Below are positions 1 to 64,000 of a stretch of 64,000 nucleotides of DNA, in pieces. This DNA is from Rhodococcus qingshengii JCM 15477 (GTDB lineage: Bacteria; Actinomycetota; Actinomycetes; Mycobacteriales; Mycobacteriaceae), in contig NZ_CP096563.1 in assembly GCF_023221595.1 (NCBI RefSeq), forward strand, positions 2,710,501 through 2,774,500, in the 5' to 3' direction. Within the stretch, counting starts at the first letter, position 1. Every line of letters begins with the position of its first letter. Below the pieces are notes generated by a model. The model did no database searches, had not been told where the DNA came from, and worked only from the letters and a program-made list of their open reading frames with translations. Position numbers and translations under genes: made by a program.

Positions 1-2
1 AC

Positions 3-221
3 TCGATGCATCCGAGTTCGGTGTTTGCCAGCCTGCAGGCCCTCGGCGGAACACTCCCGCGGACGTTCGTGGTGGGGGCACATGCGAAATCGATCGGCGA
101 CGGAATCGGATTGAGTGCGGAGATGCGTGATTCGGTAAGGCAAGCCGCTTCTGCGGTGCTGGCACTCGTCCGGTCCATCGACGTGGACTGTGATGCCACC
201 ACACTGGGGCCGGAGGTGTGA
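3..221 (+). CDS. [NiFe]-hydrogenase maturation protease, C-terminal part
   Basis: This is the 3' end of a gene that begins left of the window. The last ~70 residues contain PRTFVVGAH followed by GDGIGLSAEM, which matches the end of HycI/HupD-type peptidases (the usual form is VVGCEP...EGIGLSPPV). These enzymes cut the C-terminal tail of the hydrogenase large subunit after nickel insertion. The stop lies 3 bp before hypC, so it is the upstream member of the maturation operon. The catalytic metal-binding residues would be in the missing N-terminal part, so the assignment rests on the tail and on context. Confidence 0.7.
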   Translation, partial: SMHPSSVFASLQALGGTLPRTFVVGAHAKSIGDGIGLSAEMRDSVRQAASAVLALVRSIDVDCDATTLGPEV

Positions 222-224
222 GTC

Positions 225-512
225 ATGTGTCTGGGGATTCCGGGACGGGTACGCGAACTACTGGACGGATACGGAGGTCAACTCGCTCTCGTCGACGTGG
301 AGGGGGCACCACGCAAGGTCAACATCGGAATGCTCGACGAAGGCACCGTCACGGCAGGTGACTGGGTGGTGATCCACATGGGCTTCGCAGTCGAGAAGGT
401 CGACGAGCAGGGAGCTCGCCACGCTCGGGCCGGCCTCGAACTGATGGGCCGTGGTGGCCACGACGGTGAGGTAGTCGACTCCGATACTGGTAACGGCGAG
501 GTCGGGACATGA
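225..512 (+). CDS. hypC: Hydrogenase maturation chaperone HypC (first copy)
   Basis: A 95-residue HypC/HupF protein. It opens with MCLGIPGRV, the family signature; Cys2 is the residue that binds the Fe(CN)2CO precursor with HypD. The AGDWVVIHMGFAVEKVD segment is the second conserved block. HypC carries the iron centre from the HypCD complex to the apo large subunit in the cytoplasm. The tail after residue 75 is longer than in minimal HypC. Its TGA overlaps the hypF ATG (ATGA), so the two are translationally coupled. A second hypC lies at 2814. Confidence 0.95.
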   Translation: MCLGIPGRVRELLDGYGGQLALVDVEGAPRKVNIGMLDEGTVTAGDWVVIHMGFAVEKVDEQGARHARAGLELMGRGGHDGEVVDSDTGNGEVGT

Positions 513-2797
513 AGATCGCCTGCCGTGTCATCGTTCGTGGCGTAGTCCAGGGGGTGGGCTTCCGGCCGTTCGTCCATGCGACCGCCACCGAACTGGGACT
601 GTCGGGTTCGGTGGGAAATTCTGCTCTCGGTGTCGTGATCGACGTCGAAGGCGACGGAGAGACAATCGATGCATTTGTCGCTCGGGTGCGAAACCGCCCC
701 CCACCGCTGGCACGGGTGGAGTCGGTAGAGCGCGAGGACTCGCGGCCGGTTGGTCGTGAGGGGTTTCGCATAGTCGAGACGGATGCGGGGTCGGTCGGGC
801 GAACCTTGGCGCCGGCGGATGTCGGGATCTGCGACGACTGCCTCCGGGAACTGACTGATCCGAGCGATCGGCGATATCGTCATCCATTCATCACCTGCAC
901 CAACTGCGGTCCGCGATTCACGATCATCGAATCGCTGCCCTACGACCGGGCCGCTACGACGATGAAGCGATTCCCGTTGTGCGCGAACTGTGCGGCGGAG
1001 TACGTGGATCCCGCCGACCGCCGGTTTCATGCGCAACCGATTGCCTGCCCGCAGTGCGGTCCAACGCTATCGTTCGTGGAAGGGGACGCGCCCGCCGTGA
1101 CCGGTGAGGGTGCACTGCTACGAGCCCGATCCCTACTGCGAGACGGGAAGATTCTTGCTGTCAAGGGAATCGGAGGATTTCACCTGGCTTGTGATGCCCG
1201 CGACGACCGCGCGGTTCACGAGTTGCGTGAACGCAAGCATCGAGCAAGCAAGCCGTTGGCGGTGATGGTGCGCGATGTGCCAGAAGCCAGAGAGTTGGGT
1301 GTGGTCGGTGATGCCGAGGCTGATGCCATGTCCTCGCGCGAGCGCCCGATTGTGCTGGTTGCCAAAGCGTCTGGATACGCGCTTTCCCCCTTGATTGCCC
1401 CCGGCATTCCGGATATCGGAATCATGCTGGCCTACAACCCGATTCAGCATCTTCTTCTGGGTTTGGCCGGAGAAGAGGCGGGCCCAGCGGTGTTGGTCAT
1501 GACATCGGCGAACATCGGCGGTGAGCCGATTCTGTACTCCGACAACGATCTCGAACGATTGGGTGACCTGGCCGACGGGGTATTGACCCACAACCGTCCG
1601 ATCTTGATGCCGTGTGACGACTCGGTGATGCGAATAGTCGGCAGTGGAAGACAGTTGCTTCGTCGCTCGCGCGGATATGCTCCGCTGCCCGTCACCGCGC
1701 CGTTCGACGTACCGCCTACCTTGGCGGTCGGGGCCGACCTGAAGAACACCTTCTGTCTTGCCGAGGACGGATATGTGTGGCCGAGTCAGCACATCGGAGA
1801 CATGGGCGACCTCGCTGTCATCGACAGTTTTGCTGCGTCGGAGAGTCACTTCGAATCGATCACGGGGGTGGTGCCGCACCAGATCGCCTGTGACGAGCAT
1901 CCTCGGTATCGCTCGTCCTCGTGGGCTCGCAGTCGTAGTGGTGACCGACCGGTGCGCATCGTCGGGCATCACCACGCACATGTGGCTTCCGTGATGGGGG
2001 AGAACGGCCGGGACGGGAGCGAACCAGTTCTCGGAATAGCGTTCGACGGCACCGGCTACGGGGCGGACGGCGCAGTGTGGGGAGGGGAACTACTGCTGGC
2101 GACGTACAAGGGTTATCGCCGTCTCGCGCATCTGGGATACGTACTGCTGCCCGGTGGCGATGCCGGAGTGGAACGGCCGTACCGAATGGCGCTCGCCCAC
2201 CTGTGGCATGCCGGGTTGGACTGGGAATCCGACCTCGCGCCCGTGGCAGCCTGTCCGCCCCGAGAGCAGTCGGTCCTACTTCACCAGATGGAAACCGGTT
2301 TCGGGTGCGTGGACACCTCGAGCATGGGGCGGTTGTTCGACGCAGTCTCCTCGCTGACCGGGGTCCGTCAGAGGGTCGACTACGAAGCGCAGGCTGCCAT
2401 CGAGTTGGAGGGGGTGTCGAGGGGAGTCGACAGCGCCGGTTCGCGGTACACCTTCGATTGGACGCAGTCGGACGACGATTCGTGGACAGCAGATCCGCGG
2501 TCGGTCATTCGGGCTGTTGTCCGCGATCTCCGGGAGAAGTTGCCCGCTGAAGTGATCGGCGCCCGTTTCCACGAATCCGTAGCGCACCTGGTGCTCGAGT
2601 GGGCAATTCGTGGCCGGGAACTGGCGGGAGTGGACGAGGTAGTACTCACCGGAGGTGTCTTTCAGAACCCTCTACTGCTCGTTCGGGCGTGTGCTCTGCT
2701 CTCAGACGCTGGATTCACGCCGTTGACAGGACTGGAGTTGCCGCCGAACGACGGCGGTCTCGCCTACGGCCAAGTGCTGGTGGGGAGTTCGTCATGA
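509..2797 (+). CDS. hypF: Carbamoyltransferase HypF
   Basis: A full-length, 762-residue HypF. It makes the thiocarbamate on HypE from carbamoyl phosphate and ATP, the source of the cyanide ligands of [NiFe] hydrogenase. All domains are visible in order: acylphosphatase-like (VRGVVQGVGFRPF, residues ~8-90), two zinc-finger pairs (CDDC/CTNC and CANC/CPQC, ~110-185), a YrdC/Sua5-like domain (~205-385) and a Kae1-like domain with the metal-binding HHHAH motif near residue 490 and GGVFQN near 715. It starts inside the hypC stop codon and is followed after 16 bp by the second hypC. Confidence 0.97.
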   Translation: MKIACRVIVRGVVQGVGFRPFVHATATELGLSGSVGNSALGVVIDVEGDGETIDAFVARVRNRPPPLARVESVEREDSRPVGREGFRIVETDAGSVGRTLAPADVGICDDCLRELTDPSDRRYRHPFITCTNCGPRFTIIESLPYDRAATTMKRFPLCANCAAEYVDPADRRFHAQPIACPQCGPTLSFVEGDAPAVTGEGALLRARSLLRDGKILAVKGIGGFHLACDARDDRAVHELRERKHRASKPLAVMVRDVPEARELGVVGDAEADAMSSRERPIVLVAKASGYALSPLIAPGIPDIGIMLAYNPIQHLLLGLAGEEAGPAVLVMTSANIGGEPILYSDNDLERLGDLADGVLTHNRPILMPCDDSVMRIVGSGRQLLRRSRGYAPLPVTAPFDVPPTLAVGADLKNTFCLAEDGYVWPSQHIGDMGDLAVIDSFAASESHFESITGVVPHQIACDEHPRYRSSSWARSRSGDRPVRIVGHHHAHVASVMGENGRDGSEPVLGIAFDGTGYGADGAVWGGELLLATYKGYRRLAHLGYVLLPGGDAGVERPYRMALAHLWHAGLDWESDLAPVAACPPREQSVLLHQMETGFGCVDTSSMGRLFDAVSSLTGVRQRVDYEAQAAIELEGVSRGVDSAGSRYTFDWTQSDDDSWTADPRSVIRAVVRDLREKLPAEVIGARFHESVAHLVLEWAIRGRELAGVDEVVLTGGVFQNPLLLVRACALLSDAGFTPLTGLELPPNDGGLAYGQVLVGSSS

Positions 2798-2813
2798 GGT
2801 CAGGAGTTGTGTC

Positions 2814-3113
2814 ATGTGCCTAGCCGTACCGGGACGTATCGAGTCCCTGGAGGAACGCGACGGAACGACGATGTCGGTGGTGAACTTCGGTGGCGTCCGA
2901 AAAGAAGTGTGTCTCGAGTACATTCCGGGCGCCCAAGTCGGCGAGTACGTCGTGGTGCACGTCGGATTTGCCATCCAGCGACTCGACGAGGAATCCGCTC
3001 GCAGCACGCTGGCGGAATTCGAGCACCTCGGCGTACTGGAAGAGGAATTCGGTGACGGGTTCGAAAGGGCTGCCCGGGCCGCGGGGATCGAACCGAAGGA
3101 GACGGAATCATGA
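2814..3113 (+). CDS. hypC: Hydrogenase maturation chaperone HypC (second copy)
   Basis: A second, clearly diverged HypC of 99 residues, beginning MCLAVPGRI with the essential Cys2 and carrying [17 protein letters not shown]. An AGGAG ribosome-binding site precedes the ATG. The gene ends in an ATGA overlap with hypD. The acidic tail ([14 protein letters not shown]) differs from that of the first copy. Two HypC-type chaperones are known where one partner serves a particular large subunit (HypC/HybG in E. coli). Here both are in one operon, so division of labour is possible but not shown by sequence. Confidence 0.95.
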
Positions 3114-4222
3114 AATATCTGGACGAGTTCTCCGATCCGGAACTGGCCGGCAAACTGCTGGATCAGATCCGTGCGCTGGCCACACGGCGATGGGCGATCA
3201 TGGAAGTGTGTGGTGGTCAGACACATTCGATCATCAGACACGGCATCGATCAATTACTTCCCCAACAGATCGAGATGATCCACGGACCCGGATGCCCGGT
3301 CTGTGTCACCCCGCTCGAGATCATCGACAAAGCTCTCGAAATCGCGGCAAGACCCGATGTCATTTTCTGCTCCTTCGGGGACATGTTGCGAGTTCCGGGG
3401 AGTTCGTCGGATCTGTTCCGCATCAAGAGCGCCGGCGGTGACGTGCGGGTGGTGTACTCACCGTTGGATGCACTGACTATTGCCAAGGAGAATCCGGGCC
3501 GGCAAGTGGTGTTCTTCGGGATCGGATTCGAGACCACCGCGCCGGCCAACGCCATGACCGTCTATCAGGCCAATCGCCTGGGTATCGAGAACTTCTCGCT
3601 ACTCGTTTCGCACGTTCTGGTCCCGCCGGCGATGGCCGCGATCATGGATTCGCCAGAGTGCCGCGTGCAGGCATTTCTGGCGGCCGGGCATGTGTGCAGT
3701 GTGATGGGAACGTCGGAGTACCCGGCGCTGGCCGAGAAGTACAAGGTCCCGATCGTCGTCACCGGATTCGAGCCGCTGGATCTGCTGGAGGGCATCCGAA
3801 AGACGGTGCTGCAGTTGGAATCGGGTCGATACGAGGTCGAAAATGCCTACGCCCGTGCCGTCACCGCGCAGGGCAACACCGCAGCGAAAGCGATGCTCGA
3901 GGATGTGTTCGCCGTGTCGGACCGGACGTGGCGCGGCATCGGATCGATCCCGGACAGCGGTTGGCAGCTGGCACCGAAGTATGCGTATTTTGATGCCGAA
4001 GAGCGTTTTTCGGTGACCGATATCCACACTGACGAGTCGAGCGTCTGCCGTTCCGGAGAAGTGTTGCAAGGTTTGATCAAGCCACACGAGTGCAGTGCCT
4101 TCGGGAAGGAATGCACTCCGCGGAATCCGCTCGGTGCCACGATGGTGTCGTCCGAGGGGGCGTGCGCCGCGTACTACCTGTACCGGCGCCTGGAACTTCA
4201 GGAGGCGGGTCATGCCGGCTGA
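3110..4222 (+). CDS. hypD: Hydrogenase maturation protein HypD
   Basis: A 370-residue HypD, the scaffold on which the Fe(CN)2CO group is assembled together with HypC and HypE. Conserved cysteine motifs are present: CGGQTH near residue 28, GPGCPVC near 60, and [12 protein letters not shown] near 85. The C-terminal cluster-binding block includes [19 protein letters not shown] and EGACAAYY, which hold the [4Fe-4S] cluster. Length is normal. It overlaps hypC at the 5' end (ATGA) and hypE at the 3' end by 11 bp. Confidence 0.97.
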
Positions 4223-5282
4223 GGAGACCGCTGTCGTGGACTTGTCGGCGTGGGTCTGCCCACTGCCGCTGCGTGATTCGCCGAACATCGTCATGGGGCA
4301 CGGTGGTGGAGGAGCGATGTCCGCCGAGCTCATCGAGCACCTGTTCCTGCCCTCGTTCGGAAGCGCTGCCGATGCAGAACTCGGTGACTCGGCCGTATTC
4401 GACGTCGGCGGGGTGCGGCTCGCGTTCTCGACCGACTCGTATGTCGTCAAACCCATGGTGTTTCCCGGCGGAACTATCGGCGATCTCGCTGTCAACGGAA
4501 CGGTGAACGACCTGGCGATGACTGGAGCGCAGCCATTGGTGATGTCGACGGCATTCATCCTGGAAGAAGGGACCGCACTGACCGACATCGCGGGAATCGC
4601 TAAGGCGCTCGGTGAGGCCGCGCACGTTGCCGGCGTTCGGCTGGTGACGGGTGATACCAAGGTCGTCGATGCCGGTCACGGAGACGGAGTCTTCATCAAC
4701 ACCGCCGGAATCGGGATTGTCGCCGACGGGGTGGACATCAGCCCCACTCGCGCACAAGTGGGTGACGTCGTGATCGTCAGCGGCGACATCGGCGTTCACG
4801 GCGTGGCCGTGATGAGTTGTCGCGAAGGTCTCGAATTCGGGACCGAAGTGCGCAGTGATTGTGCGGCCCTGAACGGCGTGGTGGCCGACATGATTGCCAC
4901 CGGCGTCGACATCCACGTCCTGCGCGACCCTACGCGGGGCGGAGTCGCCGCGACCCTCAACGAGATCGCTCAGGCGTCGAACATCGGGGTTGCGCTGGTG
5001 GAGCGAGATCTGCCGATTCCCGCTGACGTGCGCGACGCCTGTGGGCTACTCGGCTTGGATCCGTTGTACGTCGCAAACGAGGGCAAGTTGATCGCTTTCG
5101 TTCCACGCGAAGATGCCGCCCTGGTTCTGGAAGCGATGCACGGCAATCCACTGAGTGTGGGAGCCGCCGTGATCGGGGAGTGCGTGGCCGAACATCGCAC
5201 AATGGTGGTGGCGCGTACGGCATTGGGAGGCAATCGGGTAGTGGATTTGCCGGCAGGTGAACAACTTCCTCGGATCTGCTGA
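4212..5282 (+). CDS. hypE: Hydrogenase maturation protein HypE
   Basis: A 356-residue HypE of the AIR synthase fold. It dehydrates its own C-terminal thiocarbamate to thiocyanate using ATP. The protein starts MPAEETAV; the family's glycine-rich GHGGGGAMS loop follows at ~30, and the extreme C-terminus is PRIC, whose cysteine is the modified residue. The ATG at 4212, inside the end of hypD and after an AGGAGG sequence, is preferred; a longer in-frame reading from 4095 would only be hypD in another frame. The stop overlaps the next start (TGATG). Confidence 0.96.
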
Positions 5283-6031
5283 TGACTGCCGTCGGTATGA
5301 ACGGGCCGGCATTGTTTGCCCGCTACGCGTATCCGCCGAACGAGTTGGGTTACTGCGGACCCGACGATCCTTCAGTGCTGCTTCGTCTGGCCAGCGGCAA
5401 CTCGGGCAGCGGCGACCGTGATCACGCTCGTCAATTCGACGGTGCGTGGCCGTACCTCGAGGCATTGGCTGTAGGAGCGGGCATCGACGACCCCCTGGAT
5501 CCGCGAGTGATCGAAGCCTATTGGGTGGGAGGTGATCTCCTCGACTCTCTCGATTCGGGGAAGTTGTTACAGCACTTGAGGGGGGCATTCGGTGAACGCG
5601 AGAACACCGGGTTCCTCCCCGTCCTCGGGGGTCGGGACCGCGCGCTCGCGCACCACAGTTTTCACGTATTTCTGGTGTATCCGTGGGTCAAGCTTCTTCG
5701 GAAGCGCGGTGCGGTCCCACTGTCCGTCCTCCAGAACTGCCGGATCAGATGGGGAGTGGTCGAGGACGTCGGCGAGGAGCATGCATTGGTGGTTTCGTCC
5801 CCGCTCGAGTTCGACGGTGAGCAACTCGCACGCGGCCGACCGGCAACGCAGAGAGTGCGGTGGAGGGTCGAGGGCAACGCGCTTGCGGCGATGCCCGTCC
5901 CCGGCGCTGTGGTGACGATGCACTGGGATTGGGTGTGCGACAGGATAACGGCAGAGCAATCACGTGCATTGGATGCCGCGGAAGACTCGGGATTGCGGAT
6001 CGCGAACCGAATGCTGTCGACCGATATGTGA
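5282..6031 (+). CDS. Hydrogenase-operon protein of unknown function (DUF6390-like)
   Basis: A 249-residue soluble protein, translationally coupled to hypE. It begins with an FARYAYPPNELGYCGPDD block and has no signal peptide or membrane segment. It resembles the DUF6390 family found beside actinobacterial hydrogenase genes, but the name is from memory and needs a profile search. The fixed place at the end of the hyp operon points to a role in hydrogenase assembly or use; no catalytic motif is recognisable. Confidence 0.75.
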   Translation: MTAVGMNGPALFARYAYPPNELGYCGPDDPSVLLRLASGNSGSGDRDHARQFDGAWPYLEALAVGAGIDDPLDPRVIEAYWVGGDLLDSLDSGKLLQHLRGAFGERENTGFLPVLGGRDRALAHHSFHVFLVYPWVKLLRKRGAVPLSVLQNCRIRWGVVEDVGEEHALVVSSPLEFDGEQLARGRPATQRVRWRVEGNALAAMPVPGAVVTMHWDWVCDRITAEQSRALDAAEDSGLRIANRMLSTDM

Positions 6032-6062
6032 TCGTCAGTTCCCCTCCAGGACGGAGGCTACG

Positions 6063-7880
6063 GTGAATTGGGGTAGCGCGGTAACGGACAGCGCACTGTG
6101 GTTGGCAGAGGCATATGCGATCACGGTAGTGGTTCTCGTCGTCACCGCGCTGCTGCTTGCTCGGTATACCGTCTGGGGCAACCAGTTTCGGCGAATGGCT
6201 TGGCCCTACTTCGATCCCCGGCGCACCGTCATTCCGCTGTCGATTCTCGCGTTACTGCTGCTGCTCACGATATTCGGTGTCCGCGTGACGGTGTTGTTCT
6301 CGTACTGGTACAAGGATTTCTACGACGCCATTCAGAACCTTGACGAAACCGCTTTCTGGCACTACCTGCGAGTGTTCGCGATATTGGCCGCAGTCCACGT
6401 CGCTAGCTCACTCGTCGTCTACCTGGTAGGCCAAACACTCGATATCAATTGGCGCAGTTGGCTCAATGACACATTGACCGACGATTGGCTCGACGGCCGC
6501 GCCTACTATCGCGGAAACTTCCTGGAGAACCCGGTCGACAATCCGGACCAACGTATTCAGGCAGACATCACCGCATTCGCGACGTCGTCCCGCACGTTGT
6601 CCATGGGCGCCGTCGCCGCAATGGTCTCGATCGTCAGCTTCACCAAGATCCTGTGGGATCTGTCCGGTCCCTTGACTGTTTTCGGTGCCGAGATTCCGCG
6701 AGCGATGATCTTTCTCGTCTACATCTACGTGTTGGTGACCACGGCACTCGCATTCTGGATCGGCCGGCCTTTGATCATGCTGAACTTCTTGAACGAGAAA
6801 CTCGGCGCCAGCTTCCGGTACGCGTTGGTTCGACTACGGGAGTACGGCGAAAGCATCGCCTTCTATCGCGGAGAGAACGTCGAACGACGCACGCTCGGAC
6901 TACGTTTTGCTGCAGTGATCCGCAATATGTGGGCGATCGTCTTCCGGACGCTCAAGTTCAGTGGCTTCAATCTGGCAGTGGATCAGACAGCGGTGGTGTT
7001 TCCGTTTCTGGTCCAGGGATCTCGATTGTTCAGCGGGCAGATCACTTTCGGCGACGTGATGCAAACTGCTCAAGCATTCGGCCAGGTGCACAATTCGTTG
7101 TCGTTCTTTCGAGAGTCCTATGCCGATTTTGCAAGTTTCCGGGCCACACTGATCCGTTTGACCGGGCTCGCCGATGCCAATCGACGTGCCCGCGCACTTC
7201 CCGTGCTCGACGCGTTCTCCGCTGGCAGTCATTTGGTTGTTCGGGGACTCGACGTGCGCACGCCGGTTGGTGAGGCGTTGATCTCCGAACTCGACATGTC
7301 ACTGGGGCCCGGCGATGCACTGCTGGTGAAGGGTCCGTCGGGTAGCGGCAAAACCACGCTGCTCCGCAGCATCGCGCAGTTGTGGCCGTACACAAACGGT
7401 TCCGTGACCACCCCGGTCGGAGACGTCCTGTTCCTCTCACAACGGCCATACCTACCATTGGGTTCTCTGCGCGCGGGTTTGGCATATCCGGACCAGTTGC
7501 CCTCAGGTCAGCCGAACACCGGGCGCTCGGACTTCGACGACCGCAGGCTCCACGACGCGCTCGCCGAGGTGCATCTCGCACATTTGATCGGTCGGCTCGA
7601 CGAGCCGGCTGATTGGACTCGAATTCTGTCGCCGGGCGAACAACAACGGTTGGCGTTCGCCCGAGTCCTCCTGATCCGACCGCGAACCGCATTTCTCGAC
7701 GAGGCGACATCCGGAATCGACGAAGGCCTCGAGTACACGCTCTACGACATCCTTCGCCGTGAACTGCCCGACAGCATCATTGTCAGCGTCGGGCATCGCA
7801 GCACCCTCGACGTTTTTCACAATCGACAACTCGAACTGCGCGGTGCGGGACACTGGACTCTCGCTGATCACGAAGGCTGA
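6063..7880 (+). CDS. SbmA/BacA-like ABC transporter, fused permease and ATPase
   Basis: A 605-residue fusion of an ABC_membrane_2 permease (about six membrane segments in the first 340 residues) to an ATPase domain. The ATPase has Walker A GPSGSGKTT near residue 425, an unusual signature LSPGEQQRLAFARVL near 520, and Walker B TAFLDEATSG. The family includes YddA and mycobacterial Rv1819c, which imports cobalamin and hydrophilic antimicrobials; the substrate here cannot be read. The GTG at 6063 is preferred because GGACGGAGG lies just upstream and the preceding in-frame codons overlap the previous gene. Mature nickel/cobalt metabolism nearby makes cobalamin attractive but unproven. Confidence 0.88.
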   Translation: MNWGSAVTDSALWLAEAYAITVVVLVVTALLLARYTVWGNQFRRMAWPYFDPRRTVIPLSILALLLLLTIFGVRVTVLFSYWYKDFYDAIQNLDETAFWHYLRVFAILAAVHVASSLVVYLVGQTLDINWRSWLNDTLTDDWLDGRAYYRGNFLENPVDNPDQRIQADITAFATSSRTLSMGAVAAMVSIVSFTKILWDLSGPLTVFGAEIPRAMIFLVYIYVLVTTALAFWIGRPLIMLNFLNEKLGASFRYALVRLREYGESIAFYRGENVERRTLGLRFAAVIRNMWAIVFRTLKFSGFNLAVDQTAVVFPFLVQGSRLFSGQITFGDVMQTAQAFGQVHNSLSFFRESYADFASFRATLIRLTGLADANRRARALPVLDAFSAGSHLVVRGLDVRTPVGEALISELDMSLGPGDALLVKGPSGSGKTTLLRSIAQLWPYTNGSVTTPVGDVLFLSQRPYLPLGSLRAGLAYPDQLPSGQPNTGRSDFDDRRLHDALAEVHLAHLIGRLDEPADWTRILSPGEQQRLAFARVLLIRPRTAFLDEATSGIDEGLEYTLYDILRRELPDSIIVSVGHRSTLDVFHNRQLELRGAGHWTLADHEG

Positions 7881-7962
7881 GAAAACTTTCGACAGTCGGA
7901 TTCTTGCGACAGGATTCGGCCGGGTTACCCGCCGCGCCGCGATCGATCGGAGACACGGACCG

Positions 7963-10287
7963 TCACGAGGTCGAAGGGTTGCGGAAGTCGTTTGTGCGCT
8001 GGAGCACCCAGGCCGCAATCCTGGTGCGCGAGCCGTACCCCAGTTTGTTCAGTATGTGATCGACGTGGCCGTCGACAGTGCGCTGAGAAATGACCAGCTT
8101 GTCCGCGATTGCTCGGTTGGTCAGGCCCTGTGCGACGAGTTCGGCCACCTGCTGCTCCCGCGGAGTCAGCACTTCGTCGGCCGCCGATTTCGGTGATCCA
8201 CCGGGCGGTTGCTCTCTCAGCGCGCGGGCCGCTGCGTCGTCGAGAGTCAGAGCTCGTCCATGAGCGAATGCTGTTTGAAACACCCTGTCTCCGATCCGGT
8301 TACGAGCCTCGGTCACGCTGTTTTCGTGGTACGGGACCATGCTCCTGAAGGTGTCCATCGGGCTGCCCGTGGCGGTGAACAGCGTGTCGGCAGCTCCCAT
8401 CAGTGTGGCTGCCAGCTTTGTGTCCCGGTCGACAAGCGTCCACGCGATTTCCTCGAGGCACCATGCACATCCGAACTGGTTACCCAGCCCTCGCAGCAAT
8501 CGGAGAGAATCTTCGAGTAGCTCGATACCGCGAGCGTGGTTGCCATGACGCCACAGGGCGGATCCGTAGTCCGACATCGTCATCGACCGCCACAAGATTT
8601 CGCCGCGCGATTCGGTGAGGGCCAACTCCTCCTCGTAAATACTTGCAGCCCGGTCGGTTTCGCCGAGTGCGTCGACGACGAAGGCGAACCAGTAGAGCGC
8701 GGGTACCAGACGGGCGATGTCGTCGTTTGCCCGGAATGCTGCGACAGCCTGCTCCAGGTACTCGGCGCCGCGCACGAGATCGCCGTCGGCGACCGCTACG
8801 AATCCGAGCGTGTACCGCGCCAGTATGCGTCCGTCGTCGTTCCGCTGCATCTCGGCCTGTCGCCGAGCCTCTTCGGCAATGCTTGTCGCCGAAGCGATAT
8901 CTCGTTGGAGGGCTGCCAGCAGTGCGCCTGTCGCGGCGGCCTCGACTACCGCCTCATCGAGAGTGCCCTCGGTCAGTTCGGGCACCTCGGCCAGGGCGCG
9001 ACCCAACCAGTAGCGACCTTCGTTGAATCGACCACGTGCAAGCCAGTAATCATGCAAGGCACTTGCGGTACGCAATGTGGCTTCGACCGAGTCGGGTTCG
9101 GTCAGACCGAATTCCAACGCGGTGCGCACGTTGGGTAAGTCGCGGTCGATCCGCGTCATCCAATCGATTTGGTGCGGCCCCGTCCAGTCGACTCCGGCGC
9201 GGAAGACGAGTTGCCTGAACCACTCACTGTGCCTGCGCTGCAGCGAGACCCACTCGTCGACTGACACCAGTTCACGCCCGTAGTCGCGAAGAGTCTCGAG
9301 TAGGCGGTAGCGGACGTAAGAGCCGTTTTGTTCACGGATGAGGATCGACTTGTCGACAAGGGACATCACGAGATCGCCCAAGTCGTCGTTCTGTGCTTCG
9401 TCGGCGAGAATTCCTTCGACGGACCCGAGATCGAAGCTACCCGCAAATACGCTCGAGTTCGCCCACAACGACTTCTCCGGCGGCGTACACAGAGCGAAGC
9501 TCCAGTCGATACTCTGTGCAAGCGTTTGTTGACGCGCTGGAGCGTTCCGGCTGCCCCGCGTCAGCAGTTGGAAGCGGTCGTCGAGTTTTTGCAGGATCTG
9601 ATCGACCGACATCGCCCTCAGTCGGGCAGCCGCCAACTCGATCGGCAGTGGTAGTCCTTCCAACCGGCGGACGATCTTCTCCACAGCCGCGCTGTTCTCG
9701 CTGGTGATGCGGAAGTCCGTCACGGAGGAACGTGCCCGCTGCTCGAACAGCATCATCGCATCACCATCACGGGTGTCGGTTGGCGACGGCGCCTCGGTGG
9801 GAAATCGCAGAGGCGGCACCCGTAATACCATCTCGCCGGGAATGTCGAGCGGTTCTCGGCTGGTCGCCAGAAGTGCCAATCGGGCACAGCACCGGAGAAG
9901 TTCGGCGGCGGTGTCGGCAACCCAGCCGATGAGGTGTTCGCAATTGTCCAGAACAAGCAGGACACGTTCGTCGACGAGACGGCCGATCAGTACCGATCGC
10001 GGTGACCGCGTAGATCGGTCTTGTACTCCGAGTGCGGCAAGAATCGTCTGATCGAGAAGTGCCGGCTCCCGCAGTTCGCTGAAGTCGACGAACCAGACGC
10101 CCCCGGGGAACGCACGGGAGGAATCATCGGCGGCACGGAGCGCCAAGCGGGTTTTGCCGACCCCACCCAGGCCCGTAAGGGTCACAAGCCGGTAGTCCGA
10201 TAGCAGGCGTCGGACTTCTTTGGCCTCGGACCGACGACCGACGAAACTGCTCAGTTCGATCGGTAGGTTTCCTCGTTTTGCCGCCAT
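7963..10287 (-). CDS. LuxR-family transcriptional regulator with N-terminal ATPase
   Basis: A 774-residue regulator. An N-terminal NB-ARC/AAA-like ATPase (FVGRRSEAKEV, then Walker A GLGGVGKTRLA near residue 38 and LVLDNCEHL) is followed by a long helical, TPR-like region and a C-terminal LuxR helix-turn-helix (LTPREQQVAELVAQGLTNRAIA, then ISQRTVDGHVDHILNKLG). Such proteins bind ATP and a ligand or partner and then activate transcription. The start MAAKRGNLP at 10287 puts the ATPase at the very N-terminus as in relatives; 45 further codons upstream look non-coding. The gene is convergent with the ABC transporter and divergent from the hydrolase at 10522. Its targets are unknown. Confidence 0.9.
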   Translation of the reverse strand: MAAKRGNLPIELSSFVGRRSEAKEVRRLLSDYRLVTLTGLGGVGKTRLALRAADDSSRAFPGGVWFVDFSELREPALLDQTILAALGVQDRSTRSPRSVLIGRLVDERVLLVLDNCEHLIGWVADTAAELLRCCARLALLATSREPLDIPGEMVLRVPPLRFPTEAPSPTDTRDGDAMMLFEQRARSSVTDFRITSENSAAVEKIVRRLEGLPLPIELAAARLRAMSVDQILQKLDDRFQLLTRGSRNAPARQQTLAQSIDWSFALCTPPEKSLWANSSVFAGSFDLGSVEGILADEAQNDDLGDLVMSLVDKSILIREQNGSYVRYRLLETLRDYGRELVSVDEWVSLQRRHSEWFRQLVFRAGVDWTGPHQIDWMTRIDRDLPNVRTALEFGLTEPDSVEATLRTASALHDYWLARGRFNEGRYWLGRALAEVPELTEGTLDEAVVEAAATGALLAALQRDIASATSIAEEARRQAEMQRNDDGRILARYTLGFVAVADGDLVRGAEYLEQAVAAFRANDDIARLVPALYWFAFVVDALGETDRAASIYEEELALTESRGEILWRSMTMSDYGSALWRHGNHARGIELLEDSLRLLRGLGNQFGCAWCLEEIAWTLVDRDTKLAATLMGAADTLFTATGSPMDTFRSMVPYHENSVTEARNRIGDRVFQTAFAHGRALTLDDAAARALREQPPGGSPKSAADEVLTPREQQVAELVAQGLTNRAIADKLVISQRTVDGHVDHILNKLGYGSRTRIAAWVLQRTNDFRNPSTS

Positions 10288-10461
10288 GAGAATCGCGCCG
10301 AATTTGTACGTCCTGAGTGGATTGACCCCACACAGTGTACGCGGAATCGCGTGTGCGAAATCTGTCAAGGCACCACCGGTGTTCGCCCGTGATTGCCGTT
10401 GGGCCGAAGCTTTTCGGTGCATGACGTGGAATAGCGAGCACTTTCCACCGACGTAGTTCGC

Positions 10462-10482
10462 GCCTCATTCGAAAGGGATGAG
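10462..10482 (+). repeat. 21-bp repeat, copy 1, inside a small hairpin
   Basis: The 21-bp sequence, with core CTCATTCGAAAGGGATGAG, recurs exactly on the opposite strand at 13870-13890. Here it is wrapped by 7-bp arms GCGCCTC/GAGGCGC (10460-10488). It lies 40 bp upstream of the membrane hydrolase start at 10522, within the divergent promoter region shared with the LuxR-type regulator. An operator is a reasonable reading. Confidence 0.6.
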
Positions 10483-10521
10483 AGGCGCATTTCATCTTTC
10501 TGGCGCACTTACGATTCGGGC

Positions 10522-12186
10522 ATGAAACGTGTGTGGGAAGGTGTGCGGCGCTACGGCAAAACGCTGCACTCGGTCGGGTTGTCGTTCGGTCTGGTGTTTT
10601 TCGTCCTCTCGATGAGCCCGTCCCTCTTACCGCGCGCGTGGTACCTGCAGGGCGTGGCAACCGGTATTTCCGTCGCCACCGGGTACGGCATCGGTGTGAG
10701 CGTGGCGTGGATGATCCGCAAATGCGGAGTCGAACCGAGATGGTCGGACCGGACCAAGCGGATCGGTTGGGCCGTACTCGCCGTACTGGCAGTGATATTG
10801 GTGCCTCTGTTTCTGATCTTGGGTTCGTGGTGGCAGCAGATCGTCCGTGATCTGGTCGAGGCGCCTCGCGTGAACCGGGCGAACTATCTTCTGGTGCTGC
10901 TGATTTCGCTGGTGGTGTGGTTGACCTTGTTGGAGGTGGGTCGTGGTCTGCGGTATCTCACCAGAGGGCTCGCTGCCGTTGCTCTGCGGTTTGTTCCCAA
11001 GGAAGCAGCGAAAGTCGCGAGCTTGGTCGTCGTCTTCGCGTTGGCGATCTTCGTCGTCAACGGTGCCCTCTACAACGGGCTCATCGCTTTTGCGAACTGG
11101 AGTTTCTCCGGCGCGGACAACGACACGCCCGATGGTATCGACCAGCCTCTGATCGCCGAACGCAGTGGTTCACCCATGTCTGCCGAGGCATGGGATTCGC
11201 TGGGCAAGGAGGGTCGCACTTTCATGGGTAGCGGGCCGTCTGCGGTGCAGATTTCCGCGCTGACCGGCCGGGACGCGAAGCAACCCATCCGCGTGTACGC
11301 CGGCCGTGAGTCGTCGGATTCCGTCGACGGTGTCGCGCAGCGGGTCGTCAACGAACTCGAGCGCACCGGCGGCTTCGACCGTGCCGTCCTGGCAGTAGTG
11401 ACCACCACCGGCCGCGGCTGGGTGAACGACGACGTGGCGTCCGCTTTCGAATACGTCCAGGGCGGCGACACCGCCATCGCGGCGATGCAGTACTCGTTCC
11501 TTCCCAGCCCTTTGGCATTCATCGCCGATCGCGAAACCCCGATGGCCGCAGGCCGGGCGCTGTTCAACTCTGTCTATGCGAAGTGGATCGATCTGCCGCT
11601 CGACAAGCGCCCCAAGCTTGTCGTTTTCGGCGAGAGCCTCGGATCGTACGGGGGGCAGGCCGCGTTCGCGGGAGCACAGGACATGGCGACGCGGGTGGAT
11701 GGGGCGTTGTGGTCGGGGACTCCGAACTTCACCGCTCAATGGCAGGAGATCACCAGCAGTCGTGACTCCGGCTCACGGGAAGCCGTGCCGGTGATCGACG
11801 ACGGGCAGTCGATTCGTTTCGCTGCCTATCCGGAGGATCTCGAACTGGATGCGCCGTGGAACGACTCACGCGTCATGTACTGGCAGCACGCCAGCGACCC
11901 AATTGTCTGGTGGTCTTTCGACCTGCTTCTGAACAAGCCGGACTGGCTTGCCGAGCCTCTCGGCCGTGATGTCGATCCGGGAATGACGTGGATACCGTTC
12001 GTGACATTCTGGCAGGTGACACTCGACATGGTCTTCTCGGCGGACGTTCCGCCAGGTCACGGGCACAACTACGGTGCCGAGGCGGCGGACATGTGGGCGC
12101 GGATCCTGCACCCCGACAACTGGTCTCAGTCGGACACCGACGCGATTCGCGGCGCTCTGACGAACGACTTTCAACCCACCAAGTAG
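10522..12186 (+). CDS. Membrane-anchored alpha/beta hydrolase (Abhydrolase_9 type)
   Basis: A 554-residue protein with about four hydrophobic segments in the first 200 residues (for example FGLVFFVLSMSPSLLP, WAVLAVLAVILVPLFLI, VASLVVVFALAIFVV) and a C-terminal alpha/beta-hydrolase domain. The nucleophile elbow is GESLGS, Ser372. This arrangement matches actinobacterial Abhydrolase_9 proteins of unknown substrate. The domain after the membrane part is probably on one face of the membrane as an esterase. The start ATG is followed directly by a basic stretch, as expected for a membrane protein. An exact copy of a 21-bp motif lies 40 bp upstream. Confidence 0.85.
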   Translation: MKRVWEGVRRYGKTLHSVGLSFGLVFFVLSMSPSLLPRAWYLQGVATGISVATGYGIGVSVAWMIRKCGVEPRWSDRTKRIGWAVLAVLAVILVPLFLILGSWWQQIVRDLVEAPRVNRANYLLVLLISLVVWLTLLEVGRGLRYLTRGLAAVALRFVPKEAAKVASLVVVFALAIFVVNGALYNGLIAFANWSFSGADNDTPDGIDQPLIAERSGSPMSAEAWDSLGKEGRTFMGSGPSAVQISALTGRDAKQPIRVYAGRESSDSVDGVAQRVVNELERTGGFDRAVLAVVTTTGRGWVNDDVASAFEYVQGGDTAIAAMQYSFLPSPLAFIADRETPMAAGRALFNSVYAKWIDLPLDKRPKLVVFGESLGSYGGQAAFAGAQDMATRVDGALWSGTPNFTAQWQEITSSRDSGSREAVPVIDDGQSIRFAAYPEDLELDAPWNDSRVMYWQHASDPIVWWSFDLLLNKPDWLAEPLGRDVDPGMTWIPFVTFWQVTLDMVFSADVPPGHGHNYGAEAADMWARILHPDNWSQSDTDAIRGALTNDFQPTK

Positions 12187-12289
12187 TAGTGCGGAGTGCG
12201 GACCTCGTGACGGTCTCTCGTCGTTGGACCGGGAGTACTCGCTCTAGATCGTTCTATCACTGTTTGTCAGCTATCTAACAAGGAGCGCG

Positions 12290-13717
12290 ATGCATTCATC
12301 AAGAACACTCGTAGCTGCGGTGGCGCTGAGCGCGATCACTGTATTTGCCGGGGCTGGGTCCGCGGTTGCCGCGCCGGCGGTCGGATCTGTCGATTTCGGT
12401 TCGTCGAGCGGATCCGGATCAGGAACCGGTTCGGCTAGCGGATCCGAATCTGGTTCTGTCGATTTCGGATCCGGCGGACCGGACGTCGAGCATCCGGTGT
12501 CGACCTGCTTCTGGTCCGTGCCGATCAATCCCGAGCGCGCGGACCCACAGCTCAACTACGCCTTTCCTGACACTGCGGCGATTTACTGGGCTGCGCAGTT
12601 CACAATCCCCGAGAACGCCGAGTTGGTTATCCGAGGGCAGTATGCGCATGCGCGCTATCAGTCGTTGAACTCGTACAACGCGGCAACCGCGATGCCGACC
12701 GCCGTCCTCAATGACATTTCGACAGCTCCCGACGCAGGTTCGCGCAACACCTATCTTCCCGGTGCCGATCGATCGAACGAAAGTGCCAGGTCGTACACGG
12801 CTTCCGTCCTCAACGAGGCCTCGCCTGTTGAGCCGAAACCCAACACCTTGTATGCCGGTGTGCCAGGTCAGGACCGGATAAGCCTGCTTTATCGCATCTA
12901 CCTGCCGGACAACGGGCGTGATCTCACCGGCGGCGTTGGACTGCCTGAGCCAGAGCTGCACCTTCCCGGTGGTCAAGTGCTGCGGGGGCAGGATCTGTGT
13001 TCAGCGGTCGGTGCGGACAACGGAATCTTGAAGCCGGCTTCGCTGCCGTTAGACACGTACAAGGCATTGCGTGACCAACCGGGCAAGCCTGCGACATTCC
13101 CTTCCGAGCAGACACCAGTCTGGCGGGCGTACTACAGCGCCGAGTTCACGCTCGGCTGTACCTATCTCGGCAAATGCGATGGCACACCCCAGCGGGTGGG
13201 CGGGCAGTACTCCAACATCGACAACAGCTACGTCACAGCCGAAGTCAACCGTGGGTTCGGCGAAGTTCTAGTACTTCGGGGAGAGTTGCCGAGGACTCCG
13301 AAGACTACAGGCGGCGCAAAGAATCTCGACAGCGCGGTCGACATGCGGTTCTGGTCGATGTGCAGCAATGAATCGCTGGCAACGACGAAGGTAGCGACGT
13401 GTCTGTTCGACGAGCAGATGGCCACTGATGCGGATGGTCGCTACACGATTGTCGCGTCGCTCCCTGAAGACCGACCCGCAAACGCTACGAAGGAATGTGG
13501 GGTGTCATGGCTTTCGCTCTCGCCGGCCGGTGACGGCGCAGGGCATCCCGACGATTCCCTCTTGATCATGCGGAACATGCTGCCGGCCAAGGACTTCAGC
13601 CACGCTGCACACGATACCAAGACGCCCGGCGACGAGAAGGCCGTGATGGGAGAGTATTTGCCGGACGGGCAATATACGTCCAAGCTCGCGTTCGAGGGCA
13701 GTGGCTGCGCGAAGTAA
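12290..13717 (+). CDS. Secreted protein of unknown function
   Basis: A 475-residue exported protein. An AAGGAG ribosome-binding site precedes the ATG. Residues 1-27 form a Sec signal peptide ending AVAA. A low-complexity linker rich in Gly and Ser follows, with the phrase GSVDFGS occurring twice (about residues 32-60). The remaining ~410 residues are globular with paired cysteines (CTYLGKC, SACFW-like CFW) and no motif that I recognise. A related linker (LGSSQFGSSG) occurs in the secreted phosphatase at 17526. No function can be proposed. Confidence 0.85.
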   Translation: MHSSRTLVAAVALSAITVFAGAGSAVAAPAVGSVDFGSSSGSGSGTGSASGSESGSVDFGSGGPDVEHPVSTCFWSVPINPERADPQLNYAFPDTAAIYWAAQFTIPENAELVIRGQYAHARYQSLNSYNAATAMPTAVLNDISTAPDAGSRNTYLPGADRSNESARSYTASVLNEASPVEPKPNTLYAGVPGQDRISLLYRIYLPDNGRDLTGGVGLPEPELHLPGGQVLRGQDLCSAVGADNGILKPASLPLDTYKALRDQPGKPATFPSEQTPVWRAYYSAEFTLGCTYLGKCDGTPQRVGGQYSNIDNSYVTAEVNRGFGEVLVLRGELPRTPKTTGGAKNLDSAVDMRFWSMCSNESLATTKVATCLFDEQMATDADGRYTIVASLPEDRPANATKECGVSWLSLSPAGDGAGHPDDSLLIMRNMLPAKDFSHAAHDTKTPGDEKAVMGEYLPDGQYTSKLAFEGSGCAK

Positions 13718-13775
13718 CCCGTCTTTACGCGTGAGGTCACTACTCGAGATTGTGTCTGGTGATCCTCCTCGATGA

Positions 13776-13809
13776 TGTCGGCTGCGCTCTGCTGCGAGCG
13801 CAGCCGACA
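13776..13809 (+). terminator. Strong hairpin, probable terminator
   Basis: Two perfect 14-bp arms (TGTCGGCTGCGCTC and its complement) enclose a 6-base loop, 58 bp downstream of the secreted-protein stop. There is no long T run, which is common for actinobacterial terminators. Confidence 0.65.
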
Positions 13810-13869
13810 CACCGTTAGCCAAGTCTTTTCGCGATCTTCGGTGGGGAATCGAGGCCTGCGGTTCAGGCA

Positions 13870-13890
13870 CTCATCCCTTTCGAATGAGGC
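13870..13890 (-). repeat. 21-bp repeat, copy 2 (inverted)
   Basis: Exact reverse complement of 10462-10482. It sits about 130 bp upstream of the LysE-like GAP protein gene at 14019. The inner half-sites CTCAT/ATGAG give it weak dyad symmetry. Confidence 0.6.
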
Positions 13891-14018
13891 ATCAACTACG
13901 CAGGCGCTCGCAGTGTCAGCATTGTCGCGCAGCGGTATCAGCTGTGCTCTGTTGTCCGCCGTGGCGGACAGGGGCGCCTTTTCTCGCCTACCGCCTATCC
14001 TGCTTGCTGCAATCAGAA

Positions 14019-14693
14019 ATGAGTTTTGACATGGGTTCCGTTGTCGGAGAACTTCTCCCATTGGCCGTCGGTGTCGCCGTGTCGCCGGTGGCCGTCATCG
14101 CCACTATCTTGATGTTGCTCTCCAAGCGAGCGGGTAGCACCAGCGCCGGGTTCGCGGTGGGCTGGTTACTCGGAATCTTCATCGCTACAGTTCTTTTCGT
14201 CATCTTGTCCAGTGTCGTCAGCACGTCAGACGACGGACCGTCCGCCACGGTTTCGTGGATCAAACTAGCTCTCGGTGTCCTTCTGTTGGCCGTCGGGGTC
14301 AAGCAGTGGCGGGGGCGCAGCGGCGAGCACGAAACACCGAAGTGGATGCAAGCCGTCGACGAGATGACCGCGGCCAAGGGATTGGGCCTTGGATTCGCGC
14401 TCGCCGCGATCAACCCGAAGAACCTGCTCATGTGCATCGCGGCCGGAGTGTCGATCGGCTCGGCGTCGTTGGCGACCAGCGGAGCGATCACCTCGATTCT
14501 CGTATTCACGGTCATCGCCAGTTCAACTGTCGCGATCCCGGTCATCGGATACCTGGTGGCTGCTGATCGCCTGCGAAAGCCATTGGCCAATCTCAAAGTC
14601 TGGCTCCAGGACAACAACACCACGGTGATGAGTGTGTTGATCTTGGTCGTCGGAGTTGTTCTGATCGGCAAGGGAATTGGCGGAATCTTCTGA
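14019..14693 (+). CDS. GAP/SfLAP-family membrane protein
   Basis: A 224-residue protein with about six membrane helices and a LysE-like organisation. The conserved start ELLPLAVGVAVSPVAVIATILML and the NPKNLLMC block identify the GAP (Sap, PF11139) family, whose mycobacterial members move glycopeptidolipid or sulfolipid precursors across the membrane. The substrate here is unknown. ATG at 14019 or 14031 could be used; neither has a good ribosome-binding site, and earlier codons look non-coding. It is convergent with the glycosidase at 14745. Confidence 0.85.
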   Translation: MSFDMGSVVGELLPLAVGVAVSPVAVIATILMLLSKRAGSTSAGFAVGWLLGIFIATVLFVILSSVVSTSDDGPSATVSWIKLALGVLLLAVGVKQWRGRSGEHETPKWMQAVDEMTAAKGLGLGFALAAINPKNLLMCIAAGVSIGSASLATSGAITSILVFTVIASSTVAIPVIGYLVAADRLRKPLANLKVWLQDNNTTVMSVLILVVGVVLIGKGIGGIF

Positions 14694-14744
14694 TACCCGC
14701 TCTTTCGCGTGGTGTGAACGCGCGATTCCCGGATGATCGTTCGA

Positions 14745-16208
14745 TCAGGCGCGCTTGACCGCGTAGTCGCCGTCGGCGTGACCGATCAGTTGCCATCCGC
14801 CCTCGATCGGGGACAGTCGGACGTCGGAGAGATTCGTGGTCTCGAGCTGTGGCCGGTCGGTGCCGGGGTACCAGGCCTCGACCCGTCCGGTGCCGCTCCC
14901 GTCAAACCCGTCACGCGATACCTCCGTCAGCGTGCCGGGCGCTGCCCGCGGATACGCTCGCGAGAGTGGCGCGGCGAATCCCTCTACGAGCCCGAGTGAT
15001 TCACCGGACGGGCAGTCGATGCGATTCAGATTTCCCTGCGGCTGGTGGGTATTGCCGTCGCGAACCGGGTGGGGGTCACCGCACGCTTGTGTCCACGACC
15101 ACCACGCGCCGCCCATCCGGTACCTGTCGGTGGCATCGACGAAGCGGTCGACGTCTGCTCTCTGCTCGCCGGCATCCCCGAACCAACCCCATTCACCCGT
15201 CCACAACGGGGCGTCGTACCAGGCGGCAGCGCGGTCGGCGATCTTGAACCCGTCTTCGATTCCGGGAAATTCGCTACTGACCGTTATCGATTCGCTGTAG
15301 AGATGGGGCGAGAAGACCACCAGAGGATCGGTCAGGTAATGGCGAGGGGGCAGCGCGTCGAGGCCGAAAGCCGACCAGATCGCGCTGGGCTCGAAGAACA
15401 CGAGGTGTGGAAATCCTCCTGCTTCGGCCTGCCTGATGGCGTGGGTGGCCCGCTTGTAGAACTGCCCGATCTGATCAGCTGCCGTGAATGGATCGCGCAG
15501 GCCGGGGTTCGGTTCGTTCAACAGGTCGTATCCGGCTACAGCTGGTTCGTCTTTGAACTCGGCAGCCAACCGCGCCCACGTCGCGACGAGGCGACTCTGG
15601 ATTCCTTGCTCGTCGTCGTAGAACGCCTGGAAGGCATGGGCGATCGCGGGTGCGGCTTCCCTGAGTCCACCGATGTTGCAGGTTGTCCATCCGCCGGTCA
15701 GGGTTGCCCACTCGGGTGCGCCGTCCCAGCCGACTCCCGGCCGCATGAATGACGGGCACGACTGGTCGCTCGGGGTGCCGACGTACGGGCCCCATGCATC
15801 CTGATGCATGTCGAGAACGGTGTAGATGCCGTGGTCTTTTGCATCCTCGACCGCTACTCGAACGCGGTCGACGTACGCAGTGTCGAATGCACCGCGGATC
15901 GGTTCCAGGAGGGACCACGCGACGTTGAGTCGGACGACGTTGAAGCCCAGCGCTGCCATCTGCGCGAAGTCCGTTCTTCCCAGCGGCGTAACGGTGGGTA
16001 GACCGGTGCCGTTGGTTGCGTAGTCATTGAGACCGTTGGCGTTCACGCCGCGGAGCAACACCGTTCGTCCGTCGACGTCCTTGATCGTTCGATCTGCGAC
16101 GGTCAGTTGGGGGAGAGTCCAGCCCGGATCCGGTGGTGCAGCGTTCGCCGCCGGAGTTGCAATCTGGAGGACCAGGATTGCGAGGGTGGCAAGCAACAGC
16201 GCACGCAT
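14745..16208 (-). CDS. Secreted GH5 glycoside hydrolase, endoglycoceramidase-like
   Basis: A 487-residue exported enzyme with a Sec signal peptide (residues 1-24, ending ANAA). The (beta/alpha)8 catalytic domain carries the GH5 acid/base in LLNEPNPG (Glu232) and the nucleophile in WTGEWGW (Glu339), with HQDAWGPYVG on the third strand. Length and layout match rhodococcal endoglycoceramidases (about 480-490 residues), which release the glycan from glycosphingolipids. The subtype (EGCase I, II, or the galactosyl-specific type III) cannot be fixed by eye. The C-terminal ~90 residues form a beta-sandwich-like domain. No neighbour suggests a substrate. Confidence 0.82.
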   Translation of the reverse strand: MRALLLATLAILVLQIATPAANAAPPDPGWTLPQLTVADRTIKDVDGRTVLLRGVNANGLNDYATNGTGLPTVTPLGRTDFAQMAALGFNVVRLNVAWSLLEPIRGAFDTAYVDRVRVAVEDAKDHGIYTVLDMHQDAWGPYVGTPSDQSCPSFMRPGVGWDGAPEWATLTGGWTTCNIGGLREAAPAIAHAFQAFYDDEQGIQSRLVATWARLAAEFKDEPAVAGYDLLNEPNPGLRDPFTAADQIGQFYKRATHAIRQAEAGGFPHLVFFEPSAIWSAFGLDALPPRHYLTDPLVVFSPHLYSESITVSSEFPGIEDGFKIADRAAAWYDAPLWTGEWGWFGDAGEQRADVDRFVDATDRYRMGGAWWSWTQACGDPHPVRDGNTHQPQGNLNRIDCPSGESLGLVEGFAAPLSRAYPRAAPGTLTEVSRDGFDGSGTGRVEAWYPGTDRPQLETTNLSDVRLSPIEGGWQLIGHADGDYAVKRA

Positions 16209-16384
16209 CCATCGACCTTTCTAGACAAACGTCCAATTCCGAGTCGAGGCTAGCGTGAGAAGACCTCTTTCCGGCGCGGTTTGCTCATACCTGTCACGGC
16301 CCCGCGTTGCCGAGAACACGTCGGACACGTGCTCCTGCTGGAGGTGTCATCATTGTCGACAAGTCTCGACCCGAGGGAGCCCTG

Positions 16385-17305
16385 GTGAAGCTTGCATTGA
16401 CTGATCTGATCGAACAAATGCCTCGTGACGATTTGGCGAGTACGCGAGCGTTCTATGCGTCGCGGCCTGCCGGTGTCGGTCCGAGTTCCCTGCAGGAACT
16501 GCTTGTGGTGCGAGCATCCAGGGTGGTTGATCCCACGGCGAGCCGGGCTGTTGAACACACACTCGACATCGAGGGCCGATCCGTTTCGGTACGCGTAGTC
16601 ACTCCGAAAGACGGCGATGTCAACGGGGTCTATCTGTATCTTCCGGGTGGGGGTTTCTACATGAGTTCAGCGGCCAGCGCTGACGCCCGAAGCATGAGAC
16701 TTGCCGACGAGGTCGGGGTGGTAGTGGTTACCGTCGATTACCGGCTTGCACCGGAATTCCCTTGGCCGGCAGCGCCGGACGATTGTGAGGCAGTCGCCTT
16801 GTGGCTGCTTGAGGTCGCTGCCGAACGGTTCGGGACGACCAGGCTCGCCATCGGTGGCATGTCGGCGGGAGCAACCTTGGTGACGACGACGTTGCTGCGC
16901 CTTCGTGATCGAGGTCTGGCCAAGGCATTTTCGGGTGCGGTGCTGGAAGCGGGCACGTACGACGTCAGTGCCCAGACTCCCGCGGGCCGCACCATCAGCG
17001 ACGAATACTTCATCGAAGCCTACGTCGGCCATGTCGATGATCGCACTCTTCCGGATATTTCTCCGACATTCGGCGACCTCAGCGGCCTGCCGCCGACCCT
17101 CGTTGTCGTTGGATCAGAAGACGTGGTCCTGGCAGAGAACCTTGCCATGGTGGCGCGACTGTCGGCGGCCGGAAACGACGTCGACTTGCGTCTCTATCCT
17201 GATGTCCCGCATGGATTTACAAACCATCCAACGCCTGTTGCCCGCCGCGCTGCGTCGGATATGGGTGCTTGGCTTCGGAATCGACTCGACTCCGACCCCG
17301 CGTGA
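16385..17305 (+). CDS. Alpha/beta hydrolase of the hormone-sensitive lipase family
   Basis: A 306-residue esterase-like protein. The oxyanion motif is PGGGF rather than the usual HGGGF; the nucleophile is GGMSAGA (Ser160 from this start). The DYRLAPEFPWPAAPDD block is typical of the family. The acid is in GSEDVVLAEN and the histidine in VPHGFTNH. GTG at 16385 is preceded by GAGGGAG; a longer in-frame start at 16307 exists but lacks such a site. Substrate unknown; it sits 220 bp before a secreted phosphatase on the same strand. Confidence 0.85.
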   Translation: MKLALTDLIEQMPRDDLASTRAFYASRPAGVGPSSLQELLVVRASRVVDPTASRAVEHTLDIEGRSVSVRVVTPKDGDVNGVYLYLPGGGFYMSSAASADARSMRLADEVGVVVVTVDYRLAPEFPWPAAPDDCEAVALWLLEVAAERFGTTRLAIGGMSAGATLVTTTLLRLRDRGLAKAFSGAVLEAGTYDVSAQTPAGRTISDEYFIEAYVGHVDDRTLPDISPTFGDLSGLPPTLVVVGSEDVVLAENLAMVARLSAAGNDVDLRLYPDVPHGFTNHPTPVARRAASDMGAWLRNRLDSDPA

Positions 17306-17525
17306 CAAGCACGGGCGCGGCCGCGGTCTGTCGTTCGAACGGGCCCGGCGTGGTCGATGGCGACGCAGTGACGGGCAAGAGTTTCTTCCTGCCGGATGGC
17401 GGCTGGCCGGGCACCTGAACACATGTCCGGTTTCTGGAGCAAAGTCGGGACGAGGAGCGTGCCACCCTTGTAATCTCGCACGGGAGTTTGCGGGGCGCGG
17501 GGTATCCCGCACAGCGAATGAGAGG

Positions 17526-18440
17526 ATGAAGGTGACAACTGTCTACACGCGCCGCCGAGGGGCGCGCCCTTTCGGAATCGCCCTCGCTGCGCTGGTCGCT
17601 ATGGGTGCGGCCCTGACAGGCCCCACACTCGCCTCCGCTTCGAGCGGCGACCTGCAATTGGGTTCGAGTCAGTTCGGATCGTCCGGGGAGCAACCGCCGC
17701 TGCCGGAGATCCCACCGCCGTCCGCGGCCGAGATCAGGCTCGACGAGGCGCGGAACTTCCGCGATATCGGCGGGTATCGGACTACCGACGGCAGGACCGT
17801 CCGGACAGGCCTGGTGTTCCGTTCCAACAAGCTCAGCTCGCTCAATGAGACTGATCTGGCAAAACTCACCGCCGCGAACCTGACCCTCGACGTCGACCTG
17901 CGCAACGCCTCCGAACGTGCGGAGGATCCCGATCGGATCCCCGCCGGGGTCACCTACCAGGTCGCCGACGTCGTCAGTATCGAACACGGCATCGCGTTCC
18001 ACGAGTTCGTTCCCCTGACCCTCGGTCGCGCGTTGATCGACGGCGCAGTCAAGGGAACCTCGAACATCGGCCAGAGCATCGGCTACCCGTTCATGGTCAA
18101 CTACCGTGGTTCCGATGTCGCCTTCCGTGACCTGCTGACTGCGATCGCGAACAACTCCGACGGCGCAACCGTCTACCACTGCAGTGCAGGGAAGGACCGC
18201 ACCGGTTGGGGTACCGCGATCCTGCTGACCATTCTGGGTGTCCCGCGTGAGTTCATCAGTGCCGATTTCATGGCGTCGAACACGTACCTGGGCCGGGACG
18301 ACGCGGTGGACCTGTCGTGGCTCGATGCGGCGTATGCACAGGTGGACCGGCTCTACGGCGGTATGGATACTTACGTACGGGAGGGCCTCGGCGTCGACCA
18401 GGGCACTGTCGACTCTCTGCGCGCCAAGCTTCTCCTCTAA
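17526..18440 (+). CDS. Secreted tyrosine-protein phosphatase (PtpB-like)
   Basis: A 304-residue exported phosphatase. A basic N-terminus and hydrophobic segment form a signal peptide (cut near ASASS, ~residue 39), then a Ser/Gly linker LGSSQFGSSG. The catalytic domain begins ARNFRDIGGYRT and contains the P-loop HCSAGKDRTG with nucleophile Cys219. This is the tyrosine/dual-specificity and phosphoinositide-type loop seen in mycobacterial MptpB. Unlike MptpB, it has a signal peptide. The start ATG follows GAGAG. Longer in-frame codons upstream run antisense-free but look non-coding. Confidence 0.9.
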   Translation: MKVTTVYTRRRGARPFGIALAALVAMGAALTGPTLASASSGDLQLGSSQFGSSGEQPPLPEIPPPSAAEIRLDEARNFRDIGGYRTTDGRTVRTGLVFRSNKLSSLNETDLAKLTAANLTLDVDLRNASERAEDPDRIPAGVTYQVADVVSIEHGIAFHEFVPLTLGRALIDGAVKGTSNIGQSIGYPFMVNYRGSDVAFRDLLTAIANNSDGATVYHCSAGKDRTGWGTAILLTILGVPREFISADFMASNTYLGRDDAVDLSWLDAAYAQVDRLYGGMDTYVREGLGVDQGTVDSLRAKLLL

Positions 18441-18614
18441 GCGGAGCTCCACGCCCGGCTTCTTGCCTACTCGGACCTTCTTCTGTCCCAGTGCGACCTG
18501 TGGTTGCGGGAGCGCGCGATTGTGTGGCGCCGCTCCTGGGGTGGGCCCGAGGTTTCTTGGCCGTGTGCGATCACCAAGTGGCGCAAGAACTTGGCGCGCA
18601 AGAATCACGACTGG

Positions 18615-19190
18615 TCATGGACTCGACGCTGGCCAATTGGTCAGCATCGAATCGAGAGCCTCGAGGATTCTTGCCCAGCTTTCGGCGCTGTCCGGTGCAC
18701 TGTGGCTGAACGATCCACCCAGCTCGAGGCTGGCGTACCCATGAAAAACGCTGCCGAGCAACCGAACTGCGTGGGTCTGATCGAGATCGGTGAGGTTGTA
18801 CCCGCGCAGAATCGATCGCATCATCTGCGAGTGTCTGAAACCCGCGCTCGCGGCCGCGGCCTCCGGGGTGAGGCGCATCTGTGACGCGGCGTACCGACCA
18901 GGGTGTGACCTCGCGTAGTTGCGGTACACGTTCGCGAAGGCGGTCAAGGCGTCGCGGCCGGACCGACCGGCCACGGCGTCGGCAGCCTGGTCGGCCATCT
19001 CTTCCAAGGCAAGCAGCGCGATTCTGGTTTTGAGGTCGTTCGAACTTTTCACGTGCGAGTACAGGCTTGCGACCTTGACGTCGAACGCTCTGGCGACCGC
19101 CGATACGGTCACCTGCTCGAAGCCCACCTCGTCGGCCAATTCGGCGCCCGCCACGGCGAGGCGTTCGGGTGTCAGTCCTGCGCGAGGCAT
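18615..19190 (-). CDS. TetR-family regulator
   Basis: A 191-residue repressor. The N-terminal helix-turn-helix runs from GLTPERLAVAGAELADEVGF to VASLYSHVKSSNDLKTRIA. The C-terminal ligand domain resembles the WHG/TetR_C_33 type. It is divergent from the SGNH hydrolase at 19299, and the 108-bp space between them contains a clean inverted repeat (19226-19246), so self-regulation and control of the hydrolase are likely. The inducer is unknown. Confidence 0.9.
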   Translation of the reverse strand: MPRAGLTPERLAVAGAELADEVGFEQVTVSAVARAFDVKVASLYSHVKSSNDLKTRIALLALEEMADQAADAVAGRSGRDALTAFANVYRNYARSHPGRYAASQMRLTPEAAAASAGFRHSQMMRSILRGYNLTDLDQTHAVRLLGSVFHGYASLELGGSFSHSAPDSAESWARILEALDSMLTNWPASSP

Positions 19191-19225
19191 GTCCGTTGGT
19201 CCTGTTCGTCGAGAAGTGAAACCGC

Positions 19226-19246
19226 TTGCCTAAATAGTATAGGCAA
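19226..19246. promoter_or_regulatory. Probable TetR operator
   Basis: Perfect 7-bp arms TTGCCTA/TAGGCAA are separated by 7 bases. The AT-rich site lies 36 bp before the TetR gene start and 53 bp before the hydrolase start, where it can block both promoters. Confidence 0.65.
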
Positions 19247-19298
19247 ATTACTGTGTGCTGTAGTTAAAACCTTCGCAACTTATCTACAGGTGAATGAG

Positions 19299-20480
19299 AT
19301 GAACAGCCAGAGCAGCTGGATTACTACCGTAATTTCCGAGGACATCGTGCGCGGAGCCCTCGAGCTCGAGCGGACCGAACGCGGTGTGCTGACACACCGT
19401 CTGCCTGCCAGAGCTCGCACGCAATTCGCTGACGGGCAGATGGCAATGGCGCAATCACAACCGTCCGGAGTGCGGCTGGTGTTCCGAACCAGCGCTACGG
19501 CCATCGAACTCGACACTCTGCCCACGAAAATGATCTACATCGGTGCTCCGCCGAGGCCGCAAGGGGTGTACGACCTGATCGTCGACGGCGAACCAACCGG
19601 GCACGCAATCGCTGAGGGTGGCAACACGGTGACGATCGACATGGCGACCGGTACCGCTCAGAGACAATCCGGACCCGTCAGCACCATCCGCTTCGCGGAC
19701 TTGCCCGCGCGATCCAAGACCGTCGAGATCTGGTTGCCGCACAACGAAACCACCGAACTTGTCGCATTGCGAACCGACGCCCCGCTCGAACTCGCAGTCG
19801 GCACGAAGCGTGATGTGTGGCTCCATCACGGAAGCTCGATCAGTCAAGGCTCCGGCGCTGAAAGTCCCTCCCGCACTTGGCCTGCTCTCGCAGCCTCCCT
19901 CGGCGGCGTGGATCTGATCAACCTCGGGTTCAGCGGCAGCGCTCTGCTGGACCAGTACGTCGCCCGCGCTATGCGAGACACTCCTGCCGACCTCATCAGC
20001 ATCAAGATGGGCATCAATCTGGTCAACTCCGACGTGATGCGCCTGCGGGCCTTCACGTCGGCAATGCACGGCTTCCTCGACACGGTCCGCGACGGTCATC
20101 CAGTGGCTCCACTGCTGGTCGTCTCGCCTGTCTATTGCCCGATTCACGAAGACACGCCTGGACCTGGTGCATTCGATTTCGACGCGCTTGCCAGAGGCGA
20201 AATGCGATTCGTTGCTACCGGCGATCCCGCCGAGCGCGCAGCCGGAAAGCTGACGCTGCGCTCTATTCGGGAAGAGTTGGCGCGCATCGTAACCCAGCGA
20301 TCGGCGGATGATCCCAATCTGCATTACGTCGACGGGTGCGATCTCTATGGTGCGGCCGAGAACGAAGAGTTGCCGCTTCCCGATCAGCTCCATCCGGACG
20401 CTGCGACGCACCGTCTCATCGGCGAACGCTTTGCCCAACGGGTATTCGCAGACGACGGCGCATTCGCACGCACGGTGTGA
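19299..20480 (+). CDS. SGNH/GDSL-family esterase
   Basis: A 393-residue cytosolic hydrolase. After an N-terminal beta-rich domain (residues 1-165), the SGNH blocks appear in order: HHGSSISQG (nucleophile Ser), NLGFSGSA (Gly), IKMGINLVN (Asn), and LPDQLHPD (Asp/His). There is no signal peptide. ATG at 19299 is chosen; a GTG nine bases upstream is also possible. It is probably repressed by the divergent TetR protein. Substrate unknown, but an acetyl or acyl ester is expected from the family. Confidence 0.85.
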   Translation: MNSQSSWITTVISEDIVRGALELERTERGVLTHRLPARARTQFADGQMAMAQSQPSGVRLVFRTSATAIELDTLPTKMIYIGAPPRPQGVYDLIVDGEPTGHAIAEGGNTVTIDMATGTAQRQSGPVSTIRFADLPARSKTVEIWLPHNETTELVALRTDAPLELAVGTKRDVWLHHGSSISQGSGAESPSRTWPALAASLGGVDLINLGFSGSALLDQYVARAMRDTPADLISIKMGINLVNSDVMRLRAFTSAMHGFLDTVRDGHPVAPLLVVSPVYCPIHEDTPGPGAFDFDALARGEMRFVATGDPAERAAGKLTLRSIREELARIVTQRSADDPNLHYVDGCDLYGAAENEELPLPDQLHPDAATHRLIGERFAQRVFADDGAFARTV

Positions 20481-20551
20481 TCGCGCAATCTGGTTCGATC
20501 GGATTTCACACGATTTGACCCTGACGTAGCGTGAGGGCTCACGATGGCTTC

Positions 20552-21058
20552 ATGACCGATACTTACCCGGCATTCGACATCAGCCCCGTCCCTGTCCCCA
20601 CTACAGACGCCGTGCCTCCGGAACAGTTCCGAGGTCTCTACGGTATGCCGATGTTCGTGTCGGTTCCGACTTCGAATCTGGCCGAATCGGCCGACTTCTG
20701 GATCCGTGGGCTCGGTTTCTTCGATCTCTTTTCGGTTCCTGATCGACTGACGCACCTGCGGCGCTGGGCATTTCAAGACGTTCTGCTCGTGCCCGGCGAA
20801 TGTGCAGATTCACCACCGTCCGTCAGTGTGAGCTTTGCGTGTGTGCTGAGTCAGATGGACCAGATAGCACAGGCGTGTGAGGAATTGCGGCCCGGATGCA
20901 CCAGCGGTCCACATCTGAAGCCGTGGAATTCACTGGAGTTGGAGATTGTGACACCGGAGAACGCGCGCGTGATCATGACGGCCGCTCGTCCGTACGACCC
21001 GAACAGTGCCGAGGCCGAGCATCTGCGAGGGATGGGAATTGACGGACCCGACGACTGA
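20552..21058 (+). CDS. VOC-family (glyoxalase/bleomycin-resistance fold) protein
   Basis: A 168-residue protein with the paired beta-alpha-beta-beta-beta pattern of the vicinal-oxygen-chelate family (MFVSVPTSNLAESADFWIRGLGF at the start of the first half). It lies 17 bp before a MerR-type regulator and is probably co-transcribed with it. VOC proteins include dioxygenases, isomerases and drug-binding proteins; the metal residues cannot be assigned with certainty, so the activity is open. Confidence 0.75.
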   Translation: MTDTYPAFDISPVPVPTTDAVPPEQFRGLYGMPMFVSVPTSNLAESADFWIRGLGFFDLFSVPDRLTHLRRWAFQDVLLVPGECADSPPSVSVSFACVLSQMDQIAQACEELRPGCTSGPHLKPWNSLELEIVTPENARVIMTAARPYDPNSAEAEHLRGMGIDGPDD

Positions 21059-21074
21059 ACCGAGGTCTGACGCT

Positions 21075-21926
21075 GTGGCCTCCCGAACCGCGTCTGTCAG
21101 ACTGGATCACGTGACGGACCAACTCTTCGGAGACGAGGCAGACAGTGCTCTCACTGTCGGTGCTGCCGCATCACGACTAGGCATAACCGTACGTACCCTT
21201 CATCATTGGGACGCAATCGGTTTGGTGCGCCCGTCCGGGCGCAGTGACGGGGGCTACCGGCTGTACACCGACGCGGACCTCGGCCGCATCGGCCGGGTGC
21301 TTGTCTACCGTGACGTGGGTTTGTCGCTCGACGAGATCGGGATATTGCTCGATGCGCCCGCAGCCCACGTGGACGAGACGCTGCGTGGGCAGCGCGCCGA
21401 GTTGCGGCAACGGATAGCCGACTTGGAGGAACTGGGCGAGTCCTTGGATCGCATCATCGATGCCAGGAAGTCGGGTGTGCTGTTGCCGGCACACGAGCAG
21501 GTGTCGATCTTCGGCCGACACTGGCAGCCGTCATGGGGGCCGGAGGCGCACGAGCGTTGGGGTGACAGTGCGCAGTGGGCGCAGCACGCGGAACGGTCGG
21601 CGGGTAGGACCGCTGAGGATTGGCAGAAGATCGCCGACTGCGTCGAGACGCTCAACGAAGATCTGGCGCTGGCCTGCCGATCCGGTGTCGAACCGGGAAG
21701 CGCCGAGGCGAATTTGCTGGCAGAACGGCACCGAGCGTCGATCGGGGTTTACTTCGACTGCACACATTCGATGCAGGTGTGTCTGGGACGGATGTACGTG
21801 GCCGATCCGGGATTCACCGCGTTCTACGAGCAGGTCGAGACCGGTCTGACAGTGTGGCTCCGCGCTGTCATCGATGCGAATGCTCGGGCCAACGGGGTTG
21901 TCCCCGAATCGGCGACGTGGGTGTGA
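21075..21926 (+). CDS. MerR-family regulator with TipAS-like sensor domain
   Basis: A 283-residue protein. The MerR helix-turn-helix is clear (LTVGAAASRLGITVRTLHHWD, then GYRLYTDADLGRIGRVLVYRD), followed by a dimerising coiled coil (~residues 95-135) and a C-terminal TipAS-like helical domain that binds drugs in TipAL. GTG at 21075 is preferred for its GAGG site 9 bases upstream; GTG at 21111 is also in frame. With the VOC protein just upstream it may form a small resistance-type unit; that is inference. Confidence 0.88.
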   Translation: MASRTASVRLDHVTDQLFGDEADSALTVGAAASRLGITVRTLHHWDAIGLVRPSGRSDGGYRLYTDADLGRIGRVLVYRDVGLSLDEIGILLDAPAAHVDETLRGQRAELRQRIADLEELGESLDRIIDARKSGVLLPAHEQVSIFGRHWQPSWGPEAHERWGDSAQWAQHAERSAGRTAEDWQKIADCVETLNEDLALACRSGVEPGSAEANLLAERHRASIGVYFDCTHSMQVCLGRMYVADPGFTAFYEQVETGLTVWLRAVIDANARANGVVPESATWV

Positions 21927-22377
21927 GTGAGCTGGTGGTCGCTCGTCAGTCCAAAGACGCACACGCAGTGCACCACGGTCGGCCGTCGACTCCGGGCGCA
22001 CGATGGGACACTGCGATGCGCGCGGCCAAAATGCAGCTTTCGTTGTCGTGATAGACGTCGAGATCCGAAGGAACCGTCGAGTGGAACGCCGGGACCTTCA
22101 TGTCTACCTCCGTTGTGGCTCGCCAGGGAGTTGGCTCGTTGCGGCAATCCTCCCACCACAGAGATCATCTCGCCTGTCGGCAGAAGCAGGGCCGTTGCTC
22201 GGCCAAATTGCCAGGGGTCGACACGTGCGGTCCCGTCCGCGCGATTGTGCAGCCCCGCAGCGACTTACAGGTGTGGTTACTTGGTCGCCCTGCCTTCCGA
22301 ACAGATGCGCACTGCGCGCGGGGTGTGATCTTCGACGGCGCTCACCGCAGAGAATCCCGCAGGGATAGGCTGGACGG
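21927..22377. other. 451-bp gap with no recognisable gene
   Basis: Short open frames on both strands have no start signals and no family resemblance. I see no tRNA, repeat or strong hairpin. It may hold the promoter of the lipoate ligase gene at 22378. Confidence 0.5.
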
Positions 22378-23427
22378 ATGCGTGGAGAGTACAAGGTTCC
22401 TGGTGGAAAACTGGTCGCGGTCGACGTCGAGGTGGCGGACGGTCGGCTGTCCGAAGTCGCAGTCTCGGGGGACTTCTTCCTCGAGCCCGACAGCGCGCTC
22501 GACGACATCAACGCGGCGTTGCGCGGAATGCCCGCCGACTCGGATGCAGAACAGTTGGCGCATGCCATCTCCACTGCGCTCGACGAGTCCGTCTCGATGA
22601 TCGGCTTCACGCCGCAGTCGGTCGGCATCGCGATCCGGCGCGCACTCGGCCACGCCACGAGCTGGGCGGATCACACCTTCGACCTCATCCCGCCGGTGGT
22701 TCTCGATCCCGCGATGCACGTCGCGCTGGACGAGGTCATCGCGCGTGAGGTCGCATCGGGTGAGCGTCCGCCGACATTGCGTTTCTGGGACTGGGACTCG
22801 CCCTTGGTCGTGATCGGATCGTTCCAGTCCGTGCGTAACGAGGTCGACTCCGAGGCGGCTGCGCGGTACGGCATCGGGGTGGTGCGCCGAATCTCCGGTG
22901 GCGGCGCTATGTTCATGGAACCGGGCAACTGCATCACGTACTCGTTGGCAGTACCGGCGTCATTGGTCGAGGGTTTGAGTTTCGAGCAGTCCTACGCGTT
23001 TCTCGATCAGTGGGTCATGGGAGCGCTTGCCGAGGTCGGTATCAACGCTCGGTATGTGCCGCTCAACGATATCGCCTCGGACAAGGGCAAGATCGCCGGC
23101 GCCGCTCAGAAGCGATTCGCGTCCGGCACTGTGCTCCATCACGTGACCATGGCCTACGACATCGACGCTGAGAAGATGACGCAGGTGTTGCGAATCGGAC
23201 GAGAGAAGATGTCGGACAAGGGAACCAAGAGTGCGGCCAAGCGCGTCGATCCGCTGCGTTCGCAGACCGGAATGACGCGTGCAGCAATCCTGGAGTCGTT
23301 TGCGCAGCACTTTCGAGGTCAATACGACACCCACGACAGCGATTACACGGACCCGGAGTTGGAGCAGGCGCGCAAGCTGGTGGACACGAAGTTCAGAACC
23401 GAAGAGTGGACTCACCGCGTCCCGTGA
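22378..23427 (+). CDS. lplA: Lipoate-protein ligase A with the accessory domain first
   Basis: A 349-residue enzyme that activates lipoate with ATP and attaches it to lipoyl domains of dehydrogenase complexes. The N-terminal ~100 residues (KVPGGKLVAVDVEV, then GDFFLEP) are the small accessory domain that is C-terminal in E. coli LplA or a separate LplB protein in archaea. The catalytic BPL/LplA domain follows, with RRISGGGAMF (~residue 170) and the lysine motif DKGKIAGAAQKR (~240). The order is therefore swapped. The gene stands alone and ends at a strong bidirectional terminator. Confidence 0.88.
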   Translation: MRGEYKVPGGKLVAVDVEVADGRLSEVAVSGDFFLEPDSALDDINAALRGMPADSDAEQLAHAISTALDESVSMIGFTPQSVGIAIRRALGHATSWADHTFDLIPPVVLDPAMHVALDEVIAREVASGERPPTLRFWDWDSPLVVIGSFQSVRNEVDSEAAARYGIGVVRRISGGGAMFMEPGNCITYSLAVPASLVEGLSFEQSYAFLDQWVMGALAEVGINARYVPLNDIASDKGKIAGAAQKRFASGTVLHHVTMAYDIDAEKMTQVLRIGREKMSDKGTKSAAKRVDPLRSQTGMTRAAILESFAQHFRGQYDTHDSDYTDPELEQARKLVDTKFRTEEWTHRVP

Positions 23428-23436
23428 AACCGAGAA

Positions 23437-23469
23437 ACCGGGACGAGACCCGAGCGGTCTCGTCCCGGT
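23437..23469. terminator. Bidirectional terminator between convergent genes
   Basis: Perfect 14-bp arms (ACCGGGACGAGACC and its complement) close a 5-base loop. The hairpin fills the 45-bp gap between the lipoate ligase stop and the stop of the convergent membrane gene. Confidence 0.85.
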
Positions 23470-23472
23470 CGC

Positions 23473-24633
23473 CTAGGTAGCCGGAGTCGCTGAGTTTGCC
23501 CCGAGGAGCTCGGCGTCGGCCGTCTCGGAGTTCCGCTTCGGAATGGTGAAAGTTGCGCTCACGCACAGGATTGCGATGACGAAGCACGCCACTGTGTACC
23601 AGAGGTTCCCGATGGGATCTCCAGCGCTGGTGGAACCGTCGACCGCGTCGAAGAAGTCGGGAAGCGCACTCGCCCACAGGACGGCCATGACAACCAGGTA
23701 CACCACGCTGTAGATCTGCACGAACCTGTTGGTGTGTGCAGGAGTGTTCGATTCTGCCGAGCGCAGGTGCGTCCATTGGCGGACGAGAACCACGATCGCG
23801 ACCACTGTGAGGACTGCAAGTTCAGCGGCGTAGAGGAACCCGCGGACAGTGTCGCTTCCCATACCGAAGACCGTCGCCGGGAGCGGGAGAATGAACGTAC
23901 CCAGCGAGGCCAGCAGGCCGATCACGATGGTGCGCCATACCAATTGAAGTCCGGAGAAGTGCTTGCCGGCATCGACATGCCGTCCGACGAAGTACTGGAC
24001 GCAGAATGCCAACGACATCGGCCACAGCGCGGCGAAGACGACCACGCTGGGAAGTGGAACCGCGTCGAACATGGGTTGGTTGATCGGGTTCGACGTCGAC
24101 CACTCCCACCACCGCAACTGGGGCCCCAGGTGGTCGAAGATTTCGTAGAACGCATGGTGGACGAAGCCGACGCAGACAGCGCCCAGTAGTGGACCGTATT
24201 TGCGGAAAACGCCGAGCATTCTGACTATTTCGAAGGCCAGCGTCGCCATCAGTGGATAGATGGCAACGATGTACAGCGGCAGTCGACCCCACATGAAGTC
24301 GACGGTGAACACGTTGTGCGCGAACATCGTGTCCACTTGTTCTTCGATGCCGAACGCCGCCGGGAAGTACAGCGGAGGCTCGATGATGAACAGGTAGGCG
24401 GTGGCGCCGAACCAGAGAACCAGATTGGTGGGGTCGCCGTTGCGGCGCAACCGCACGATCGCCAGGACCAGTGCGAGCACCGAGCCGACGATGATGGTCC
24501 ATTCGAGGACGGGCAGGGTCCAGTTCTCCAGCGCCGCCGGGTTACGGAACTCGACGAGTCCACCTGCTTCCTGACAGGAGAAACCGAGTTCTGTTGCGAG
24601 CTGGGAAAACGTGGGGGAGCAGTGTTCTGCCAT
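23473..24633 (-). CDS. Multi-pass membrane protein of unknown function
   Basis: A 386-residue protein with about nine membrane segments and no recognised catalytic motif. It starts MAEHCSPTFSQ at 24633; that ATG overlaps the TGA of the upstream hydrolase gene (ATGA), so the two are translationally coupled. Several acidic and aromatic residues lie between helices (FIIEPPLYFP, HHAFYEIFDHLGPQ), and the His pair with Glu near HHAFYEIFDH could bind metal. Coupling to a di-iron-type hydrolase suggests a shared membrane-lipid task, which is inference. Confidence 0.8.
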   Translation of the reverse strand: MAEHCSPTFSQLATELGFSCQEAGGLVEFRNPAALENWTLPVLEWTIIVGSVLALVLAIVRLRRNGDPTNLVLWFGATAYLFIIEPPLYFPAAFGIEEQVDTMFAHNVFTVDFMWGRLPLYIVAIYPLMATLAFEIVRMLGVFRKYGPLLGAVCVGFVHHAFYEIFDHLGPQLRWWEWSTSNPINQPMFDAVPLPSVVVFAALWPMSLAFCVQYFVGRHVDAGKHFSGLQLVWRTIVIGLLASLGTFILPLPATVFGMGSDTVRGFLYAAELAVLTVVAIVVLVRQWTHLRSAESNTPAHTNRFVQIYSVVYLVVMAVLWASALPDFFDAVDGSTSAGDPIGNLWYTVACFVIAILCVSATFTIPKRNSETADAELLGANSATPAT

Positions 24634-25580
24634 CAGTTGGCCCCTGACGTGATCGACTCGGCTTGTGCCTGAGATTCGGCGGTGTACCAGCGTGTGCAGT
24701 CGTAGCCGTCGTCGTAACGCTTGAACCACTGGTCGGCGAGTGCGGGGAGTTTCTCGTGGTCCGGGTTGTGATTGGGCATCTGGCTGCGGAAGACACCGCC
24801 GAGTGCAACGAGTTGTTCTCCGAGTTGAAGGTGATCGAAGGCGCGAGGCATCGTGCCCTTGGTCAGATACGGAGCGAACGACGTCAGAATCTTCTGCTTG
24901 GTGCGGTGGGTGGCGAACATCGACAGTGAGTCGACTTGCCGCTCGGAGAGCGGAACGTGCTGGTTGAAGCCTGCGCAGGCGATACGAATCACCTTCATCA
25001 CGTGCGCGAAGATCGACGGTGCCATCCGCATCCGGTAAAGCTCGCTTCCGACAACGGAATTGAAGATGATCAGAGCCGAGCTGCGATGCTCGACCTCCTC
25101 GACGAAGTGCCAGATGAACAGCGACGCGACGCGGTCGTCTCCCGGGCGGAACAAGGTCGCCTCGTTGTCGAGCATCAGCTTGAACACCGGAGTGAAGGTC
25201 GCCTCCAGGTCCGCGGTGTATGCAAGCCGGTAGTTCAGCGAGGTCGCCTCGGTCAGTAGATCGAATTCACCGATCACAGCGTCGAGCGTGTTCTGTAGTC
25301 CGGGGTAGCGCCTGATCAGAGCCTTCACATGCTGGCGGTGCGCGGTCGAGTGATGGCCTTCCTGACGCATGAACGCCACGGCTTCCTCGGCCACTTCAGG
25401 ATCGCTGATCCGCGACTTGGTCTGCATGATCATCTTCACGATCATCTTCTCGAAACCGATGGCCAGGAACGAGACCGCGTTGGACATGCTCGACCAGGCC
25501 GGATTCTCCGGGTTCCACAGGAAGGGAACGTCCTGATCCTCGAATCCGAAGTCCATTTTTCGGGGTTGAAGGTTGGTCAC
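24633..25580 (-). CDS. Predicted metal-dependent hydrolase (PF10118 type)
   Basis: A 315-residue protein resembling the YpsA-unrelated PF10118 'metal-dependent hydrolase' family of actinobacteria and proteobacteria. Helical, ferritin-like metal ligands are visible in FMRQEGHHSTAH and HFVEEVEHRSSA, that is two ExxH-type motifs, plus Glu residues in FEKM and LDNEATLF. This suggests a di-metal centre; despite the family name an oxidase is possible. It is divergent from a TetR gene at 25806 and coupled to the membrane gene downstream. Confidence 0.78.
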   Translation of the reverse strand: MTNLQPRKMDFGFEDQDVPFLWNPENPAWSSMSNAVSFLAIGFEKMIVKMIMQTKSRISDPEVAEEAVAFMRQEGHHSTAHRQHVKALIRRYPGLQNTLDAVIGEFDLLTEATSLNYRLAYTADLEATFTPVFKLMLDNEATLFRPGDDRVASLFIWHFVEEVEHRSSALIIFNSVVGSELYRMRMAPSIFAHVMKVIRIACAGFNQHVPLSERQVDSLSMFATHRTKQKILTSFAPYLTKGTMPRAFDHLQLGEQLVALGGVFRSQMPNHNPDHEKLPALADQWFKRYDDGYDCTRWYTAESQAQAESITSGAN

Positions 25581-25653
25581 TTGTCGAACCTCGTCTTTCG
25601 GAGGGGCTGGTCAGGTGGCCGCTCTGGCACTCGAAGCCACGTGTGGCGGTAAT

Positions 25654-25679
25654 CATACATATTGGTGTGCAGTTGTATG
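25654..25679. promoter_or_regulatory. Possible TetR operator
   Basis: Inverted 6-bp arms CATACA/TGTATG with a 14-base spacer lie between the divergent hydrolase and TetR genes. The arms are short, so this is tentative. Confidence 0.35.
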
Positions 25680-25805
25680 TTCACTTTCGGCGAGGGGAGT
25701 GAATTCGAGGGGCGCAGATGCAAAACCTGCCTGTGTTAGCCTGTGGCTCTTGGACTTCGAGCGCAAAGACATGGTTCGAGCCTCGTTCGAGCGAGGAAGT
25801 GGGCA

Positions 25806-26462
25806 GTGGCACGAAGGCGTGGGTGGGGCGGCAATCCACCGGACAGTGACGAAGATGCGTCTCGTCGCATTGTCGAGGCCGCGGTCGAGTTGATCGGACG
25901 GACGAGTTCGGAAATCAGCATCGGCGACGTCGCCGAGTCACTGGGCGTGATCCGGCAGACCGTGTATCGATACTTCCCCAGCGCTGACGCTCTGATGCGG
26001 GCAGCTGCAATCGCGTCGGTCGACGGCTACCTCGATCGGCTCACCACACACGTGAGCGGCATCGAAGATCCCGTCGAGGCGATGACCGAGGGTGTCGTCT
26101 ACACCCTGACCCAGGTCCACCGAACGCCGCATCTCGGCATTCTGCTCACCAGCACGAATTCGAGTCTTCATCCCGAAGGTCTGACCTCTCAGGAGGCGCA
26201 GGCCTTCGGAATGGCGATGATCACCCGCTTCGACGTGGACTGGGTGCGTTTCGGATACGACGACGCATCACTTCAGGAACTGGTCGAATACGTCCTGCGG
26301 ACGATGCAGTCGTTTTTCCTCGCGCCCGGCGACCCGAAGCGGAGCGACGAGGAACTGCGGCGATACCTACGGCGCTGGATGGGTTCTGCGATCATCGCCC
26401 AGGGAAATTCTGTCAGCGGTGATCCGATCAGCGCAGAACCAGAGTCAAAACAACCGCGCTGA
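25806..26462 (+). CDS. TetR-family regulator
   Basis: A 218-residue regulator with the helix-turn-helix EISIGDVAESLGVIRQTVYRYFPS at about residues 35-60 and a helical C-terminal ligand domain. GTG at 25806 is chosen because GAGGAAG lies seven bases upstream; the 21 codons before it look non-coding. Divergent position suggests it controls the hydrolase/membrane-protein operon at 25580-23473. Its 3' end overlaps the convergent ECF T-component gene by 35 bp. Confidence 0.87.
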   Translation: MARRRGWGGNPPDSDEDASRRIVEAAVELIGRTSSEISIGDVAESLGVIRQTVYRYFPSADALMRAAAIASVDGYLDRLTTHVSGIEDPVEAMTEGVVYTLTQVHRTPHLGILLTSTNSSLHPEGLTSQEAQAFGMAMITRFDVDWVRFGYDDASLQELVEYVLRTMQSFFLAPGDPKRSDEELRRYLRRWMGSAIIAQGNSVSGDPISAEPESKQPR

Positions 26463-27162
26463 CGCACGCGGCGATGACGACGATCAGCGCGAACAGGTCG
26501 GCGAGCTGAGGGCGCTTGGGGTACGCCGCGATCAAACCGGTGCCCCCGCGAGCGGAGATCGCTTCACCCATCTCGGCAGAGCGCCGAATTGCCACCGACA
26601 TGGTCGTGGTGATCAGATCGACTATCGAATTGTCGGCAGCGCTGTTCACCACAGCTTTCGGGCGTAGTCGTCGCGCCGCCACCAGGGTGAGCATCTCGTC
26701 GATCAAGAGCGGAAGTGAACGAATGCAGAGGGCCGTCGCGATCGCCCACTCGTCGACCGGGATCTTGAGGAATCGCAGCGGTCTACCGAGCGTTGCCAGT
26801 GCCGGCGCCACATCGCTCATCGACGTGGTCCATGCCAACATCAGTGAGACGCAGAGCAATACAAGACCGAACGTCACAGCTTGCAGGTAGATGAAGACTG
26901 CGTCGAGGCCGATCGGAAGATTGATCAACGCGCCGAGCAGGATCAGCGCCCACAACCACCACGGAGGTCGCGGAACTGCAGTCGGGGGGATGCGTCCGAT
27001 CACCGCGGTCAGCAACAACAATCCGAGTACGACGCCGATCGCCGGCCAGGACGGAGCGGTCACGACCACGATGCTGACGAGAACGACGGCAACGATCTTC
27101 GTTCCGGCCCACAATCGGTGGATCGGCGATGAAGTCGGGACTTCGCGCAGAAGTGTTGTCAC
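26428..27162 (-). CDS. ECF transporter T component (EcfT/CbiQ-like)
   Basis: A 244-residue membrane protein with about five helices and the coupling motif ARRLRPKA, followed later by a second Ala-Arg-Gly motif (ISARGGTG). These grip the ATPases in energy-coupling-factor transporters. Its GTG overlaps the TGA of the upstream S-A-A gene (GTGA). The pair is laid out like mycobacterial Rv2326c-Rv2325c. The protein links substrate capture to ATP use; the vitamin or metal carried is unknown. Confidence 0.88.
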   Translation of the reverse strand: MTTLLREVPTSSPIHRLWAGTKIVAVVLVSIVVVTAPSWPAIGVVLGLLLLTAVIGRIPPTAVPRPPWWLWALILLGALINLPIGLDAVFIYLQAVTFGLVLLCVSLMLAWTTSMSDVAPALATLGRPLRFLKIPVDEWAIATALCIRSLPLLIDEMLTLVAARRLRPKAVVNSAADNSIVDLITTTMSVAIRRSAEMGEAISARGGTGLIAAYPKRPQLADLFALIVVIAACVSAVVLTLVLR

Positions 27163-29198
27163 GTCGTCGATCCTTCCAAGGCGCTGCTGGCGGCAGGGTC
27201 GAGGATGCGACCCTCCGACAGTCGAATTGTTCTGCTGCACACGGCGTCCATGCCGTCGACATCGTGGGAGATGACGACTACTGCGGTTCCGTTCCGACGA
27301 ATCCACCTGAGTACGTTCAGGATTTCGTGTCGACCGGGTGGATCGAGACCGGCCAACGGTTCGTCGAGGATGAGTACCCGCGGTTGGCGCACGAGGAGAC
27401 CGGCCAGGACGACGCGTCGCATCTGTCCGCCGCTCAACTCGTCGATGCTGCGGCCGGCGATGTGACGGTCGAGTCCGACGGCGTCGAGCGCCCACGAGAC
27501 TTGCACCGATCCGATCTCCGGACCTCCGGCGGCCTCGATGTCTTCGGCGACGGTTCGGCGTTGCAGCTGCAGTCGCGAATGCTGGAACGTGAGACCGACG
27601 GTGCCGAGTTGGCGTGAGACGGGTTTGCCGTCGAAGACTGCGGTTCCCTTGCTCGGTGCGATCAAGCCCGCCATGATCCAGGCCAGAGTCGATTTACCGG
27701 AACCGTTGCCGCCCAGAACCAGCAGCCCGTCGCCGTCGCCGATTGTGAGATTGACGTCCGACAAGGCGCGCCGCGACCACGGAGTCCGGTCGTTGTACGT
27801 GTGGGTGACATCGGTGAGTTGGAGGACAGCTCGAGTGCTGACCGGCCACGGCGCAGACGGAGGACCCCCGAACGTCGACGTCATCCAACCTGGTTGGTGA
27901 TCGATCTGCCGTCCGCGTTGTAGTTGAATCACCCGATCTGCGTTGCGGGTGTCGGCGTGGTGATGGGTGACCAGTACCACGGCCATCGGGTGGCGTCGCG
28001 GAAGTTCGGCAAGGAGCGAGACCAATTCCTCCCGGCCGGCCTGATCGACCATCGCGGTGGCTTCGTCCGCGATCAGCAGAGCGGGGCGCCGCGCCAGCGC
28101 GGCTGCAACAGCCAGACGTTGCATCTCGCCACCGGACAGCCCGGAGGTCTCACGCATACCCATGCCCGCGAGTCCCACCTCGGCCAGCAGTGCATCGACG
28201 TCGGGATGCGACTCGGGGGGGAGCCCCCAGACGACGTCGTCCGCGACGCGGGTTCCGAGGATCTGGCTTTCGGGTCGTTGGAGGACGACGGCGGTTCCGC
28301 CGTGTCGGCCGAGACCGGCGGACCCGGGTCTCGTCAGCGTCCCGACAGTCGGCGCGCGACCGGCGAGCAACCGGGTGAGTGTGGACTTGCCCGAGCCGTT
28401 GTGGCCGACGACGGTGACGAACTCTCCTCGTCGCACGGTGAAGTTGACGTCGACGAGGGCCGGTGTCGTTGCACCCGGATAGGTGAAGCCCACGTGATCG
28501 AAAGTGACCGGCAACGGATCGATCGGACGGTCGTCGGGTGCTGTCTGGAGCGGGTCGGCCGAAGGGAGTGCAGCCAATCGGTCGAGGACGGCGCCGAGGA
28601 CGAAATAGGAGACGACGGTACTGAGGACGATTCCGGAGATGATGGACACGCCGATCCACAACCACCAGTAGTCGATGATCGAGCCGATGCTGTTCTCGAT
28701 CCATTCGGCTGCGCCGACGAGTGTGGGGGCACGCTTCAAGATCTCGGCCACGCCCAACGCGGTGTTCTCGAGCGAGGTCAACAACAAGGTGCGCAGCGGA
28801 GCGAGAACAAGCAACAGGACTATGGAGAACAACGCCAGCGCGGGCCCGATGACCAATGACGACAGCAATGCGGAGACGAAGCCGAGACCGCGCCGCTTGA
28901 CCGTACCGATGATTCCGCCGAGGAGAGCGCTCAATGCGACCGCCGCCGCAGATCCCGAACCCGCCGCGACGAAGGCGACTGCCGTAGCCGAGATACCGGC
29001 CGTCGTCACGGCGCGGACTCGGAAGCGCTGGGCAACAATTCCCATCGGAACGGCGGCCACGAGGTTGAGGGCGCTGGCCATGGGGATGACCGTGGCAATG
29101 ACGGACAACGCGACCGTGAATCCGGCCATGACGGCACCCGTTGCCAACTCGAGTGGTCGAAGGTTGCCGGTTTCGCGGACTTGCGGACGGTTGCTCAC
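27159..29198 (-). CDS. ECF transporter fusion: S component plus two ATPases
   Basis: A 679-residue fusion. Residues 1-200 hold about five or six membrane helices (substrate-binding S part). Two ATPases follow: the first with Walker A GHNGSGKST and signature LSGGEMQRLAVAAAL, the second with Walker A GGNGSGKST and LSGGQMRRVVLAGLL, each with Walker B (LLIADEATAM, VLILDEPLAGLD). So S, A and A' are one chain and only T is separate. The layout matches Rv2326c. GTG at 29198 gives a sensible membrane N-terminus; the frame stays open for 253 more codons upstream but that part is antisense to dapB. Substrate unknown. Confidence 0.9.
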   Translation of the reverse strand: MSNRPQVRETGNLRPLELATGAVMAGFTVALSVIATVIPMASALNLVAAVPMGIVAQRFRVRAVTTAGISATAVAFVAAGSGSAAAVALSALLGGIIGTVKRRGLGFVSALLSSLVIGPALALFSIVLLLVLAPLRTLLLTSLENTALGVAEILKRAPTLVGAAEWIENSIGSIIDYWWLWIGVSIISGIVLSTVVSYFVLGAVLDRLAALPSADPLQTAPDDRPIDPLPVTFDHVGFTYPGATTPALVDVNFTVRRGEFVTVVGHNGSGKSTLTRLLAGRAPTVGTLTRPGSAGLGRHGGTAVVLQRPESQILGTRVADDVVWGLPPESHPDVDALLAEVGLAGMGMRETSGLSGGEMQRLAVAAALARRPALLIADEATAMVDQAGREELVSLLAELPRRHPMAVVLVTHHHADTRNADRVIQLQRGRQIDHQPGWMTSTFGGPPSAPWPVSTRAVLQLTDVTHTYNDRTPWSRRALSDVNLTIGDGDGLLVLGGNGSGKSTLAWIMAGLIAPSKGTAVFDGKPVSRQLGTVGLTFQHSRLQLQRRTVAEDIEAAGGPEIGSVQVSWALDAVGLDRHIAGRSIDELSGGQMRRVVLAGLLVRQPRVLILDEPLAGLDPPGRHEILNVLRWIRRNGTAVVVISHDVDGMDAVCSRTIRLSEGRILDPAASSALEGSTT

Positions 29199-29261
29199 TA
29201 CGTCCAGTGTGCCAGTGGTGACATAACTCCCGCCCGACTGATGGTGAGCGCATCGGGGTGA

Positions 29262-30526
<1,265 letters not shown>

Positions 30527-30538
30527 GTGTCTACGCCG

Positions 30539-30571
30539 CGGAGCGGGGCCTGCTGAGACGCTACCGCTCCG
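30539..30571. terminator. Hairpin between convergent genes
   Basis: Arms CGGAGCGG/CCGCTCCG (8 bp) with a 17-base loop lie between the dapB-linked gene and the lipoprotein gene, overlapping the latter's stop codon. It is a weaker candidate than the one at 23437. Confidence 0.4.
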
Positions 30572-31217
30572 GAACGGTTGTGGGAGATGACGGATCCGGA
30601 GTGGTGGGGTCGAATGGCGGCGGGTTGTTCGGGTCGAAGCTCGTCACCGGCACCGAACAGGTCGCGCCCACTTCGGGATACGTGTTCGGGTTGACGCGCA
30701 GAGCCGAGACGAACTGATCGATGCGCGCGTCCGCGGCGTTGTCGAGCTTGAGCTGACGGCCCCACGACTGCAGCGAGATCGGCGAATCCAGGGTCGGATA
30801 CGGCGACATCAACGTGTAGCTCATGCCCTCGACTCGCTGTGCCAAGCGAGCCTGATCCTCGCTCGAGACGAGGTCGGGGTTGTACGTGATCCACACGGCC
30901 CCGTGCTCGAGAGAATGGACCGCATTCTCGGTCCGAATCGCTTGTGGATAAACAACTCCGGTGCAGTTTGCCCAGACCGAGTCATGACGGCCGCCGAAGG
31001 GCGGTGAATATGTGTACGCCACGCGTTCGTTCGGGCGTACGTGTTGGGCTGCTGGGTAGTCGACCGTGACAACTCCGTCGATGGCTTCGGACGGATCCGG
31101 GTTGTCGATGCTCGGAACAAACGCATCCGGGCGCGGTGATCCTTCGAGGGAATTCGCACACGAAGCCAGTGCGAGAACTGCCGAGACCACCACTGTCGCT
31201 CGAAGTTGTTTGTTCAC
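30561..31217 (-). CDS. DUF3105-like lipoprotein
   Basis: A 218-residue exported lipoprotein. The signal peptide ends in a lipobox LASC (Cys20). The body contains YSPPFGGRHDSVWANCTGVY-like sequence and SLEHGAVWITYNP, the hallmark of DUF3105 proteins; the H in SLEHG and in GGRH may bind a metal. A Pro/Thr-rich tail follows. It is anchored on the outer face of the cytoplasmic membrane. Function unknown. A second exported protein gene lies 48 bp upstream on the same strand. Confidence 0.82.
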   Translation of the reverse strand: MNKQLRATVVVSAVLALASCANSLEGSPRPDAFVPSIDNPDPSEAIDGVVTVDYPAAQHVRPNERVAYTYSPPFGGRHDSVWANCTGVVYPQAIRTENAVHSLEHGAVWITYNPDLVSSEDQARLAQRVEGMSYTLMSPYPTLDSPISLQSWGRQLKLDNAADARIDQFVSALRVNPNTYPEVGATCSVPVTSFDPNNPPPFDPTTPDPSSPTTVPER

Positions 31218-31265
31218 TCGGCCATGATAGCGGCGCCTGTCCGCTTTCCCGGGGACGCGAATCGA

Positions 31266-32213
31266 CTACGACCCGAGAGAGCCGCTCGCTCCGCCCGACA
31301 GTGCGATGTCGCTGGCGCCGCGAAGAATTCGGATTGGTGGTAATGGCCCTCGGTATGCCTCGGAGCCACTGATCAGATCACCGGCAGCGTCGAACGCGAT
31401 CGCCTCACCTTGTGGTTCGTCGGGAAGGGGGACGCGAATCGGGTTGGTGTTCAACGCTTTCACGACATCGCCGTCGGGAGCTGCGTACAGGTAAGCGTCG
31501 GTATACGTGCGGAGCGCTACCACCGTGCCGTCCTTGCTCACGGCGCCGCCGGTGACAGCCATCGTGCCGGCGTGGGGGACGGGCCCACCGGGTGTGAGGG
31601 TGGGAGTAAATCTGAGCTGACCTACTTTGGCCAACATGGTCGGCGAGCCCGTACTCAGATCCTGAACCTGCTGTCGCTCAGCGGTTGTGTAGACCACGCT
31701 TGCACCCAGGTAGTCCTTGGTGACGATGACGGGAACCCCGTCGCTCTGGATCAGTAGTGTCTCGGCGTCGTGCCCGCCGTCGGGATAGACCAGGGGGTAG
31801 GAGGTCGCCGCACCTGAAGCCGGATCGAGGTCGATCAGCCCGACCGACGTTCGTACCGCGTTGTTGTCGCCGATGTCTGCCAGCCACAGATGGCCGTCGG
31901 GAGTCGACGACAGATCCTCGACGTCGACACGAGGGGTGCCCACGCTGATCCAGCGCTGCACGTGGCAGTTCGAATCGAGTTCGGCGACCCGATCGTCGGA
32001 GCCGCTGTCGCCGATTGCGTACATCCCGGCCGCGGTGACGGTGAGTCCGGACAGCTCGGAAAGGCCTGCATCGGTGGGTGTGCACAGTACGTCGAAGACG
32101 CGGGCCTGTTGCGCCGCCGCAGGAACGGTGCGAACGCCGACAATCGCGGCGGCGAGAACAACCGATCCGGCAGCCCAAGCGACTGAGTGGGTGAGCGGTC
32201 GATTCCAGATCAC
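31266..32213 (-). CDS. Exported beta-propeller-like protein
   Basis: A 315-residue protein with a Sec signal peptide (residues 1-35, ending PAAAQQA). Repeated segments such as LSGLTVTAAGMYAIGDSGSDDRVAELD and VDVEDLSSTPDGHLWLADIGDN suggest a propeller with about five or six blades, like SdiA-regulated or phytase-like proteins. It is probably secreted or cell-wall associated. No catalytic residues can be named. Confidence 0.75.
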   Translation of the reverse strand: MIWNRPLTHSVAWAAGSVVLAAAIVGVRTVPAAAQQARVFDVLCTPTDAGLSELSGLTVTAAGMYAIGDSGSDDRVAELDSNCHVQRWISVGTPRVDVEDLSSTPDGHLWLADIGDNNAVRTSVGLIDLDPASGAATSYPLVYPDGGHDAETLLIQSDGVPVIVTKDYLGASVVYTTAERQQVQDLSTGSPTMLAKVGQLRFTPTLTPGGPVPHAGTMAVTGGAVSKDGTVVALRTYTDAYLYAAPDGDVVKALNTNPIRVPLPDEPQGEAIAFDAAGDLISGSEAYRGPLPPIRILRGASDIALSGGASGSLGS

Positions 32214-32413
32214 GATGCAGTCCTCCAGGCCGAAGAATCGGGACTTAGTACCCAGAGAATACTGGACGTCCGTCTCACTTTGACCGAAACTGCAAGAAAT
32301 CGCATCTGCCGAGACGCCGTGATGCGTCAGTGATTCACCGAGTGAATCCGCGTGCAGGAGGGGATACTCGACTCACCGGAGATCGGCGGCGACGAGCAGG
32401 AAGTGACGAAGCG

Positions 32414-32812
32414 ATGGCGAAGAGTGAGTCCGACAAGCAAGGCGCAGATTCCCCGTCTCGGTTGATCGACAAGCGAATCGAGGAACTCGGAGACTGGCGG
32501 GGCGAGATGCTCGCCCGGATACGAACTCTGATCAAAGAAGTGGATCCGGATGTGGTGGAGGAATGGAAGTGGCGAGGTGTTCCCGTGTGGTACCACGCCG
32601 GAATGATCTGTACCGGTGAGACTTACAAGAGCGCAGTGAAGGTGACCTTTGCCAAAGGCGCATCACTCGACGACGCTTCAGGACTCTTCAACTCCAGCCT
32701 CGAGGGCAATACGCGACGGGCGATCGATTTCCACGAGGGCCAAGCCGTCGACGAAAAGGCGTTCAAGGCACTCGTTCACGCCGCGATTGCCCTGAACACC
32801 TCGAAGAAGTGA
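32414..32812 (+). CDS. DUF1801-like small protein
   Basis: A 132-residue cytosolic protein. The pattern LARIRTLIKEVDPDVVEEWKW, then VPVWYHAGMICTGE and YKSAVKVTFAKGASL, matches DUF1801 (YdhG-like) proteins, a compact fold of unclear function. ATG at 32414 is chosen; the earlier in-frame start at 32330 adds a basic, non-conserved stretch. It converges on the isochorismate synthase gene with an 8-bp gap. Confidence 0.8.
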   Translation: MAKSESDKQGADSPSRLIDKRIEELGDWRGEMLARIRTLIKEVDPDVVEEWKWRGVPVWYHAGMICTGETYKSAVKVTFAKGASLDDASGLFNSSLEGNTRRAIDFHEGQAVDEKAFKALVHAAIALNTSKK

Positions 32813-32819
32813 CGCCCTG

Positions 32820-33977
32820 TCAGAGATGATGTTCAGCGAGGTCGAACGCACTGAGTAGCGTGCGGAATTTTGTACTGGTCTCTCTCAATTCGATTTCCGG
32901 GTCGGAAGTAGCGACGATGCCGCCGCCGGCGTAGGCCCGCGCCGAGAGGCCGTCTGCTGCGATCTCGGCGCAACGAATAGCTACCATCCACTCGCCGTCT
33001 CCAGTCCGGTCGCACCAGCCCACGGCACCGGCATAGAACCCACGATCGGCTTCGGTTGCGGTGATGTGCTCGCGTGCGGCGACCGTCGGTGTGCCGCAGA
33101 CAGCGGGAGTCGGATGCAGCGCCATTGCGAGTTCGAGCGAGGTCAGGCTCGGGTCGATCAGGACACCTTCGATCTTGGTCCCGAGATGCCACAGTTGCGG
33201 TGTCCGAAGGATTTCCGGTGCGCTGGGTGCATTGAAGGACGTGCACAGTGGTCCGAGTATCGCGCTGATGGAGTCGACGACAAACGCGTGTTCGGCCAGA
33301 TCTTTGGTCGACGCGCGGAGTTGCTCGGCATTCGCCTCGTCCTGATCCGAATTCGGATGGCGTGCAATCGAGCCCGCCAGCGGGTGGCAGGTGACGACGC
33401 CGCCTCGCCTTTCGATCAGAACCTCGGGCGTCGAACCGACCAGCGAACGCCCGCGGTACTTTCCTCCGGCGGGGGACAGGTCGACGCAGAAACCGTTGTG
33501 CGCGTGATCGAGTGCAATCAGTTTCTCGGCCAGAGCGGCGGGGAAGATCGTGGACTCGGCCTCGATGGTCAGGGAGCGTGCGAGGACAACTTTGTCGAGT
33601 TCGCCTGCTCGAAGTCGTTCGATGGCTCCGCGGACCCTGTCGGTGTGGATCTGCGGGCTGGGTTCGAATCCGGCTACCCGCGAAGTGGGTAATGACGGGA
33701 TGTTCGAGTGATATAGATCACCGCGGACTCGTGTGAAACTCAGTGGCGCGGTGAGGGCGGACGGCGTCTCCGGGGAGAACGGCAGGGCGCCGACGACCGA
33801 GTCGATGCGCCCGGTCTTGAGGGCTTCGGCAGCGTCGAAGGCCGAGTCGAATTCTTCGACTACTCCCGAAGTGCGGATCGACGTTTGCCTACGTGAGAGC
33901 AGGAAAACGGAGTCCGTTTCATCGTCAGTCCGGTTGTTGCGCAACGGGAATTCGGAGACTTCGGCGAGTGCTGACAT
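32820..33977 (-). CDS. dhbC: Isochorismate synthase of 2,3-dihydroxybenzoate synthesis
   Basis: A 385-residue EntC/DhbC-type enzyme of the chorismate-binding family that turns chorismate into isochorismate. Conserved features are KVVLARSLTI, HPLAGSIARH, LHPTPAVCGTPT, and the C-terminal YAGGGIVATSDPEIELRET block. The ATG at 33977 is chosen because GGAAGG lies six bases before it; the same SD touches the GTG at 33983 directly. The gene is transcribed away from the rest of the DHB operon, from an intergenic region carrying two IdeR-like boxes. Confidence 0.95.
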   Translation of the reverse strand: MSALAEVSEFPLRNNRTDDETDSVFLLSRRQTSIRTSGVVEEFDSAFDAAEALKTGRIDSVVGALPFSPETPSALTAPLSFTRVRGDLYHSNIPSLPTSRVAGFEPSPQIHTDRVRGAIERLRAGELDKVVLARSLTIEAESTIFPAALAEKLIALDHAHNGFCVDLSPAGGKYRGRSLVGSTPEVLIERRGGVVTCHPLAGSIARHPNSDQDEANAEQLRASTKDLAEHAFVVDSISAILGPLCTSFNAPSAPEILRTPQLWHLGTKIEGVLIDPSLTSLELAMALHPTPAVCGTPTVAAREHITATEADRGFYAGAVGWCDRTGDGEWMVAIRCAEIAADGLSARAYAGGGIVATSDPEIELRETSTKFRTLLSAFDLAEHHL

Positions 33978-34008
33978 GGACACCCTTCCAGTTCGACAGA
34001 TTGCTTGT

Positions 34009-34027
34009 TATGTTGAGGCTAGCCTTA
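34009..34027. promoter_or_regulatory. IdeR-like iron box 1 (dhbC side)
   Basis: TATGTTGAGGCTAGCCTTA matches the IdeR/DmdR1 consensus TTAGGTTAGGCTAACCTAA at 13 of 19 positions, with a perfect AGGCTAGCCT core. It is 32 bp before the dhbC start, where iron-bound IdeR would block transcription. Confidence 0.65.
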
Positions 34028-34078
34028 GTTTGGGTGAATTTGTGTTGCGAGCGTCCGGGTTGTGTACTTCCGTACCGT

Positions 34079-34097
34079 TATGGTTAGGCTGGCCTAA
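34079..34097. promoter_or_regulatory. IdeR-like iron box 2 (DHB operon side)
   Basis: TATGGTTAGGCTGGCCTAA matches the IdeR consensus at 15 of 19 positions. It lies 80 bp before the carrier-protein gene that opens the DHB operon. Confidence 0.75.
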
Positions 34098-34176
34098 AGT
34101 CAAGGCGTGCGGACGGGGTCGACACGAGGTTGGGTTGGCTCGATCTGAGCGCGTCGACCACTACTCGAGGAGACCG

Positions 34177-34407
34177 ATGAGCAACACCGTGGACCGTGAC
34201 CAGATCGTGCGCGACGTCGCCGAGGTTCTGTCGATGAGGGCAGAACAACTCGGCGACGACGCGGACCTGGGTGACGAAGGCCTTGACTCGGTTCGCTTGA
34301 TGACGCTCGTCGAACGGTGGCGGGGAGCGGGCGCGGATGCCGACTTCGCGGAGTTGGCAGAAGAGCCCACGATCAATGCCTGGGTTCAGGTCCTGTGCCC
34401 GCAGTGA
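34177..34407 (+). CDS. Free-standing aryl carrier protein
   Basis: A 76-residue carrier protein. The phosphopantetheine site is in DEGLDSVRLM (Ser38). DHB activated by the ligase at 35237 would be loaded here and passed to the first condensation domain of the NRPS. In enterobactin and bacillibactin this domain is fused to the isochorismatase; here it is a separate gene and the isochorismatase at 36936 lacks it. CGAGGAGA precedes the ATG. The TGA overlaps the GTG of the next gene (GTGA). Confidence 0.9.
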   Translation: MSNTVDRDQIVRDVAEVLSMRAEQLGDDADLGDEGLDSVRLMTLVERWRGAGADADFAELAEEPTINAWVQVLCPQ

Positions 34408-35195
34408 GCGAGCGCCGAATCGCCGTGGTCACCGGTGCTGCGGCGGGGATCGGCGCCGCAGTGGCCCGTACGCTTGCGCGCGACGGGTATTCGCTGGCGT
34501 TGCTCGATCGCGACGACGTCGAATTGAAGCGGGTAACTGCGGAATTGGCAGAAACAATCGTCGAAGGCGCCGATATCGAGAGTCACGTCGTGGACGTGAC
34601 CGATCGGCAGGCAGTCGACGCTGCAGTGGCCTCGACGATGGACACGTTCGGCCGGATCGACGCGCTCGCGCACGTCGCCGGAATTCTCGACACCGGATCG
34701 GTGCTGGACTCCGATCCGGACCAGTGGCGGAAGATATTCGGCGTCAACGTCTTCGGATTGCTGAACGTGCTGCAAAGCGTGGGACTGGAAATGCGTCGCC
34801 GTCGGGCCGGGGCGATCGTGGTCGTCTCGTCGAACGCGGCCGGTGTCCCACGTATCGGGATGGGTGCTTACGGTTCGTCCAAAGCTGCTGCCACCATGTT
34901 GGTTCGAACCGCTGGACTGGAGCTGGCTACTGACGGCATTCGTGTCAACGTGGTCGCTCCGGGATCCACCGACACAGCGATGCAGCGGTCACTGTGGTCG
35001 GACCCTTCCGACGATTCGGGTGCCGACGCGGTCATCGAAGGCAATCTGGCGAGCTATCGCCTGGGTATTCCGCTCGGAAAACTGGCCACCGCAGACGATA
35101 TCGCGGACTCGGTGCACTTCCTGCTGTCCGACCGGGCGGCCCACATCACCATGCAGGCGCTGTACGTCGACGGTGGAGCGACGCTCAAAGCGTGA
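34404..35195 (+). CDS. dhbA: 2,3-dihydro-2,3-dihydroxybenzoate dehydrogenase
   Basis: A 263-residue short-chain dehydrogenase that oxidises dihydro-DHB to 2,3-dihydroxybenzoate with NAD+. The cofactor loop is VTGAAAGIGAAVA, the active-site tyrosine and lysine are in YGSSKAA, and Ser in VVSSNAAGVPR. The GTG at 34404 overlaps the carrier-protein stop; an earlier GTG at 34395 is less likely. Position between the carrier protein and the DHB ligase supports the specific substrate. Confidence 0.93.
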   Translation: MSERRIAVVTGAAAGIGAAVARTLARDGYSLALLDRDDVELKRVTAELAETIVEGADIESHVVDVTDRQAVDAAVASTMDTFGRIDALAHVAGILDTGSVLDSDPDQWRKIFGVNVFGLLNVLQSVGLEMRRRRAGAIVVVSSNAAGVPRIGMGAYGSSKAAATMLVRTAGLELATDGIRVNVVAPGSTDTAMQRSLWSDPSDDSGADAVIEGNLASYRLGIPLGKLATADDIADSVHFLLSDRAAHITMQALYVDGGATLKA

Positions 35196-35236
35196 GACGT
35201 ATTTGCTGACAGTACTTTCGAACAGGAGTCACTTGC

Positions 35237-36901
35237 ATGACCTCGAGGATCGCTCGCGAGCCCTTGGCACCCGTCGCACAGTATCCACCCGATTTGGTGA
35301 CGTATTATCGGGGACGAGGCTATTGGACTGACGAGACGCTGGCCGGATTCGTCACGGCCGCGGCCGCACGGCATCCCGACAATGAAGCGGTGGTCGGCAG
35401 CGATGCCTCTGGCACACAGACACGGCTGACGTATTCCGACCTCGATCGTCGCAGCTCGGCCGTGGCCGGAGGCCTGTCCGGCTTGGGTGTTCGCGCCGGT
35501 GACCGGGTGCTTCTGCAGCTGCCGAACATCGTGGAATACGTCGAAGCATTGTTCGGTGTGTTGAAGCTCGGCGCCCTGCCGGTATTCGGGTTGCCGGCGC
35601 ATCGCCGAACCGAAATCGGATACTTCTGCCAGTTCGCTGATGTCGCTGCCTATATCGTCGCCGACCGTCATGGCGGGTTCGACTACCGCGCGCTGGCGCG
35701 TGAGGTGAACGAAGGCCTCGAGACTCCGCCTGTTGTGATCGTGGCCGGTGACCCCGAAGAGTTTGTCGGTTTCGATTCGCTGCGCGGATACGAGGTTCCC
35801 GTTCTTGCCGACGTCGATCCGTTGTCGGTCGCCTTTCTTCAGCTTTCCGGTGGCACGACCGGTGTTCCGAAGCTGATTCCGCGAACGCACGCCGACTACC
35901 TCTACTCGGTGCGAGCGTCCAACCCGATCTGTGGCGTCGACGACGCGACGCGCATGTTGGTGGTTCTTCCTGCAGCGCATAATTTTCCGATGAGTTCGCC
36001 GGGCATCCTGGGTGTTCTCCACGCGGGCGGCTCCGTGGTTCTGGCGCCGGACACCATGCCCTCCACAGCTTTCGGTCTGATCGAATCAGAGCGAGTCACG
36101 CACGCTTCCTTGGTTCCACCGATCGCGTTGGCCTGGATGGCCGCCCCCAGTAAGGCAGATCACGATCTGTCGAGCTTGCGGGTTCTCGGCGTCGGCGGAG
36201 CGAAGTTCAGCGCCGAAGCCGCTGCACGCGTACCCACGGAGTTGGGCTGCACCCTCCAGCAGGTGTTCGGGATGGCCGAGGGGCTGGTCAACTACACCCG
36301 CCTCGACGACACGCAAGAATTGATCGTCAGCACTCAGGGCCGGCCCATTTCACCCGACGACGAGGTTCGTGTGGTCGACGACGAAGGCGCGCTCGTCGCG
36401 CCCGGAACCACGGGGCACTTACTGACTCGGGGTCCGTACACGATCCGCGGCTATTACCGGGCGGATGCGCACAATGCCGAGGTCTTCGACGCCGAAGGTT
36501 TCTATCGCACCGGCGATCTGGTCAGCGTCACCGATTCAGGACATCTGATAGTCGAGGGGCGCGCAAAAGACCAGATCAACCGCGGCGGTGAGAAGGTTGC
36601 GGCCGAGGAGATCGAGAACCACCTGCTCTCGCATCCGGCTGTCCACGATGCGGCCGTCGTCGCCGTTCCCGACGAGTACCTGGGCGAACGAACCTGTGCT
36701 GTTCTGGTGATTTCCGGAGATGCACCGACCGTCGGCGAGATCAAGCGATACATACGAGGCCGAGGCGTTGCGGCGTACAAGGTTCCGGATCGAGTGGAGT
36801 TCGTGACCGAGTTCCCCGTCACCGGCGTCGGAAAGACCAGCAAGGCGGCCTTGCGCCGTGTTCTCAGCGAATCGATTGCCGCACAGACTGTGTCGAGTTG
36901 A
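35237..36901 (+). CDS. dhbE: 2,3-dihydroxybenzoate-AMP ligase
   Basis: A 554-residue free-standing adenylation enzyme. It activates DHB with ATP and loads the aryl carrier protein. The HNFPMSSPG motif (in AAHNFPMSSPG) is the hallmark of DHB/salicylate ligases such as DhbE and EntE. LSGGTTGVPKLIPRTH is the P-loop; RTGDLV and the C-terminal lysine in GVGKTSKAALRR complete the site. An AGGAG site precedes the ATG. It is third in the DHB operon. Confidence 0.96.
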   Translation: MTSRIAREPLAPVAQYPPDLVTYYRGRGYWTDETLAGFVTAAAARHPDNEAVVGSDASGTQTRLTYSDLDRRSSAVAGGLSGLGVRAGDRVLLQLPNIVEYVEALFGVLKLGALPVFGLPAHRRTEIGYFCQFADVAAYIVADRHGGFDYRALAREVNEGLETPPVVIVAGDPEEFVGFDSLRGYEVPVLADVDPLSVAFLQLSGGTTGVPKLIPRTHADYLYSVRASNPICGVDDATRMLVVLPAAHNFPMSSPGILGVLHAGGSVVLAPDTMPSTAFGLIESERVTHASLVPPIALAWMAAPSKADHDLSSLRVLGVGGAKFSAEAAARVPTELGCTLQQVFGMAEGLVNYTRLDDTQELIVSTQGRPISPDDEVRVVDDEGALVAPGTTGHLLTRGPYTIRGYYRADAHNAEVFDAEGFYRTGDLVSVTDSGHLIVEGRAKDQINRGGEKVAAEEIENHLLSHPAVHDAAVVAVPDEYLGERTCAVLVISGDAPTVGEIKRYIRGRGVAAYKVPDRVEFVTEFPVTGVGKTSKAALRRVLSESIAAQTVSS

Positions 36902-36935
36902 TCGGTTCCCACCCCCATTTTCGAGGAGATTCATC

Positions 36936-37583
36936 ATGGCGCTACCCACAGCAGTGCGATACGAGATGCCCACCGAGTTTCCGCAGAATCGGGTCGACTG
37001 GACTCTCGATCCTTCCCGAGCGGTGTTGCTTCTGCACGACATGCAGGAATATTTCGTGAACGCGTACGACCGAAGCGTCGACCCGCTCCAAACCGTGGTT
37101 CCGAACATCGACCGGCTTCGTTCGTCGGCGCGAGCTGCCGGAATCCCGATCGTCTACACCGCCCAACCCGGTGATCAGGATCCCGAGGAGCGTGCGTTGC
37201 TGTCGGATTTCTGGGGACCGGGTCTGAAGGCAGATCCCGCTCACACCGACGTGATCGCCGAGTTGGCTCCGCATTCGGACGACGTGATGCTCACAAAATG
37301 GCGCTACAGCGCCTTCATCAAGACGGATCTGCGTGAGCGGCTGCGCGAGAGTGGGCGTGACCAGCTGATCATCACCGGAATCTATGCCCACATCGGTTGC
37401 CTGACTACCGCTTTGGACGGGTTCATGCAAGACGTGCAGATCTTCTTCGTGGGCGACGCGGTAGCCGACTTCTCCCTGGACGAGCATGTCGGTGCGCTCA
37501 AGTACGCGGCCGGGCGCTGCGCCTCGGTCACCCGAACCGACGACCTGGTCAAGGCGATGAGCGCGGAAACCGTTTCGGCGTAG
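36936..37583 (+). CDS. dhbB: Isochorismatase without carrier domain
   Basis: A 215-residue isochorismatase that hydrolyses isochorismate to dihydro-DHB and pyruvate. VLLLHDMQEYFV (Asp), LTKWRYSAF (Lys), and TGIYAHIGCLTTALDGF (Cys) give the catalytic set. EntB and DhbB carry a C-terminal aryl carrier domain of ~80 residues; here the protein ends right after the hydrolase domain, and the carrier is the gene at 34177. CGAGGAGAT precedes the ATG. Confidence 0.94.
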   Translation: MALPTAVRYEMPTEFPQNRVDWTLDPSRAVLLLHDMQEYFVNAYDRSVDPLQTVVPNIDRLRSSARAAGIPIVYTAQPGDQDPEERALLSDFWGPGLKADPAHTDVIAELAPHSDDVMLTKWRYSAFIKTDLRERLRESGRDQLIITGIYAHIGCLTTALDGFMQDVQIFFVGDAVADFSLDEHVGALKYAAGRCASVTRTDDLVKAMSAETVSA

Positions 37584-37630
37584 GCGTGAACGGCGACGGG
37601 TGCGCCACCCGTCGCCGTATTGTCAGATGT

Positions 37631-38083
37631 GTGAAGACTCTGTTGGTGGTTCACCACTCGCCCTCGCCGACAACCCACGAATTGTTGGATGCAGTCCTGG
37701 CCGGGGCTCGCGATCCCGAGATCGAGGGCGTCGAGGTGAAGGTGATGCCGGCGTTGGCGGCGACGGTGCCCGACGTCCTCGCTGCTGACGGCTATCTTTT
37801 CGGAACCACCGCCAATTTCGGTTACATGTCGGGCGCGCTGAAATACTTCTTCGACACCACGTACTACCAATGCCTCGGCGCGGTTTCGGATCGACCGTAC
37901 GGCCTGTGGGTTCACGGCAACAACGACACTGCCGGTGCAGTGTCCTCGGTGCGCAAACTCGCCACCGGGCTCGGATTGGTCGCGGTGGCGGATCCGCTCG
38001 AAGTGACTGTGAGCGTGGACAAATCTGTCCGCGATGGTTGTTATGAACTGGGCGGAACCGTCGCGGCAACGCTGATGGACTAG
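37631..38083 (+). CDS. Flavodoxin/FMN-reductase-like protein in the DHB operon
   Basis: A 150-residue flavodoxin-fold protein. VVHHSPSPTTHELLDAV is the phosphate loop for FMN, and GTTANFGYMSGALKYFFD the second FMN loop. It lies 47 bp after the isochorismatase gene on the same strand. It may feed electrons to iron release or to hydroxylation of ornithine, but no such role is shown; other homologues are generic quinone or FMN reductases. The GTG start lacks a strong ribosome-binding site. Confidence 0.72.
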   Translation: MKTLLVVHHSPSPTTHELLDAVLAGARDPEIEGVEVKVMPALAATVPDVLAADGYLFGTTANFGYMSGALKYFFDTTYYQCLGAVSDRPYGLWVHGNNDTAGAVSSVRKLATGLGLVAVADPLEVTVSVDKSVRDGCYELGGTVAATLMD

Positions 38084-38212
38084 CCTTCACTTTCTCGTTT
38101 CGATTCACGAAAGAGACTGTCCCGCAAGCGGTTGTAGAAGCGCGTGTCCTCTGATTGACGCGTCGGGAGCCGTCGGTTCTCGGGTCACCGGCGAGGCGGA
38201 TTCCCCGATTCA

Positions 38213-38238
38213 TTGACATTTAGTTTAGGCTACCCAAA
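38213..38238 (+). promoter_or_regulatory. htbG promoter -35 with overlapping IdeR box 3
   Basis: A perfect TTGACA (38213-38218) runs into TTAGTTTAGGCTACCCAAA (38220-38238), which matches the IdeR consensus at 16 of 19 positions. The overlap with the promoter predicts iron repression of the NRPS gene. The -10 element is not obvious. Confidence 0.78.
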
Positions 38239-38248
38239 ACGACGTTAG

Positions 38249-38264
38249 GTCACCCTTGGGTGAC
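38249..38264. promoter_or_regulatory. Perfect 16-bp palindrome before htbG
   Basis: GTCACCCTTGGGTGAC has 7-bp arms and a 2-base centre, located 11 bp past the iron box and 27 bp before the htbG start. It could be a second operator or a leader hairpin. Confidence 0.5.
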
Positions 38265-38290
38265 GTGTGTCCACAGACGAGGGGATCAGT

Positions 38291-41200
38291 GTGAGCGTTC
38301 TTCCAGGTTCGAACTCCGGAGCGGCGAGCGAAGCTACGTTTGCTCTCACAGGAGCTCAACTCGGGATTTGGAACGCACAGAGGCTTGATCCCGAATCTCG
38401 GAGCTACCTCGTCGGCGAGGTGCTCGAAATCTCGGGTGACGAACCGATCGACACCGAACTGCTGACAGCTGCCATCACGGCGACGATCGGTGAAGCCGAA
38501 ACCATGCGGCTGCGGATGATCGAGACGTCGGACGGCCCGCGTCAGTACATCTCCGACGAGCCGGTTGGCATCATCCCGATCACCGACGTCCGTGACGAGC
38601 GCGATCCCGTAGCCGTGGCGCACGCACTGGTCGACGCCGAGCGCAGCCGGGCGTCCGAGTACTGCCGCCTGATGGTGGAGCGTCCGCTGTACACGTACTC
38701 GCTGATCAGGCTCTCCGATCGCGAGATCTGGTGCATCCAGCTCTATCACCACTTGATCGTCGACGGCTACAGCGCAGCCATGATTTCGCGTCGTGTCGCC
38801 GCGCACTACACGGCCGCGAAGAAGGGAACCGACGTCGCACCAACGCGATTCGGTTCTATGACAGATCTGGTCAGCGAGGACGAGGCGTACCGGGCTGGCG
38901 AGCAGTTCGCGGAAGATCGTGACTACTGGCGTGATGTCCTGACGCCGTTGCCCGCGTTGGACGGACGCGGCCAGCAGGTCACCGGTCCGGCGGAACGAAC
39001 GATCCAGGTTCGCGAGATCATTACCGCCGACGCCCTCAACCGCCTCAAAGACGTGGCAGACGCGACGGGAACAACGTGGGCCGAGGCACTGATCGCCTGC
39101 TACGGCGCGTTTCTCCACCGACTGCTCGGCGAGACGGATGTTGTCATCGCGATGCCACTCATGGCGCGCGTAGGTCGCACGGCACTCAAGACGCCGGCCA
39201 TGGCAGTCAACGTTCTGCCTCTCCGGTTGACGATTCGCAGCCACGATCGACTCGGTGACCTGAGCAAGCAGGTGGCCGCCACGATGAAAAGCCTGCGCGC
39301 ACACCAGCGCTACCGCGGTGAGAATCTTGCTCGGGACCTGGGCGTCGCCGGAACCGGCGCACTGCTTCACGGGATCGGAATCAATCTCAAGGCTTTCGAC
39401 TTCGCCCTCGATTTCGCCGGCGCTGTGGGTGTACTGCGAAACGTCGCCGGGGGACCGCCGGAGGACCTGGGTTTGACGGTTACGCCCATTGCGGACGGCG
39501 AAGTTCTACTCGGATTCGAAGTGGACGCGCGTACCAATACTCGGGAATCGGTTCAGCGTCGCCTCGCCGGTTTCGTCAGCATCGTCAACGCGATGGTCGG
39601 GGAGGGAGATCCTGCCGTCGGTCAGGTGGAGATGATGCCTGCGGCCGAAGCCGCGCGGATTCTCGCCGGCCGCGAAACTGCACCGCTGCCCGGCTCGGTC
39701 GAACTCGTTCCCGACGTGTTCGACCGCATCGTTGTCGAGCACGCGGATGACACAGTCCTCGTGTGCGGTGACGAACGTTTGACAGGCGCAGAACTCGGTG
39801 GCCGCGTCCACAAGCTCGCCCGGTTGCTTCGGGCCCGCAATGTCGGCCCGGACGACATTGTCGGACTTGCGCTTCCGCGTACTTCCGAGATGGTGGTGGC
39901 TCTGCTCGCGACATTGAACGCGGGCGCAGCGTACGTGGCCCTGGATCCGCAGCACCCGGCCGAGCGGTTGCGAGATCTGATCGACGACGCGCAGCCGAAG
40001 GTCGTGATCACCACTTCCACTCTGGCCGAGCAACTCGTCGGAGGTTTTCGGCCCGACCCCCTCGTCATCGATTCCGACGCAGTCCGCGAAGAACTCCGTG
40101 CTAATTCCGAGCTTCCACTCGAACTCGGTGAACTGGCGACAGCACGGCATGGTGATCACCTGGCGTATGTCATCTACACCTCGGGATCGACAGGCAAGCC
40201 CAAGGGTGTGCTGGTCAGAGGCGGTGGATTGGCGCACCTGCTTCACCACCATCGCGCCACCATCTACCGGGACACCGCCGAGCGCGTCGGGAACCGCCAA
40301 CTGCACACCGCGCACACAGCGTCGTTCGCCTTCGATGCGTCTCTCGATCAACTGTTGTGGCTGCTGTGTGGTCATCGTGTGCACGTATACGACGAGGAAC
40401 TGCAGAAGGACGCGGTTGCTCTGGTCGCGGCGTTCGAGCGAGATTGCGTCGACGTGGTCGACACGACGCCGTCGATGGCGGCAGCGATGGTGGACAACGG
40501 GTTGCTGCGTACGCATCGGTTGCAGCTCCTCGTCGTGGGTGGCGAGGCGGCACCGCCCGCGCTGTGGGACGCGATCATCGAATCCGGTGTTCCGGCTCGA
40601 AACCTGTACGGCCCCACCGAAACGACGGTCGACGCGATCGCGACCACGGTCGAAGGTGCCGGACCGCGTATCGGGTACCCCCTCGCGGGTACCCGTGCGT
40701 ACCTGCTCGACAGCGCGCTCGAGCCGGTCGCCGACGGTGAACGAGGTGAGCTCTACCTGGCGGGACCGCAAATGGCCAGGGGCTACCTCGGCCGCGCCGG
40801 CGCGACCTCCGAGCGTTTTGTCGCAGATCCTTTCGGGGCTCCGGGAGATCTGATGTACCGCGCCGGGGACGTGGCGCGGTGGGTGCCGGGGCGGGGCTAC
40901 GACTTCATCGGTCGCAGCGACAAGCAGGTGAAGATTCGCGGACATCGAGTCGAGTTGAGCGAGGTCGAGGCTGTTCTCGGATCGGTACCCGGAATCGGCG
41001 CGGCTGCTGCGTTGATCCGCACGGATGGGGGACGGCCCAGCCTCGTCGGCTACGTTGTAGCCGCCGCCGGCGCGGCGCTTCCGCCGCAGGAAGAATTGCG
41101 CCGTGACCTCGCCGGTCGCGTACCGGATCATCTCGTTCCCGCCGCAATCGTCGTTCTGGACGAACTACCCGTCACGGTGAACGGAAAGCTCGATCGTGCG

Positions 41201-44200
41201 GCACTACCAGCCCCGGCTGCCGAATCGGCAGGTCGCGCCGCATCCACACCGAGCGAGGAAATCCTCTGTGACGTGGTGGCCGAGGTGCTCGGCCGCGAAC
41301 GCGTCGGCGTGGACGAGGACTTCTTCGGCCTCGGTGGTGACAGCATCACGGCAATCAGTGTCAGCAGTCGCCTGCGGGTGCGTGGTCTGATCGTTGCTCC
41401 CAAAGAACTACTGGCACAGCGAGATCTGGGAACCATCGCCGCTGCGGCACGTGAGATTGCCGATGACGCCGACGCCGTAGCCTCGGTTGCGGACGTGGCC
41501 ACCGGCACCGTGATCGCCCCGCCGATCGTTCGAGCACTGATCGAAAAAAATTCGGCAGACGAGGCAATCGCGGGCTATGCGCAGTGGACCGCAGTGCGCA
41601 TCGACGACAGCCTTTCACTGGGTGACCTGCAGTCCGGCGTGCAGACGATCCTCGATCACCATGACGCTCTACGCCTGCTCCTGCGCCGTGACAACGACAG
41701 CGGCACTACCGAATTGATCGTCCGGGACGCCGGTGCAGTGCGCAGCGAGGGACTCGTTCGCGAGGTGTCCGACACCTCCGAGCCGTCCCGGATCAGAGAG
41801 CTCGCGGAGGCGTCGGCGGCGAGTCTCGACCCACGCGCCGGTGAACTCCTGCGAGTCGTACTGGTCAATACCGAGGCCGGTCGACCCGACCAATTGATCG
41901 TCGTGGCTCACCATTTGATCGTCGACGGTGTGTCCTGGCGAATTCTGCTTCCAGACCTCCGCGAAGCTACCGATGCAGCGCGCGAGCGTAGGTCGGCCCG
42001 GTTGGCTGCAGGCGGAAGTTCGTGGCGTCGATACGCAGGGTTGCTCGCGGAATTCGGGGCCTCTGGCAGCAGGGCGTCAGAGCTCGAGTACTGGAAGTCC
42101 GCGTCGGTACAGGCGGACGACGAGGCGATCGGCAGTCGTCGTCTCGACCCGAAGATCGACGTGACCGCAACCGCCACTCGCACGACAACTGTTGCGCCCC
42201 CGGCCGTCACCGACGCGCTGTTGACCACGCTTCCGGCGGCGTATCGAGCCAAGGCCGACGAAGTGCTTCTCTCGGGTTTGATGCTTGCCTTGCGCTCATG
42301 GCAGCACGGCCGCGGCCTCATCGGGCTGCCCGCGCAGACAGTTACCGTCGAAGGTCATGGCCGCGACGCGCTCACCAGCGACACCGACTTCGCCGGAACC
42401 ATCGGGTGGTTCACCAGTGAGTTCCCCGTCCGGGTTCCCACCGATGCACTGCTCACCGCAGACGATCTTGCCGACGCACTGAGCGGCGGAGCAGCTGCGG
42501 GACATCTCCTTCGTGCGGTGAAGGAGGCAAAACGCGCCGTACCCGGAGGCGGAGTCGGCTATGGAGTTCTGCGGCATCTGGATCCCGACACCGCACCTGA
42601 CCTTTCCGCGTGCGCTACACCCGAACTGCTGCTCAACTATCTGGGCCGCTTCCCGTCCTTGCCCGGAACCGGATGGCGATTGCCGGAGCAGGATCCATTC
42701 GCGGTCATCGAGCCGGCGACGAAGGTTATGTCGGAAGTGCTGGCGCTCAACGCATTTGTCCGAGAGGACGACTCGACGACGCTGGCAGTCGAATGGACTG
42801 CGGCGGGTTCAGTGCTCGACGGCGCGACGATCGTCGAGCTGCAAGAGCATTGGGAACGTGCGCTCGCTGCCCTGACCGCGCATGCCGCGCTCTTCGAGGG
42901 TGGTTTGACGCCTTCCGATTGCTCGGCGACGATCTTCGGCCAGGGCGCGGTGGTCGATCAGGCAGGGATCAACGAACTCGAAGCCGTCCACGGACCGCTT
43001 GCCGACGTCCTTCCGCTCTCGCCGCTACAAGAAGGTCTCCTGTTCCATGCGGTCCGTGACGGAGCCGCAGACGTCTACACGCTCACTGCACGCTTCGACC
43101 TCTCCGGGCCACTGGACGAGGCGAAGTTGGCCGACGCGTTCGAGACCGTGATCGACAGGCACCCGAACCTTCGCGCAGCTTTTCACTACGAGCAGTTCGA
43201 ACGGCCCGTTCAGATCATTCCGCGCGGCGCAAAAGTCGAGTGGCGTTCGGTCGATCTGACCTCCGTTCCAGCTGACACTGCATTCCGCTCTGCAGATCAG
43301 CTCGAGGACGAGGCCGCCAAGCATGTCTTCGACGTCAGTACACCGCCTCTGCTGCGTGCACTACTGGTTCGGCTGCCCGGCGGGGTGCACCGTTTGGTCC
43401 TCAACGCGCACCACCTGCTCACCGACGGTTGGTCGACTCCGATCGTCCTGCGCGAGCTGATGAACGTCTACCACGACGGCGACAGCCGCCTCCCTGCGCC
43501 GACGCCGTATCGCGACTACTTGGCATGGATCGCCGGCCGTGATCAGGACTCTGCCCGCGCAGCGTGGAGCGAGCGTTTGCGTGGGCTCACCGCGCCGACT
43601 CTCGTTGCCGATGCCGGAGCGCCGCGAAGTGTGCCCGTCGCGCTCGAGGTTCCTCTCGCGACATCGGACGCCGAAGCGCTGATCGAACTCGGCCGTGCGC
43701 GAGCGCTGACGGTCAACACCCTGGTTCAGGGTTCGTGGGCAGCAGCGCTCGCCGAAGCGACAGGACAGTGGGACGTCGTGTTCGGGGCCACGGTGTCCGG
43801 CCGACCTGCCGAACTCTCGGGGGTGGAGGGAATGGTCGGGTTGTTCAGCAACACGATTCCGGCCCGCCTCGACATCGTCGCGCACCGGCCTTTGCTCGAT
43901 CAGTTCGTCGATCTCCAGAACGCCCAATTCGACATCGTGGACGTCGAACACACCAGTTTGGCCGAGATCGAACGCATCGCCGGAATCGGGCAACTGTTCG
44001 ACACGCTCCTGGTGTTCGAGAACTTCCCGAACTCCGGTGCAGGACAGCCTGCATCGCACACACTGCGGGTCGAGGGATTCACCAACCGCGGAGTCACGCA
44101 CTATCCGATGACGTTGATGGCGCCGCCGAGCACCGGTCTGGATCTGGTTCTGTACCACGATCCGGCAGTTGTCTCCGACGCCACGGCGGAGCGAATGGTC

Positions 44201-47200
44201 ACACGGCTCGCGGAGATCCTGCGTGGGTTGCTGACCGAGCCGACAGCTCCCGCATCCGCGGTGCTCACGGTAGTCCGACAGGCAGCGTCCGTTGCCGATG
44301 CGGTGTCTGCCGCGAAAAATGTCGCTGTCACGAAAAAGGTGGCCGCGTCCGATCCTGCGATCGATGTCGATCCCGCGGTCGTGGATGCAGTGTGCGCCTG
44401 TGTCGCAACGGTGTTGGAGATTCCCGACGTCGATCCGGGCGACAATTTCTTCACTCTCGGCGGTCACTCGCTCACTGCGATGCGGTTGGTGGGAAGCCTG
44501 CGCAAGCTGGGAATTCGCGTCGTCGTCTCGGATGTCTTCGACACCCCGACCCCCCTCGGTCTTGCCGTGGCCGCACGCGTCGATCGGACGAAGTTCTCGC
44601 CGGATTCGGTCGTTGGCGTCGATCGACCCGTTGTGACCGTGGCGACGTTCCGCGCCCCGGCGGTGGCGGGAAATCCTGATCACGAGCGTTACTGGGTTCG
44701 CACGCTCGCGGACCTGCCCCTCGAAACGGACCTTCCGTATGACCGCCCGCGCGGCGAAGAGTACCGCCCGCACACCTACCTCCGTCAGCTACGCGATGCC
44801 CGGTTCGGTGACGAACCAGGATTCGACGCGGTGCTGTTGGCTGCCGTGGCGGCGACGCTGAACAGCTTCGGCGGTGGTCGGGACCTTGCGGTCGGACTGG
44901 TCTCGGAAGGGACTGACACCCTGATTCGGGTCGACCTGTCCGGTCGGCCGAGAATTGCCGATGTCGTTCGGCGAGTCGAAAACGCTGTCTCCGAGGCACT
45001 TGCGCATTCCGATGTCAGCCTCGACCGAATCGCCGATCTACTCGGGCGTCCGACGAGCAGCCTGTTCGCTGCCCGTGTCGGTCACTCGCCCGGAAAGAGC
45101 GTCGACCTCGAATTCGTCCGAACCGCAACAGAACTTCGATTGACGGTTGATGCCGGGCTGTTCGACGCCGCGACTGCGGACGCATTGCTCGACGGTGTGA
45201 TCGCGGTCCTCGGTCACGAAATCAGCACTGTCGTCGCGGATCTGCGACTGGCAGAAAACAAGCCGGATCGCGACCCGGGCCGACGCGCGACGCCGCCGTC
45301 GGGGATCTCGCAGTTGTTCGCTCGACACGTCAGCCGCCACCCCGACGACATCGCGGTGATCTCCGGCGAGGTCGGAATTACCTACGGGGAACTGTCGGCG
45401 CGCGTCGACGAGCTGGCCCGCGAACTTCTCGCGGTCGGCGCCGGACCCGAGAAGGTAGTCGCCGTCGCGCTGGATCGAAATGCGGATCTGGTGGCCGGAC
45501 TGCTCGCGGTACTGCGCATCGGCGCTGCGTACCTGCCACTCGACGTCGATTACCCGACTGAGCGGCTCGAGTTCATGATCGAGGACGCGGCTCCGGTGTG
45601 TGTCCTGACCAGTATCGACAGCGCCGGGCAACTTCCGTTGACGGTCGCCACGTGTGTCTTCGTGGACGGTGAGTTCACCAACTCGGGTGTCGTGCTTCCT
45701 CCGCCGCCCGCGGCGGGTGATCACCTCGCCTACATGATCCACACCTCCGGTTCGACGGGTCGCCCCAAGGGCGTGATGGTCTCGACGGGCAACCTCGCAG
45801 CCTTCGCGGACACGGTACTCGAGGATTGCTGGATCAGGCCGGGCGATCGCATCGTCGCGGTGACAACGGTGTCGTTCGACATCGCGGCACTGGAGTTGCT
45901 GTGCCCGCTCGCGGCGGGCGCGACTGTCGTGATCGCAGACCGCAGGACGGTTCGCGATCCGGATGCGTTGTCGGCGTTGATCATCGCAAGCGATGCGACA
46001 GTGATGCAGGCAACGCCGGCGCTGTGGCGAGTGGTCACCGAACACGAGAACGCAGTCGGACTCGCCATGGTGCGAGCCCTGGTGGGAGGGGAAGCCCTCC
46101 CGCAGGATCTGGCCGACGATCTGGTGGCCAACGCTGCTTCGGTCCGGAATGTCTATGGACCCACCGAGGCCACGGTGTGGGCGACATCTTCGGTCATCAC
46201 GACCGGCGACCGAGTCACGATCGGTCAGCCCTGGACCGATGTGCACGTGCGAATCCTCGACGACGACCTGCGTGAGGTTCCGGAAGGCGTTGCGGGCGAG
46301 CTGTATCTGGGCGGTGCGCAGGTGGTCCGCGGATACCTGAACCGCCCCGATCTGACCGTCGCTCGGTTCGTCGCCGATCCTTCTCTGCCGGGGGCACGCC
46401 TCTACCGCACCGGCGATCTGGTCCGACGCCGGCGAGGGGTTTTGCACTTCCTTCGTCGTGCGGACGATCAGGTGAAGGTTCGCGGTTTCCGCATCGAGCT
46501 CGGCGAAGTCGAAGGCGCGCTCGGATCGGTGGCAGGTGTGTTCCGCGCGGCAGCCACCGTTCGCGTCGATGCGGCGGGTACCGGAAGTTTGCACGGGTAT
46601 GTGGTTCCCGAAGGTGCAACCACGCTCGATTCGGTACTGGTGCGCAAGGAGATTGCGCGGCTCCTACCCGAACACATGGTGCCGCAGACCATCACGGTGC
46701 TCGAGGCACTACCACTCACCCTCAACGGGAAGGTGGACCGGAAGGCATTGCCCGACACCGCGCCGGATCGCGTGCAGAGTCCGCTCGTGGCCGTCGATGC
46801 GGATCGTCGGGCACGGCTCGAGTCGCTGAGCCCGGGCTGGCAGGACGTGCTGCCACTCGGTCCCTTGCAGGAAGGCATGTACTTCCAGTCGGTTCTCGAC
46901 GGCGCCGGCGGCACGGATGTCTATCACATGCAGCCGCGATTCGAGTTCTCCGCCGATGCCGCCGTCGACGTTCGCTCACTCCGCGCAGCAGGGGATGCGC
47001 TCTTGCGACGCTATCCGAACTTGCGGGCCGGCTTCACACACGCCGGGTTCGACGCTCCGGTGCAGTTCGTGCCCAGGGAAGCCGAAATGCCTTTCCGTGA
47101 GATCGATCTGAGCGCAGTCGCACCCGAGGACTTGGATATCGAGGTCCGCGCCGTCGACGAGGCCGAATTCGGCAGGCTGTTCGACTTGAGTGCGCCGCCA

Positions 47201-50200
47201 CTCATTCGAATGGTGCTGGTCTGGTTGCCAGGTGGGGGAGCGCACCTCGTCTTCACTCAGCACCACCTGCTGACCGACGGTTGGTCGCAGACCTTGATGT
47301 ACGCGGAGTTGTTTGCGCTCTACGAGTTTGCTCGCACACACGGCACGGACCCGGTTGGACTCGACGGCGCGCTCGACAAGCCTGCGGACTTCCGTGATCA
47401 CCTGCGATGGATCGCCGAAGCGGATCGCACGGACGCCATCTCGTCCTGGAAGGACTACCTCGCGGATCTCGAGCAACCCACACTCGTGGGTGGTACGGGA
47501 TCAGGCGGGCGCGCTCCGTTGCCGGTGTTCACCCGGGTTCAGCTCGAACAGAGCATCACCGAGCACGTACGCGAGTTGGCCAGACGTAGCGGAGTGACGC
47601 TGTCCACCGTGGTTTCTGCGGCGTGGGGCCTGGCATTGCGCGCCGTGACGGGCCGTGACGACGTGGTCTTCGGATCGACGGTTTCGGGACGTTCACCCGA
47701 GGTCGAGGGCGCCGACCGCATGGTGGGCTTGGCGCTCAACACCATTCCGGTACGTGTCCGGGTCCGGCCAGGCGAGGAGATTTCGGCGTTGCTCGGACGC
47801 CTGTTCCGTGAACAAGGTTCGCTGCTGGGGCATCACCAGCTCGGGCTCGGCGACGTGCAGCGAAGCGCTGGGTTCGCAACACTGTTCGACACGCTCTACG
47901 TCTTCCGCAACACGCCTCGTGACGAACAGGCACGTCGAGACACGTTCGGGCGCAGTGGAATCGTCGGGTTCGATGCGGTGGACGGCACCCACTATGCGCT
48001 CACGCTCGACGTGGATCCGGGTGTCGGGGACGCGGCGATGGCGCTCACACTCGAAAACCGTCCTGACCTGATTCCGCACGACGTGGCTCAGGACATCCTG
48101 TCCCGCACCATCACGATTCTCGAAGTGATGGCGAATTCCGATACCGCCACGGTGGCGGACACGGCGGTTCCGCTTTCGCGCACCCCCGCGGAATTCGCTT
48201 CGGAGCACGTCGTGATGCCACGGCCGGACCAGGCCGGCGGTAGCGTGGACGCACTACTGCGCGAAAGGGCAGCGGCAACTCCGGACGAGACGGCGCTGGT
48301 CTTCGGAGACGTCACACTGAGCGCAGCCGAGATGAACTCTCGGGTGGACAGACTGGCACGGATACTCGCTTCGGCGCTGGGGCAGTCGGTACCAGGCGGG
48401 GGACCGACCCGTGTTGTCGCGCTCGCGCTTCCGCGTACTGCCGATCACGTCGTCGCAATCTTCGCCGTCATGAGAACCGGAGCGGCCTACCTTCCCTTGG
48501 ATCTGGCTCACCCGCCGGCACGCCTGCGCGAACTCATCCTCGACAGCGATGCGGCGCTGGTAGTCACCACGACTCAGACGCGTGACCTCGTTGTTCCCGA
48601 TGGACAGCCATGTCTGGTCCTCGACGACCCGGACGTGGCCGGGGTACTCGACGGGCAGTCTTCGGCACCAGTTGTCGACGAGGCTGCGGTCTGCGGGCCG
48701 ACCTCACCGGACCAGCCTGCCTACGTCATCTACACCTCGGGCAGTACCGGAAAACCCAAGGGCGTCGTGGTGGGTCACCGCGGGTTGACGACGATGTATC
48801 ACAATCACAAGGCCGAGATATTCACTCCGACCGAAAACAGTGTGGGTGGCCGACGTCTGCGCATCGCGCATACAGTCTCGTTCTCGTTCGACATGTCGTG
48901 GGAGGAACTGTTCTGGTTGCTCGCGGGGCACGAAGTTCACGTGATCGACGAGCAGGCGCGACTGGACCCCGCGTCTCTGGTGAAGCATTACCGCGAAGTC
49001 GGTATCGACGTCGTGAATGTAACCCCCTCGTATGCACGGGAACTGATGGCCGCCGGTCTCCTCGACGGTGAGCGGACGCCGGTGTTGGTGATGCTCGGCG
49101 GAGAAGCTGTACCTGCCGAGTTGTGGTCGCGATTGCGCGATCAGGACGGTGTCGACGGGTACGACCTTTACGGGCCGACGGAGTTCACGATCAACGCGAT
49201 GGGATCCCCGGTTCAGGGGAGCGAGACACCCTGCTTGGGTCGTCCGATTCTGAACGCGTCTGCGCGGGTACTCGATTCGGGTCTGCGGGAGGTACCGATC
49301 GGAGCGGCGGGCGAGCTGTACATGTCCGGAGACGGAACGGCGATGGGTTACCTTCACCGGACCGCGTTGACCTCCGCTGTGTTCGTTGCTGATCCCTACT
49401 CCGTCGGCAAGCGCATGTACCGCACGGGCGATGTCGTACTGCGTCGTCGCGACGGTGAACTCGAATACCTGGGTCGCGCGGACCATCAGGTCAAGATCCG
49501 AGGCATTCGGATCGAATTGGGTGAAGTGGAATCCGCGTTGGCGTCGTTGCCGGGAGTGTTGCGAGCGGCAGCGTCCGTCCGTAGCGAAGGCGGCGCGCCG
49601 CCGAGACTGGTCGGCTACGTCATCGAAGAACCCGGTGCCGATTCAACCGATCTGCGAGCTGCGTTGCGGGAACGCGTACCGGCACACCTGGTTCCGTCGG
49701 ACATCGTCGTCGTGGATTCGATCCCGTTGACGCCCAACGGAAAACTGGACCGCGGTGCGTTGCCGGCACCCCCCGCCCGAGTAGCGGCCCGAGCACCGCG
49801 AACCGAGATGGAAAGGCAACTGTGCCAGGTCTTTGCGCGGGTACTCGGCGTCGAGGCAGTCGATCCCGAAGAGAGTTTCTTCGATCTCGGCGGCGACTCG
49901 CTTCGAGCAATGCGACTGGTGGGGGAGATGGAGCACGACCTGTCGGTGAGCGTCGGTGTGGCAACGCTGATGGCCCGTCCGACAGTCGCCGAGCTCGCAG
50001 CACACCTTGACGAGTCGGCGTCCGAAATCGATCTGAGTCGCGATCGCCTCCTGACACTGCGAGCCGACGGCAGCGGAGAACCACTGTTCTGCGTGCATCC
50101 GGCCGGTGGATTCGCTTGGCCCTTTGCGCCTTTGACCGGTGTTCTCGAGGCCGACCGTCCACTGTTCGGCCTGCAACTGCCCACAGTTGCCGGTGAGCCA

Positions 50201-50752
50201 CTCGAACCGACGAACGTGGACCAACTGGCAGCGATGTACGTCGACACGATTCGCGGCGTGCAACCGAGCGGGCCGTACCACCTGCTCGGCTACTCGTTCG
50301 GTGGCAACGTCGTTGCCGCGATGGCGGCTCAGCTGGTCGATATCGGCGAGACAGTGGAGTTCGCCGGTCTGATCGATACTCATCCACTGGGAGATCGTGA
50401 CGATCGCGGTCGCGACGATGCCGACGACCGAGATCTGGCCGCCGCCCTGCCACCCGAGATCCTCACTCAGGCACCGGGACTGGTCGAGGCTGTTCGGGCG
50501 GGTTTTGATGCCACTCGTTTGCTCGTGGCCCGCTCGACCGACACAACCTACGACGGACCGGTTACTCTGATCACCGCCGACGCCGAGGCGTCCGGACAGC
50601 TGCTGGCCGATCGCTGGCGCAGAGTCCGCGGGGACCGGGACATGGCAGTACACCATCTGCCGTACGACCACGCCGGATTGGTGACCCCAGCCGGGTGGGC
50701 GGCAATTGCCCCGCTGCTCGACAGCCATTTGTCGAAACGCACGGCCACATAG
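38291..50752 (+). CDS. htbG: Heterobactin-type nonribosomal peptide synthetase HtbG
   Basis: A 4153-residue NRPS. Domains (residues from this start): C1 (HHLIVDG ~153), A1 (~475-960), PCP1 (Ser1018), E1 (His1207, NYLGR ~1449), C2 (His1707), PCP2 (Ser2060), the C-terminal lobe of a C domain without HHxxxDG (~2130-2317), A2 (~2337-2820), C3 (His2991), A3 (~3320-3790), PCP3 (Ser3870), TE (GYSFGG, Ser4002). Hand-read specificity codes: A1 DADDVGLVD (basic residue, Arg expected), A2 DILQLGVVW (Gly), A3 DMENMGLIN (N5-hydroxyornithine type). A2 has no PCP after it and C2 no A, giving the C-PCP-A module described for HtbG of R. erythropolis PR4. Product inferred: DHB-D-Arg-Gly-hydroxyOrn. GAGGGG favours GTG at 38291 over 38267. 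Confidence 0.95.
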
Positions 50753-50789
50753 TTCGAAAACCACACAGTTGAAACACAATGGGAGCTCA

Positions 50790-51806
50790 ATGATGAAGTC
50801 CACACCGCCCCTCGCGATACGGAGTTGGCGACGATTCGTCGCCATCGCAGGGTTGCTGATCGTCGCACTCGTGGCGATGATCGGTTGCAGTAGCGATTCG
50901 AACGACGAACCGACCAAGGCTGCAGAGCCCACGACCCGCGTGATCGAGACCGAGAAGGGCTCGGTCACCGTGCCCGCGTCGGCGGAGCGCATCGTGGTTC
51001 TGAGCGGCGGTCTCGCCGGATACCTGTACGCCCTGGACGCACCGGTGGTTGCCACCGATACCCGCGTCCTCGGTGTCACGAACCTCGACGGTGGATTCCC
51101 GCCGGCTTGGGCGGACGCCGCAAAGGCGCAGGGCACCAAGGAATTGCCGGCCGGCGAGCAGCTCAACATCGAAGCCGTCGCGGCGGCTGAGCCCGACCTG
51201 ATCATCGGCGGTGGCCAGGGAATCACCTCCGTTCAGTCCGAGGAACTCTACGATCAGCTCACTGCTATCGCACCCACCGTCTTGGTCCCCAAGACGGTCG
51301 CCGCGTGGGACAAGCAGCTCGAAATCGTCGCCGACGCGGCGGGCCGTTCCGACCAGGTTCCGGCGCTGATGAGCGCATACGAGGACAAGGTCAAAGAGGT
51401 CAAGGGCAAGATCAAGGTTCCCGAGGGCAACGTCGTCTACTTCCTCTCGGTCTCGAGCAACAAGCCGTACCTCGTTCCGCCGACGGCCGCGCTGCCCGCG
51501 ATGCTCGCCGAGCTCGGTTTCAAGGCCGACGACGTCATGGCCAAGGCCGGCAACCCGCAGCTCTTCGGCTCGGGTGACTCGTTCGAGGTCAGCCCGGAAC
51601 TGCTCTCACAGGTCGCCGATGCTCCTGTCGCCTTTGTGATTCCGGTGTCCGGTCGCCCGATGGCCGAACTTGCCACCGATCCGCTTTACTCGCAGTTGCC
51701 GTCCTTCAAGGCAGGCACGACGTTCGAGCTCCCCGCCAGCAGCTACCGTCCTGACTACGACGGCGCAATGGCTACCCTCGACCTGATCGGCCAGACCTTC
51801 GCATGA
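50790..51806 (+). CDS. Iron-siderophore ABC transporter binding lipoprotein
   Basis: A 338-residue FecB/FhuD-like protein. A basic N-terminus and hydrophobic stretch end in the lipobox MIGC, so it is tethered to the outer membrane face. The binding fold follows (TVPASAERIVVLSGG, LNIEAVAAAEPDLIIGGG). It lies 37 bp after htbG and is coupled to the exporter gene by ATGA. It would capture ferric heterobactin for import; no permease or ATPase gene of that importer is in the window. Confidence 0.93.
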   Translation: MMKSTPPLAIRSWRRFVAIAGLLIVALVAMIGCSSDSNDEPTKAAEPTTRVIETEKGSVTVPASAERIVVLSGGLAGYLYALDAPVVATDTRVLGVTNLDGGFPPAWADAAKAQGTKELPAGEQLNIEAVAAAEPDLIIGGGQGITSVQSEELYDQLTAIAPTVLVPKTVAAWDKQLEIVADAAGRSDQVPALMSAYEDKVKEVKGKIKVPEGNVVYFLSVSSNKPYLVPPTAALPAMLAELGFKADDVMAKAGNPQLFGSGDSFEVSPELLSQVADAPVAFVIPVSGRPMAELATDPLYSQLPSFKAGTTFELPASSYRPDYDGAMATLDLIGQTFA

Positions 51807-53104
51807 CTCGATTCGGTGGGCTGGTGATCGATGTTTCACCCTTGCGGACCAGCCGTCCCTTCAGGTACGCCTTTTCCGCGCGATTGATCTCGCTGCTCGG
51901 GATCGGACTGCTCGTCGTAGCCGTCCCCGCGCAGACGTACCAGCTCACCGGCTCGACCTTGCAGGTTGCCGGAGTGTCCACGGCGATGGCCATCGCCATG
52001 TTCTTCGGCAGCCTGTTCGGCGGCGTGCTCGCTGACCGTTACGATCGGCGACGCACCATCCAGTTGGCCCGCAGTGCTGCGGGTCTCGGCTTTGTCATTC
52101 TCGGGTGCAATGCGCTCTTGCCACACCCGTCGATGTGGGTCATCTACGTCGCGGCAGCTGTCGACGGCTTGGCCGGCGGTGTCAGCAGCTCGGCCTTGAT
52201 GGCTTTGATGCCGACGTTGTTGCCGCGCAACAAGATGGCTGCGGCCGGCGCTTTGGTAGCGCTGACCACCGACATCGGGACGATGATCTCGCCGGCAATC
52301 GCCGGCGTGATCATCGCCTCCGGCGGCATTCCCGCGACATACTTTGTTGCTGCGGTGGCCACCGCAGCAACTGTCACGTTGTTCCAAGCCATCGGCCCTT
52401 CTCCTGCACCGGGCACGAATCACGAAAGCCCGATGCGCGCGCTGGTGACCGGCGTGAAATTCGCCGGCACGCACACAGTCATTCGCGGCATCCTGATCAG
52501 CGGTCTGTTGGTCATGTTCGTCAGCGGGCCGATGGTGTTGCTGCCTGCCTTCGTCGACCAGGTCCTCGGCGGCGGACCCACCATGCTCGGTCTGCTCTAC
52601 GGCGCCCCCGCTGTCGGCGCTGTGGTCGGTTCCCTCACCAGCGGTTGGACCGGACGAGTCCACCGCAACGGCGCCGCGATGTTGATCTCTGTTGCGCTGA
52701 TGCCTCTCGGCCTGGTGGTACTGGGTGCGTCGGGAGCAGCGATTGTCGCGTTCCTGGGCCTGGCCGGATTCGGCCTCGGCCGCGCACTCAACGACATTCT
52801 GAGATTTGCAGTCCTTCAACAGAACACGCCGGACGAATTGCGCGGACGCGTGTCCAGTCTGTGGATGGTGCAAGCCGTCACGGGTACGGCGATCGGTTCG
52901 ATGGCAGCCGGGTTCCTCGGGCAGTGGCTCGAGCCTGGCGCCGCGCTACTGGTCTTGGGGCTCGCCGGTGTGACACTGGGCCTGGTGCTCCTGGCAGCAT
53001 TGGGTTCGGTGCGCCGGGTAACTTCGGAGATCAACGAAGTCGATCTCTCCGAAAACACTGTGCCGGTGGGGAATGCTCCGCCGGAAAAGGAAGGTAGTTC
53101 ATGA
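51803..53104 (+). CDS. EntS-like MFS siderophore exporter
   Basis: A 433-residue major-facilitator protein with about 12 membrane helices. The loop GGVLADRYDRRRTIQLARS after helix 2 is the MFS signature, and the overall pattern resembles the enterobactin exporter EntS. It is coupled to the binding-protein gene and to the reductase gene by 4-bp overlaps, so export of the finished siderophore is the natural role. Acidic C-terminal tail. Confidence 0.9.
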   Translation: MTRFGGLVIDVSPLRTSRPFRYAFSARLISLLGIGLLVVAVPAQTYQLTGSTLQVAGVSTAMAIAMFFGSLFGGVLADRYDRRRTIQLARSAAGLGFVILGCNALLPHPSMWVIYVAAAVDGLAGGVSSSALMALMPTLLPRNKMAAAGALVALTTDIGTMISPAIAGVIIASGGIPATYFVAAVATAATVTLFQAIGPSPAPGTNHESPMRALVTGVKFAGTHTVIRGILISGLLVMFVSGPMVLLPAFVDQVLGGGPTMLGLLYGAPAVGAVVGSLTSGWTGRVHRNGAAMLISVALMPLGLVVLGASGAAIVAFLGLAGFGLGRALNDILRFAVLQQNTPDELRGRVSSLWMVQAVTGTAIGSMAAGFLGQWLEPGAALLVLGLAGVTLGLVLLAALGSVRRVTSEINEVDLSENTVPVGNAPPEKEGSS

Positions 53105-53946
53105 ACCGAGGAGACCACCTCGCGACCATCGCCGAAGTTCTGGCGGGAACCACCGGCGCAAAAGTGCCGTACCCCATCGGCATTCGCGAACTCGAAGTTG
53201 TTCGCAGCGAAATGGTCGGGACCGGACTGTTGCGTCTGACCTTGGGTGGACCGGAGTTGGCGGGCTTCGAATCGCACGCTCCCGACGAGCATGTTCGCCT
53301 GGTCTACCCGGATGCAGACGGAACTTTACGTCTACCCGAACGCGACGGATTCAGCCTGAAGTGGCCTCGTCCATTGCCGATCTCGCGTGAGTACACCGTC
53401 CGTCGATACGACGCCGAGGCGGGGGAGCTGGACCTCGATTTCGCGCTCCACGATGGTGGGTACGCCTCTGATTGGGCTCAGGCGGCCACCGTCGGCACTC
53501 GGGTGCACGTGGCAGGTCCGCCCGGTGGCGTCGTGGTTCCGTGGACGTACGACCGCTATCTGCTGGCCGGTGACATCACCGCCCTTCCTGCCATTGCTCG
53601 TTGGCTCGAGATGATGCCCGCTGCTGCCGCCGGGTGGGTGTTCGTCGAGATCACCGACCCTTCACAGGAAATCGAACTCACTGTTCCGGAAGGCGTCGAG
53701 GTGCGATGGCTGCACCGCGGTGACGTCCCAGCCGGTCACTCGGATCTGCTCGAGCAGGCAGTACGGACGGTCACCGTGCCCGAAGGTGAGCGCCTCTACG
53801 CCTGGATCTCCGGTGAGGCCACCAGTCTCAAGCCCATTCGCAGATTCGTGCGCGACGAACTCGGCCTGAGTTCGGGCGACCACCTGATCACGGGCTACTG
53901 GAAGCGCGGAGTCGCAGACTTCGACGAGGACGACGACGACCACTGA
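53101..53946 (+). CDS. Siderophore-interacting flavoprotein (ferric-siderophore reductase)
   Basis: A 281-residue member of the siderophore-interacting (ViuB/FAD_binding_9) family. RPLPISREYTVRRYD binds FAD, and the region WISGEATSLKPIRRFVRDELG is the conserved C-terminal nucleotide-binding block. It would reduce and so release iron from imported siderophore in the cytoplasm. Start is coupled to the exporter stop. The acidic tail (DFDEDDDDH) is written in DNA shared with the convergent MFS gene (52 bp). Confidence 0.93.
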   Translation: MNRGDHLATIAEVLAGTTGAKVPYPIGIRELEVVRSEMVGTGLLRLTLGGPELAGFESHAPDEHVRLVYPDADGTLRLPERDGFSLKWPRPLPISREYTVRRYDAEAGELDLDFALHDGGYASDWAQAATVGTRVHVAGPPGGVVVPWTYDRYLLAGDITALPAIARWLEMMPAAAAGWVFVEITDPSQEIELTVPEGVEVRWLHRGDVPAGHSDLLEQAVRTVTVPEGERLYAWISGEATSLKPIRRFVRDELGLSSGDHLITGYWKRGVADFDEDDDDH

Positions 53947-55343
53947 ACATCGGTTGATGCCGGTTTCGGCATCGTCACCGCGACAACGAGTCCGACAATC
54001 GCAACGATTGCCGCCACTCCGAAAGCTGTGGCGAATGCCGAGTGCTGGGGAAGGCCGCCGGATGAAGTCGCGCTCGCGATGATCCCGGCGGCAATTTGGG
54101 TTCCCACAGCAGAACCCAGCGATCTGGCGATCGTGACTATTGCCGTCGTGACACCTACGCGGTCTGCCGGTGCGCTGTCGGCGGAGATGACGAACACTGC
54201 CGTCGACGCGGCGGCAACGCCGGTACCCGCAAGGATCAGCACCACAACGATCTGCCACATCGTTGTTGCAAAGACGCCGACGGCGCCGCTCAGGCCGAGG
54301 AAGGCAACTCCCGCTACCGCAATGGCTTTCGTGCCGACCCGTTGTGCGAGCTTTCCGGAGATCACCGACGCGATGACCGCTGCGCCGTAGCCGACGCACA
54401 GCAGGAAGCCGATGGCGCTGGTCGACGCACCGCGGCCGAATCCGCTCTCTGCCGGCACGGCGAGTTGTTGCGGAAGTAGATAGACAACAGCGCCGTAGGT
54501 GAACCCGAAAACCACGCCGACGACCACGGCGCTCCACATCGAACGATGCCGCATCATCGTCAGGTCGACCATCGGCTCGGTTGTCCGGCTCTGATACCTG
54601 GCCCAGATCGCGAACACGGCAGCGGAAGCGAGAAGCAGCAGCATCGACGTCGGTGCGCCCCACCCGTTGCTCGATGCGCTCGCCAGCCACGCCGTCAGCG
54701 TCAACAATCCCAGAGCCAATCCGCCCGCTCCCGGCCAATCGAGTCGGCCGCCGACGTTCGACATGTGATCTCGTGGTGTGCTCACGGCAAAAGCAATTGC
54801 GCCGAGCAAAACGAACGCGGTCGGAACTGCATACATCGCGGTGCGTGAGACGTTTTCCGCGACGGGCCCGGCCAATACGACTCCCAGAGCGCCGCCGGCC
54901 ACTACGACAGCCCCGAGTAAACCCGTGGCCGTCTTCAGTCGGTCCGAGGACAAAGTGCGTCGTAGGACCACGAAGCTCACGGGAAGCAACCCGAGCCCGA
55001 ATCCCTGGAGAAATTGGCCGAGGACGAACAGCGGGAAGATCGTTGCGAGAGCGGACACGCTGCCGCCCAGGACAACGATTGTCGTGATCGCGAGCAAGGT
55101 GGGGCGGGCGCCGTACACGTCGGCTATTCGCCCGGCCATCGGCGTGACGAGGACAGTGCTCAACGTCAGAGCGACGGATGCGAGCGCTCCGACGTCGGCC
55201 GTCACTCCGAAGTCTCTCTGTATCAGGGGGAGTGCGGGGACGATGATGCTTTCGAGCGCGGCCACGGCAGCGATCAGCAGGGTCAGGCTTGCGATAGTTG
55301 CTACCGGTCGCGGCTGATTGCCGGAGACGCTCTCTGTGGTCAT
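53895..55343 (-). CDS. MFS drug/H+ antiporter (EmrB/QacA-like)
   Basis: A 482-residue transporter with about 14 membrane helices. The signature GRIADVYGARPTLLAI lies after helix 2, and a conserved GGALGVVLAGPVAE motif marks helix 5 of proton-driven antiporters. The ATG at 55343 follows GAAAGAGAG; upstream codons look non-coding. The last 17 codons overlap the reductase gene on the other strand, giving a serine-rich tail. Being beside the siderophore genes does not prove a role in their export. Confidence 0.88.
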   Translation of the reverse strand: MTTESVSGNQPRPVATIASLTLLIAAVAALESIIVPALPLIQRDFGVTADVGALASVALTLSTVLVTPMAGRIADVYGARPTLLAITTIVVLGGSVSALATIFPLFVLGQFLQGFGLGLLPVSFVVLRRTLSSDRLKTATGLLGAVVVAGGALGVVLAGPVAENVSRTAMYAVPTAFVLLGAIAFAVSTPRDHMSNVGGRLDWPGAGGLALGLLTLTAWLASASSNGWGAPTSMLLLLASAAVFAIWARYQSRTTEPMVDLTMMRHRSMWSAVVVGVVFGFTYGAVVYLLPQQLAVPAESGFGRGASTSAIGFLLCVGYGAAVIASVISGKLAQRVGTKAIAVAGVAFLGLSGAVGVFATTMWQIVVVLILAGTGVAAASTAVFVISADSAPADRVGVTTAIVTIARSLGSAVGTQIAAGIIASATSSGGLPQHSAFATAFGVAAIVAIVGLVVAVTMPKPASTDVQWSSSSSSKSATPRFQ

Positions 55344-55780
55344 CGTGCTCTCTTTCGATCGGGGAGTGAGGAGCTTATGGACGCGACGAAATGCCGCCCC
55401 TCCAAGAGCCCGGAAGGGTTGTGGCACTGGATATATCGGGCTGTGAAGTAGACCGTCTCTTTATTTCGTTACGCGTACCGTTATTGTGGAGAAATGTAAT
55501 CGGATTCAGCGCACAAAGCAAGAGTCGGATGGGGTGGAAATGGTGTCATGTATCGCCAGATCGCAACGGGCAGACTTTTGCTGCCACCGTCAGTCGGTGT
55601 CAGGTGATGTGACGATGGGGCTCATTTCTCGATGAGCATGACGCTGGTCACCAAAATGCTTCTCCGAGCAGGGAGTTCATCTGCCGGACACATCCAAGGT
55701 CCCCGTTTGAATGCCGGGTTTGTTAGCTTTCTGCCTGTGACGCGACGTCACGGAAAGTTCACGAATCACGGAGGATCATC
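55344..55780. other. Divergent intergenic region before the small peptide gene
   Basis: No normal-size gene is visible. It must hold the MFS promoter and, to the right, the promoter of the peptide gene at 55781. A dyad GTGACG-CGA-CGTCAC lies at 55737-55751, about 30 bp before the peptide start; its halves resemble, with a 7-base instead of 6-base spacer, a CRP/GlxR site. Confidence 0.5.
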
Positions 55781-55858
55781 ATGGGTTCTATTTCAACGAT
55801 CATCGGAATCTTCGAGCTCTACAAGCTTCTCGAGCCGCTGCTGAGCTCGCTGAGCTGA
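55781..55858 (+). CDS. 25-residue amphipathic peptide
   Basis: A tiny gene with a full GGAGG ribosome-binding site at 55770-55774, an ATG 7 bases later, and a hairpin 17 bp after the stop. The product starts MGSISTIIGIFELYKLLEPL and ends LLSSLS; leucine, isoleucine and phenylalanine recur every three to four residues, which predicts an amphipathic helix. There is no signal peptide. Short helical porins of corynebacteria and phenol-soluble modulins have this look, but that is analogy only. It is too short for normal gene finding. Confidence 0.55.
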   Translation: MGSISTIIGIFELYKLLEPLLSSLS

Positions 55859-55874
55859 TTCAGGTGTGATTTCA

Positions 55875-55911
55875 CTGTCGAGCCGGGGCGCCGAGGGACT
55901 CGGCTCGACAG
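55875..55911 (+). terminator. Hairpin after the small peptide gene
   Basis: Perfect 11-bp arms CTGTCGAGCCG/CGGCTCGACAG with a 15-base loop. It begins 17 bp after the peptide stop and lies just before the IS insertion. Confidence 0.7.
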
Positions 55912-55933
55912 CGGATCTCGAGGATCCGGCGCG

Positions 55934-55939
55934 ATCAGG
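55934..55939 (+). repeat. Target-site duplication, left copy
   Basis: ATCAGG directly before the IS tip, identical to 58593-58598. IS21-family elements make 4-8 bp duplications. Confidence 0.88.
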
Positions 55940-55943
55940 TGTC

Positions 55944-56033
55944 GGCGGCCATGAAATTCTGCCCGGAGACGGCCACGAAACTGCCCGCTGGCGGACATGA
56001 AACCTGCCCGGTGGCGGTCATGGGATCTGCCCG
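55944..56033 (+). repeat. Four tandem repeats at the left IS end
   Basis: Four imperfect copies of about 21 bp, GGCGGNCATGAAANCTGCCCG in consensus form, start at 55944, 55968, 55990 and 56013, that is every 22-24 bp. They point inward and match the repeats at the other end in inverse orientation. They are likely transposase-binding sites. Confidence 0.8.
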
Positions 56034-56130
56034 ACACGACGTCGTCTGCCTCACCGGCTCCGACGGTTGAGGCCCCTCCTCAGGTGCGATCGGCGGTGCT
56101 GAAGCGCCCGTCGCCCTGAGGAGGGACAAC

Positions 56131-57675
56131 TTGAAGTCTGCCGAGGAGATCATGGAAATCCTGGATGCCTACGACCTGACAGGGTCGTTGCGTGATGCCG
56201 GCGAGCTGGCCGGATGCTCGCACCACACGGTCAAGCACTACGTGGACCGCCGTGCTGCCGGGGGTGAGCTGGACAAGGCCGTGACTCGGCCGCAGTTGAT
56301 CGATGAGTACCTGCCCAAGGTCGAGGAGTGGGTCGAGCGGTCCAAGGGCAAGGTCCGTGCCGACAGAGCGCACGAGAAGCTGCTCGCGATGGGCTACAAG
56401 GGTTCGGAGCGCACCACCCGTCGTGCGGTCGCATCGGTGAAGAAGTCATACCGGTCAGGACATGTGCGGGTCCACCGGCCCTGGGTCACCGAGCCGGGGA
56501 TGTGGCTGCAGTACGACTACGGCGACGGACCTGTCGTCGACGGCGTCAAGACGGTTCTGTTCGTGGCGTGGCTGGCGTGGTCGCGGTTCCGGGTCGTGAT
56601 CGCGCTGCGCGATAAGACCATGCCGTCCGTGTTCGCCGCGCTGGACCAGACCTTCCGCCGGTTGGGTGGGGTGCCGACCTACGTGCTGACCGACAACGAG
56701 AAGACCGTCACGACCGAGCACATCGCCGGGATCCCGGTCCGCAACGGACAGCTCGTCACCTTCGCCGAGCACTACTCGGTCGTGGTCCACACCTGTGTGC
56801 CGGCGGATCCGGCGTCCAAGGGCGGCACCGAGTCGTCGGTGAAGATCAGCAAGGCCGACCTGGTGCCCAAGGACACCAACCTGCGTGAGGAGTACGCGTC
56901 GTTTAGCGAGCTCGAGGAGGCGTGTGAGGCGTTCTGTCAGAAGGTCAACACCCGGGCTCACCGGACCACGAAGCGGCCACCGGTCGAGATGTTGGCCGAA
57001 GAGCGGACACGGCTACACCCGGTCCCGACACAGCCGCACACAGTCGCGTTCGGCACCACCCGGGTAGTGCCGGGCAACACGCCGATGGTGATGTTCGAGT
57101 CCGGCCAGTACTCGGTGCCACACACCCTGCTCGGCGCCACGGTGTGGGTTCGTGCCCAAGGACTCGGCGACGGCGAGGAGGTCGTCATCGTTCACGTCGG
57201 CGAGGACGGACCCGCCGAGGTCGCCCGCCACGCGCGCGCGACGCCGGGCACGCCGAGGATCAACGACGAGCACTTCCCACCGCAGCCGGAAGGTCCGTTG
57301 AACCGGCAGCCGCGAGCGAAGAACCCAGCGGAAGCCGAGTTCCTCGACCTGGGCGAGGGCGCCCGCCTGTGGCTGGTCGAGGCCGCTGCGGCGGGCACGC
57401 CGCGGATGAGGGTCAAGATGGCCGAAGCCCTCAGCCTGGCCAAGCTGTTCGACCCCGTCGAGGTCGACTGGGCACTCGGCCACGCCGCCGTCCACGGCCG
57501 GTTCGCCGAGGCCGATCTGTCCTCGATCCTCGACCACCACGCCCGGCAACCCGCTGTTGGCGAGCACCGTGCCGGCGAAGAACGGTCGCTGACCCAGGGC
57601 ACCGCCGGATGGGCACGTCTCGGCCAGCACGACAGCCAGCACGACAGCCGCGAGGGGAACGAGGTGACCCGATGA
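56131..57675 (+). CDS. istA: IS21-family transposase IstA
   Basis: A 514-residue transposase. An N-terminal helix-turn-helix (LRDAGELAGCSHHTVKHYV) is followed by the DDE catalytic core: Asp129 in QYDYGDG, Asp188 in LTDNEKT and probably Glu234 in KGGTESS. It cuts and joins the element ends. The start is TTG at 56131 with GAGGAGGG seven bases upstream; the first true ATG in frame would remove the start of the DNA-binding domain. Its TGA overlaps the istB ATG. Confidence 0.92.
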   Translation: MKSAEEIMEILDAYDLTGSLRDAGELAGCSHHTVKHYVDRRAAGGELDKAVTRPQLIDEYLPKVEEWVERSKGKVRADRAHEKLLAMGYKGSERTTRRAVASVKKSYRSGHVRVHRPWVTEPGMWLQYDYGDGPVVDGVKTVLFVAWLAWSRFRVVIALRDKTMPSVFAALDQTFRRLGGVPTYVLTDNEKTVTTEHIAGIPVRNGQLVTFAEHYSVVVHTCVPADPASKGGTESSVKISKADLVPKDTNLREEYASFSELEEACEAFCQKVNTRAHRTTKRPPVEMLAEERTRLHPVPTQPHTVAFGTTRVVPGNTPMVMFESGQYSVPHTLLGATVWVRAQGLGDGEEVVIVHVGEDGPAEVARHARATPGTPRINDEHFPPQPEGPLNRQPRAKNPAEAEFLDLGEGARLWLVEAAAAGTPRMRVKMAEALSLAKLFDPVEVDWALGHAAVHGRFAEADLSSILDHHARQPAVGEHRAGEERSLTQGTAGWARLGQHDSQHDSREGNEVTR

Positions 57676-58466
57676 CGACCAAGACCACCACACCATCGAT
57701 GGCGTCCGCGCCGCCGTTGCCGGCCGAGTTGGAGGACCTCTTGCGGCGGCTTCGGCTGCCCCACATCCGTCGCCACGCACCGGAGGTCGTCGCGACCGCG
57801 AAGGCCCAACGCTGGGAGCCCGCCGAGGTGCTCAAGGCTCTGTTCGCCGAGGAGGTCGCCGGAAGGGAACGCTCCGCACTGGCCACCCGCAGGGCGGCTG
57901 CGGGGTTCCCGACCGGGAAGACGTTCGATGCGTGGCAGCCCGAGGCATCCTCGATCCCGGCACCGACCCAGCAGGCACTCCGCACCCTGGAATGGGTCCA
58001 CCGTCGGGAAAACCTCGTCGTGTGCGGGCCGTCGGGGACCGGGAAGACGTTCCTACTGGAGGCACTCGGTCACCAAGCCGTCGAGGCCGGGTTGAAGGTC
58101 GCCTGGTTCACCCTGGAAGACCTCGGGGTCCTGCTGCGCCGCCATCGTGCCGACGACACGGTGTCCAAGGCCATCGCCCGTGTGCTGCGCGCCGATCTCG
58201 TTGTCGTCGACGACATCGGCCTGTTGCCGGTCGCCCAGGATGCCGCCGAGGGGCTCTACCGGCTCGTCGACGCCGCCTACGAGAAGCGGTCGGTCGCGAT
58301 CAGCTCGAACCTGCACCCGTCCGGGTTCGACGAGCTGATGCCCAAGACGCTGGCGACCGCCACCGTCGACCGGCTACTGCACCACGCCCACGTGTGCCAG
58401 ACCAGCGGAGACTCCGTGCGACTTACCCAGGCACTCGCCGGCCGAGGGGTGAGTCCCTTGAGCTGA
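57672..58466 (+). CDS. istB: IS21-family helper ATPase IstB
   Basis: A 264-residue AAA+ ATPase that assists IstA in target selection. The IstB N-terminal helical region is followed by Walker A CGPSGTGKT (~residue 120) and Walker B LVVVDDIG (~177); the ISSNLHPSGFDE segment is sensor 1. The ATG overlaps the istA stop (ATGA), as usual in this family. Intact. Confidence 0.93.
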   Translation: MTTKTTTPSMASAPPLPAELEDLLRRLRLPHIRRHAPEVVATAKAQRWEPAEVLKALFAEEVAGRERSALATRRAAAGFPTGKTFDAWQPEASSIPAPTQQALRTLEWVHRRENLVVCGPSGTGKTFLLEALGHQAVEAGLKVAWFTLEDLGVLLRRHRADDTVSKAIARVLRADLVVVDDIGLLPVAQDAAEGLYRLVDAAYEKRSVAISSNLHPSGFDELMPKTLATATVDRLLHHAHVCQTSGDSVRLTQALAGRGVSPLS

Positions 58467-58497
58467 GTGCTCTGGTCGGTGGTGGCCGCAAGCCCAC

Positions 58498-58586
58498 TGG
58501 GCAGATCCCATGGCCACCACCGGGCAGTTCTCGTGACCGTCAGCGGGCAGGTCTCACGACCGCCCCTGGGCAGTTCCTACTGTCCC
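58498..58586 (-). repeat. Four tandem repeats at the right IS end
   Basis: Four copies beginning (C/T)GGGCAG start at 58498, 58521, 58544 and 58567, exactly 23 bp apart. They are the reverse complement of the left-end repeats. The outermost copy is the most diverged. Confidence 0.8.
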
Positions 58587-58592
58587 TTGACA

Positions 58593-58598
58593 ATCAGG
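58593..58598 (+). repeat. Target-site duplication, right copy
   Basis: ATCAGG directly after the IS tip, identical to 55934-55939. Confidence 0.88.
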
Positions 58599-58818
58599 AC
58601 CCGTGGAACGGATGTCGGCACCGGCAGAATTCCATCGCTCCGGTGTAGTGGTCCATCACCAGGATTTCTGCACACCGAGCGGGCTGCGGAGCGAACCTGA
58701 GGCAGCGCTCGATCCACCCACGCTCCAGCGAAGGGGCGGGGTGCGCGCAGTTCCCGCATCGGCCGGGACGTTCGGCGACACGTACGGAACCGTAGTGCTC
58801 CGGGGACATGCCAAACAT
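58594..58818 (-). CDS. Possible small cysteine-rich protein
   Basis: An open frame of about 74 residues from ATG 58818 (a TTG at 58845 would add nine). It has CGNC, three spaced cysteines and a C-terminal CRCRHPFHGS, which could bind zinc. No ribosome-binding site is visible, and overlapping frames are open on the other strand, so coding is uncertain. Its stop codon uses bases of the IS target duplication; the same TGA would exist without the insertion. The region 58599-59022 holds nothing else that I can recognise. Confidence 0.3.
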   Translation of the reverse strand: MFGMSPEHYGSVRVAERPGRCGNCAHPAPSLERGWIERCLRFAPQPARCAEILVMDHYTGAMEFCRCRHPFHGS

Positions 58819-59022
58819 CTTGGTGGTGCGATGTTTCCAGGGCAATGGTTCGGCTCGAGCGGAAGCTATGTCACGAAAGCCCGGCGGCGATATGCGAGGA
58901 CCGAACCCGTTGAGCTGCGCTACCTGGATCCCTGATAATCCGATTGCCCAGACTGAGTTTTTTGGTGCAAGTTGCGGCTACTGCGCTGACGCCCAGAAAT
59001 TCTCGGACTATCTGGGCAACGA

Positions 59023-60649
59023 TCATGCGGTGGTAACCGCGAACAGAATCCGATCCGGCTCGCGTTGCATACGGGTGATCGCGACGCGGCCCCCGATCCA
59101 AGCACCAAGTGCACCAATCGCAACAGCGACAGGGATGGCGAAATAATTCACCGGGTTCGGTAGCAGCGCCCCGAGTAGAACGCCGGGCGCCGTTGTCGCG
59201 GCGAAGATGACGATGGCGAGGATGATCAGTCCGAAGGACGAGCCATTGAAGGATCCGCGGGTGTTGAGGGAGAACGTCTTCTTCATCTCCGGGACCGGGT
59301 AGGGGGCTTTGGCGGATATCGCTACTGCCAGTCCTGCACCGACTCCCATCATCGAAATGCCGACGGCGAGCGGCACGGCCAGTCGGTCGGTCCCGAGGTC
59401 CCCGAAGATCCGTACAGCAGCTGTTGCGACGACCACGAAGGGTGTCATCACGATCGCCCACGCGATTTGTCGGCCCCGGACGTCAGCGGCAGCGGCTTCG
59501 GGGATCATCACCAGATGCCAGATCGATGCGCCGTCGAATCCGTACAGATTCGATCCGGCTGCCATTGCCAGGTAGATCAGGAACCAGGCACCCCATGCGG
59601 CGGAGAAGGGGATCGATGACGAGATCAGCGGTCCGAAGCCGGAGACCAAGGTCATGATGGCAACGGAGAGCAGTTGTGTTCGTCGGCGCATGTCTCCGTG
59701 CCAGAGCGAAAGCTCGCGAGAGATGACGGTGCCCAGTCGGGATGCGCGCCAACCGGTTCGAATGTCGCGGCCCTGGTTCTTCAATTGCACGGAAGTGGCG
59801 CCCGCTGATTCTGCGACCTTCCCGTTGAAGTAGCGAACGACCAGGCGTTGCCATGACCACAGCAGTGCGAGATCGACCAGCACCAGGGCGAGGACTGCTC
59901 CGGCGGCGAGGAGCCAGGCGCCTCCTGCTGCTGCGTCGACACTGGTGATTCCCCACGCGAACGGGATCGAAATGCGCGACCGTGAGCGGCCACGTGACGT
60001 CGCCGTCCACGACCGTGCCGAGGCGACTCTGCAGCGGAAATTGCAGCAGATACAGTCCGCCGAAGAACGTGCCGAATGCCAACAGTCCCAGTTCGCGGCT
60101 GCGACGACTCCGCAGGAGCTGCGACATCGCCAGCATCGCGACCCGTGAGGTGCCGACAATGAGCAGGACCGTTGCGGGCCAAGCGATAATGGCCAATGGC
60201 AGTGCGGCAGGGTGGTGTGTAGCGGCATAAATTGGAATCGCTGCTGCAGCCAACGCGGTAATCGGCACGGTCATACCGACCAGCGACGTCGAGAACAGTG
60301 CTCTGGCGAGTCGGACGGGTTCCAGGGGGAGTAGTTGGAAATGTCTGGGGTGAAGATTGTCATCTGACAGACCAGACATGATCGGCATCAAGATCCACAT
60401 CACGCCGATAGCCGAAAGTGCGAGACTGGTTGTGCCGCTGACGAGATCGGGGGAAACACCGTTCTTTCCCGAAGCTCGTAGGCACAGTAGCGCTGCCCCC
60501 AGAACCCCGAACAACGCTGCAATGACCTTGATTACAGCTCTTCCACCGGTGAACTGACGTTTGTAGAGGGTCATGCGCATGCGGAGAACAGTGCGCCACA
60601 CAGAGACCGACGGGTTCCAGTGTGTCGGTGAAAAGCTGGTGGTGGTCAT
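59023..60649 (-). pseudogene. ABC transporter permease broken by a frameshift
   Basis: Two overlapping frames together give one permease of about 540 residues. The first part, MTTTSFSPTHWNPS onward (60649 to about 59980), has several membrane helices up to VDGDVTWPLTVA. The second part resumes in the next frame at ISIPFAWGITSVDAA (about 59965 down to 59023) with six more helices and ends FAVTTA. One extra base or two missing bases near 59955-59990 explain the shift. The ATG overlaps the stop of its ATPase gene. Either a true pseudogene or a sequencing error; the partner ATPase is intact. Confidence 0.8.
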
Positions 60650-61464
60650 GCGCGCATCCATGACAGTCCGTCGGGACTGGGACTGCGGCTACCGACAAGG
60701 CGAACGAATGCCTCGTCGAGAGTGTTGCCTGCGCGCACCTCGTCGACCGTTCCTGAAGCCACGACGCGACCGTCTGCGATGACTCCGATGTGAGTACACA
60801 GTTGTTCGACAAGGGCCATCACGTGACTGGAAAGAATGACCGAGCCACCTGAGTGGACGAACGAGAGCAGAATGCTCCGAATTCCGGCCGAAGAAATGGG
60901 GTCGACAGCTTCGAACGGCTCATCCAGTACCAGTAAGCGAGGGCCGTGCAACAAGGCCGAGGCCAACCCGATTTTCTTCGTCATGCCCGCTGAATAATCG
61001 GCGATGACCGTTCCACCTGCATCGGCGAGATCGAGCGCGGCCAACAGTTCGTCGCGTCGTGACGCGATGACGTCCTCTGGCATACCGCGCAGTCGCCCGA
61101 AATAGGTGAGTAGTTCATGACCGGTGAACTGGGCGGGTAGCGCCAAACCGTCGGGTAGGACGCCGAGCAGACTCTTCGCTGCCACAGGGTCGTTCCACAC
61201 GTCGTAGCCGTACACCAGGCTGCGACCGTAGTGCGGGCGAAGCAATCCGACAGCCATCGACAATGTGGTCGTTTTTCCCGCACCATTCGGGCCAACCAGT
61301 CCGAACAACGAACCTGAGGGCACCGCAAGAGAAAGGTCGTTCACAGCAACTTTCGCGCCGAACGCCATGCAGAGGTGTTCCACTTGCAAAGCCATCGGTC
61401 CGGGAGGTAACTGTCCTGTCTCGGGGAGAGGGTGCATCGATCGAGGGTAACTGTCCGGAGCCAT
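60646..61464 (-). CDS. ABC transporter ATPase
   Basis: A 272-residue ATPase. Walker A is GPNGAGKTTT (~residue 55), the signature is unusual (YSAGMTKKIGLASAL instead of LSGGQ), Walker B is LLVLDEPFEAVD, and the switch histidine is in LSSHVM. It pairs with the frameshifted permease downstream by a 4-bp overlap, forming a bacterial ABC-2-like exporter. The start is uncertain: ATG at 61464, 61437 or 61392 are possible, all downstream of the tRNA. Substrate unknown. Confidence 0.87.
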   Translation of the reverse strand: MAPDSYPRSMHPLPETGQLPPGPMALQVEHLCMAFGAKVAVNDLSLAVPSGSLFGLVGPNGAGKTTTLSMAVGLLRPHYGRSLVYGYDVWNDPVAAKSLLGVLPDGLALPAQFTGHELLTYFGRLRGMPEDVIASRRDELLAALDLADAGGTVIADYSAGMTKKIGLASALLHGPRLLVLDEPFEAVDPISSAGIRSILLSFVHSGGSVILSSHVMALVEQLCTHIGVIADGRVVASGTVDEVRAGNTLDEAFVRLVGSRSPSPDGLSWMRA

Positions 61465-61557
61465 GTGCGCGGAGACGGAGCGGAGCGATGCAGGCTGCGT
61501 GCACCGAATGTCATTCCTAGGTGGGGGTTGCGACATGAGTCGCTGGTTCGCAAGGGG

Positions 61558-61628
61558 AGCGGATGGCAGGAGTCGAACCTGCGTGGACGGTTTTGCAGAC
61601 CGCTGCCTTGCCGCTCGGCCACACCCGC
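61558..61628 (-). tRNA. tRNA-Cys (GCA)
   Basis: A 71-base tRNA. The acceptor arms GCGGGTG and CATCCGC pair with one G-U, the anticodon loop is CTGCAAA (GCA), the T arm contains GGTTCGACTCC, and the discriminator base is U, as required for cysteine. CCA is not encoded. Confidence 0.95.
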
Positions 61629-61732
61629 ATTGATCCAATTATGTTCGTAGTGAACAACAGTCGCCACCATTGTGATCAGGGTGAGTTGATCGCCGTGTGA
61701 CGGATCGCAGGGAGTGCGGGGGAAGTGCCGGG

Positions 61733-62359
61733 TCAGGCGCGGGAGAACACCGCGACCAGGAATTCGGAATCCTCCTTGAACGGGCGAAGATCCCACGTGG
61801 AGAGCAGCAGATCAGCCTCGAGGCCACTCGCGGTCGCGTCGGCGAGAAACTCGGGGAACTCGTAGCCACGGCCGGCACCGAATCCGATGACCACTCGGCC
61901 GCTCGGAGCGAGATGACGAGCAAATCCTGAAAATACTGCTTGCCTGGTGGACGGAGCGAGAAACGCCACCACGTTGCCTGCCGACACGATGACGTCGAAA
62001 TCTGCCTCGACACCGCGGGCCGGCAGATCGAGTTCGGCGAGATCGCCGACAAGCCACGTCGGTCCGGGGTGGTCTTCTTCTGCGGCAGCGATGAGAACCG
62101 GGTCGACATCGACTCCGACAACCACATGCCCGACGTCGTGCAGATAACCGCCGAGTCGGCCAGGCCCGCACCCTGCATCGAGAACCCGGCCACCGCGTCC
62201 GAGCATCGCGTCGATCAAACGTGCTTCCCCGACAATGTCCTTGCCGTCCGCTCTCATGGAACGGAAACGCTCGACATATCGTGTGGAATGCGTCGAGTCG
62301 GCTGCAGTGATCTCTTCCCACTGGCTGGGGATGCGCTCGTTCGGGGCGTGTGCAGTCAT
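61733..62359 (-). CDS. Class I SAM-dependent methyltransferase
   Basis: A 208-residue enzyme. SAM motif I is VLDAGCGPGRLGGYL (~residue 60), motif II VVGVDVDPVLIAAA, and FDVIVSAGNVVAFL follows. ATG at 62359 gives a normal family length; earlier codons look non-coding. Substrate unknown. It lies 20 bp after the end of the membrane protein gene and may share its transcript with the sigma-factor pair. Confidence 0.88.
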   Translation of the reverse strand: MTAHAPNERIPSQWEEITAADSTHSTRYVERFRSMRADGKDIVGEARLIDAMLGRGGRVLDAGCGPGRLGGYLHDVGHVVVGVDVDPVLIAAAEEDHPGPTWLVGDLAELDLPARGVEADFDVIVSAGNVVAFLAPSTRQAVFSGFARHLAPSGRVVIGFGAGRGYEFPEFLADATASGLEADLLLSTWDLRPFKEDSEFLVAVFSRA

Positions 62360-62379
62360 CTTTCGAGGGTACCGACAGC

Positions 62380-63096
62380 TCACCGGGTGCCGACGACCGT
62401 CCCGTCTGCGGCATATCCGACGAGGGTTGGACGAGGGGACGTGAGCGACAGGGGAATCCATCCGTAGAAGCGGTCTTCGGCAAGAATTGTCGGATAGATA
62501 TGGCCGTCTGCGGTGTGAAGTTCGGCTCGGACAGCACCTCCCGCCCCTGCGTCGTAGGTCGCCTCGTGCGGACCGGCCTCGTACCCGGCGCCGCCCCCGA
62601 ATGAATCCGCGCCGTACAAGTCAATTGATCTGCAGCCGTGTCCGAGGCCGATGAATTTCGACGGACCAACCTTGTCGATGTCGGCTGACGCCTCGAAAAC
62701 CGGGGCGACGCACCTCCAGCCATTGGCGCCGTGGGCGACAAAGACGCTGAACAAGGTTCCGTCAGGTCCGGGAATGGACCCGACCCGCTCGGCGGTGGAC
62801 GGATCTATTCCGCCGTTGGTTCCCGGCATCGTCTGCCAACCCGAGTACATGTCGGTGAACGCTTTCGGCATCATCCCCGTGGCAGCGGCGCAGCCCACCA
62901 CCACTGCTGCGCAGATCGCCGCGACGAGAACGATGGCACCGACGCGACGGCGTGGAGCCTTGGTTGCCCCAATGTTGTTTTCGGTAGCCATGATTCGGGT
63001 GCGTACGGCATCTTGGACGTTCTCGGGCCAGAGTTCGGCGGAAACCGTATCGCTCGGCCGCAGCTTCTCGAGCGTGGTCAGCAGATCTTTGGTCAT
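62380..63096 (-). CDS. Membrane protein coupled to an ECF sigma factor (possible anti-sigma)
   Basis: A 238-residue protein. A cytoplasmic N-terminus of ~50 residues, one membrane helix (GAIVLVAAICAAVVVGCAAA, ~52-71) and an extracytoplasmic domain of ~160 residues with two cysteines. Its ATG overlaps the stop of the sigma gene (ATGA). This is the usual place and topology for an anti-sigma factor, but the zinc-binding HxxxCxxC motif is absent, so the role is inferred from position only. Confidence 0.75.
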   Translation of the reverse strand: MTKDLLTTLEKLRPSDTVSAELWPENVQDAVRTRIMATENNIGATKAPRRRVGAIVLVAAICAAVVVGCAAATGMMPKAFTDMYSGWQTMPGTNGGIDPSTAERVGSIPGPDGTLFSVFVAHGANGWRCVAPVFEASADIDKVGPSKFIGLGHGCRSIDLYGADSFGGGAGYEAGPHEATYDAGAGGAVRAELHTADGHIYPTILAEDRFYGWIPLSLTSPRPTLVGYAADGTVVGTR

Positions 63097-63677
63097 GGGG
63101 TACTCCCGTGTTCGGCGGCAGCGCAAGGTCGGGCGGTGTTCATCGGGATTACGGTGACGGATTCTGAAGGCAACCCGGCGCGCAATCGACGCCGAGCGCG
63201 AAAGAGACGAACATGCATGGCCGGAACCGAACACCCAGCGACCCGCGCGGCTTCGGTGGCGGTCAACCCGTCCCAAGCAGTCAGGAGCAGGGCTTCACGT
63301 TCGGTGACGGTGAGTGTTGCCAGTGCTTCGAGCAGTTCCGTGCGTTCGGTGACAGTGACGTCGGCGCCCGGCGTCGATGCCGCAATCTGCTCGATGCGTC
63401 CCATCTTCTCGGTGAGCGCGTCAAGGCGCCGAACGCTGCGACGGTTATTGTTCACGGTGTTTCGAGCCACCACCAACAGCCATGGCAGTGCCGGCTCGGG
63501 CACTTCGTCCAAGCGTCGCCAGGCAACGAGGAACGTCTCGGAGACAACCTCCTGCGCGCTGTGATGATCAACGTGGCGACAGGTATACGCGAACACCCGA
63601 CCGGCGTAGGCGTCCCACAGGGCGGTGAACCGGTCTTCGCCGCTCGGCGGCGGTTGTTCCTCGGATTTCGGGGTCAT
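63093..63677 (-). CDS. ECF RNA polymerase sigma factor
   Basis: A 194-residue extracytoplasmic-function sigma factor. Region 2 (FTALWDAYAGRVFAYTCRH to FLVAWRRLDEVP) and region 4 (LATLTVTEREALLLTAWDG, TATEAARVAGCSVPAMHVRLFRARRRL) are both complete. It is followed directly by the membrane protein gene, its probable regulator. The C-terminus is longer than minimal by about 20 residues. The signal and targets are unknown. Confidence 0.93.
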   Translation of the reverse strand: MTPKSEEQPPPSGEDRFTALWDAYAGRVFAYTCRHVDHHSAQEVVSETFLVAWRRLDEVPEPALPWLLVVARNTVNNNRRSVRRLDALTEKMGRIEQIAASTPGADVTVTERTELLEALATLTVTEREALLLTAWDGLTATEAARVAGCSVPAMHVRLFRARRRLRAGLPSESVTVIPMNTARPCAAAEHGSTP

Positions 63678-63707
63678 ATGAAGAGATGTCCGGCTGGTTG
63701 CTGATCC

Positions 63708-64000
63708 TTACAGCCGCTGAGCTAATGGACGGTTTGGCGTCTTACTCCGGCCGAGAACTCCCACTGTCAGAAGCAACAGAGCGAGGATGTACAGCGTCAT
63801 GATCCAGCTGCCCGCAGCGGCGGGCTGCCACTTGTTCGCCTGGCCGAGCAGGATGAGGGCGTCAGAGGTGAGGAACAGCGCGCCGCCGATACCGGTGATC
63901 GAGTTGTACGTCAGTGCGGTTGATGCGGTTCCCACCAGGATTGCGGCGTACACGGGGACGGCAATTCGAAGTTCAGGTTCGAGACCGGTCCAGGTGTACG
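63708..64000 (-). CDS. YhhN-family membrane protein (lysoplasmalogenase-like), partial
   Basis: The C-terminal ~97 residues of a membrane protein that continues past the right edge. Membrane helices and the pattern RIAVPVYAAILVGTAS, then GIGGALFLTSDALILLGQANKW, fit the YhhN/TMEM86 family, whose characterised members cleave lysoplasmalogen. The frame is open to the edge, so the GTG at 63953 is not the real start. Confidence 0.75.
   Translation of the reverse strand, partial: YTWTGLEPELRIAVPVYAAILVGTASTALTYNSITGIGGALFLTSDALILLGQANKWQPAAAGSWIMTLYILALLLLTVGVLGRSKTPNRPLAQRL

Follow-up and report, generated by a model that had tools for sequence, protein, structure and literature searches.

The NRPS gene in the window (the whole 64,000-nucleotide stretch of DNA analysed here) raises the question of how half of a condensation (C) domain came to stand between the carrier domain PCP2 and the adenylation domain A2 of the encoded enzyme, and why this lone C-terminal lobe, here termed hC, has been kept.

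Domain organization and gene context

The domain order C, A, PCP, E-like, C, PCP, C-lobe, A, C, A, PCP was assigned with profiles built in this study, and the thioesterase domain with Pfam. The features of the gene, in window coordinates, are as follows.

38267..50752, + strand: NRPS ORF (HtbG-type), 4161 aa, C-A-PCP-E-C-PCP-hC-A-C-A-PCP-TE
38345-39307, + strand: C1 (own profiles)
39734-41209, + strand: A1 (own profiles)
41264-41395, + strand: PCP1 (own profiles)
from about 41552, after PCP1, + strand: putative E-like domain, labelled E from a weak C score and its position
43004..44245, + strand: C2, a full condensation domain, with HHLLTDG at 43409
44387..44551, + strand: PCP2 (residues 2041-2095), directly after C2 with no A between, with LGGHSL at 44456
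44552..44674, + strand: PCP2-hC linker, about 42 aa, fast evolving
44675..45256, + strand: hC, the lone C-terminal lobe of a condensation domain
44918..44923, + strand: deletion site of 14 columns in hC, predicted floor-loop region; the relatives' segment ends VGYxVNT
45086..45091, + strand: deletion site of 24 columns in hC, predicted latch-loop region of relatives
45329..46753, + strand: A2, adenylation domain, ending at residue 2829
46754..46843, + strand: A2-C3 junction, 30 aa, where 9 of 9 aligned relatives have a whole PCP
46844..48145, + strand: C3, the last full condensation domain, starting at residue 2860, with HHLLTDG at 47261
48269-49765, + strand: A3 (own profiles)
49817-49984, + strand: last PCP (own profiles)
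50081..50692, + strand: thioesterase domain (Pfam)

As the initial annotation had described, C2 leads straight into PCP2, and A2 leads to C3 without a PCP, across the 30 residues between 2829 and 2860 (about 35 had been estimated). By comparison with the top database match, P0001 (99% identity over the searched region, representing 422 member sequences), the ORF probably starts 8 codons further downstream, giving a protein of 4153 aa. Residue numbers in the initial annotation run about 8 lower than the ORF numbering, as expected for a later start, and the peptides quoted there map to ORF residues 2142, 2223 and 2246 (window 44690, 44933 and 45002).

The genes upstream of the NRPS encode an isochorismate synthase, a carrier protein, an SDR, an AMP ligase and an isochorismatase, and those downstream an MFS transporter and a siderophore-interacting protein, a neighbourhood that fits a catecholate siderophore cluster. 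Both the domain order and this DHB-type neighbourhood agree with the HtbG reference (C-A-PCP-E-C-PCP-A-C-A-PCP, in a DHB siderophore cluster), and the name HtbG for the window NRPS follows the initial annotation. HtbG is reportedly the heterobactin synthetase of R. erythropolis PR4, and the gene context and the 99% database match make it very likely that the window NRPS is that enzyme or its direct orthologue. Three hC-type orthologues (L043, L044 and L045, 3915-3923 aa) end directly past the last PCP, and no thioesterase domain is listed for the entries P0002 and P0003, whereas the window copy has one.

The half domain is a condensation-domain C-lobe

The stretch between PCP2 and A2 had been described as matching only the C-terminal lobe of a C domain, and profile comparisons bear this out. 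In hhalign, a profile of ten lobes (the window copy and nine orthologues) matched 29 generic C-lobes at 99.1% (E 1.6e-18, 177 columns), and gave no match to 29 generic N-lobes (0.1%). The comparison of profile with profile matters because the isolated lobe falls under the PF00668 cut-off. In the HMM scan that had been suggested for this region, a 205-aa lobe piece reached E 6.2e-4 and 19 bits (curated threshold 30.6), matching profile positions 194-279 and a second stretch, and our own C profile matched hC at columns 191-340 only. An NCBIfam search with the isolated lobe returned very weak matches only, TIGR03443 among them (E 0.024-0.043). The hC profile also finds solved chains, namely 4tx2 (E 2.5e-13), presumably the teicoplanin X domain, and the PCP-C didomain 7kvw (E 2.2e-11). 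On 7kvw, hC aligns mainly to residues 280-440, leaving gaps close to the front and at the floor and latch regions, and a second stretch at residues 465-511 is weak by itself. As judged from these comparisons, a chance origin of the similarity is excluded. hC would be the remainder of a complete condensation domain, putatively of the LCL type as judged from its motifs.

In comparison with eight full relatives, hC lacks the N-lobe up to the YWxxxLAGLP segment, which opens the C-lobe; the N-lobe columns are absent from the window copy and all nine orthologues, so that the lobe said to have gone together with its HHxxxDG motif is indeed lacking. Further gaps within hC comprise 8 columns, 14 columns ending VGYFVNT, 4 columns, and 24 columns after LFQTMV, and the GxxVxGR...VGFFVNT region is shorter than in the full relatives, as had been noticed. 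By alignment, we place the floor loop at about the 14-column gap and the latch loop at about the 24-column gap; both of these regions are absent from hC relative to the eight full relatives and the solved chain. In the available passages of PMC11186497, the floor and latch loops are the two crossover elements that reach from the C- to the N-lobe. Because the missing regions align with the crossover loops, the trimming that went beyond the N-lobe would have removed largely parts that contact the N-lobe.

Relatives with the full domain set

When 28 genomes of the genus were searched with a 260-aa piece that includes the lobe, 10 of them, counting the window's own genome, gave strong matches. Comparison with other rhodococci, also proposed in the initial annotation, showed the hC layout to be identical in the window copy and the nine same-genus orthologues. 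A search with the C2-PCP2 junction covered 401 family genomes, a sample taken from a larger group; 46 of them matched at E up to 1e-70, 24 over the full length. Of these 24 genomes, ten, all from the window's genus, carry hC and lack a PCP after A2; the remaining 14, of which one belongs to the genus and 13 to four other genera, possess a full C domain and a PCP at those places. The order in these A-less relatives is C-A-T-E-C-T-C-A-T-C-A-T, and named records with this form include Nocardia vulneris, N. brasiliensis (partial), Pseudonocardia halophobica and Rhodococcoides kyotonense. Alignment of nine relatives shows conserved flanks on both sides of the PCP3 deletion, and the window's PCP2 shares 45-66% identity with the PCP2 of the nine, to which it is nearer than to their other PCPs in 9 of 9 cases. 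The same-genus locus with a full C3 (L168, genome G025, minus strand) has its NRPS in two reading frames, broken within C3, a break that may reflect either sequencing error or decay. L040 stops at a contig edge after A2.

Since the junction query was biased towards A-less lines, genomes with partial matches were fetched too (20 of 22, G380 and G400 being left out). Two of the 20 contain a complete four-module line, C-A-T-E-C-A-T-C-A-T-C-A-T (L186 and L187), and the remaining 18 contain shorter NRPSs of the family with an A following C2 (L176-L185 and L188-L195, C-A-T-(E-like)-C-A-T). A proposal that the A after C2 is missing in all relatives was rejected on the strength of these A-bearing forms. 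The complete lines thus provide living counterparts of the longer ancestor that the initial annotation had postulated. In L176 and L184, the two shorter NRPSs sampled, the front C and A domains group with HtbG-type lines, which hints at an exchange of front halves. A homologue search with a Nocardia NRPS gave summed scores that favoured very long unrelated NRPSs.

Phylogeny and order of events

The trees show hC to be a derived form. In a C-lobe tree of three hC and six full rows, hC groups with the full C3 of relatives at 100/100, and at 100/99 when the four-module forms are added; a quick 95-row tree containing all ten lobes gives the same grouping at 99, with a long-branch warning. The stem branch of hC is long (1.2-1.3). 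Within the C3 clade, hC clusters with the domains from Nocardia and Pseudonocardia (90/95), and the group of hC, these domains and the complete forms has 86/95, without a firm branching order inside it. In a quick tree built from A1, C2, PCP2 and A2, the ten hC carriers form one clade (100), which is nested in a wider one (100) that also holds L075 (Nocardia) and L090 (Pseudonocardia). In the four-module form, it is A3 that groups with the window's A2 (100, quick tree), its own A2 lying elsewhere.

As relatives possess a full C domain and a PCP at these places, and as hC lies inside a clade of full domains, the N-lobe and one PCP were lost in the Rhodococcus lineage. The initial annotation had proposed the loss of one A, one C lobe and one PCP; the lobe and the PCP, kept by the 14 relatives and two named records, stand as losses, while for the A domain loss cannot be told from gain or recombination, since the C2 tree is mixed. 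A-bearing and A-less forms are intermixed in that tree, and in its front part the complete form clusters to some extent with a shorter NRPS of a family relative, so recombination is possible. The Rhodococcus lineage may have lost the A after C2, or the other lines may have acquired it.

In C3, 13 relatives carry the motif HHxxxDG. HHIAFDA occurs at two loci from Nocardia, the Pseudonocardia domain reads HHIAIDE, and L186 and L187 share HHIAVDA; the motif glycine is thus changed in L075/L089, L088, L090, L186 and L187, complete lines included. The idea that the C3 motif had already decayed when the cut occurred, as HHIAFDA and HHIAIDE might suggest, was considered and rejected, because the complete four-module forms have HHIAVDA, and a changed glycine alone is therefore no proof of decay.

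Lone C-lobes in other NRPSs

A census of 190 NRPS ORFs, chosen by searches and not at random, with near-copies and some loci fetched twice included, and without the loci of the partial-match genomes, counted 371 full C domains and 21 lone C-lobes (L046 being omitted for too short a match). All 21 lone lobes are followed by an A domain, in three cases with an extra C tail piece ahead of the A. Strong lone N-lobes numbered 11, all ending their ORF without a further domain, where the sequence at hand ends; the N-lobe count demanded strong matches and the C-lobe count used a lower cut-off, so the contrast between the two is not like for like. The census of lone C-lobes is the best indirect evidence for a role of the lobe as a platform for the A domain.

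Several of these lobes follow a starter C and lie outside the hC clade; starred branches in the tree require that they underwent two or more changes. One common half-C family was therefore rejected, the half domains behind a starter C being found in an NRPS group of about 3090 aa and in two NRPSs of the window's own genome. The former (L049, L050, L051, L053, L055, L056, L057 and L058) is a second siderophore-like NRPS of the genus with starter C, lone C-lobe and A, whose third module retains the last part of its A (columns from about 302-320), followed by a PCP; the latter (L174, ORF residues 465-708, and L175, 468-689) have the same succession of starter C, lone C-lobe and A. Two of the 21, L164 (ORF residues 97-224) and L133 (102-234), are short C-lobe pieces followed by A near the starts of Streptomyces frames, and may be cut genes.

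Proposed glycine loading and the product

Three A and three PCP domains are left in the window NRPS. PCP1 and the last PCP each follow their own A, so PCP2 must be charged by the downstream A2 or in trans, and the domain count suggests loading by A2. The pocket residues of A2 look like a glycine-specificity code. Heterobactin A is composed of hydroxy-Orn, Gly, Orn and DHB, according to the available part of PMC10972888. For DHB, Orn, one Gly and cyclic hydroxy-Orn, the calculated m/z is 438.198 (480.220 for the Arg form and 495.220 for the two-Gly form), and the passages available from PMC7824959 give m/z 438.197 for heterobactin B of an R. erythropolis strain other than the window's. One glycine in the compound of that other strain would agree with one putative glycine carrier in the window NRPS.

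Retention of the lobe

The reading preferred here, with a rough probability of 0.72, is that a module has collapsed, its C-lobe having been kept as a docking platform for A2, and that A2 would load glycine backwards onto PCP2. The last ancestor with the full set would have been C2-PCP2-C-A2-PCP-C, preceded perhaps by a form with an extra A after C2, and in-frame deletion of the N-lobe of the C domain and of the PCP after A2 would then have removed one elongation step in the Rhodococcus lineage. A2 would have been retained as the sole remaining A able to charge the upstream PCP2, and the C-lobe for the rigid platform that it would build together with A2, as C-lobes do in ordinary C-A didomains. 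hC may also space A2 from PCP2, and the fast-evolving 42-residue linker before hC could let PCP2 reach back to A2. The homology of hC, the domain order, the relatives with the full set, the tree position and the selection are observed directly; docking on A2 and backward loading of PCP2 are the parts that we infer, and the platform idea fits the census and the pattern of selection on hC at the level of sequence.

Selection was estimated as dN/dS against the window copy in nine comparisons, the ranges quoted being those without the nearest genome (hC 0.37, A2 0.18, few changes). In the other eight comparisons, dN/dS is 0.16-0.28 for hC, 0.10-0.14 for A2 and 0.45-0.73 for the PCP2-hC linker (0.21 against the nearest genome). 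Where computable, the A2-C3 linker has 0 to 0.48 and the C2-PCP2 linker 0.13 to 0.71; values for distant pairs are rough, as dS exceeds 1. Identity in five distant orthologues is 58-66% in hC, as against 81-84% in A2. hC changes about twice as fast as A2, yet is under purifying selection, its constraint being below that of the working domains and not above that of every linker. These rates, together with the long stem branch and the trimmed loops, are what a decaying remnant would also show, one that serves as a mere spacer and whose fold is not needed, and the short A2-C3 linker is about equally constrained. Such decay is unlikely, however, given that dN/dS of hC lies under that of the neighbouring PCP2-hC linker in eight of nine comparisons, that the core segments and length of hC are preserved in the window copy and the nine orthologues, and that the lone C-lobes counted in other NRPSs likewise precede an A domain.

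A role for hC in condensation, for instance as a partner for the N-lobe of an adjacent C domain or as a guide that brings PCP2 to C3, would suit its location between PCP2 and the C3 that uses PCP2, but is highly improbable for a lobe with no catalytic His motif and without the regions aligned with the floor and latch loops. The reading that the window copy has a normal C domain interrupted by an assembly or sequencing gap, for which no support was found, is refuted by the layout shared with nine orthologues from other genomes, which diverge down to 56% identity in the lobe piece and contain no internal stops, and by the 422 member sequences behind P0001.

Related systems and significance

Incomplete C domains before an A domain are already published. 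In the fungal alpha-aminoadipate reductase, an incomplete N-terminal C domain before the A is needed for A activity (Kalb et al. 2015, as cited in the available passages of PMC10316625). Like hC, it is a non-catalytic piece directly before an A, and TIGR03443 is the model that the lobe weakly matches; it differs in being N-terminal, whereas hC is internal, precedes an A that would load an upstream carrier, and has known full-domain relatives. The fungisporin NRPS HcpA is likewise rearranged: two of its A domains flank an incomplete C of 177 aa, for which its authors propose a former C-A-PCP-C-A-PCP; this enzyme is fungal, and the available passages show no relatives with the full set (PMC4041764). 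The starter C* of ThdA is a truncated C before an A that it is thought able to influence, but it lies at the N-terminus of a starter module, whereas hC is internal (PMC7253712, in the part available). An ordinary LCL C-A didomain shares with hC-A2 the order of C-lobe, linker and A, from which hC-A2 differs by the absence of the N-lobe, the floor and latch regions and a following PCP.

In the accessible parts of the open-access literature, heterobactin papers included, no description of the lobe in HtbG was found, nor anything on a C-PCP-A order, and the only precedents found for truncated or vestigial C domains were alpha-aminoadipate reductase, HcpA and ThdA. What makes the present case valuable is that one enzyme persists in related genera as a series of complete, A-less and truncated forms, whereas module loss without loss of function in NRPS lines has mostly been guessed from endpoints. 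A wider reading, which we regard as evenly poised, is that the lone C-lobe is a recurring NRPS unit, an A platform freed from condensation that arises when the C has become useless but the A is still needed, and that the window line is a module collapse with living stages, from four modules through an A-less C2-PCP2 relying on the next A to the truncated form, one residue shorter. If so, the middle forms should produce a Gly-Gly heterobactin or skip that module. A platform role, if true, would tell which half of the C domain an A needs, with a bearing on cut sites in NRPS engineering, and would explain an A domain that loads an upstream carrier.

Two Streptomyces NRPSs (L117 and L157) share the A-less start C-A-T-E-C-T, with more modules behind it, and A-less C-T modules are thus not restricted to the window's family.
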